A stretch of 35,299 bases of DNA from Candidatus Lambdaproteobacteria bacterium (lineage in GTDB: Bacteria > SAR324 > JACQKK01): NCBI GenBank assembly GCA_016204605.1, contig JACQKK010000154.1, positions 1 through 35,299 of the forward strand. Reading direction: 5' to 3'. The notes below the pieces were generated by a model that was not told the origin of the DNA, did no database searches, and saw nothing but the letters and a program-made list of their open reading frames with translations. Shown here one piece after another: positions 1 through 35,299 of this stretch; position 1 is the first letter of the stretch; the number at the start of each line of letters is the position of its first letter. The translations under genes and the position numbers were made by a program.

Positions 1-7
1 CGCCCAC

Positions 8-136
8 GGGCCTCACCCCCGGCCCCTCTCCATCGGTGATGGAGAGGGGAGACGGCGGCGATCTGTCGGGCCGGTTCGCATGTCCGGGAGGGATCGCCCC
101 TCTCCATGAAATGGAGAGGGGGCAGGGGGTGAGGCC
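8..136. repeat. Double-hairpin palindromic repeat, family A, copy 1
   Basis: An outer inverted repeat (GGGCCTCACCCCC on the left, GGGGGTGAGGCC on the right) encloses two small hairpins, each made of CCTCTCCAT and ATGGAGAGG. The same layout recurs at 791-951 and 34909-35039. It lies directly downstream of the fur stop codon. It resembles REP/BIME-type bacterial interspersed elements; transcription termination or mRNA stabilisation is possible but not shown. Confidence 0.75.
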
Positions 137-144
137 GCGCGTCC

Positions 145-663
145 TCAGTTGGCGGCCTGGCGGCACTTGCTGCAGATGCCGAAGATGCGTAGCGAGTGGT
201 GGGTTTCCTGGAAATCGAAGTTGCGGCAGATGACCGACTGCAGGTGCTCCAGCCGTTCGTTGTGGAACTCCATCACGTTGGCGCAGCGCTCGCAGATCAG
301 ATGGTCGTGGTGCTGGCCCGGCTGGACGTGCTCGTAGAAGGATTGCGGCGCACCGAAGTCGTGCTTTTCCACGAGCTGGCACTCCTTCAGCAGCTCGAGC
401 GTGCGGTAGACGGTGGCCCGGGAGACGCGGGCGCGATCCGCCTTGAGCCGCTGCACGATCGCCTCGGCCTCGAAGTGGCCGCCGTCGCTGAACACGGCGT
501 TGAGCACCGCCGCGCGCTGGCGGGTGAGCTTGAGCTGCTTGGCCGCCAGGTACTCGGTGAAGCGCAGGCGTTCCTGGCCGGAGCCGCCGCGTGCGCGCAA
601 CCGGTCGGTCGGCTGGAGCAACCCGCCGCCCGGGGCGGGGGGTGCTGGATTCGTTCGCGGCAT
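145..663 (-). CDS. fur: Fur family transcriptional regulator
   Basis: This 172-residue protein is a metal-responsive repressor of the Fur family, which represses iron-uptake genes when loaded with Fe2+. The winged-helix domain lies at about residues 35-100, with a recognition region around 80-98 (RVSRATVYRTLELL). The dimerisation domain carries the histidine cluster HHDH (118-121), a first CxxC (C124, C127) and a second CxxC near the C-terminus (C164, C167), the usual structural zinc site. The ATG at 663 is chosen because GGAGG sits five bases upstream; an in-frame ATG at 738 would add 25 residues. The first 30 residues are Pro/Gly/Arg-rich and longer than in enterobacterial Fur. Zur or PerR cannot be strictly excluded, but the CxxC and HHDH pattern and the ICERCANVMEF segment fit Fur best. 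Confidence 0.88.
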   Translation of the reverse strand: MPRTNPAPPAPGGGLLQPTDRLRARGGSGQERLRFTEYLAAKQLKLTRQRAAVLNAVFSDGGHFEAEAIVQRLKADRARVSRATVYRTLELLKECQLVEKHDFGAPQSFYEHVQPGQHHDHLICERCANVMEFHNERLEHLQSVICRNFDFQETHHSLRIFGICSKCRQAAN

Positions 664-1194
664 CGTCGCCTCCGCTTCCGGGGTACCGAACTCACGCGGC
701 CCCGAACGGACCCACGTGTCTCGACTCGGTACATTCATGGGGCTTCCTTGATGGTAACAGACGGATTCAAAATGGAAACCCAATTCGCCCGGCGGCCTCA
801 TCCCCGCCGCTGGCGCGGCGTCCCCACCCCTGCCCCTCCCCGCCAAGTGGGGGAGGGGTGATTGCATCCCGCGCGGGTGGCCGGTGCGGGGCTCCCTCCC
901 TCTCCACCAGGAGAGGGGGCAGCCGCGCCAGCGGCGGGGGGTGAGGCCGCCAAGGCGGGCGTCCCATTTCAAACTGACCCACGGTTCGTCCGGGTCGCCC
1001 GCCCGCGCGCGACCCCGGCCGAGCCGCACCCCAGCCGATCCGCCCCCGGCTTGACCCGGCCTCGCCCGCTATGGAATCATTAACCCTATGATTTGACGCG
1101 AGTTTCACCTCCGCCCGCGAAGCGGCGCATCGTGCGCCGCAGGGGCGGCTCCCAGGGGTCGCGTCACACGCGAATTTGCCCACAGCGAGCGGAC
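664..1194. other. Intergenic region between fur and htpG
   Basis: This 531-base gap separates the divergent fur and htpG genes and contains one family A repeat (791-951). The segment 1060-1110 is locally less GC-rich and is the likely promoter area for htpG. Open frames extending htpG or fur upstream through this region have repeat-derived or low-complexity sequence and are not believed. No CIRCE or other heat-shock operator was recognised. Confidence 0.5.
791..951. repeat. Double-hairpin palindromic repeat, family A, copy 2
   Basis: The outer arms GGCGGCCTCA and GTGAGGCCGCC are complementary, and a second layer, CCGCCGCTGGCGC against GCGCCAGCGGCGG, lies just inside. Between them are two hairpins, CCCCTCCCC/GGGGAGGGG and CCCTCTCC/GGAGAGGG. 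This is the same architecture as copies 1 and 3. Confidence 0.75.
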
Positions 1195-3144
1195 ATGACC
1201 GAGTCGAGTTCCGAGCGCCCGAAAGATGCGGCGGCATCGCCTGCGACGGGCGAAGTGCACCGCTTTCAGGCGGAGATGCAGCAACTGCTGCGGATCATCA
1301 TCCATTCGCTCTACTCGGAGCGGGAGATCTTCCTGCGCGAGCTGATCTCCAACGCCTCCGACGCGCTCAACCGGCTGCGCTACCTCATGCACACCCAGCC
1401 CGAGGTGCGCGACAAGGACGCGGCGCTCGAAATCGCGATCGAGGTCGACGGGCCGGGCAAGGCCATCACCATCCGCGACACCGGCATCGGCATGTCGCGC
1501 GAGGATCTGATCGCCAACCTGGGCACCATCGCCCGCTCCGGCACGCTGGAGTTCGTGCAGCAGCTCTCCGCGGCCGACGCCGGCCGCCGCGCGGAGCTGA
1601 TCGGCCAGTTTGGCGTGGGGTTCTACGCCGTGTTCATGGTCGCGCGGCGCGTGGTGGTGGATTCCTGCCCGGCCGACCCCGCCCAGGGCGCGTGGCAGTG
1701 GAGCTCCGAGGGCGCGGGCGAATTCACCCTGCTGCCTTCGCAGCGCCAGCGGCGGGGCACCGCGATCCGGGTCGAGCTCAAGGAGGATGCGGAGGAGTTC
1801 CGCAACCCCCTGCGGCTGGAGACGATCGTCAAGAAGTACTCGAACTTCATCGCCCATCCCATCCGGCTCGAGGGGCGGCGGGTCAACGTGCAGGACGCGA
1901 TCTGGAGCCAGGGCAAGGCGGAGGTGAGCGCCGAGCAGTACCGCGAATTCTACAAGTTCCTCACCCACGGCACGGAGGAGCCGCTCCACCACCTGCACCT
2001 CACCATCGATGCGCCGGTGCAGTACCGCGCCGTGCTGTTCATCCCCAGCCACCTGACCAACGAGGTGCTCTACAGTCCCACGGGCTTCGGCCTGCACCTC
2101 TATGCGCACAAGGTGTTCATCCAGGAGGATTGCCAGGAGCTGTTGCCGCTCTATCTGCGCTTCCTGCGCGGCGTGGTGGATACGGAGGATCTGCCCCTCA
2201 ACGTCTCGCGGGAGCTGGTGCAGAAGAACCCGCTGCTGGAAAAGCTGCGCACGAGCCTGACGGGACGCGTGCTGCGCGAGCTCAAGGCGCTCGCGGACGC
2301 GGACGGCAAGCGCTACGGGGAATTCTGGAGCCAGTACGGCCGCGTGCTCAAGGAGGGGATCACCAGCGACGAGCCCAACCGGGAGCGCCTGCTGGAGCTG
2401 GTGCGGTTCAATTCCTCCGGCTGCGCCGGCGCCGACGAGCTGGTCACCCTGAAGGACTACGTCGCGCGCATGCGCGAAGGTCAGCAGGAGATCCTCTATC
2501 TGTCGGGTCCCTCCCGGGAGGCCATCGAGCGCAACCCGCACCTGGAGTTCTTCCGCAAGCACGGCCTCGAGGTGCTCTACCTCACCGACCACGTGGACGA
2601 CTTCGCGATGGCCCACCTGCGCGAGTTCGAGGGCAAGCCCTTCGCCAGCGCGGACCGGGCGGAGCTGGAAGCCTTCAAGGCCACTCCGGCGGCCCCCGCC
2701 GAAAGCGGGGCGCTGCCCGAGCAGGAGCTGGAGCCGGTGCTGGCGTACTTCCGCGAGACCCTCGGCGCGCGCGTGGCCAACGTCGTCGCCTCGCAGCGGC
2801 TGGTGGAAAGCCCGGCCTGCCTGGCCAGCCCGGATGGCATCTCGCACAACCTCGAAAAGATGATGCGGGCGCTGCACAAGGACTTCCCCAGCGCCCCCAA
2901 GATCCTCGAGCTCAACCCGGCCCACCCGCTGGTGCAGGATCTGGCGCGGATGGTGGCGGCCGACCGGGGCGACGCCCTGCTGCGGATGCTGGCGGAGCAA
3001 GTGTTCGAGAACTGCCTGCTGATCGAGGGGCTGGTCGAGCATCCGGAGCGCATGGTCGAGCGCGTCCAGAACCTGATGGCCGAGGCCGCCCGCCTGCGCG
3101 TGGCGGCGGGCCCAGCGGCGGGTACAGTCCCCGGCACCCCCTGA
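1195..3144 (+). CDS. htpG: Molecular chaperone HtpG (Hsp90)
   Basis: This 649-residue protein is a cytosolic ATP-dependent Hsp90 chaperone that acts as a homodimer in protein remodelling. The N-terminal GHKL ATPase domain shows the ATP-binding helix RELISNASDALN (48-59, with E49 and N53), DTGIGM (95-100) and GQFGVGFY (137-144). The middle domain contains the conserved DTEDLPLNVSRE segment, and a C-terminal dimerisation domain follows. Length is close to E. coli HtpG (about 624), with a 20-residue polar N-terminal extension. ATG at 1195 is preferred over an upstream TTG at 1093 because the added residues are low-complexity and family members begin near here; its ribosome site is weak. The gene is probably monocistronic or runs into the lipoprotein gene 64 bases downstream. 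Confidence 0.96.
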   Translation: MTESSSERPKDAAASPATGEVHRFQAEMQQLLRIIIHSLYSEREIFLRELISNASDALNRLRYLMHTQPEVRDKDAALEIAIEVDGPGKAITIRDTGIGMSREDLIANLGTIARSGTLEFVQQLSAADAGRRAELIGQFGVGFYAVFMVARRVVVDSCPADPAQGAWQWSSEGAGEFTLLPSQRQRRGTAIRVELKEDAEEFRNPLRLETIVKKYSNFIAHPIRLEGRRVNVQDAIWSQGKAEVSAEQYREFYKFLTHGTEEPLHHLHLTIDAPVQYRAVLFIPSHLTNEVLYSPTGFGLHLYAHKVFIQEDCQELLPLYLRFLRGVVDTEDLPLNVSRELVQKNPLLEKLRTSLTGRVLRELKALADADGKRYGEFWSQYGRVLKEGITSDEPNRERLLELVRFNSSGCAGADELVTLKDYVARMREGQQEILYLSGPSREAIERNPHLEFFRKHGLEVLYLTDHVDDFAMAHLREFEGKPFASADRAELEAFKATPAAPAESGALPEQELEPVLAYFRETLGARVANVVASQRLVESPACLASPDGISHNLEKMMRALHKDFPSAPKILELNPAHPLVQDLARMVAADRGDALLRMLAEQVFENCLLIEGLVEHPERMVERVQNLMAEAARLRVAAGPAAGTVPGTP

Positions 3145-3208
3145 GGCCGCGCGCTCCGCCCCCGCCCCTTCGCGTCCGCCGTCAGCCACCCATCCCGGAG
3201 CCGCCTGC

Positions 3209-4609
3209 TTGAACCTCTCCCGCGCACCCTGGTGGCTGGCCGCCCTGGCGCTCGCGGCGCTGCTCGGCTGCACCGAGCCCAGGGAGAAGTACGATTGCCA
3301 GCAGCTCCTGGGCGAGCGCCGGTACGCTACGGTGCTCGACTCGTGCGATAACCCCACGGACCGTGCCTCCGCATACATGGGGCTGGCCGGGTTCGAGATG
3401 ACTAAGCTCGTCAACCTGACCAGTACCGGCGACATCGTGGGGCTGCTCGGCCTGACCCCGGCCAATATCGCCGAAAAGCGCGGCTACCTCGAGCAGGCGG
3501 TGCAGGCGGTGCGCAACCCCGTCAGCGGCACGGATGCGGGGGCGCTGATCGTGGCTTCGCTGCTGGCAATGGCCGTGGCCACTGAGGATTTTATGGACAA
3601 CACGACGTGCACGGACGACCTGCCGTTGAACGGCGTGTTCTCCGCCTGTGAGGTGCTGGCCGCCACGGGGCTCGCCACTCTTGCGCCCACCGAGCCCACG
3701 ATTGCCGTCAACGCGGATACGTACCTCTCCCTCGTGGCGGGGGGCAGCTCGTACACGCTGATCTGCACCGACGCACTGCTGCCGACGACGCTGCTCTGCG
3801 ACGACGACAACATCCCCGGCACCCGGCTCGCCTACATCGATGTCGACGGCTCCGGCAAGATCGATACGTCGGCACCGGTGACCGACGGCGCCGCCTCGAT
3901 CAGCGGATTGAGCGGGGCCAGTCCGGTGAGCCTGGCGGTCCAGCTCGCCGCCTTCGCTCTACCGTTCACGCTGGATCCGGTGAAGACACAAGCGATGGAA
4001 GAGTTCCTCAACCAGGGCGGCACCCAGTTCCCGATCGGGATGTTCGAGTTCCTGAATCTGCTCGATCGGGCCAATGCCGTCATCGCGGTGGAGACGGGTT
4101 CGACCGGAACCTCCTCGGCGTTGCAGGACAACCTCGACTTCTGGCGGAACAAGCTCGACAACGGCGCCGACTGCCTGAGCACACAACCCTCCCCGGCGCC
4201 CGAGGCCGCCGAGCTGATGAACTTGATGTACAGCATCTACGCCGCCGCCGCCGGCACCACGGCCAACCCCGCCGCTGGCGTGACCGACTTTTCCGGCTAC
4301 AACGTCGTGCCCTCGCTCACCGTGACCATCCCAGGGTTCACGTTGCCGGGAAATCTGGACCCGACGCTGTTCATCTTCAACCCGACGCCGATCGGGTTCA
4401 AGTTCCTCTATCCGAAGACCGCCGGCCTGACGGCGTTCGATGTCTCGCAGGCGACCCCGCTGATCAAGGACCCCAACCCCTCCGGCACCCAGAGCGCGTA
4501 TTCCGCGTTCGCAGCCGAGTTCGAGAACATCCCCAAGCTGGCGCCCAATGCCGCCACGGCGGGAGACGGCAGGGTGACGTTCCTGGAGTTGTTCTGCTCG
4601 GCCTCATGA
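3209..4609 (+). CDS. Putative lipoprotein with EF-hand-like calcium loop
   Basis: The protein is 466 residues long and not recognised as a named family. A signal peptide ends in a lipobox (ALLGC, C21), so it should be lipidated and anchored at the inner or outer membrane. Cysteines recur through the protein (for example C30, C134, C147, C186, C197), consistent with disulfides in the periplasm. DVDGSGKID at 211-219 matches the Ca-binding loop of EF-hand/dockerin-type sites, and GDGRVTFLE near the C-terminus resembles a second half-loop. The start is TTG with GGAG nine bases upstream. The downstream DUF3187 outer-membrane protein gene begins 95 bases after the stop, or overlaps it as ATGA if its earlier start is used, so the two are probably cotranscribed and may form an envelope pair. 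The function is unknown. Confidence 0.8.
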   Translation: MNLSRAPWWLAALALAALLGCTEPREKYDCQQLLGERRYATVLDSCDNPTDRASAYMGLAGFEMTKLVNLTSTGDIVGLLGLTPANIAEKRGYLEQAVQAVRNPVSGTDAGALIVASLLAMAVATEDFMDNTTCTDDLPLNGVFSACEVLAATGLATLAPTEPTIAVNADTYLSLVAGGSSYTLICTDALLPTTLLCDDDNIPGTRLAYIDVDGSGKIDTSAPVTDGAASISGLSGASPVSLAVQLAAFALPFTLDPVKTQAMEEFLNQGGTQFPIGMFEFLNLLDRANAVIAVETGSTGTSSALQDNLDFWRNKLDNGADCLSTQPSPAPEAAELMNLMYSIYAAAAGTTANPAAGVTDFSGYNVVPSLTVTIPGFTLPGNLDPTLFIFNPTPIGFKFLYPKTAGLTAFDVSQATPLIKDPNPSGTQSAYSAFAAEFENIPKLAPNAATAGDGRVTFLELFCSAS

Positions 4610-4704
4610 GCGCCCGGCGCCGGCACCGCGATCGATCGCGAGCCCGGCGCCACCCGAAACCATCGCGACCCTTCAACTCGCCGCTATTGCCTTCGGGACA
4701 CCGC

Positions 4705-5772
4705 ATGGGTCTTGCCGGGCCACGGAAGGCGATCCGCCGGTGGGCGAGCTTCCTGCTGCTGCTGAACCTGCTCGCCGGCCCCGCGGCGGCGGCCCCGGCC
4801 GAGGGGGAGCCGCCCGCCGCCGCACCCGACGGGCCGGCGGTGCCGGCCCCGCCGGGCTGGGGGCCCTTCCGCATCCCCGCGCTGGCGCCCTTCCAGCAGT
4901 TCCGGCTCGCCTATCTGCACGAGGGGCCCTGGCTCGCGGCAGAGGGCACCTTCACGGCCGCGTTCGCCGCGACCTGGGTCAACGTCTGGGCGCTGGACTG
5001 GCCCGACTACCGGTTCGATGGGGAAGTGGTGCGCGCCACGCCATTCCTGCGCTACGCGCCCACGCCCCGGCTCGACCTGGCGGTCGAGTGGCCGGTGCTG
5101 TACGTGGTCGGGGGCCAGAGCGATGCGGCCATCCAGCACTTCCACCGCGCACTCGATCTCCCGAACGGCTTCCGCCAGGTGTACCCGCAGGGGGAGGTGC
5201 GCTTCGAGCGCGTCGGGCGCGATGGGCGGCTGCACATTCTGCTGGACGACGCCGACGCAGGATTCTGGAAGCGTGCCCCGGTGCTGTCCTTGCGCTACGG
5301 CCTGCTGGGCGCCTCCGCGCGGCTGCCGCTCACGGCGAAGGCCTCGCTGAGCCTGCCCGCGCTCGAGCGGCGCTCGCGGATGGCGCCGGGCAAGGGCAAC
5401 GATTGGGCGCTGGGCCTCTCGACCGCCGGGCGCCTCGCGGGCGCGCTCTCGGCAACCGCATCGGTGGCCTACGTGCGGAACCGGCCCGATCCGCAGCCCG
5501 ACATCAAGCGGGAGCAGGCCTCTGGGATGTTCGACCTGGAGTACGGCTTTTCTCCGCGGATGGCCGGCGTGATCCAGGTGGTGAGCGAATCGGGTGTGAC
5601 CCGGCGGTCGGAGACAAACCTGGACAAGAGCGCGTCGCTCATGGCGATCGGCATGAAGTGGCGCCTGCCGGACGGCGTGCTGTTCGAGGCGGCCTTCCTC
5701 CAGGATGCGTTCTTCTCCGGCAACACGATCGACGTGGGGCTGCATGTCGCCGTGACGGCGGACTTCCGCTGA
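4705..5772 (+). CDS. DUF3187-like outer-membrane protein
   Basis: A 355-residue protein with a signal peptide (RKAIRRW, then a leucine stretch, then an AGPAAAA cleavage region) and a Pro/Ala linker to about residue 50. After this come alternating hydrophobic/polar strands typical of an outer-membrane beta-barrel, ending in an aromatic-positively charged ADFR tail. The segment with DGEVVRATPFLRY, then AIQHFHRALDLPNGFR, matches the conserved core I associate with DUF3187, a barrel family of unknown function. The ATG at 4705 gives a normal signal peptide. An alternative ATG at 4606 overlaps the lipoprotein stop as ATGA but adds an Arg-rich 33-residue leader that would bury the signal peptide. 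A role with the upstream lipoprotein is inferred from adjacency only. Confidence 0.78.
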   Translation: MGLAGPRKAIRRWASFLLLLNLLAGPAAAAPAEGEPPAAAPDGPAVPAPPGWGPFRIPALAPFQQFRLAYLHEGPWLAAEGTFTAAFAATWVNVWALDWPDYRFDGEVVRATPFLRYAPTPRLDLAVEWPVLYVVGGQSDAAIQHFHRALDLPNGFRQVYPQGEVRFERVGRDGRLHILLDDADAGFWKRAPVLSLRYGLLGASARLPLTAKASLSLPALERRSRMAPGKGNDWALGLSTAGRLAGALSATASVAYVRNRPDPQPDIKREQASGMFDLEYGFSPRMAGVIQVVSESGVTRRSETNLDKSASLMAIGMKWRLPDGVLFEAAFLQDAFFSGNTIDVGLHVAVTADFR

Positions 5773-5862
5773 GGAGTCCCCCCGCCCGGGCGCAATTCAC
5801 TCCGGTTTCCGATAGGGTACCCGGCAGGCCTAGGCGAGCCATCCCCCTCATCGGATGCAGCG

Positions 5863-7011
5863 ATGGCAGAAATTTCGGAACTCCTCCGCTGCTACGGCTG
5901 GGACGCGCGCTGGCAGGAGGCGTGGCGAAGCGCCTATGGGCCGGATGTACCGTCGCCCCGCGTCGGGACGCAACCGGGTGCGATCGAGCCGGCCCGGGTC
6001 ATTGCGGAACACCGGGGTGGGCTGGTCGTGGTCTGCGCCGGGGGCGAGCATCCGGCACTTCCGGCAGGTACGCTCCGGCGGCGGCGGAAGCGGGAGCCCG
6101 CAGCGCTGCCGGCCGTGGGCGATTGGGTGGCGGCGCTGCCGTGCACGCCGCTGACGCCTGCGGTCATCCAGGCCGTGCTCCCCCGGCGCACAGTGCTGGT
6201 GCGGCAGGCCTCGGGCTCCCGCAAGTCCGCCGGCGGCGCCGCCGTCGAGGCTCAGGTACTCGCCGCCAACGTTGACGTCGTCTTTCTCGTTAACGCCCTC
6301 GATGCTGAATTCAATCCGCGCCGGATCGAACGGTTCCTGGTGCTGGCCGCGGAGGGCCGCGTGGAGCCAGTGCTCGTGCTGACCAAGGCCGATCTGTGTG
6401 CCGACCTGGATGCCGCCGTTGCCCTTGCGTCGCGCGCAGCCCCCGGGGTGCCGGTGCTGCCGGTGAGCGCGCGGACGGGCCACGGCCTGGCCGAGCTGGA
6501 GCCCTTCCTGCACGGACACCGCACGGTGGCCCTGCTGGGCCTCTCCGGCGCGGGCAAGTCGACGCTGGTCAACCGCTGGCTGGGCCAGGCCCGGCAGGCT
6601 GTCGGGGAGGTGGACGCTGCCGGCGAGGGGCGCCACATCACGACCCACCGCGCGTTGCTGGCGCTGCCGGGCGGCGGCCTGGTGGTGGATACGCCGGGCC
6701 TGCGCGAGCTGGCGCTCTGGCAGGCCGAGGCGGGCCTCGCGGAAGTGTTCCCGGAGTTCGAGCGGCCTGCCGCGGCCTGCCGCTTCCGCGATTGCCGCCA
6801 CGCCGGCGAACCCGGCTGCGCCATCGCCGCGGCGGCGGAGGTGGGCGAGATCGACCCGGAGCGGCTGGAGAGCTACCGCAAGCTCGCGCGGGAACTGGGG
6901 CACCAGCGGCGGTCGGACAAACTGCGCGGGCTCGACGCGCGACGCGCGCGGAAGTCGGATGCCCGCATGAGCAGAGCCATCAAGGATTTCAACAAGCACC
7001 AGCGGAAGTGA
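5863..7011 (+). CDS. rsgA: Ribosome small-subunit-dependent GTPase A
   Basis: This 382-residue protein is a circularly permuted GTPase that acts in late maturation of the 30S subunit. The order is an N-terminal OB-fold region (to about 130), then the permuted GTPase motifs G4 (TKAD, 174-177), G1 (GLSGAGKST, 226-234), G2 (TT around 260-261) and G3 (DTPG, 276-279). The C-terminal zinc site follows with C306, C311, H313 and C319. G4 before G1 is diagnostic of the YlqF/RsgA class, and the zinc motif marks RsgA. The basic C-terminal tail (KDFNKHQRK) is common in the family. It converges with the helicase gene, with only 30 bases between stops. Confidence 0.95.
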   Translation: MAEISELLRCYGWDARWQEAWRSAYGPDVPSPRVGTQPGAIEPARVIAEHRGGLVVVCAGGEHPALPAGTLRRRRKREPAALPAVGDWVAALPCTPLTPAVIQAVLPRRTVLVRQASGSRKSAGGAAVEAQVLAANVDVVFLVNALDAEFNPRRIERFLVLAAEGRVEPVLVLTKADLCADLDAAVALASRAAPGVPVLPVSARTGHGLAELEPFLHGHRTVALLGLSGAGKSTLVNRWLGQARQAVGEVDAAGEGRHITTHRALLALPGGGLVVDTPGLRELALWQAEAGLAEVFPEFERPAAACRFRDCRHAGEPGCAIAAAAEVGEIDPERLESYRKLARELGHQRRSDKLRGLDARRARKSDARMSRAIKDFNKHQRK

Positions 7012-7041
7012 TGAACCATCGGCCGCGCGATTCCGCGCCGC

Positions 7042-9489
7042 CTACAGCACTTGCGGCACGATCTCGGCGGGGATCAGCCGGGAGGGATTGCGGCAGGCCA
7101 CCAGCCAGAGCTGATGGGCGGCCCGGGTGGCGCCGATGTGCAGCAGGTAGCGGGAGGCCGCGTCGTCGCCGTAGGTGTGCTCGTCCACGTCGAGCAGGAT
7201 CACGTAGTCGTACTCCAGCCCCTTCACCTGCTGCACCTCGGTCACCTCGATGCCGGGCTGGAACTGGAAGTTCTGCTCCACCACCCGCCGCAGCTTGGGC
7301 TGCTCCGATTTGGCCAGCCCCTGATAGTAGGTTTCGGCCTGATCGGCGTGGCGGGCGATCAGGGCGACCGTAGCCATGGGCTCGCTGCGCATCAGGGCGC
7401 GCAGGGCATCGGCGAGCACCATCACCGCCTGGCCCGTGTCGGTGAAGCGCAGCAGCTCGACCGGCGCGCCCTCGCGCGTGGGACGCCACTCGCGCGGCGG
7501 CGCCAGCGGCCCGAGCACGCTCTGGGCGAAGCGCATGATGGCGCCGGTGGAGCGGTAGCCCACCGAGAGCGGCGAAACGGCCGTGCCTTCCAGTCCGAGC
7601 TCGCGCAGCAGGTCGTCCCAGCTCTCGACGGTGTGGTGGAGGATCATCTTCTGCGCGGTGTCGCCCGCCAGGGTGACCGAGCGGGGCTCGGCCGCCAGGT
7701 CCAGCAGCAGTCGCAGCTCCAGCGCGCCGAAATCCTGCACCTCGTCCACCATCAGGTGGCTGACCGTGTAGGGGCGCTGCCGGCGGCTGCGCAGCGGGCC
7801 GACGGTGTGGCGGAACAGCAGCAGCAGCAGCGTATCGTCCTCCCGGTCCAGCAGCGGCGGTTCCGGCGCAGCGGGCGGCGCCTCCAGCTCGCCGGGTTCC
7901 GGCGCCGGCGCCTCCGCATCCGCCGGCTGGCGCGGCTCGCTGCGCCATTGCCGGAACTCCTCCCGCCGGGCGTGCGCTTCGAGCGCCCACTGGCAGATTT
8001 CCTCGATCTGCGCCCGGGTGAAGGTGCCGGGCGCCAGCCGCTCCATGGCTTCGGCCAGCCGCTCGGCATGGAGGAACGCCTCCTCCCAGACGGCCAGCGC
8101 GAGGGTCTGCGGGTGGGTCAGATCCGGCGCGGCCTCGAGCAGCACGGCGCCCAGCCGCTGCCGGGCCAGCCAGTCGTCGCCGAAGGCGCCCACCTCCGGG
8201 ACGATGACGCGACCCAGCACCCAGCGCGCGAACTGGTCCAGGCGCAGCCCCAGCGGCAGGTCGCCGAGCCGCTCCCAGGCGGCGGGGGCGCGGCCGACCG
8301 AGGCGGTCTCGGCGCTCGCCGTGCGGATGGCCTCGCGCAGCTCCCCGCCCCGGGCCTGCAACCGCTCCAGCAGGTAGGCCAGCGCCGCCGGATGCTGCTT
8401 GAAGCGCACCACCGTGAACGGCGTGCGCTCGGAGTATTCGGCGGGCAGCCCGGGATAGTGGCGGCGGCGCAGGCTTTCCGCCAGCTCCTCGTAGACCTCG
8501 ATGCGGCAGCCCTCCACCCCCAGCGCCGGCAGCAGCCGCGAGATGTAGCGCCCGAGCGCCTGGTTGAAGACCACCCCCAGCATGTTGGCCGGCTGGAAGC
8601 GGCGCGGATCGCGGTAGACCAGGAAGGCCATCCGGTGCAGGGCGATGGTGGTCTTGCCCGACCCCGCACCGCCATCGATGGTGACGATGCCCGAGTCGGG
8701 CCGCGTGATGAGCTCGAACTGGTCGGGATCGATCAGCCCCGTGATCGCCTGCAGGTGGCGGTCTTCCCGCGGGATGCCGCCGGGGGCCACCCCCAGTGCC
8801 GGCCCTTCCGCGCCCGGGCCGTGCAGCGTGCCCGGGCGCACGGCCGTGCCCGCGCCGCCCCGCAGGTGGGGCAGCGCGCCCGTGTGCGCCTGCCAGCGGT
8901 TGCGCAGGCGCTGGAACACGCCCTGGTCGCAGTCGATGTGCACCAGGGCCCCCTGGAGGATCGTCAGCCGGCGGTGGGCGATGATGGTGCCGCTGACCTG
9001 GCGTCCGCCGAACACCTCGTCGTACTCGTCGCCCTCGCGGTAGCGGTAGAACACCCGGCTGATCGGCGCGTGGCGCCAGTCGATGATCGGGTGGGGCAGG
9101 CTGGGGGCGATCACGGTGTGATTGCCGATCAGGATATCGAGCACGCGGCCGCCCTGCGCGACCCTGAGGTGGCCGAAGTACGGCGAGCGCAGATCGGCCG
9201 GGCGGCCTGCGCTGCGGCGCTCCAGGTGCGCCGAGAGCGAGGCCAGGCTGTCGATCTGCGTGAGAATCTGCGCCACCTCGTCCTGGCGCGCCTCCCCGAG
9301 GGCATCGCGCAGGTCCAGCAGCGACTCGTCGTAGCTGCCGCCCGTCCCCGTGAGCGGCGTCTCGCGCAGCGCCGAGCGCACGGCCTCGAGAATCGCCAGC
9401 TCCTCGCGGATCAGCGCCCGCTCCGCTTCGGCGAGCGCGGGATCGAAGGCGGGCGGTGGAACCACCGGGGTACGCCTGGTCGCGGGCAA
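7042..9489 (-). CDS. HelD/UvrD-like superfamily 1 helicase
   Basis: An 815-residue SF1 ATPase. After an N-terminal region of about 260 residues (coiled-coil-like to about 95) come the Walker A loop GGAGSGKTT (273-281), Walker B/motif II DEVQDF (582-587), motif III GDTAQK (609-614), motif IV YRST (645-648) and motif V/VI VQQVKGLEYDYVILLD near 750-765. An Ala/Pro/Glu linker (519-547) lies inside the domain separating the two halves. The layout, with a long N-terminal arm before Walker A and a bulky insertion between motifs I and II, resembles HelD, which removes stalled RNA polymerase from DNA, more than UvrD/Rep. The start is TTG with AAGG seven bases upstream; a GTG nine codons in is an alternative. 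A role in transcription recycling or recombination is inferred from the family. Confidence 0.85.
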   Translation of the reverse strand: MPATRRTPVVPPPAFDPALAEAERALIREELAILEAVRSALRETPLTGTGGSYDESLLDLRDALGEARQDEVAQILTQIDSLASLSAHLERRSAGRPADLRSPYFGHLRVAQGGRVLDILIGNHTVIAPSLPHPIIDWRHAPISRVFYRYREGDEYDEVFGGRQVSGTIIAHRRLTILQGALVHIDCDQGVFQRLRNRWQAHTGALPHLRGGAGTAVRPGTLHGPGAEGPALGVAPGGIPREDRHLQAITGLIDPDQFELITRPDSGIVTIDGGAGSGKTTIALHRMAFLVYRDPRRFQPANMLGVVFNQALGRYISRLLPALGVEGCRIEVYEELAESLRRRHYPGLPAEYSERTPFTVVRFKQHPAALAYLLERLQARGGELREAIRTASAETASVGRAPAAWERLGDLPLGLRLDQFARWVLGRVIVPEVGAFGDDWLARQRLGAVLLEAAPDLTHPQTLALAVWEEAFLHAERLAEAMERLAPGTFTRAQIEEICQWALEAHARREEFRQWRSEPRQPADAEAPAPEPGELEAPPAAPEPPLLDREDDTLLLLLFRHTVGPLRSRRQRPYTVSHLMVDEVQDFGALELRLLLDLAAEPRSVTLAGDTAQKMILHHTVESWDDLLRELGLEGTAVSPLSVGYRSTGAIMRFAQSVLGPLAPPREWRPTREGAPVELLRFTDTGQAVMVLADALRALMRSEPMATVALIARHADQAETYYQGLAKSEQPKLRRVVEQNFQFQPGIEVTEVQQVKGLEYDYVILLDVDEHTYGDDAASRYLLHIGATRAAHQLWLVACRNPSRLIPAEIVPQVL

Positions 9490-9720
9490 TGCTCAGCCTT
9501 GGCTATAGGGCCGTCGCCCCGCCGATTGCGGCGGGAGCGCACAGGGTCGCATCGGCGGGGATACGGGCTGGCCTTCCCCCGCGCAGATGCGGTAGTAGCA
9601 CCGGGTTGGTCAGTTTACCCCATAACCCGCGACGAAGCGAAGCCGATGCCGGAGCGCTGCGCCGGCGCTTGCGGGCCGCGGCGGCTCTGATGTATCGTCG
9701 GTCTGCGGGTGTTCACGCCC

Positions 9721-9780
9721 GAAGGTGATGGAGTTCACCTCACAAGCGCTGGCCGCAAGGCGTAGCTGATAACTCCTGCC
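9721..9780 (+). promoter_or_regulatory. Fluoride (crcB-type) riboswitch
   Basis: The sequence AGGTGATGGAGTTCACCT (9723-9740) forms the conserved 5' half, and GCTGATAACTCCT (9765-9777) the conserved 3' half. GGAGTT pairs with AACTCC as the closing stem, AGGTG pairs with CACCT, and a GC-rich GCTGGCC...GGCGTAGC hairpin lies between. This is the consensus pattern of the crcB motif RNA, the fluoride riboswitch. The downstream gene is an antiporter of a family known to be under fluoride riboswitch control. The CTCCT at 9773-9777 is complementary to the ribosome-binding site AAGGAG at 9799-9804, so translational control is plausible. Nothing else was recognised in the 325-base gap 9490-9814. Confidence 0.88.
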
Positions 9781-9814
9781 CTGTTTCGACTCTAGGACAA
9801 GGAGCGATCAGACC

Positions 9815-10969
9815 ATGCGCGCCGATGCGGTACCGCTCGTCGTTGCCCTGCTCATCTTCGCCGCGAGCCTGCTCTCGCTAAGGTCGGGCCTTTCCGTCGC
9901 CATCATCGAGATCGTGATCGGCGCGCTGGCCGGCAGCCTCGGCCTGGCGCCCGAAGCCTGGATGTCTTTTCTGGCCGGCTTCGGCGGGGTATTCCTCACG
10001 TACCTGGCAGGCACCGAGATCGACACCCGGCTGATGCGGCAGCGCTTCCGCGAGAGCTTCCTGATCGGGTTCGCCTCGTTTCTGCTGCCGTTCGGCGGCG
10101 TGTTCCTCTACGTGCACCTGGTCGCGGGCTGGGGCCTCCAGGCCGCGCTGATCGCCGGCACGGCGCTCTCCACCACGTCGCTGGCCGTGGTCTATTCGGT
10201 GCTGGTGGAATCGAACCTCGCCCGGACGGAGATCGGCAAGCTGCTGCTCGCCGCAACCTTCATTACCGACATGGGTACGGCGCTGGCCCTCAGCGTGCTG
10301 TTCATCAAGCCCACCGGCTACACGGCACTGTTCGTCGCGGTTTCGGTGCTCGTCATCATCCTGGCGACGATGTTCTCGCACCGGGTGTTCGACAACCCCG
10401 TGTTGAAGAACAAGGTGATCGAGCCCGAAGTGAAGTACGTGTTCGTGCTGCTGTTCGGCTTCATGTACTTCGCCCAGCTTGGCGAAGGGCACGCCGTGCT
10501 GCCCGCCTTTCTGCTCGGCCTGCTGATGTCGAAGCACTTCGTCGAGACGGGGGAAACGCGGGTCGTGCGCAACCGCCTGCGCACAGTGGCCTACGCCGTC
10601 ATCACCCCGATGTTCTTCCTGGTGGGGGGGATGAAGGTCTCGCTGCCGCTGATCGCTACGGCATGGGGGCTGTTCCTGGTGTTGTTCGCGTTGAAGCTCG
10701 TCACCAAGTTCATCGGCGTCTACTTCCTGGCGCGGCGCTACATCCCGCAGGGGAGCATGTACACGACCCTGCTCATGAGCACCGGCCTCACCTTCGGCAC
10801 CATCTCCAGCCTGTTCGGGTACGAGGCGGGGCTGATTGACCGGAGCCAGTACTCGGTGCTGGTCGGAGTCGTGATCGCGAGCGCCGTGATCCCCACCCTG
10901 ATCGCCCAGAAATGGTTCATGCCGGTGCACTCCGAGGACCTCGTGGAGCTCAACGGGAACGGGGCCTGA
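9815..10969 (+). CDS. CPA2-family cation/proton antiporter
   Basis: A 384-residue, highly hydrophobic inner-membrane protein with about eleven to twelve transmembrane segments and no C-terminal TrkA-N domain, of the KefB/CPA2 Na+/H+ exchanger type. Recognisable features are the glycine-rich early helices (LAGFGGVFLTYLAGTEID), the central LSTTSLAVVYSVL segment and ATFITDMGTALALSV, which carries the acidic residue expected in the ion path. ATG at 9815 has AAGGAG ten bases upstream. The fluoride riboswitch in its 5' leader implies induction by fluoride; exchangers of this class are a recurring target of that riboswitch, perhaps because fluoride entry as HF perturbs pH or because the carrier moves anions. 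The exact ion is not determinable from sequence. Confidence 0.9.
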   Translation: MRADAVPLVVALLIFAASLLSLRSGLSVAIIEIVIGALAGSLGLAPEAWMSFLAGFGGVFLTYLAGTEIDTRLMRQRFRESFLIGFASFLLPFGGVFLYVHLVAGWGLQAALIAGTALSTTSLAVVYSVLVESNLARTEIGKLLLAATFITDMGTALALSVLFIKPTGYTALFVAVSVLVIILATMFSHRVFDNPVLKNKVIEPEVKYVFVLLFGFMYFAQLGEGHAVLPAFLLGLLMSKHFVETGETRVVRNRLRTVAYAVITPMFFLVGGMKVSLPLIATAWGLFLVLFALKLVTKFIGVYFLARRYIPQGSMYTTLLMSTGLTFGTISSLFGYEAGLIDRSQYSVLVGVVIASAVIPTLIAQKWFMPVHSEDLVELNGNGA

Positions 10970-11090
10970 CACGCGCTGAACCGCGCCAAGCGCCGGCTGC
11001 CCTCCGCTCGCTCCGCCCTCTAAGCGCGTGCAGCAGGCGCCGCCGACGTCCACTGCCGCAGCCATGCGACCCGCAATGTGAACGCCGAAT

Positions 11091-11756
11091 ATGCCGAATC
11101 GCTACATTCCCCCGCCCGCGGAGGCGTTGCAGCGCCTGATCGATGGGAATCGCCGCTTCCGCGAGGGCGCCGGCACCACGGCGGGTCGCGGATGGCACCG
11201 GGATCACGCTGCAGAGGCGCAGCGCCCCTTCGCGATCGTGCTGGGGTGCTCGGATTCGCGGACACCCGTCGAGATCCTCTTCGACCAGGGTTTCGGCGAT
11301 CTCTTCGTCGTCCGGGTCGCGGGCAACGTCGTGGCACCCTCGGTGGTGGGCTCCATCGAGTTCGCCGCATCGCAATTCGGCACGCGGCTGGTGGTGGTGA
11401 TGGGGCACACCCTCTGCGGTGCCATCAATGCGACCATCCGGACGATCGAGACGGGCTACGGACCCGAGTCCAGGAACATCAGGGACATTACCGACCGGAT
11501 CGCTCCGCACATCGCGGCGTTGGCGCGCGCCGGGGCGGGCAGCGCAGCGGGTGCAGGCTCGGAGCCATCGGCTGACGTCGCCCGCGAGTGTCTGCGCGCC
11601 AACGTCCGGGCCTCCGCCGCCCACCTTCGCCACGGCAGCCAGCTCCTCGAGGAGCTCGTGCGGGCCGGTCGGGTTGCGGTGGTCGGGGCGGAATACGAGC
11701 TCGAAAGCGGTCTCGTCCACTTCTTCGACGGCGTGCCACTCGCGAACGGACGGTAG
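11091..11756 (+). CDS. Beta-class carbonic anhydrase
   Basis: A 221-residue beta-carbonic anhydrase that interconverts CO2 and bicarbonate using a zinc ion. Zinc ligands are C53, H106 and C109, with the D55/R57 dyad in CSDSR and the second site in GHTLCGA. An alpha-helical insertion with Ala/Gly repeats (about 148-160) is slightly longer than usual. The mature-looking N-terminus (YIPPPAEALQRLIDGNRRF) has no signal peptide, so the enzyme is cytosolic. The gene follows the antiporter by 121 bases in the same direction and may be cotranscribed. A link between bicarbonate/pH balance and the antiporter is speculative. Confidence 0.92.
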   Translation: MPNRYIPPPAEALQRLIDGNRRFREGAGTTAGRGWHRDHAAEAQRPFAIVLGCSDSRTPVEILFDQGFGDLFVVRVAGNVVAPSVVGSIEFAASQFGTRLVVVMGHTLCGAINATIRTIETGYGPESRNIRDITDRIAPHIAALARAGAGSAAGAGSEPSADVARECLRANVRASAAHLRHGSQLLEELVRAGRVAVVGAEYELESGLVHFFDGVPLANGR

Positions 11757-11849
11757 CATGACGCAGCCATCGCCCCCCAGACTACCTCGTGGAGAGAGCC
11801 GGCGATGGCATCCGCTACCTCCGCCGCAAGGGCGCACGGAGGATCGATC

Positions 11850-12050
11850 TCATACCAAAAAAATGCGTTCAAAGATGAACAGATTGCCGTGTGCCTGAGG
11901 AGCCCTGCGGAGCAGGGCGCCGAAGGCCACGGCCTTCGCCGCGCCTCCTTCTGCTTCGCTCAGGACAGGTTTCGAGACGCGCTCCGCTCTGCTCCCCGTT
12001 CCTCAGGGACGCGGAAGCTTTCATACTCTTTGGAATGCAACTTGGCATCA
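11850..12050 (+). repeat. MITE-like palindromic element, family B, copy 1
   Basis: The left end CATACCAAAAAAATGCGTTC and the reverse complement of the right end (TGATGCCAAGTTGCATTCC) form imperfect terminal inverted repeats. The core starts with CCGTGTGCCTGAGGAGC and ends with CTCAGGGACGCGG, as in the copies at 19155-19319 (reversed) and 24781-24955. The right end supplies the TGA stop of glk. It lies between two convergent genes, so it could act as a bidirectional terminator hairpin. No open reading frame inside is credible. Confidence 0.72.
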
Positions 12051-13034
12051 CTCGCGCAGGGCGGCCAGCGCCGCCCCCAGCAGCCCCGGCTGCGGGTAGG
12101 TGACCAGCAGGGTGGGCACGCCGCGCAGGAACTCCGCATAGCGTCCCTTGCGCTCGAACGCGTGGCGGAAGCCCCCGGCCTCCAGCCGCGGCAGGATCTT
12201 GCCGGCGATCCCGCCCGCCAGGTACACCCCCCCGCGCGCGAGCACCTTGAGGGCCAGGTTCCCGGCCTCGGCGCCGTATAGCTCGCAGAAGAGGTCCAGC
12301 GCGCGCCCGCAGAGGGGGTCGTCGCCGGCGAGGCCGTGGCGGGCGATGACCGCGGGGGCCTCCTCCCGGGCCAGCTCCGCCTTGACCGCCGGCGCCTCGG
12401 GCAGCCCTTCCCGCTGGTGGAAGAAGCGGTACAGGTTGACCAGCCCCGGCCCGCTCACGAGGCGTTCGACCGAGACGCGCTCGTGCCGCTCCAGCATGAA
12501 GGCCAGCAGCCGCATTTCGAGCGCGGTGCGCGGGGCAAAATCGGCGTGGCCGCCTTCCGAGGGCACGACGCGGTACTCCGAGCCGCACCAGACGAGAAAG
12601 CTCTCGCCGAGGCCGGTGCCGGCGCCCAGCACCGCGATCGGCTCGTGGGCGCGGGGCTCGCCCGGGCCGATCGCATGGAGGTCGGCCGCCCGCAGCGCGG
12701 GCACGGCCAGGCTGATCGCGGCGAAATCGTTGACGAAGGCCACGCGCTCGACCCCCAGCGCCGCGGCCAGCCGCGCCTTGTCCACCACCCAGGGCAGGTT
12801 GGTGAGCGTGACGATGGCGCCATCCACCGGGCCGGCGATCCCGAACCCGGCGCGGGTCGGCGCCGGCTCCCCCTCCCGCCGGCCGGCGGCGAGGTAATCG
12901 GCCGCGATCGCCTCCAGCGACTCATGATCGGCCGAGCGGTACACGCGCAGCCGGCGCGGGCTGCGGGGCTCCGCCGCATCCACCAGCGCCAGCCGCGTAT
13001 TGGTGCCGCCGATATCGCCGGCGAGAATCCACAT
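12048..13034 (-). CDS. glk: Glucokinase
   Basis: A 328-residue ATP-dependent glucokinase of the bacterial Glk family (hexokinase/actin fold), phosphorylating glucose to glucose-6-phosphate. Evidence includes the N-terminal phosphate loop GDIGGTNTRLAL, FVNDFAAIS with the catalytic aspartate, VLGAGTGLGES, and the substrate-binding EGGHADFAPR segment, then VYLAGGIAGKILP near the C-terminus. Length and motif order match E. coli Glk (about 321 residues). ATG at 13034 has AAAGGA seven bases upstream. The TGA stop lies within the end of repeat element B1. Confidence 0.95.
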   Translation of the reverse strand: MWILAGDIGGTNTRLALVDAAEPRSPRRLRVYRSADHESLEAIAADYLAAGRREGEPAPTRAGFGIAGPVDGAIVTLTNLPWVVDKARLAAALGVERVAFVNDFAAISLAVPALRAADLHAIGPGEPRAHEPIAVLGAGTGLGESFLVWCGSEYRVVPSEGGHADFAPRTALEMRLLAFMLERHERVSVERLVSGPGLVNLYRFFHQREGLPEAPAVKAELAREEAPAVIARHGLAGDDPLCGRALDLFCELYGAEAGNLALKVLARGGVYLAGGIAGKILPRLEAGGFRHAFERKGRYAEFLRGVPTLLVTYPQPGLLGAALAALRE

Positions 13035-13162
13035 GCGGGTTCCTTTCCCGGATCACGGTCAGGCGTGCGCCACCGGCAGCGCGCTTGGGGCGCGTCCCCT
13101 CGGCCCGTGACGGGCGTGCCGGCAGTCGCCGGCGGCGTATGCTCCAACCCCGGCACGCCGAG

Positions 13163-13777
13163 TCAGCTCCGGCGGGCCAGCACGCACACCGCCGGGATGG
13201 GACGAAGGTTCAGCCGGGCGATGCGCACCTCGTGCAGGCCGGCGCCCTCCATCCAGCCCGCGATGCGCTCGGCCATGGCGTCGGCGTCCTCCGCACGCGC
13301 CCCCGGGTGGCGGGGCTGATAGGTGGTCGCCAGCCGGCCGCCGGGCGCCAGCGCATCAACCAGCCGCGCGAACGCGCGGGCCGGCTCCGGCCAGAACTGC
13401 ACCACGTTGGCCGAGTAGATCTTGTCGAAGCCGCCGACGTCCGCCGGCAGATGTTCGACGTCGGCATGGATCAGCCGCATGCGCCCCGCCGCGATCGTCG
13501 CCCGGTTGCGGCGGGTCGCCTGCCGCACCATCGCCGCGGAGTGATCCACCCCCACGAGCAGCCCCGCGCTCACCACCCTGGCGGCGTGCTCCAGTGCGAA
13601 CCCTGGTCCGAAGCCGATCTCCAGCACGCGGTCCGTGGACTGCAACTCCAGCAGGTCGAGCGTCCAGAGGTTGCGCGCCCGATTGGAAGGCCGGTTGGCC
13701 ATCACCCAGCCTACCACGTGCCCCGGCCAACCCTCGGGCCGGCGGAATTGGCTGACTATCCAGGATATGATTCCCAT
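13163..13777 (-). CDS. Class I SAM-dependent methyltransferase
   Basis: A 204-residue Rossmann-fold methyltransferase. The SAM-binding loop is VLEIGFGPG (51-59), followed by GVDHSAAMV (acidic ribose-binding residue) and a motif near ADVEHLPADVGGFDKIY. The N-terminal segment (VSQFRRPEGWPGHVVGWVMANRP) is typical of a subgroup with unknown substrate. ATG at 13777 has GGGAGA six bases upstream; a GTG at 13801 overlaps the MarR stop as GTGA and would add eight residues. It is translated after the MarR gene, so the two form an operon. It lies near the biotin genes but lacks BioC-like length and context, so a BioC role is considered unlikely. Confidence 0.85.
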   Translation of the reverse strand: MGIISWIVSQFRRPEGWPGHVVGWVMANRPSNRARNLWTLDLLELQSTDRVLEIGFGPGFALEHAARVVSAGLLVGVDHSAAMVRQATRRNRATIAAGRMRLIHADVEHLPADVGGFDKIYSANVVQFWPEPARAFARLVDALAPGGRLATTYQPRHPGARAEDADAMAERIAGWMEGAGLHEVRIARLNLRPIPAVCVLARRS

Positions 13778-13797
13778 TGCACATCTCCCGTCGTGTG

Positions 13798-14319
13798 TCA
13801 CCGGGGCAGCCGACGTGATCCAGGGGGCCGGCTGCCCCTGACGCCCCCCGCCATGAAAGCTTCGATTTCCGCAGCGAGGCGCCGTAGCGTCTCTGTCGCC
13901 TGCGTGAGCCGGCGCACCTCGAAAGCCGCGTCGAGCTCCTCGAGCAGCCCCCGCTCCCGCTCGCGCATCACCCCGAAGCGCCGCGCGCCCTCCGCGGTCA
14001 AGCCGATCAGCACGGAGCGGCGGTGGCCCGGGTTCTCGATGGCCTGCACGAGACCCGCCGAGAGCAGACTGTTGACCAGCACCTGGATGTGCTGGCGGGT
14101 GACCCCCTTGCGGCGCGCGATCTGCGGCACCGTCTGCGCGCCATCGTCGGCCAGCGCCTCCAGCACCGCGTGCTGGCTGGCCGTGACCCCGAGGTCCGCG
14201 TGGAGGGCGTCCGCCGCGGCTCCCAGCCGATGGAACAGCCGCCGCACCGCCACCATCACCCCATACAGCGCGGAGGCGCCCTTGCTTCGGCGTTCCCTGG
14301 TTGTCGTGTCTGTTGTCAT
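13798..14319 (-). CDS. MarR family transcriptional regulator
   Basis: A 173-residue winged-helix regulator. The DNA-binding part contains VTASQHAVLEALA, then TVPQIARRKGVTRQHIQVLV as the helix-turn-helix, then the wing with GHRRSVLIGLTAEG. The C-terminal helices (about 130-165) form the dimerisation region. It is followed by an overlapping methyltransferase gene and probably controls its own operon through the 17-base palindrome next to its start (14322-14338). The start is uncertain: ATG at 14319 gives normal family length but has no clear ribosome site; ATG at 14358 adds 13 residues and would place the palindrome inside the coding region. The effector is unknown; phenolic or lipophilic compounds are usual for the family. 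Confidence 0.85.
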   Translation of the reverse strand: MTTDTTTRERRSKGASALYGVMVAVRRLFHRLGAAADALHADLGVTASQHAVLEALADDGAQTVPQIARRKGVTRQHIQVLVNSLLSAGLVQAIENPGHRRSVLIGLTAEGARRFGVMRERERGLLEELDAAFEVRRLTQATETLRRLAAEIEAFMAGGVRGSRPPGSRRLPR

Positions 14320-14321
14320 AT

Positions 14322-14338
14322 TGACACTGATACTGTCA
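14322..14338. promoter_or_regulatory. Palindromic operator candidate for the MarR regulator
   Basis: TGACACTGATACTGTCA is a perfect inverted repeat in its five-base arms (TGACA/TGTCA), and near-symmetry extends outward into ATAT on both sides. Size and position, two bases upstream of the marR ATG at 14319, fit an autoregulatory MarR operator. Between the divergent marR and bioB genes it could also influence bioB, though the bioB promoter lies about 80 bases away. Confidence 0.55.
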
Positions 14339-14416
14339 TATCCGGTGAAGTCAGGCATCACGATTGACCGCGGGTGACCCGGTCGGTGGGGCAGGCGCCG
14401 GCTGCGCTCGACGCTT

Positions 14417-14444
14417 TTGCATTCCGGGGAGAATTGCCTATAGT
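14417..14444 (+). promoter_or_regulatory. Candidate sigma-70 promoter for the biotin operon
   Basis: A -35-like TTGCAT at 14417-14422 and a -10-like TATAGT at 14439-14444 are separated by 16 bases. The -10 is 41 bases upstream of the bioB ATG. No BirA-type or BioR-type operator was recognised around it. Confidence 0.45.
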
Positions 14445-14485
14445 GTGTGCGGACCCGAACGAGAATCATCCTCCCGAAGGAGCCT

Positions 14486-15490
14486 ATGACCGCACCGCGC
14501 ACGGACTGGAGCCGCCAGGAGGTGGCCGCGATCTACACCCTTCCGGTGTTCGAGCTGCTGCACCGCGCCCAGTCGGTGCACCGGAAACACTTCCAGCCGG
14601 GCGAGATCCAGGTGAGCACGCTGCTCTCGATCAAGACCGGCGGCTGCCCCGAGGATTGCGGGTACTGTGCCCAATCGGCGCACCACCACACCGACGTCAA
14701 GGCGGAGAAGCTGCTGCCGCTGGCCACGGTGGTGGCCCGGGCGCGCCAGGCGCAAGCGGGCGGTGCCACGCGCTTCTGCATGGGGGCGGCCTGGCGGCAG
14801 GCCCGCGCGGGGGGCGAGTTCGAGCAGGTGCTGGCGATGGTGCGCGCGGTGAGCGGGCTGGGGCTCGAGACCTGCTGCACGCTGGGCATGCTCACCGAGG
14901 AGCAGGCCCGCCGCCTGAAGGCCGCCGGGCTGCACGCCTACAACCACAACATCGATTCCGCCGAGGAGTTCTACGGCCACGTGGTGACCACGCGCACCTA
15001 TGCGGAGCGGCTCGCGACCATCGCCGCCGTGCGCAAGGCGGGGATCACCGTCTGCACGGGCGGCATCCTCGGCATGGGCGAAAGCGAGGCCCACCGGGTG
15101 GGGCTGCTGCACCGGCTGGCCACCTTCGATCCGCAGCCCGAGAGCGTGACCGTGAACATGCTGGTGCCGATCAAGGGCACCCCCATGGCCGATCAGCCGC
15201 CGGTGAGCCCGATCGTGGTGGCCCGCGTCATCGCCACGGCGCGGGTGCTGATGCCGCGCGCCCTGGTGCGGCTGAGCGCCGGGCGCACGCAGCTCTCCCC
15301 GGAGGCGCACCTGCTGTGCTTCTACGCGGGGGCGAACTCGATCTTCGCCGGCGAGCGGCTGCTCACCGCGCCCAATCCCGAGCGCGACGCGGACGCGAAA
15401 CTCTTCGAGAACCTCGGTCTCAAGGCGATGCCCCGTGATACCCGAACGGCAGATGCTGGAGGACTTGGCGGAGCTGCGGCGGAGGGATAA
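14486..15490 (+). CDS. bioB: Biotin synthase
   Basis: A 334-residue radical-SAM enzyme that inserts sulfur into dethiobiotin to give biotin. The [4Fe-4S] motif is C54-xxx-C58-xx-C61 (GGCPEDCGYCAQS). The sulfur-donor [2Fe-2S] cluster ligands correspond to C98 (RFCMGAAWR), C130 (ETCCTLGML) and C190 (TVCTGGILGMGE), with the basic ligand in VRLSAGR. ATG at 14486 follows AAGGAG by four bases, an excellent ribosome site; upstream in-frame codons are not needed. The 3' end overlaps bioF by 56 bases in another frame, giving a tail (DTRTADAGGLGGAAAEG) unlike typical BioB. It is the first gene of the bio operon. Confidence 0.97.
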   Translation: MTAPRTDWSRQEVAAIYTLPVFELLHRAQSVHRKHFQPGEIQVSTLLSIKTGGCPEDCGYCAQSAHHHTDVKAEKLLPLATVVARARQAQAGGATRFCMGAAWRQARAGGEFEQVLAMVRAVSGLGLETCCTLGMLTEEQARRLKAAGLHAYNHNIDSAEEFYGHVVTTRTYAERLATIAAVRKAGITVCTGGILGMGESEAHRVGLLHRLATFDPQPESVTVNMLVPIKGTPMADQPPVSPIVVARVIATARVLMPRALVRLSAGRTQLSPEAHLLCFYAGANSIFAGERLLTAPNPERDADAKLFENLGLKAMPRDTRTADAGGLGGAAAEG

Positions 15491-16571
15491 CCACCGCCGG
15501 CTGATCCTGAGCCCCGGGCTCGACTTCAGCTCCAACGACTACCTGGGGCTGAGCGGCCACCCCACCGTGCGCCGGGCCCTGATCCGCGAGCTGGAGGCCG
15601 GTGTGGCGCTCGGCTCGGGCGGGTCGCGCCTGCTGCGCGGCAACCATGGCTGGCACGAGCGTATCGAGGCTCGGCTGGCCGCGTTCCGCGGGGTGCCGGC
15701 GGCGCTGGCCTTCAACTCCGGCTTCGATGCCAACGTGGGGGTGCTCTCGACCCTGTGCCCGCCCGGCGGGCTGGTGCTCTCCGACGAGAAGAACCACGCC
15801 AGCATCATCGACGGCGTGCGGGCGAGCCGGGCCGAGTACCGGGTGTTCCCCCACAACGACCTCGACGCCGTGGATCGCCTGCTGCGCGGCCACGCGGGCA
15901 CGCTGCCCCCCACCATCGTCACCGAGAGCGTGTTCAGCATGGAGGGCGACCGCGCCCCGCTGGCCGAGCTGCTGGCGCTGGCCCGCCGCCACGGGGCGGG
16001 GCTGATCGTCGACGAGGCCCACGCCACGGGCGTGTTCGGCCCGACCGGCGCGGGCCTGCTCGATGGGCTGGAGACGGGCGACGTGCCGCTGGTTTCGATC
16101 CACACGTGCGGCAAGGCCCTCGGGGGCTGCGGGGCCTTCGTGGCGTGCTCCCAGGCCGTGAAGGAGTATCTCGTCAACCACTGCCGCACGTTCATCTTCA
16201 CCACCGCCCTGCCGCCGCTGGCCATGGTGCACTGGGAGGCCGCGCTCGACCTGATCGCAAGCGAGCCCTGGCGGCGCCGGCACGTGTTGGCGCTGGCCGA
16301 ACGGCTGCGCACGGGCTTGCGCGGCGTGGCCGACTGCGGTGCCTCCACCACCCAGATCGTGCCGGTGCTGCTGGGATCGAACGCCCGCGCCCTGGCCGCG
16401 GCGGCGGGGCTGCAGGAGCGCGGCTTCGACATCCGCCCCATCCGCTATCCCACCGTGCCCCAGGGCACCGCCCGCCTGCGCATCGCCCTGAACGCCACCC
16501 ACGACGAGGCGACCATCGAGCGACTGATCGCCGCGCTGCGGGAGCTGATCGCCGCCACGGCGGCGGCCTAA
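15435..16571 (+). CDS. bioF: 8-amino-7-oxononanoate synthase
   Basis: A 378-residue PLP enzyme that condenses pimeloyl-ACP or pimeloyl-CoA with alanine, the first committed step of ring assembly. Typical elements are DFSSNDYLGLS (30-40), GSGGSRLLRGN (60-70), DEAHATGVFG (193-202) and the PLP lysine K227 in SIHTCGKALGG. The GTG at 15435 lies 10 bases after AAGG and overlaps the bioB end; an ATG six codons later (15453) is possible and would shorten the overlap. Length matches E. coli BioF (384). Tight overlap with bioB indicates translational coupling. Confidence 0.96.
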   Translation: MIPERQMLEDLAELRRRDNHRRLILSPGLDFSSNDYLGLSGHPTVRRALIRELEAGVALGSGGSRLLRGNHGWHERIEARLAAFRGVPAALAFNSGFDANVGVLSTLCPPGGLVLSDEKNHASIIDGVRASRAEYRVFPHNDLDAVDRLLRGHAGTLPPTIVTESVFSMEGDRAPLAELLALARRHGAGLIVDEAHATGVFGPTGAGLLDGLETGDVPLVSIHTCGKALGGCGAFVACSQAVKEYLVNHCRTFIFTTALPPLAMVHWEAALDLIASEPWRRRHVLALAERLRTGLRGVADCGASTTQIVPVLLGSNARALAAAAGLQERGFDIRPIRYPTVPQGTARLRIALNATHDEATIERLIAALRELIAATAAA

Positions 16572-16599
16572 GTGCTGTGTTCCCCAAGTACAATAACGT

Positions 16600-16630
16600 A
16601 CCACCGCAGAGAGCGCCGCGAGCGCGGAGA
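16600..16630. repeat. Left inverted repeat flanking the GxxExxY gene
   Basis: ACCACCGCAGAGAGCGCC plus the next 13 bases are complementary to 17016-17043, with about 24 of 28 aligned bases matching and a three-base gap. The right-hand base overlaps the A of the start codon, so the repeat contains the ribosome-binding region. Confidence 0.7.
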
Positions 16631-17013
16631 TGAGATCGAACGACATAACGGAACAGATCATCGGAGCCGCGATCGACGTCCACCGCGAACTGGGCCCAGG
16701 GCTGCTCGAATCGACCTACGAGGCCTGCTTGCAGTTCGAGCTTGTTGAACGTGGGCTTCAGGTCGAGCGCCAAAAGGGCTTGCCCGTCGTATATCGCGAT
16801 GTGCGTATCGACTGCGGCTATCGCATCGACCTGCTCGTTGAACGCCGGGTCATCGTTGAGCTCAAGGCGGTGGCCCAGCTTGAGCCTATCCACGAGGCCC
16901 AGTTACTCTCCTACCTCAAGCTGTCGGGCTGTCACGTGGGCCTATTGATCAACTTCAACGTGAAGCTGCTCAAGAACGGCATTCGCCGGCTCGTGAACGA
17001 ACTCAAGGAATAA
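16630..17013 (+). CDS. GxxExxY protein (PDDEXK_3 type)
   Basis: A 127-residue protein of the GxxExxY family (PF13366, PDDEXK_3), which has a restriction-endonuclease-like fold and an unestablished function. The eponymous motif is GLLESTYEACL near residue 24. The later DLLVERRVIVELKAV stretch supplies the D...ExK residues of the nuclease fold, then AQLLSYLKLSG and LLINFNV. Base composition is lower in GC than the bio genes on both sides. It sits between bioF and bioD and is enclosed by inverted repeats (16600-16630 and 17016-17043), so it looks like an insertion rather than a biotin gene. Translation could be affected if the two repeats pair in the mRNA. Confidence 0.9.
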   Translation: MRSNDITEQIIGAAIDVHRELGPGLLESTYEACLQFELVERGLQVERQKGLPVVYRDVRIDCGYRIDLLVERRVIVELKAVAQLEPIHEAQLLSYLKLSGCHVGLLINFNVKLLKNGIRRLVNELKE

Positions 17014-17015
17014 AA

Positions 17016-17043
17016 TCTCTGCTCTCTCGGCGTTCTCTGTGGT
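17016..17043. repeat. Right inverted repeat flanking the GxxExxY gene
   Basis: TCTCTGCTCTCTCGGCG and the following bases to 17043 are the inverted counterpart of 16600-16630, starting three bases after the GxxExxY stop codon. Together they bracket exactly one gene. Confidence 0.7.
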
Positions 17044-17135
17044 CATATTGATACGTCATCGCATTTATGAAACCGACCCTTGAGCCGCCCGCCCGAATCG
17101 ATGGCGCGGGCCACGGAGCTGCCACGGAGCGCAGC

Positions 17136-17798
17136 ATGGCCCCCACGCGCGTGTTCGTCTGCGGCACGGACACCGGCATCGGCAAGACGGTGGTGGCGGG
17201 CGTGCTGGCCTGCGCCTGGGGCGCCCGCTACTGGAAGCCGATCCAAGCCGGCGCCCCCGACGCGACGGGCCAGGGGTCGCCGACCGACAGCGAGACCGTG
17301 GCGGGCTGGATCGGCGCGGCCCAGGTGCTGCCGGAGCGCTACCGGCTGGCGCGACCCCTCTCGCCCCACCTGGCCGCGCGGGAGGAGGGCATCGAGATCG
17401 CGCTCTCGGCGTTCGCCCTGCCCCCCGGCTCCGGACCGCTGGTGGTCGAGGGCGCGGGGGGACTCTACACGCCGATCGGCCCGCGGGCGTTCATCCTGGA
17501 CCTGGTGGCCCACCTGGCGCTGCCGGCCGTGCTGGTCTCGCGGGACCGGCTGGGCGCCATCAACCAGACCCTGCTCAGCCTGGCCGCCCTGCGCGCCCGC
17601 GGCCTGCCCGTGGCAGGCGTCGTGCTGACGGGACCGGCACCGAGCGGACCGGCGCCGGCGGGTGCGGTCGACCCTGAGAACCTGCGCGCCATCGAGCGCT
17701 ACGGCGAGGTGGCGGTGATCGGCCGGGTGCCCTGGCTGGCCGAGCTTTCGCCCCGCGCCTTCGGCGAGGTCTACAGGGCATTCAAATGGCCCGAGTGA
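17136..17798 (+). CDS. bioD: ATP-dependent dethiobiotin synthetase
   Basis: A 220-residue P-loop enzyme that closes the ureido ring of dethiobiotin from diaminopelargonate, CO2 and ATP. The P-loop GTDTGIGKT is at 10-18. The substrate-binding KPIQAG and the VEGAGGLYTPI segment with its catalytic region follow, as in E. coli BioD (225 residues). ATG at 17136 has GGAG six bases upstream; an in-frame ATG at 17067 adds an unconserved leader that overlaps the insertion scar after the GxxExxY repeat. bioA starts 49 bases downstream. Confidence 0.95.
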   Translation: MAPTRVFVCGTDTGIGKTVVAGVLACAWGARYWKPIQAGAPDATGQGSPTDSETVAGWIGAAQVLPERYRLARPLSPHLAAREEGIEIALSAFALPPGSGPLVVEGAGGLYTPIGPRAFILDLVAHLALPAVLVSRDRLGAINQTLLSLAALRARGLPVAGVVLTGPAPSGPAPAGAVDPENLRAIERYGEVAVIGRVPWLAELSPRAFGEVYRAFKWPE

Positions 17799-17847
17799 AG
17801 GCTGCGCAACCGCGCCTTGCCCGACACCCCCCAAACGCGTTCCCGCC

Positions 17848-19152
17848 GTGAGTGGAAGAACCCCGCAGGCGCCCGTCATCTGGCGACCCTACACGCAGAT
17901 GCAGCAGGCCCGGCCCCTGCCCACCGTGGTGCAGGCGCTGGACGCCGTGCTCTACCTGGCCGGCGGTGCGGAGGTGATCGACGCCATCTCGAGCTGGTGG
18001 GTGATCACCCACGGCCACAGCCAGCCGGAGATCGCGGCGGCCATCGCGGAGCAGGCGTGCCGGCTGGACCAGGTGATCTTCGCCGAGTTCACCCACGAGC
18101 CGGCGGAGGAGGTGGCGCGCGAGCTGGTGGCGCTGCTGCCCCCCGGCCTGGCGCACGTGTTCTTCTCGGACAACGGCTCGACGGCCGTGGAGATCGCGCT
18201 CAAGATGGCGCTCCAGGCGTGCCGGCAGCGCGGGGAGCCCCGCCGCACGCGCTTCCTCGCCTTCAGCGAGGCGTACCACGGCGATACCGTGGGGGCGATG
18301 AGCGTCGGGGCGGCGGGGGTGTTCACCGAGCCCTACCGCGAACTGCTGTTTCCCGTGTTGCGCGCGGGCCAGGGGCGCTGCTCCGACGACCCCCCCGAGG
18401 CGTGGCTGGGCGACTTCCGCGCCCTGCTGGAGCGCCACCACGCGGAGCTGGCGGCCGTGATCCTCGAGCCGCTGATCCAGGGCGCAGGCGGGATGATCGT
18501 CTGGCCCGAGGCCGCCGTGCGGGAGATCGCCGAGCTGTGCCGCCGGGCCGGCGTGCTGCTGATCTTCGACGAGGTGATGACCGGCTTCGGCCGCACGGGC
18601 GCCCTGTTCGCCCTGGAGAAGCTCGGCGTGACACCCGACCTGCTCTGCCTCTCGAAGGGGCTCACCGGCGGCGCCCTGCCGCTGGCCGCCACCATCGCCA
18701 CCCGCCAGGTGTACGCGGCGTTCCTCAGCGAGGATCGGCGCCGCACGTTCTTCCATGGCCATAGCTTCACCGCCAACCCGATCGCCTGCGCCGCCGCGGC
18801 CGCCAACCTGCGCCTGCTCGCCGAACCCGCGGTGCGGGCGCGCTGGCGGCGCATCGAGGCCATCCATCGCCAGCGCCTGGCGCGGCTGGCCGGGCGCCCC
18901 ATCCTGCGCGACGGGCGCTGCTGCGGCATCGTGGCGGCGGTCGAGCTGGCCTCGCCGCGGGCCGGCTACCTGGACGCGATCGGCCCCGCGCTGCACGACC
19001 ACGCGCTCGCCCGCGGCGTGCTGCTGCGGCCGCTGGGCCATATCCTCTACATCCTCCCGCCCTTCTCGATCACCGACGAGCAGTTGCACCGGGTGTGGGA
19101 CGTCGTCGAGGAGTGCATGGCGCTGGCTGAGCGGCAGGCGGCCAGGCCGTGA
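17848..19152 (+). CDS. bioA: Adenosylmethionine-8-amino-7-oxononanoate aminotransferase
   Basis: A 434-residue class III PLP aminotransferase that makes 7,8-diaminopelargonate from 8-amino-7-oxononanoate using S-adenosylmethionine as amino donor. Signatures are IWRPYTQMQ at the N-terminus, SSWWVITHGH (substrate-binding Trp-Trp), FSDNGSTAVEIALKM, FDEVMTGFGRTG (D241 contacts the PLP ring) and the PLP lysine K270 in LCLSKGLTGG, then FFHGHSFTANP. The IWRPYTQM and SSWW motifs separate BioA from other class III transaminases. The start is GTG at 17848. It ends the biotin operon, and repeat element B2 begins three bases after its stop. Confidence 0.95.
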   Translation: MSGRTPQAPVIWRPYTQMQQARPLPTVVQALDAVLYLAGGAEVIDAISSWWVITHGHSQPEIAAAIAEQACRLDQVIFAEFTHEPAEEVARELVALLPPGLAHVFFSDNGSTAVEIALKMALQACRQRGEPRRTRFLAFSEAYHGDTVGAMSVGAAGVFTEPYRELLFPVLRAGQGRCSDDPPEAWLGDFRALLERHHAELAAVILEPLIQGAGGMIVWPEAAVREIAELCRRAGVLLIFDEVMTGFGRTGALFALEKLGVTPDLLCLSKGLTGGALPLAATIATRQVYAAFLSEDRRRTFFHGHSFTANPIACAAAAANLRLLAEPAVRARWRRIEAIHRQRLARLAGRPILRDGRCCGIVAAVELASPRAGYLDAIGPALHDHALARGVLLRPLGHILYILPPFSITDEQLHRVWDVVEECMALAERQAARP

Positions 19153-19154
19153 CC

Positions 19155-19319
19155 TTATACAAATTCGCAATCAAGTCGGGTCCAACAATCCGCGTCCCTG
19201 AGGAGCGCGAAGCGCATCTCGAAGGGCGCGGGGCCAGCCGTGGCCTTCGAGACGCCCTGCTGGGCAGGGCTCCTCAGGCACACGGGATTAGAACTGTCTT
19301 GATTGCGAATTGATATTAG
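19155..19319 (-). repeat. MITE-like palindromic element, family B, copy 2
   Basis: Terminal inverted repeats contain a perfect 14-base match, AATTCGCAATCAAG at 19162-19175 and its complement CTTGATTGCGAATT near 19298-19311, with TTATA/TATTA-like sequence outside. The core is the reverse complement of copies 1 and 3, starting CGTCCCTGAGGAGCGC and ending CTCCTCAGGCACACGG. Its terminal sequence is a diverged version of the other copies (ATAC-AAT..GC..TC pattern). It lies immediately after bioA in the 322-base gap before the next gene. Confidence 0.75.
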
Positions 19320-19474
19320 GCCCCCGCCGGATGACGAGCCGACGCTTCCCGCTAGATCGGACTTGACCCCGCCGCACGCCTGGCACCATATAGGAGCGTT
19401 TCCCATCGGGCGGACGAGGGCATCCTGCGCGGGCGCGGTTCCCGCCGCACGCGCGGCTCATCCCAGGAGAGGGC

Positions 19475-21940
19475 ATGGCTCAGGGGCTGGCGGGGCTGAA
19501 GGTGATCGAGCTGGGCGGCGGCGTTTCGGCGGCCTACGCCGGCAAGCTGATGGCCGACCTGGGGGCGGAGGTGGTCAAGATCGAGCCGCCCGGCGGCGAG
19601 CCCGGCCGGCTGTGCCCGCCCTTCCGCGCCGGCGCGCCCGACCCCGAGGGCAGCGGCACCTTCCTCTACCTCAACACCAACAAGCGCAGCCTGGTGCTCG
19701 ATCTGGCCCGGCCGGAGGAGCGCGCGGGCCTCGACGAGCTGGCGCGCCGCGCCGACCTGTTGATCCACAACCTGAGCCGGAAGGAGATGGCGGCGCAGGG
19801 GATCGAGTTCGAGCGCCTCAGCGCCCTCAACCCGCGGCTGGTGCTGCTTTCCGTCACGCCGTTCGGGCTGACGGGGCCGTATCGGGACTACGTGGGCAAC
19901 GACCTGGTGCTGGTGCACGGCGGCGGGTGGGGCTGGATCTGCCCCGGGCCAGGCACCGACCCCGCGCGGCCGCCGCTCAAGCCGTTCGGCCACCACGGCG
20001 TGCTGCAGGCGGGCATCCACGGCGCCCTGGCCGCCCTGGCCATGCACTACGGCACGCTGCACGGCGCCCCCGGCGAGCACGTGGACTGCTCGATCCAGGA
20101 AGTGCAGACGGGCTACCTGGGCCGGGCCATCCTCGATTACAGCTATCTGGGCAAGATCGACTCGCGGCTCTCCGCCCGCAAGTTCGCCCCGGCCGGGTTC
20201 TACCAGACGGCCGACAGCCAGATCGTCATCGTCTGCGTCGAGGAGGATCAGTGGCAGCGCGTGGCCGCGCTGATGGGCAACCCGGCGTGGACCAGGCGCC
20301 CGGAGTTCGCCACGCGCGAGTTGCGCGGCGAGAACTTCCGCGCGTTCAATCCCCTCGTCGAAGCCTGGACCCGGCAGTGGAACACCGAGGCGCTCTATCT
20401 CAAGTGCCAGGAGCACAAGATCGGCAGCGGCCCGGTGTTCCGCTACGAGCAGTTGCTCGGCTTCGAACACCTCAAGGCACGCGGCTTCGCCACGCCGCTT
20501 GATCACCCCCGCGCCGGCCGGCTGATCCTGCCCGGGGCGCCCTATGCGCTCACGCAGCCGTGGTGGAAGCTGCGCCGCGCCGCGCCCCTGCTCGGCGAAG
20601 CCCAGGCGGAGCGCGAGCGGCTGCTCGGCGGCGGCACACCCGCCGCGGCCGCCGCGGCCCCGGCGCTCCCGGCGGCGCTGCGACCGGGTGCCGGGCAGCC
20701 GCCGCTGCCGCTCGCAGGGGTGCGGGTGCTGGACTTCACCTGGGTGTGGGCCGGCCCGTACTGCACGATGTATCTCGCCAACCTGGGGGCGGAGGTCATC
20801 AAGGTCGAGTCGGCCAGCCGCCTGGACCATGCGCGGCGGGTGAAGGTCTATCCCCAGGGCATGGAGGGCAGCATCAACCGCAGCGGCTACTTCAACGAGT
20901 GGAACCAGGGCAAGAAGAGCCTGGGCCTGAGCCTCTCCGACCCCAAGGGCATCGAGCTCGTCAAGCGGCTGGTGCCGAGCTGCGACGTGGTGATGAGCAA
21001 TTTCGCCACTGGCGTGATGGAGCGCCTGGGACTCGGCCACGAGGAGCTGCACCGGATCAACCCGCAGCTCGTGGTGGCGGCCATCTCAGGCTACGGGCAG
21101 ACCGGCCCCTGGAAGAACTTCACCGCCTACGGCAGCGCCGTGGTGCCGCTCTCCGGCGTCTCCGCCTCGACCGGCTACCCCGACGACAACGGCCTCGCCC
21201 AGGAGGTCGGCATCGCCTACGGCGACAACAACGCGGGCATCTATGCGGCCTATGCGATCGTCGCCGCGCTGGTGGCCCGCAAGCGCCAAGGCGGCGGCCA
21301 GTACATCGACATCTCGATGTGGGAGTCCATGATCGCCACCGGCTTCGACGGCTGGATGAACTACGCGCTGGGGAACCCGCCCTATCCGACCATGGGCAAC
21401 CGCGACCCCGCGGTGGCTCCCCACAACCTCTACCGCTGCGTCGGTGAGGACACGTGGCTGGCGCTGGCCTGCGAGACGGAGGAGCAGTGGCAGGCGCTGT
21501 GTAGCGTGATGGGCCGCGCGTTGGGCGGGATGATGGGCCAGCCCGGGCTGGCCGGCGACCCCCGCTTCCGCGACAGGGCGGCGCGCAAGGCCAACGAAGA
21601 CGCGCTCGATGCCCTCATCGGCGCGTGGTGCGCGGGGCAGGAGCGCTGGGCGCTGACCCATACGCTCCAGGCGGCCGGCGTGCCGGCGTTCCCTTCGCTG
21701 AGCGCGAAGGACCTTGTCGAGAACGAGCACCTTAAGGCGCGCAACTACTTCACACGGCTGAGCCACGCCGAGGTGGGGGTGCGCACCCACGTGGGCATCC
21801 CCTGGCGTCTGACGCGGCGCCGCAACGGCGTGCGCACGCCGGCGCCCCTGTTCGGCGCCGACACCGACGAGGTGGCCCGACTGGCCGGGCTGGACGAAGC
21901 GGAGATCGCCGCCCTGCGCGCCAGGAAGGTGCTGCAGTAG
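19475..21940 (+). CDS. Tandem CaiB/BaiF (family III) CoA-transferase
   Basis: An 821-residue protein with two complete family III CoA-transferase domains in one chain. Domain 1 (about 1-400) starts LAGLKVIELGGGVSAAYAGK and carries LGAEVVKIE and EHVDCSIQE, with the aspartate in the usual catalytic position. Domain 2 (about 410-821) starts LAGVRVLDFTWVWAGPYC and carries LGAEVIKVE, FATGVMERLGLG and QYIDISMWESM, again with the aspartate. Normal family members are single-domain proteins of about 400 residues that dimerise as interlocked rings; here the pair is fused. ATG at 19475 follows AGGAGA closely. Its acyl substrate cannot be read from sequence. A convergent crotonase gene lies 40 bases downstream, suggesting a shared acyl-CoA pathway. 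Confidence 0.92.
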   Translation: MAQGLAGLKVIELGGGVSAAYAGKLMADLGAEVVKIEPPGGEPGRLCPPFRAGAPDPEGSGTFLYLNTNKRSLVLDLARPEERAGLDELARRADLLIHNLSRKEMAAQGIEFERLSALNPRLVLLSVTPFGLTGPYRDYVGNDLVLVHGGGWGWICPGPGTDPARPPLKPFGHHGVLQAGIHGALAALAMHYGTLHGAPGEHVDCSIQEVQTGYLGRAILDYSYLGKIDSRLSARKFAPAGFYQTADSQIVIVCVEEDQWQRVAALMGNPAWTRRPEFATRELRGENFRAFNPLVEAWTRQWNTEALYLKCQEHKIGSGPVFRYEQLLGFEHLKARGFATPLDHPRAGRLILPGAPYALTQPWWKLRRAAPLLGEAQAERERLLGGGTPAAAAAAPALPAALRPGAGQPPLPLAGVRVLDFTWVWAGPYCTMYLANLGAEVIKVESASRLDHARRVKVYPQGMEGSINRSGYFNEWNQGKKSLGLSLSDPKGIELVKRLVPSCDVVMSNFATGVMERLGLGHEELHRINPQLVVAAISGYGQTGPWKNFTAYGSAVVPLSGVSASTGYPDDNGLAQEVGIAYGDNNAGIYAAYAIVAALVARKRQGGGQYIDISMWESMIATGFDGWMNYALGNPPYPTMGNRDPAVAPHNLYRCVGEDTWLALACETEEQWQALCSVMGRALGGMMGQPGLAGDPRFRDRAARKANEDALDALIGAWCAGQERWALTHTLQAAGVPAFPSLSAKDLVENEHLKARNYFTRLSHAEVGVRTHVGIPWRLTRRRNGVRTPAPLFGADTDEVARLAGLDEAEIAALRARKVLQ

Positions 21941-21980
21941 GCACTGGGCGCAGGAACCGCCGGCAACCATCACGGACCCG

Positions 21981-22820
21981 CTACCACCAGGGGTAGAAAT
22001 CGGGCATGTCGCCGGAAGGGCGCAGCGGGAAGCGCGCGGGTCGCTTCTCCAGGAACGCCTGGATGCCTTCCCGGGCGTCGGCGCTCTGGCCCATGAAGGC
22101 GCCGCCCTTCCGTTCCATCTCGATGGCCGCCGGCAGCTCGCCGATGGCCAGGCTCCGCCAGAGCAACTGCCGCGAGAGCGCCACGGCGACGGCCGAGGTG
22201 TTCTCCGCGATCTCCCGGCCGATCTGCCGCGCCGCCGGCAGCAGCTCGGCGTCGGGGTGGACGCTGCGCACCAGCCGCCCCCGCAGCGCCTCCTCGGCGC
22301 CGAACACGCGGCCGGTCTGGATCCACTCCTGGGCCTGCGCGATGCCGACGATGCGGGGCAGGAACCAACTGCTGCCGGCCTCCAGCAGGATGCCGCGCCG
22401 GGTGAACACGAACCCGATCCGGGCCGATTCCGAAGCCAGCCGGATATCCATGGGCAGGGTCATGGTGATGCCGATCCCCACGGCCGGCCCGTTGATGGCG
22501 GCGATCAGGGGCTTCTTGCAGTTCAGCAGACGGGTCGGAATGGGCGTCTCCCCCTGGCGCTGGCGCAGCTCCTCGGGAGTCTGCTTGGAACGATCGAAGG
22601 TCTCGCCGCCGCGCCCCGAGAGATCGGCTCCGGCGCAGAAGCCCCGGCCGCTGCCCGTGACGATGACGGCCCGGATCGCGTCGTCCGCGTCGGCCCGGTC
22701 CAGCGCATCGTACAGCTCGGCCCGCATGCGGGGGGTGAACGCGTTCAGCCGCTCGGGCCGGTTGAACGTGAGCGTGAGCACCCCCGCGTCAACCTCGAAC
22801 AGGATCTGCTGATAATCCAA
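21981..22820 (-). CDS. Enoyl-CoA hydratase/isomerase (crotonase) family protein
   Basis: A 279-residue crotonase-fold enzyme acting on acyl-CoA thioesters. Evidence includes TLTFNRPERLNAFT, VTGSGRGFCAGADLSGRG (oxyanion-hole and CoA-binding region), KPLIAAINGPAVGIG and RRGILLEAGSSWFLPRIVG. In classical hydratases a catalytic glutamate occurs in a QPEI-like motif; here the aligned segment reads GFVFT, while the second glutamate position (AQAQEW) and the E of LEAGSS are present. So the reaction may be isomerisation or another crotonase chemistry rather than simple hydration. The start is TTG at 22820, supported by GGAGGA six bases upstream; there is no nearby ATG. Confidence 0.88.
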   Translation of the reverse strand: MDYQQILFEVDAGVLTLTFNRPERLNAFTPRMRAELYDALDRADADDAIRAVIVTGSGRGFCAGADLSGRGGETFDRSKQTPEELRQRQGETPIPTRLLNCKKPLIAAINGPAVGIGITMTLPMDIRLASESARIGFVFTRRGILLEAGSSWFLPRIVGIAQAQEWIQTGRVFGAEEALRGRLVRSVHPDAELLPAARQIGREIAENTSAVAVALSRQLLWRSLAIGELPAAIEMERKGGAFMGQSADAREGIQAFLEKRPARFPLRPSGDMPDFYPWW

Positions 22821-23187
22821 GGGGCTTCCTCCAAGTCTTGAGGGTGGCGTCGGACGGCCTGGTGTGGGACGGCTGCTTCCTGTTACCAGCCCCGCCCGGT
22901 CGTCGCCAGATGAAAAGGTGTGCTCGAGGGCGGCGCCGGCGCACCACCGCCGGGCGCTGCGCCCTGCAGCAGTGCCCCGGAGCAGTGCCGACGCGCCCGC
23001 AGCCACCGGGCCGGCCGTCGCCGCCAGTGTGGCAATCGCCGTGGCTCCCGTGGTATGGATGCACCGGGGATCGTATGGGCCTGCCCGGGCCGTGCGCGCT
23101 GGACACCATCCGGTTCATGATCCGACTCCGATCAGCACGTCGCCGCGCGATGCGATCGCGCGGGCGCCACTATTCTCAGGGGGAACG
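22821..23187. other. Divergent intergenic region
   Basis: This 367-base stretch lies between the divergent crotonase gene and the substrate-binding protein gene and must hold both promoters. No repeat, operator or RNA motif was recognised. An open frame extends the binding-protein reading frame upstream to 22864, but its sequence is Ala/Pro/Arg-rich and would bury the signal peptide, so it is not accepted. Confidence 0.5.
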
Positions 23188-24783
23188 ATGAAGACTTCGA
23201 GATTCGCATGGGTATTCCTGTGCACGGTGTTGGCGCTTCCGTTCGCGGCCGGCCAGACGCAGGCCCAGAAATACGGCGGGATCCTGCGGCAGCTTTCCTC
23301 CTCCAGCCCGCCCAGCCTTTCCATCAACGAGGAGGCGACCGTCTACACCGTGCTGCCCGTCATGGCCATGTACAGCAACCTGGTGCTGTTCGATCCGCTG
23401 GTCGCCAAGGAGAGCATGGAGTCCCTGATCCCCGAGCTGGCCACCTCCTGGTTCTGGAGCAACGGGAACCGCGATCTGACCTTCAAGCTGCGCAGCGGAG
23501 TGACCTGGCACGACGGCAAGCCCTTCACCTCGAAGGACATCAAGTACACCTACGATGCGTTGCGCGGCGCCGTCCGGGTCGGCATGAAGCTCAACCCGCG
23601 CAAGACCTGGTACCAGAATGTGCGGGACATCACGACCAACGGGGATCACGAGGTGACCTTCAAGCTCAAGCAGCCGCAGCCGGCGCTGCTGGTGCTGCTG
23701 GCCTCGGGCTATTCGCCGGTGTACGCCGCCCACGTGCCCATCCAGGAGCTCCGCACCACGGCCATAGGCACGGGACCGTTCAAGCTCAAGGGCTACGAGC
23801 GGGACAAGTCCGTCGAGGTCGTCAAGAATCACGACTACTTCGTGCGCAACCGGCCCTACCTGGACGGCATCAAGTTCATCATCATCCGCGCCCGCGCCAG
23901 CATGATCGCGGCGCTGATCGCCAACCAGGGCGATATGTCGAACCCGTACTACATCACCAGGCCGCTGCGCGGGCAGGTGGTGGAGAAGGTGCCGACCATG
24001 GTGTTCCAGCTCAACAGCGACAACGTCTCGACCGATCTCATCGTGAATGCGAAGAAGCCGCCCTTCAACAACCCGCAGTTGCGCAAGGTGCTGGCGTTGG
24101 CCCTGGACCGGCAGGCGCTGGTCGACAGCCTGTATCAGGGCCGCGGCGCGGCGGGTGGCGGCGCGATGCTGGCGCAGCCCTATGGCGTCTGGGGCCTGCC
24201 CGAGGGCATGGCCCGGCAGGTGCCGGGGATGGGCGATGGCGCCGCGAATAAGGAAGAGGCGCGCAGGATCATGCGCGGGCTCGGCTACGGACCCGAAAAA
24301 AAACTCGACGTGATCGTCTCGACCCGGAACCTGGTCACCTACACCGACGCGGCGGCGTGGATGGTCAGTCAGCTCAAGGACGTGTATATGGACGCCACGC
24401 TCGAGATCATCGAGTCGGGCAACTGGCACCCCAAGGTCGCGCGCCGCGATTACCAGGTGGGCATGAACCGCACCGGCAAGGGCGCGGACGATCCGGACAT
24501 CAACTTCTTCGAGAACTACACCTGCGGGTCCCAGCGCAACTACAGCGACTACTGCAACCCCGAGCTGGAGAAGAAGTTCGCCGAGCAGTCGGCCGAGACC
24601 GACCACCAGAAGCGCCTTGATCTGGTGCACCAGATCGACCTGCAACTGCAGATCGATGGCGCCCGGCCCACGCTGGTGCACACGGTCAATGAGACCGCGC
24701 TCTGGCCCTATGTGAAGAACTTCGTGGTGCACCAGGTGCTGTACAACAACTACCGCTTCCAGGAAGTGTGGCTGGACAAGTGA
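23188..24783 (+). CDS. ABC transporter substrate-binding protein, family 5
   Basis: A 531-residue periplasmic binding protein of the oligopeptide/nickel type (SBP_bac_5). A signal peptide (MKTSRFAWVFLCTVLAL to about residue 27, AGQTQAQ) is followed by KYGGILRQL. The family pattern YSNLVLFDPL, PELATSW, LTFKLRSGVTWHDGKPFTSKD and VTYTYDALR-like sequence follow, then TGPFKLKGYERDKSVEV and LRKVLALALDRQAL. No lipobox cysteine is present. ATG at 23188 has CAGGGGGA just upstream. No permease or ATPase gene is nearby, so it is an orphan receptor that must use a transporter encoded elsewhere. The neighbours (CoA-transferase, crotonase, lyase) hint at an organic-acid or peptide-like ligand, which is inference. 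Confidence 0.92.
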   Translation: MKTSRFAWVFLCTVLALPFAAGQTQAQKYGGILRQLSSSSPPSLSINEEATVYTVLPVMAMYSNLVLFDPLVAKESMESLIPELATSWFWSNGNRDLTFKLRSGVTWHDGKPFTSKDIKYTYDALRGAVRVGMKLNPRKTWYQNVRDITTNGDHEVTFKLKQPQPALLVLLASGYSPVYAAHVPIQELRTTAIGTGPFKLKGYERDKSVEVVKNHDYFVRNRPYLDGIKFIIIRARASMIAALIANQGDMSNPYYITRPLRGQVVEKVPTMVFQLNSDNVSTDLIVNAKKPPFNNPQLRKVLALALDRQALVDSLYQGRGAAGGGAMLAQPYGVWGLPEGMARQVPGMGDGAANKEEARRIMRGLGYGPEKKLDVIVSTRNLVTYTDAAAWMVSQLKDVYMDATLEIIESGNWHPKVARRDYQVGMNRTGKGADDPDINFFENYTCGSQRNYSDYCNPELEKKFAEQSAETDHQKRLDLVHQIDLQLQIDGARPTLVHTVNETALWPYVKNFVVHQVLYNNYRFQEVWLDK

Positions 24784-24955
24784 TACCAATGTGCGTTCGA
24801 AGGTGAACAAATAGCCGTGTGCCTGAGGAGCCCTGCGAAGCAGGGCGTCTCGAAGGCCACAGCCAGTGCCGCGCCCTTCGCGACGCGCTCCGCTCTGCTC
24901 CGCGCTCCTCAGGGACGCGGATCATCAATCTCATCTTGAACGCCAGATGGTATGA
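24781..24955 (+). repeat. MITE-like palindromic element, family B, copy 3
   Basis: The left arm TGATACCAATGTGCGTTC and the reverse complement of the right arm (TCATACCATCTGGCGTTC) form imperfect inverted repeats of about 25 bases. The core GTGCCTGAGGAGCCCTGC to CTCAGGGACGCGG is the same as copy 1 in sequence and orientation. The first three bases are the TGA stop codon of the binding-protein gene. Confidence 0.78.
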
Positions 24956-25025
24956 CGCACCCCTGGAAGGGAGCCATCACGCTGCGCACACCGTCCCGGT
25001 TCCGGGACCAGGAACCGGGGGCACC

Positions 25026-26414
25026 ATGAGCGAGGGCACCGCAAGCGGGGGCGACAAGCCGAAGTATACCTCCCAGAGTGTCCCCGACCCCGGGGTGCGC
25101 GCGCTGTTCGCGCAGGACGCCCGCTGGCAGGCTTGGCTCGACGTGGAAGCCGCCTTGGCGCAGGCCGAGGCCGAGCTGGCCATGATCCCACAGGCCGCCG
25201 CGGCGGAGATCGCCGCCAAGGCCCGGCTGGAGCTGCTCGATCGGAGCCGCATCGAGGCGGGGCTGAAGCGCACCGGACACCCGCTCGTGCCCCTGGTCTG
25301 GGAGCTCGCCCGCATCTGCGGAGGCGGCGCCGGCGGCTACGTCCACTGGGGCGCCACCACCCAGAACATCGTGCAGACCGGCGACCTGCTGCTGCTGCGG
25401 AAGACCCACGCCATCTTCCTGCGGCAACTGGCGGCCATCCTCGCCGCGATGGGCGCGCTGGCCACGCGCACCCACGACGCGGCGCTGCCGGGTCGCACCC
25501 ACGGGCAGCACGCGGTGCCGCTCACGTTCGGCTTCAAGGTCGCGGTGTGGATCGACGAGCTGTGCCGCCACGTCGAGCGGCTGCGGGCCGCCGAGCGCCG
25601 CGTGTTCGTGGCCATGCTCGGCGGAGCGGCCGGCACGTTCGCCTCCTTCGGCGCCCAGGGCCCGGCGGTACAGGCGCGCATGGGGGCGCTGCTCGGCATG
25701 CAGCCCATGGCGGTGCCGGCGCGCACGGTGCTCGATCATCTGGCCGAGTACGTGTGCCTGCTGGGGCTGCTCTCCTCCACCGCCAGCAAGATCGGCCACG
25801 AGGTCTACACGCTGATGAAGCAGGAGTTCGGCGAGGTCGAGGAGCCCGTGCCCGAGGGCGCCGTCGGCAGCAGCACCATGCCGCAGAAGCGGAACCCGCG
25901 CTTCTCGCAGGACATCATGGCCGCGGCCGCGCGGATCAAGGCCGTGGTGCCGCTGGCCCTCGAGGCCATGCAGGTGGAGCACGAGGCCGACCGGGGGCGG
26001 GCGCTCATGATGCGCGAGGCCGTCCGGCTGGCCTGCGAGGCCATGGGCGATATCCTGGCGCGCCTCGACCTGATGATCGACGGGCTCACGGTCGATACCG
26101 CCCGCATGCGGCGCAACCTGGAGCTCAGCGGCGGGCTGATCCTGGCCGAAGCGCTGATGCTGGCCCTGGGCGCCCACATCGGCCGGCAGGAAGCCCACGA
26201 CGTGATCTACGAGGCCGCCCAGGCCGCTGCGACGACGGGTGCGCCGTTCCGGCAGTTGCTCACGGCCGATGCGCGGGTGACGCGCCACCTCGATGCCGAG
26301 CAGATCGGGCGGCTGCTCGACCCGGCGGCGTACACGGGCCTGTGCTCCCCGCTCGCCCTCGCCCAGGCCCAACGGGCGCGGGAGACCGCGGCGGCCCTGC
26401 GCGCCCAGCCCTGA
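25026..26414 (+). CDS. Fumarase/aspartase-superfamily lyase
   Basis: A 462-residue all-helical lyase of the superfamily containing adenylosuccinate lyase, 3-carboxy-cis,cis-muconate cycloisomerase and argininosuccinate lyase. The three conserved regions are HWGATTQN (107-114), GRTHGQHAVP (156-165) and the signature GSSTMPQKRNP (281-291) with the catalytic serine in the mobile loop. Overall length and the GATTQNIVQTGD stretch are closest to the muconate cycloisomerase/adenylosuccinate lyase branch. It is unlikely to be the housekeeping PurB because it sits among catabolic genes, but the substrate cannot be assigned. ATG at 25026 is chosen because upstream in-frame sequence is derived from repeat B3. 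Confidence 0.87.
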   Translation: MSEGTASGGDKPKYTSQSVPDPGVRALFAQDARWQAWLDVEAALAQAEAELAMIPQAAAAEIAAKARLELLDRSRIEAGLKRTGHPLVPLVWELARICGGGAGGYVHWGATTQNIVQTGDLLLLRKTHAIFLRQLAAILAAMGALATRTHDAALPGRTHGQHAVPLTFGFKVAVWIDELCRHVERLRAAERRVFVAMLGGAAGTFASFGAQGPAVQARMGALLGMQPMAVPARTVLDHLAEYVCLLGLLSSTASKIGHEVYTLMKQEFGEVEEPVPEGAVGSSTMPQKRNPRFSQDIMAAAARIKAVVPLALEAMQVEHEADRGRALMMREAVRLACEAMGDILARLDLMIDGLTVDTARMRRNLELSGGLILAEALMLALGAHIGRQEAHDVIYEAAQAAATTGAPFRQLLTADARVTRHLDAEQIGRLLDPAAYTGLCSPLALAQAQRARETAAALRAQP

Positions 26415-26478
26415 GGGCGCGCCCAGCCCTGACGCCCGCGCCACGGCCAGCGCCGCTCCCGATCCACAGGGTGGAGTG

Positions 26479-27642
26479 CTAGAACAGCCGCGCGCTGGCC
26501 AGGCGGGCCCCTTCGGCCAGGGCCGCCAGCTTGGCCCACACCACGTCGTCCGCCACCCGGCCGATGCCGGCGGAGGAATCGAAGCCGCAATCGGTGCCGG
26601 CGATCACCCGGCGCGGATCGCCGAGGGCGCGCGCAGCGCGCGCGATGCGCTCGGCCACGACCTCGGGATGCTCGACGTAGTTGGTGGTGGTGTCGATCAC
26701 GCCGGCGACGAGCATGCGGTCGAAGGCGAGCCGCGCGTCGGCGAACAGGTCGATCTCGTGGGCGTGCCGGGGATTGGCGAAGGGCAGGACGAAGCCGCCC
26801 ACCTCGGCCTTCAGCATGGTGGGGAGAATATCGGCGAGGGGCACGTCGAGGTCATGGGGGCCATCGTAGTTGCCCCAGCACGCGTGCAGCCGCACGCGGT
26901 CGCGGGGCACGTTGCCGAGGCTGCGGTTGATCGCCGCGACCACCAGCTCGACGAATCCCAGGAACTCCGCGAGCGGGCGTTCCACGTATGTGGTGTGCCG
27001 TTCCAGCCCGAAATCGGGGCAGTCGATCTGCAGCAGGAAGCCGTGGGCCACGATCGCCTCGTATTCGGTGCGGAGCGCATCGGCCAGCGCATCGATGTAG
27101 CGCGCCTGACTCTCGTAGTGCTCATTCGGCACGGCGGCGGCGATGATGCCCGGCGAGGGCGCCGTGACGAACGCCTCGGCGGTGTCCGGCGCCGCCGCGG
27201 CCAGGATGCGGCGGAAGTCGGCGCACTCCCGCTCGACCGCGGCCCGGTCGAGATACCGGATTTCGCCGACGACCTTCGGCACGTCGAAGCTCGTCACCGC
27301 CCGCTGGCCCGCGACGAACCGCCGGCGCAGCGCCTGGTAGCCGGGGTAGCGGGCGATGTCGCCCGGCGGTGACCGGGTGCCGCGCCCGCCGAAACCGCTC
27401 ATCCGGCGCTGGACATAGAGGAAGAAGGATTCGCGCGGCTGCTCGCCATTGTTGGGGATGTCGATGCCGGCGGCGAGCTGCTTCGGCACGACCCGGCGGG
27501 TGGCCGCCTCGATCTGGGCATCCAGCTCGGCGCCATCCACCGGCTCGCCCCGCGCCCTGCGCGCGAACAGCTCGACGAGCGCGCCCGGCCGCGGCAGGCT
27601 GCCGGTGTGGGTGGTCAGAATGCGAGTTTCGCTCTTCTGCAT
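26479..27642 (-). CDS. MetE-like cobalamin-independent methionine synthase family protein
   Basis: A 387-residue TIM-barrel protein related to the C-terminal catalytic half of MetE, about half its length and lacking the N-terminal barrel. It begins ILTTHTGSLPRP, typical of the family. Expected zinc ligands H253 and C255 (LHACWGN) and C352 (GTDCGFD) are present. The usual glutamate ligand position, found as E in FEAANPRH-like motifs, reads LPFANPRH here (P287), with E280 seven residues earlier. Such short proteins are widespread in soil bacteria and archaea-like lineages and transfer methyl or other groups to thiols, but the substrate is unknown. ATG at 27642 is supported by the conserved N-terminus; its ribosome site is weak. 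The stop is 65 bases from the convergent lyase stop. Confidence 0.85.
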   Translation of the reverse strand: MQKSETRILTTHTGSLPRPGALVELFARRARGEPVDGAELDAQIEAATRRVVPKQLAAGIDIPNNGEQPRESFFLYVQRRMSGFGGRGTRSPPGDIARYPGYQALRRRFVAGQRAVTSFDVPKVVGEIRYLDRAAVERECADFRRILAAAAPDTAEAFVTAPSPGIIAAAVPNEHYESQARYIDALADALRTEYEAIVAHGFLLQIDCPDFGLERHTTYVERPLAEFLGFVELVVAAINRSLGNVPRDRVRLHACWGNYDGPHDLDVPLADILPTMLKAEVGGFVLPFANPRHAHEIDLFADARLAFDRMLVAGVIDTTTNYVEHPEVVAERIARAARALGDPRRVIAGTDCGFDSSAGIGRVADDVVWAKLAALAEGARLASARLF

Positions 27643-27869
27643 GGGGGTGACGCTGCCGTTCAAGAGGGGTGTCGAAGGCAGGGATTCTGGAAGGCATTGG
27701 GCAGGTGGCGGCACGCGCTCCGCAGCCATCGGCGCAGGCGACCGCCGCCCGCGTACCCACCAAGGTCACGGAGCCCGACATCGCCTCCGCCGGCACGGCG
27801 CACCGGGTGGCGCCGGCGCTGGGCGGCAACCGCCCCCCGGCGCCGGGTGCCGCCGACCATGGCCGGCGG

Positions 27870-28361
27870 CTACCGGGCGGCCTTCCCCGCCTGCCACGCG
27901 GCCAGGGATTCGCGGGCCTTGTTCTGGGCGGGGTCCATCGCTTGCTCGTGATTGGGCCGCTTGGCGGTCAGCTCGATCACGTAGCCGTTCGGGTCGCGGA
28001 AGTAGATCGAATCGATGAACTGGTGGTCCGAGATGCCCCGCGTCTCGATCCCCGCCGCCTTGCCCTTCGCCATCATCGGCTTGAGCTGGCTGTGCTCGAC
28101 CTCGAGCGCGATGTGCAGGTCGTAATCGTGCTGAGGCTTGAACTCGAAGGCCATGTCGGGCACCTCGAAGAATGCCAGGCACGAGCCGTCGTCCATCCGG
28201 TAGAAGGAGTGCAGCGCCTTCGTGGTGCGGCCGGTCTTGGTTTCCTTGATCTCGAAGGCGTTGACCAGCTTCAGGCCGAGAAAATCCTCGTAGAACTTCC
28301 GCGTCTCTTCCGAATCGCGGCAGCGGTACGCGTTGTGGTGCAGTCCCTTGAGCATGTTCAT
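27870..28361 (-). CDS. VOC family protein (glyoxalase/dioxygenase fold)
   Basis: A 163-residue vicinal-oxygen-chelate protein. It shows the paired beta-alpha-beta-beta-beta modules: module 1 starts GLHHNAYRCRDSEETRKFYEDFLGLKL, with a putative metal histidine. Module 2 covers DYDLHIALEVEH and FIDSIYFRDPNGYVIELTAK, with a second histidine and a glutamate in the metal positions. The DPNGYVIEL ending is diagnostic of the fold. The function could be an extradiol-type dioxygenase, lyase or resistance protein. ATG at 28361 lies after a purine-rich AGAGGGGGGAA. The glutathione-transferase gene ends 81 bases upstream on the same strand, so they may be cotranscribed. Confidence 0.9.
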   Translation of the reverse strand: MNMLKGLHHNAYRCRDSEETRKFYEDFLGLKLVNAFEIKETKTGRTTKALHSFYRMDDGSCLAFFEVPDMAFEFKPQHDYDLHIALEVEHSQLKPMMAKGKAAGIETRGISDHQFIDSIYFRDPNGYVIELTAKRPNHEQAMDPAQNKARESLAAWQAGKAAR

Positions 28362-28442
28362 TTCCCCCCTCTTCCGGCGTGATGGCCCAGGGCGCCGGGG
28401 GGCCTCTGCCCCGCCCGGCGCGATCCTCTGCGGCAGGGCCGA

Positions 28443-29117
28443 TCAGAGGTGCACGAACGGCTGGCTCTTCACGTTCTCGACCAGGCCGTAGAACACCTCG
28501 TTCACCTTGGGCCAGGTGCGCAGCTTCTTCATGTTGCCGACCCAGCGGGCGACGTTGGGGAACTGGGCGAAGTCGCAATGCACCACCTCGCCCAGCGTCA
28601 GCAGGCCGATGCCGAAGTAGTCGGCGATGGTGATCTCGCTGCCGCACAGGTACGCGTTCTTGGGCCCGATCCAGAAATCGTTCAGGATCTGGAGCCAGCC
28701 CTCGGCGCGTTCCTTGCCCCAGGCGATGGTGCCCGACTGGATCTCGTCCGACGGCCGCTTGTGGTGGGGGAAAATCTGCGGGTAGATCATCCCATAGCCC
28801 CAGTCGCGGTAGAACTGGGTGTTGAACCAGTCCATCATCTCGTTGACCTTGGCCCGCTTCTTCAGGTCCTTCGGGTAGGCCCTGGAGCCGGTCTTCTCGG
28901 CGAGGTACTTGAGGATGGTCGAGCTTTCCGTGAGCCGGAAATCGCCATCGTCCAGCACGGGCACCTGCCGGTTCGGATTGATCGAGATGTACGGCTCCCG
29001 GTGATGCTCGCCGGTGAACAGGTCGATGACCTGCTCGTCCATCGGGATGTTCTCCTCGGCGATGAAGAGCCGGACGGTGCGGCTCGTCATCGAAACCGGG
29101 TGCATGTAGAGCTTCAT
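28443..29117 (-). CDS. Glutathione S-transferase family protein
   Basis: A 224-residue cytosolic glutathione transferase. The thioredoxin-like N-terminal domain has MKLYMHPVSMTSRTVRLF, then INPNRQVPVLDDGDFRLTES with the cis-proline and the ES pair that binds the glutathione gamma-glutamyl group. The helical C-terminal domain includes GSEITIADYFGIGLL, the conserved N-capping box region. The layout is theta-like, with serine/threonine near residues 9-12 as the likely thiol-activating residues. ATG at 29117 follows GGGAGG. With the VOC protein gene downstream it could form a detoxification or ring-opening pair. Confidence 0.92.
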   Translation of the reverse strand: MKLYMHPVSMTSRTVRLFIAEENIPMDEQVIDLFTGEHHREPYISINPNRQVPVLDDGDFRLTESSTILKYLAEKTGSRAYPKDLKKRAKVNEMMDWFNTQFYRDWGYGMIYPQIFPHHKRPSDEIQSGTIAWGKERAEGWLQILNDFWIGPKNAYLCGSEITIADYFGIGLLTLGEVVHCDFAQFPNVARWVGNMKKLRTWPKVNEVFYGLVENVKSQPFVHL

Positions 29118-29855
29118 GGCCTTGCCTCCCCTGATGTGTGTAGGTGCCCCTGGAGCACGCTGCGCCACCCGAAGTGTCCGCGCTGTGCCGATCCGGCCAG
29201 GGCACGCGGCGCCCAGCGCGCCCGCGGCCCTGTTGCTGTCCATGCGATTCGGGAAGACGCCCCGCTGGATTTTCCCCCACTGCGCCTTGAGCAACTGGAG
29301 CGGAGCGTCACCCCTTTGTACCTCGTGGCCGGGAACAATGTAAGTCCAGTTTCCACGTAGTTTCCTGGTTTCCGGGCGGTAATCCCCTGCGTGCGGGGGC
29401 GATACGCGACGGCCCGCGCCATCGAGGCGCGCAGGGCGCCGGTGCGATCAGGAGAAGGAGCGGTGCCCGCCGCTGTCGGTTCCCATGCGCGCGCAAGCCT
29501 GCCCGTACCGGCGTGACGCCTATTGCTCCCCGCCGATGCATGGGCGTAGGCTCCACCTGCCGCTCGACGCGCGGCGTTTCCCGCGCCCCCCCAGGCCACA
29601 GGGGTGGCCATGGGGAATCCGTGCGCCGAACAGGCACGATGCGGGAACCCGGCCCGGAGTCAGTCGTTCCAGCAGTGGCGAAGCCTTATCGGAGCCTGCA
29701 GCAAGGAGGCCCCGCGGCCTGGTGCCATCCCCTCGGGGTCGTCACGGCGACCTTCGGGGAGCAGCGCTGGCCCGGTCGCCGCGGGAGGGCGCAGCGCTCC
29801 GGGGCTCGCAGGCGGCGTTCGCGCGGGCAACACGCCTTCGACGGAGGAAGGAGCC
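29118..29855. other. Long intergenic region with no recognised gene
   Basis: 738 bases between the divergent GST gene and a small barrel protein gene. Several open frames exist on both strands, but their translations are Arg/Pro/Ala-rich with no recognised motif, and they overlap each other. No tRNA, repeat of family A or B, or riboswitch was recognised. It presumably contains the two promoters. Confidence 0.5.
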
Positions 29856-30185
29856 ATGTTCGCAATCATCCGGCGCTACAGAACCACCTCGACGGAAGAA
29901 GTGGTAAGCAAGATCGAGGCGGAGTTCCTCCCCATCATCCGCAATGCCCCGGGTCTCGTCGCGTACTACGTCGTCGACGAGGGCCAGAACGTCCAGTCGT
30001 CGATCAGCATCTTCGAGGACCAGGAGTTCGCGGAGTACTCGAACAAGCTGGCCGCGGCGTGGGTGCGGCAGCATCCCTACGTGCTGCCTGAAACGCCGGA
30101 CATCGCCTCCGGCGAGGTGCTGCTGTACACTACCGCCAGCGGAGCGGCCCACGCCGGGCGATCGGTGGCCCCGCTCAGCCTCTGA
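29856..30185 (+). CDS. Small dimeric alpha/beta-barrel-like protein
   Basis: A 109-residue protein starting FAIIRRYRTTSTEEVVSKIE, with the pattern of a beta-strand, helix and strand (APGLVAYYVVDEGQ), then SSISIFEDQEFAEYSNKLAAAWV. This matches the ferredoxin-like fold of ABM/EthD-type dimeric barrels, often monooxygenases or small-molecule-binding proteins. Catalytic residues are not identifiable. ATG at 29856 is chosen for the strong GGAGGAAGGAG just upstream; longer frames start in low-complexity sequence. Function unknown. Confidence 0.72.
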   Translation: MFAIIRRYRTTSTEEVVSKIEAEFLPIIRNAPGLVAYYVVDEGQNVQSSISIFEDQEFAEYSNKLAAAWVRQHPYVLPETPDIASGEVLLYTTASGAAHAGRSVAPLSL

Positions 30186-30413
30186 CCGGCCGCGGCGCCC
30201 GACCTGGTGCCGGCCAACGCCGCGGGACGGGCGCGGCGGCGCCTTCCCTGAGCGGCGGTGCCGCCCTGCGCCAGGCAAGCCGCGGCCGGCGGCCGGCAGG
30301 GACGATCGTCCGCGCGCAGGCGCCGGGTCGGCCGCCAGGCTCGCACCCCGGTTGCGCCGCGGCTGATGGGGTCAGGGGTCGGCCGCACCGGATGTCGCCC
30401 CAGAGGGGGGGGC

Positions 30414-31054
30414 ATGTCTCCGACAGGGGTCGCCCGAACGAGATGCGGGAGCCTGCCCCAGGCGTCTCCAGGCGCACGGCCATCTGCCCGGCCTGCACCC
30501 TGGGGAGTCGGGATCGGCGCGGCCCTGCTGCTGGGGTACGCCTTGGCGTCCTGCGCCGGGGAGCACCCGGCGGTCCCGGTCGATCCCCGCATCGCCGCCG
30601 GCGCCGCCTGGGTGCTCGGCAATACCGTGGCCGACCTCACCGTCGCCGGCGGCACGATCGCCTCGGTGGGCTACGGCGGGGCCGTGGGACTCTACGAGGT
30701 CGCCTCGGCGATGGTGGTGCCGGTCGGCCACCTGGGCGGGGCGGGGTGGTGCTCAGCTACAAATCCATCACCCACCTCGCCGCCCACAGCGTGCTGGCCG
30801 TGGCCGACGCCTCCTACCTGGTGCTCTCCCTCGAAGGCCCGCGCTGGGTGATCTATGCCGTCAAGGGTAACCTCAGCTCCGGCGAGGAGCTGACGCCCGG
30901 CACGATCCTCGACCTGAAGCGGATGCAGGCCAACGGCGAGGTGTTCTGCAACCTGCCCGTCTCCGACGCCGAGATGAGCGCCGTGGTCGCCTCCGTGCCG
31001 GCAAGCCTGCCAACGGCGAAGGCCGCGCCGGGGAAGGATGAGGGGAAGGAATAG
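30414..31054 (+). pseudogene. Frameshifted lipoprotein gene
   Basis: Two frames together make one plausible protein. The first, from the ATG at 30414 (after a GGGGGG-type ribosome site), carries a hydrophobic stretch and lipobox LASC (C47) and runs through ASVGYGGAVGLYEVAS. The second takes over near 30740 with VVLSYKSITHLAAHSVLAV and ends in a charged tail (KAAPGKDEGKE). The switch lies in GGGCGGGGCGGGG (30735-30746); one additional G would join the frames as GGAGVVLSY. This may be a true mutation or a read error in a G run. The joined product would be about 213 residues, an uncharacterised lipoprotein. Confidence 0.65.
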
Positions 31055-31143
31055 GGAGCGGGGAAGGGGGAGTGAGGCGGGAGAGACGGCGCGGTCGCGG
31101 AACTGACGGCGTAAATATGAGAGCCAGGGGATGCACTGTCGAA

Positions 31144-32028
31144 TCACGTGAGTCGATTTGAACGACTTTTTATCCCGGGTGGGATGAGACCGGTGTTCCT
31201 CCGATCAGGGCGGGATGAATGCAGGGCGCTCCACGTGTGAGTGTCCCACTGCAAAATTGTGCCGTTCATGTAATGATGCAAGTACACACGTGAAAATGGG
31301 CACCGTACCAGACTGGTTGATAGCTCATGGCTTTGGGTCAACTGGACTGGAGAGATTTGTCCAAGGAGCTGCGATAATCCAGTGTCACCTACAATCAAGA
31401 GCCATTTTTCCAAATCTTCAGCCGCCTTCGATTTCAATATCTTGCTGGCTTTCGATTCTACAATTCTTGCTACTTCCTTTGTATCAAAGTCCGGATTCGC
31501 GTAACCAGATATGTTGCAGCTAATTCTGGTACCGGCGAGGCGCCATTGAGGAACTGACGCGCCGAATTCAATGCGGAACAAATGATCCTGCAACACCGGA
31601 AATCGCGCAAGTTGACGTTTTTCTAGCTTCTCAGGGAGATTGCCTGACCCATAGGACAAAAGCAAGTCTTTCAATTCTAATGCAAATCTGTCATGCTCGC
31701 CGATGGGAGGTATTCTAATGGCATGAAATTGCAGAAACACTATGACATCTGAGAGGAATTCGTTTGACAGTTGATACCGAATTCGAGTTCGCAGCTTCTG
31801 CCACGAAGCATCGATACTCCTTTGATTCGCAGTTCTTGGATGTTTTGATTTTGGCGAATGATACTCTGTCACTTCAACAGCTATTCTTCGTTCCGACCAC
31901 GTGAGGAAGAAATCAGGGATCTTGTTGTACGGCCCGTTTTGGATCGAAGGGTAGTTGCATTTGAAGTCTTCAAGAAAGCAGCGCAGCAAGAAACGTTCGC
32001 GTTCCTTCTTGTCTTCTTCCGTTCCCAT
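31144..32028 (-). CDS. Hypothetical protein with PD-(D/E)XK-like segment
   Basis: A 294-residue protein not recognised as a named family. Near the N-terminus KIPDFFLTWSERRIAVEVTE (36-55) has the pattern of a restriction-endonuclease-like core (D39, then E52-x-T54 in place of ExK), followed by a basic stretch. The rest is mixed alpha/beta with no membrane segment. The DNA is visibly AT-richer than everything around it, with different codon use, indicating recent acquisition. ATG at 32028 follows the stop of the ispG-like fragment by eight bases, so it was probably translated downstream of an ispG homologue. Its position beside the HEPN cassette fits a defence-type gene, but the function is unproven. 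Confidence 0.75.
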   Translation of the reverse strand: MGTEEDKKERERFLLRCFLEDFKCNYPSIQNGPYNKIPDFFLTWSERRIAVEVTEYHSPKSKHPRTANQRSIDASWQKLRTRIRYQLSNEFLSDVIVFLQFHAIRIPPIGEHDRFALELKDLLLSYGSGNLPEKLEKRQLARFPVLQDHLFRIEFGASVPQWRLAGTRISCNISGYANPDFDTKEVARIVESKASKILKSKAAEDLEKWLLIVGDTGLSQLLGQISPVQLTQSHELSTSLVRCPFSRVYLHHYMNGTILQWDTHTWSALHSSRPDRRNTGLIPPGIKSRSNRLT

Positions 32029-32036
32029 AGGCTATC

Positions 32037-32128
32037 TCACGCCTCGACCCACCTCCCGTGCTGCTTGATGAGCTCGACCAGCCGCTCGACGGCCTGGTCG
32101 GTGTGGATGCCCTGGGCAAGGGAGCCCG
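32037..32128 (-). pseudogene. Duplicate of the ispG 3' end (remnant)
   Basis: Reading on the minus strand this encodes GSLAQGIHTDQAVERLVELI and then KQHGRWVEA followed by TGA, matching the C-terminus of IspG at 32923-33014. About ten of 85 bases differ, and many of these changes are silent or conservative, so it looks like the 3' end of an ispG from a related lineage rather than a fresh duplication. No start codon or upstream ispG sequence accompanies it; homology ends 10 bases before the HEPN gene stop. Confidence 0.85.
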
Positions 32129-32137
32129 CGGAGTACA

Positions 32138-32503
32138 TCACGGCTGTCGCTCGAACTGCGCCATCAGCTCGTGGCAGAGCGCCAATGCGTTGACCGCATC
32201 TTCACGGTTGATTTCTCGGTCCAGGTCATAGTCCGCCTTTTCCCTCAACACGTAGAGTGCTCGGAGCTTGTCTGCAACATAATGTCCCTCGCCACCCGAT
32301 GCTCGGATTCGCGCAATCAGGACCCCATGCCGCATCCGGTCGCTAACGCGCACGCGCAGGAAAGCACGCCCCTGATGAAAAGCCGCGTAGTAGGCCCGAT
32401 TGATACTCGTGCGGAATAGCGCTTCCGGCGCGACGCCACGAATGCTTTCGCCGGCGGCGAGCCACTCCGCGACATCGAGCAACGCGGCAGACAGGGCGGC
32501 CAT
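32138..32503 (-). CDS. HEPN-domain protein
   Basis: A 121-residue helical protein of the HEPN superfamily, which includes many toxin and defence RNases. The characteristic helix is FRTSINRAYYAAFHQGRAFL (30-49), and a second is LRALYVLREKADYDLD (80-95). An R-x6-H spacing (R36 to H43) is present, but whether it is the catalytic HEPN motif is uncertain. The ATG at 32503 directly follows the TAG of the upstream gene (TAGATG), so the two are translationally coupled. It would be the effector of the pair if this is a toxin-antitoxin or abortive-infection module. Confidence 0.85.
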   Translation of the reverse strand: MAALSAALLDVAEWLAAGESIRGVAPEALFRTSINRAYYAAFHQGRAFLRVRVSDRMRHGVLIARIRASGGEGHYVADKLRALYVLREKADYDLDREINREDAVNALALCHELMAQFERQP

Positions 32504-32854
32504 CTAGTTGAGGTGCCACGTCAGGGCGATCCGGTCCTGATCGCGGTACGGGATGACGCGGCTCCACTTGCGGACAAGGTGGTCGTACTTGGCCTGGAAT
32601 TCGGCAAGCGGGCCGATGAAACGAATCTCGAACGCCACGCCCTCGTCGTCCTCCTCCTCGTAGCCGCCTGTCAGGAAGAGCTCGTAGTCGGCAGTGCCCT
32701 GGAAGACCTCACGGAACAGGTCGACGGTCGCCAATATGGAAGGCAGCAGCTTGCGCGTGCGCAAGAATTCCAACACTTCTGGGCTGGCGTGGAGGGGTTC
32801 CCCGCCGCTGCCGCGCTTGCGTGATACCCGCGCGGGATTACGAGTTGATGGCAT
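32504..32854 (-). CDS. Small protein paired with the HEPN gene
   Basis: A 116-residue protein not recognised. It has a basic N-terminus (PARVSRKRGSGG), then PEVLEFLRTRKLLPSILATV, an acidic loop (GGYEEEDDEG) and FEIRFIGPLAEFQAKYDHLV before a final charged segment. It lacks the GSxxRG motif of MNT nucleotidyltransferases that commonly accompany HEPN proteins. ATG at 32854 is preferred to a TTG four codons earlier because GGAG lies six bases upstream of the ATG. It is the first gene of the cassette; by arrangement it would be the partner or antitoxin. The stop abuts the HEPN start. Confidence 0.75.
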   Translation of the reverse strand: MPSTRNPARVSRKRGSGGEPLHASPEVLEFLRTRKLLPSILATVDLFREVFQGTADYELFLTGGYEEEDDEGVAFEIRFIGPLAEFQAKYDHLVRKWSRVIPYRDQDRIALTWHLN

Positions 32855-32922
32855 GTCTCGCTCCAACGGCGATGGCTTGAAGCATTCCGGTCACCGTCAG
32901 CATACACCGTTTCCGATCTCCC

Positions 32923-34731
<1,809 letters not shown>

Positions 34732-35163
34732 CGCCGCACTCCCACGCGCGCGGGCGGCCGGCCGAGATCCCTGGCCCGCCGCAGCGGCGCGCGCCATGGG
34801 GATCACGGCGGGGACGATGCCCGCTTGCGCAACAGGTTAAAGGAGGCTTCCCGCGAGCACAAGCGCCGGCGCGGGAAGGGCTCGTTTGGAATCAAGCGCC
34901 GTGGCCGGCGGCCTCACCCACCCCGGCCCTCCCTCTCCTGGTGGAGAGGGAGGGACTCTGCAATCGGTAGTCATGGCTCTTTTGAGCCCCTCTCCCCCCG
35001 GAGAGGGGCGCGCCGGCGCCAGCCGGCGGGGGTGAGGCCAACGGGACAACTGCTCCCGCGCGGGTGAGTTTTTCAGTGGTCTCAAATTGGAAAGAACAGA
35101 TTCCTCATTTCATTCGGATTGACAGGGTGTTGTCATTCCGAGCGTAGCGAGGAATTCCTTTTT
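34732..35163. other. Intergenic region between ispG and the group II intron
   Basis: The region holds the ispG promoter area, one family A repeat (34909-35039) and, from 35040, an AT-richer segment. Near 35130-35155 is GTCATTCCGAGCGTAGCGAG, a sequence type common as a dispersed repeat in many bacteria, followed by GGAATTCCTTTTT, a short palindrome plus T run that ends where the intron begins. No coding sequence was recognised. Confidence 0.5.
34909..35039. repeat. Double-hairpin palindromic repeat, family A, copy 3
   Basis: The outer arms CCGGCGGCCTCACCC and GGGGGTGAGGCC are complementary, and inside are two hairpins (CCCTCTCC/GGAGAGGG around 34935 and CCCCTCTCC/GGAGAGGGG around 34988-35008). 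The order and spacing match copies 1 and 2. It lies about 180 bases upstream of ispG, unlike copy 1, which is downstream of fur. Confidence 0.75.
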
Positions 35164-35299
35164 GTGCGCCCAGCATGGGCGCCACCTTGAAGGTGCAAGT
35201 CCTTCGGAGAGCTGGCCACAGCGATCCAAGCGAACCGCAACTGCGGAAGGGCGACCGACCGTGGGGAGGAAGCGGGGAGCGAAACCGCGGGCCGACGTA
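35164..35299 (+). mobile_element. Group II intron, 5' end (truncated by window edge)
   Basis: The sequence begins GTGCG, the conserved group II 5' splice site, in GTGCGCCCAGCATGGGCG, whose CGCCC/GGGCG arms form a first short hairpin. AAGGTGCAAGTCCTTC, GAGCTGGCCACAGCG, CCGACCGTGGGGAGGAAGCG and GAGCGAAACCGC follow, all typical of domain I in a common class of bacterial group II introns. The rest of the ribozyme and any reverse-transcriptase gene lie beyond the window. The exon side ends in a T run after GGAATTCC, resembling the stem-plus-T-run targets used by some bacterial introns. Confidence 0.85.

Follow-up and report, generated by a model that had tools for sequence, protein, structure and literature searches.

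An AT-rich gene behind a duplicated ispG end encodes a predicted PD-(D/E)XK-fold protein of an unnamed, scattered family

Bacterial genes that differ sharply in base composition from their surroundings raise the question of what they encode and how they reached their present position. Such a gene lies on the 3' side of the host gene ispG in the 35,299-nucleotide stretch of Candidatus Lambdaproteobacteria DNA analyzed here (the window), where it is separated from ispG by a two-gene HEPN cassette and by a second copy of the ispG 3' end. A first-pass annotation of this DNA had proposed a nuclease-like protein next to an accretion site for defence-type genes. We set out to establish what can be said of the gene, of its protein (the window protein), and of the order in which the parts of the locus were assembled.

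The AT-rich gene and its surroundings

The features of the locus are as follows.

31144..32028, minus strand: the AT-rich gene (294 codons), whose product is predicted to have the PD-(D/E)XK fold and belongs to an unnamed family
32029..32036, minus strand: 8-nt gap, GATAGCCT, from the stop codon (TGA) of the ispG-end copy to the ATG of the AT-rich gene
32036..32127, minus strand: distal copy of the ispG 3' end, whose 3' half is nearer to the ispG of relatives than the present ispG tail is
32037..32138, minus strand: 33-codon open reading frame over the distal copy, its ATG overlapping the HEPN stop codon (TGATG)
32080..32103, minus strand: 24-nt run identical in both copies, distal side, a possible site of crossover
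32138..32503, minus strand: HEPN gene (PF05168, E 8.9e-06; phrog_5176, E 5.2e-12)
32504..32866, minus strand: HEPN partner gene (no match in Pfam, PADLOC, PHROGs or NCBIfam)
32922..33013, minus strand: present 3' end of ispG, with an unusual 3' half as judged from the repeat and from comparison with relatives
32923..34806, minus strand: ispG (GcpE), the host gene (PF04551, E 1e-121)
32966..32989, minus strand: the same 24-nt run, ispG side

In the list of open reading frames, the AT-rich frame begins with ATG, ends with TGA, encodes 294 amino acids, and contains KIPDFFLTWSERRIAVEVTEYH. None of 20,000 base-shuffled versions stayed free of stop codons, so the frame is hardly due to chance. Its GC content is 0.471 (0.495 at third codon positions) against 0.693 for the whole window. 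Third-position GC reaches 0.943 in ispG, lies at 0.90–0.94 for ispG and three other core genes, and is intermediate in the two genes of the HEPN cassette (0.69 and 0.81). When codon adaptiveness is expressed relative to the local core genes, the AT-rich gene scores 0.194, the HEPN gene 0.34, and its partner 0.51, compared with 0.74–0.80 for the four core genes, which are themselves the reference set. The lower GC content noted in the first-pass annotation is thereby borne out, and codon use relative to the local core genes points the same way. In 60-nt steps from 31141 to 32040, GC ranges from 0.40 to 0.58, with 0.62 just below and 0.70 just above; the AT-rich stretch sets in where the ispG-end copy has its stop codon and tails off around 31100–31140.

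The earlier statement that the protein has no recognized family also holds, as neither Pfam and PADLOC (both at E ≤ 1) nor NCBIfam returned a match. The protein weakly matches phrog_35865 (E 0.0013), over only 50 residues (193–242). Searches with the single sequence yielded no relative in sets of 98 and 52 genomes, its own genome apart, in bacterial contigs (six 8-residue patterns only), or in viral contigs, plasmids, phages, or PDB sequences. The gene is real, intact, and foreign-looking, and its product is a divergent member of an unnamed family. A 220-codon frame on the plus strand (30392–31054), for which Pfam and NCBIfam gave no match, converges on it.

Family membership, predicted fold, and candidate active site

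Proteins exist in which a PD pair is followed at a distance by [IV]-[AG]-[IVL]-E-x-T-E, and the search for relatives was started from this motif, written as a DNA pattern. In viral contigs, the pattern occurs in five stretches, one of which encodes a relative (L061); this gene of 253 residues lies at one end of its contig, and its protein aligns with the window protein over 263 columns at about 25% identity and matches phrog_35865 at 2e-13 (residues 7–236). In bacterial genomes, at least 80 loci carry the pattern. Among the 80 matches listed, 59 have a complete frame of 200 amino acids or more, and 50 of these 59 score E 1.4e-25 or better with an iterated profile, which was itself built from such pattern hits and was applied only to complete frames of that length. 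The nearest by BLAST among the matches listed comes from a groundwater proteobacterial MAG (L099; 34% over 117 columns). Alignment A1, made of randomized copies that preserved the motif, led to a single over-narrow pattern and to no relative.

The link between the window protein and these sequences was assessed with a leave-one-out profile, in which the window protein was removed and the rest realigned. This profile aligns to residues 4–260 with 59.8 bits (E 6.7e-17), compared with 8.1 bits for the best of 5000 shuffles, in a test that is not wholly independent because the members had been gathered with profiles containing the window protein. Even with the PD and ExTE stretches masked, the score is 24.7 bits versus 9.1 for shuffles, so that the link has support beyond the motif. 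Those two stretches are imposed on most members by the search pattern. A profile search of 383 genomes matched the window's genome and three others, and the members in these three, which are pattern-free and were read by eye, keep the glutamate of motif I, the PD pair, the glutamate of motif III, and a helix lysine; their residues at position 54 are T, T, and S. Overall, the comparisons give strong support for placing the window protein in a scattered bacterial family, to the other members of which it is only 15–22% identical in alignment A4. Alignments A3–A5 exclude the divergent pattern hits L083, L085, L089, L094, L106, L110, L111, L123, and L125, as well as near-identical Weeksellaceae rows.

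The closest approach to a name for the family is phrog_35865 (PHROGs v4), a group of unknown function to which the window protein is linked through strongly matching members and the leave-one-out profile. It is matched at E 0.01 or better by 27 of the 33 aligned members, the window protein included. We found no mention of it in the literature searched, and its profile was silent in 98 genomes but also in 14 controls, which makes that result uninformative. Other collections gave little: PADLOC found one weak match among 33 members (AbiEi, 0.0068) and NCBIfam one weak match (0.0017) to a glucan-branching enzyme model. With Pfam, 7 of 23 members (A3) weakly match Imm6 (PF14434) at E ≤ 0.1, the best at 0.00051, and the window protein shows no such match at E ≤ 1. 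Imm6 is an immunity-protein family, and these weak matches are not explained by a nuclease reading. Used as a query, L061 recovered only its own contig from viral contigs and nothing from plasmids or phages; L099 and L137 recovered nothing from plasmids, and L187 nothing from phages. Alignment A3 produced 110 pattern matches in viral contigs, again with the L061 contig as the sole relative, and the family profile found one irrelevant match in PDB sequences (E 0.46).

From the single sequence, AlphaFold2 gave no usable model (pLDDT 33). With 34 sequences (A5, which leaves out members L186–L188), residues 1–266 were modelled with a mean pLDDT of 76.7 and a pTM of 0.75. The predicted order of elements is helix 4–22, strands 28–31, 40–44, and 47–55, helix 67–88, and strand 96–101, that is, an α-β-β-β-α-β core, which is the core order given for the PD-(D/E)XK superfamily (PMC1913061). 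Foldseek returned nothing at E ≤ 0.001 in the PDB or among viral models; its PDB list contains RecU, XisH, EcoRV, and Hjc-type chains at E of about 0.5 to 1.2, behind unrelated proteins. From the Foldseek list, 997 chains were given a second structural look with VIA-align, of which the best 50 of 997 rows were considered. The top row is 1y0k (Z 9.1, the single row above Z 8), followed by XisH (Z 7.3). We take 36 of these best 50 rows, ten of them Hjc or Hje, to be PD-(D/E)XK-type proteins of about 15 kinds. The remaining 14 comprise acetyl-CoA carboxylase (4), TRIP13/PCH-2 (5), small GTPases and related proteins (4), and one more. Since the unrelated carboxylase rows reach Z 6.7–7.0, level with the 7.3 of XisH, the XisH score alone says little, and the weight of the fold assignment lies in how well topology, motif positions, and the composition of the structural list agree. 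The two best structural counterparts, 1y0k (PA4535), whose title gives its function as unknown, and XisH (2inb, 2okf), are 10–15% identical to the window protein. With superfamily members such as Hjc (1gef), the protein shares the predicted core topology and the E, D, and E of motifs I, II, and III, but it differs in having threonine in place of the motif III lysine and extra elements after the core. Taken together, the model and the structural comparison make a fairly strong case that the window protein has a PD-(D/E)XK-type fold.

The candidate active-site residues map as follows.

31996..31998, minus strand: E11, motif I candidate, in helix 4–22; conserved in at least 90% of alignment A4 and not imposed by the pattern
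31912..31917, minus strand: P38-D39, motif II, with D39 just before strand 40–44; mostly pattern-imposed, kept in 3 of 3 pattern-free members
31864..31875, minus strand: E52-x-T54-E55, motif III, in strand 47–55; E52 kept in 3 of 3 pattern-free members
31450..31452, minus strand: K193, in helix 183–198; conserved in at least 90% of A4 and not pattern-imposed

In the PD-(D/E)XK superfamily, the residue two positions after the motif III glutamate is usually lysine, and variants are known. Here the position is occupied by T54, and threonine is found in 90% or more of alignment A4. For want of this lysine we claim the fold and not a canonical nuclease. The first-pass annotation had recognized a resemblance to a PD-(D/E)XK core; as far as the fold goes, the prediction agrees, and it is at the motif III lysine that the resemblance gives out. 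A comparable substitution is described for DUF1626, a PD-(D/E)XK family in which the motif III lysine is often threonine and the basic charge has probably moved to the motif IV helix (PMC1913061). The likeness of DUF1626 to the window protein lies in this residue pattern alone. In our alignment, the helix that follows motif III has a variable R, K, or Q close to its beginning, and the conserved K193 sits in a later helix. The likely site consists of E11, D39, and E52, with threonine replacing the lysine of motif III. These three acidic residues would bind a metal ion, the missing lysine would be made good by a basic residue elsewhere, and the protein would cut DNA or RNA. We regard E11, D39, and E52 as a likely metal site on the basis of the model, and our confidence that the protein is a nuclease is moderate.

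That the protein might instead be a fold without a function, a catalytically dead or truncated passenger, is suggested by the threonine itself, by the 7 of 23 relatives that weakly resemble Imm6 (by its name a non-enzymatic type of family), and by the end of the gene. The family-homologous part, as aligned by the leave-one-out profile, covers codons 4–260 (31249..32019, minus strand), and codons 261–294 lie outside it, over a hairpin-rich stretch. We nevertheless consider decay improbable: the frame has no internal stop, E11, D39, E52, T54, and K193 are kept despite identities of 15–22%, and threonine is the norm of the family and no lesion.

The last ~31 codons (31146–31236, minus strand) can be drawn as a cloverleaf-like fold with a T-arm-like hairpin, AGTCG-TTCAAAT-CGACT, of which there is one in the window versus 0.05 expected in shuffles; the z-score of the fold is only −1.57. 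Neither ARAGORN nor Rfam reports a tRNA in this hairpin-rich end, and no second copy of it was found in the genome.

The duplicated ispG end and the variable locus behind it

The two copies of the ispG end (32036–32127 and 32922–33013) are 92 nt long, 87% identical with 12 mismatches, and 886 nt apart, and the 24-nt identical run occupies the middle of both. No third copy was found beyond the AT-rich gene, nor is there a further strong copy in the genome, where other matches score 39 bits or less. Six relatives from the same family served for comparison, and they side with the ispG copy at the informative positions upstream of the 24-nt run (5:0, with one tie) and with the distal copy downstream of it (4:1). 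Fisher's test gives this mosaic a two-sided p of 0.048, on ten positions of which some rest on one or two relatives; the stop-codon position, which was left out, would count 2:0 for the distal copy. In its 3' half, the distal copy therefore seems native-looking, and the tail now on ispG foreign-looking.

Such a mosaic would arise if the HEPN pair came in on a circle that also bore an ispG tail of its own and that crossed over inside the 24-nt run. On this reading, the AT-rich gene originally stood directly behind the genome's own ispG, and the HEPN pair was the later arrival. The 8-nt spacing between the copy's stop codon and the AT-rich gene had been read correctly in the first-pass annotation, which took the copy to be foreign and concluded from the spacing that the gene used to lie directly behind another ispG. 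What few informative positions there are suggest the opposite, namely that the present ispG tail arrived with the HEPN cassette. The alternative that the copy is a plain decayed tandem duplication, independent of either insertion, fits the fact that there is one repeat pair only and that no recombinase is recognized between the copies. A decayed copy, however, should differ throughout, and the distal copy agrees with the relatives at 4 of 5 downstream positions, for which reason we judge a simple duplication unlikely.

Insertion at gene ends by site-specific recombination is known for cis-mobilizable elements. The HEPN unit resembles these in that a repeat of the target-gene end flanks the pair and in the mosaic across the identical run; att-like repeats derived from a duplicated target end are a feature of gene-end integrative elements. 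It differs in being a unit of 886 nt without a recognized recombinase and in that no empty site has been seen. The only two genes of the unit encode the HEPN protein and a partner without a family match. Because the partner matches no model, labelling it an MNT nucleotidyltransferase is not supported. Among the papers listed in a literature search on insertion at ispG, none mentions ispG. Since the ATG of the 33-codon frame over the distal copy overlaps the HEPN stop codon, translation could still pass on to the AT-rich gene.

Six related genomes differ in what lies on the 3' side of ispG (all labels by reading). G001, G004, and G005 have an isomerase-like gene and an aminotransferase gene there; G003 has the aminotransferase together with another gene, G008 a ferritin-like gene, and G009 one more ORF. 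A homologous HEPN pair, 44% and 34% identical, occurs in a genome of another genus (G006; L196, G006:C53, 3092–3747), where it is low in GC, including third-position GC, with no ispG-end copy seen downstream. Beside it are the same aminotransferase and a ferritin-like gene that shares 70% identity with the G008 gene, so the pair is apparently at the same locus, though the contig ends before ispG. In the window's genome, the aminotransferase lies on another contig (G000:C37, 13341–14528), so the linkage between ispG and the aminotransferase is broken there. As none of the relatives' other ispG-flank genes was found in the 8.5 kb read around that aminotransferase, the conserved gene order is lost at or near the AT-rich gene.

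The 3' side of ispG varies in gene content. Its description as a defence site depends on the AT-rich gene and on the occurrence of the HEPN pair in two genera. Of the accretion site for defence-type genes proposed in the first-pass annotation, the variability stands, given that the downstream genes differ among six relatives and that the HEPN pair recurs in a further genus, whereas the other genes found there do not look defence-like.

Distribution, neighbourhoods, and probable role

The single-sequence search found homologues in none of 51 other genomes of the window's phylum, and the foreign composition together with this absence is what argues for acquisition. The broad profile search found members in 3 of 382 other genomes, and in the phylum of one pattern-free member, its genome (G306) stands alone among 39.

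The neighbourhoods of the relatives bear on what the gene might do. Near the member in Lysobacter chinensis (L082), a Fic gene was read together with genes for type I specificity and type I restriction, and near L186 a Fic gene was read as well. Among 71 neighbour proteins at 11 patchy loci, two SoFic, one Specificity_I, and one REase_I match were obtained as raw counts, the matching proteins being unnamed by the scan; Fic alone was judged defence-type among 25 of the 72 Pfam families found for these proteins. A different picture emerges from Weeksellaceae. One neighbour gene recurs at 33 of 62 tabulated loci (among the matches listed), all 33 belonging, by their titles, to Chryseobacterium, Kaistella, Cruoricaptor, or other Weeksellaceae. 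The synteny shared there indicates that the family gene is old and settled, and this common, syntenic occurrence is unlike that of an accessory defence gene. The shared neighbour looks, by reading, like an alpha-glucan phosphorylase (L066–L144).

These patterns give some substance to the idea that the protein has the PD-(D/E)XK fold but serves ordinary DNA repair, recombination, or RNA processing, the gene being a chance pick-up kept for a housekeeping-like benefit. The settled Weeksellaceae loci, the Hjc-type resolvases and XisH among the structural rows, and Fic being the sole defence-type family among those judged would all agree with it. A housekeeping gene would not be expected to be so scattered elsewhere (3 of 382 genomes, G306 alone among 39, none of 51 in the window's phylum), nor do the type I restriction and Fic-type matches among the neighbours favour it. 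We rate a role of this kind as possible but on the whole rather unlikely. The view of the gene as acquired and not part of the core genome applies to the genome studied here, given its rarity in the phylum and in the broad search, and does not extend to Weeksellaceae.

Self-repeats are present at 6 of 20 other family loci (L082, L099, L139, L186, L187, and L188) and absent from 14; those of L099 and L188 were inspected, and neither was recognized as a gene-end pair like that of ispG. At L188 (L205, 9025–11080, G265:C93), the member lies within a one-direction run of single genes split by ~100-nt repeats, of which there are four copies, 82–93% identical in the listed pairs. At least two of these repeats end a few bases before the next start codon, which gives the run the look of a cassette array, and one copy carries a one-base gap. 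The idea of integron attC sites is not supported, as the repeat strands fold no better than shuffles (z 0.25, 1.75, 0.56, and −0.43).

The reading that we prefer, and consider reasonably probable as a whole, is that the AT-rich gene is an acquired single-gene insert behind the ispG stop codon and encodes a stand-alone PD-(D/E)XK-type protein of an unnamed, patchy family. According to this model, the gene was acquired horizontally and placed directly behind the ispG stop codon. With less confidence, we suggest that it may be a small one-gene defence or DNA-processing factor reading on from ispG, that the HEPN pair may later have been inserted between ispG and the AT-rich gene through a crossover inside the ispG end, and that this crossover may have swapped the ispG tail and moved the native one downstream. 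Support for a defence role of the window protein is weak.

A bolder version would make the ispG end a landing site for small recombinase-free cassettes, each of which brings a single defence-type gene or a pair of them and, with its own tail, restores the ispG frame. The AT-rich gene would then be an older layer and a new one-gene nuclease system of a threonine-type PD-(D/E)XK kind, and the displaced native tail, with its TGATG overlap and 8-nt gap, would keep it translated in one run with the HEPN pair. We offer this version as a speculation with a small chance of being correct.

For the family, our results mean that a scattered group of proteins without a clear Pfam or NCBIfam name gains a predicted fold and a list of residues, which makes it testable by two or three mutants. 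For the locus, they offer a checkable model of how small cassettes may accumulate behind a housekeeping gene while its reading frame is left intact.
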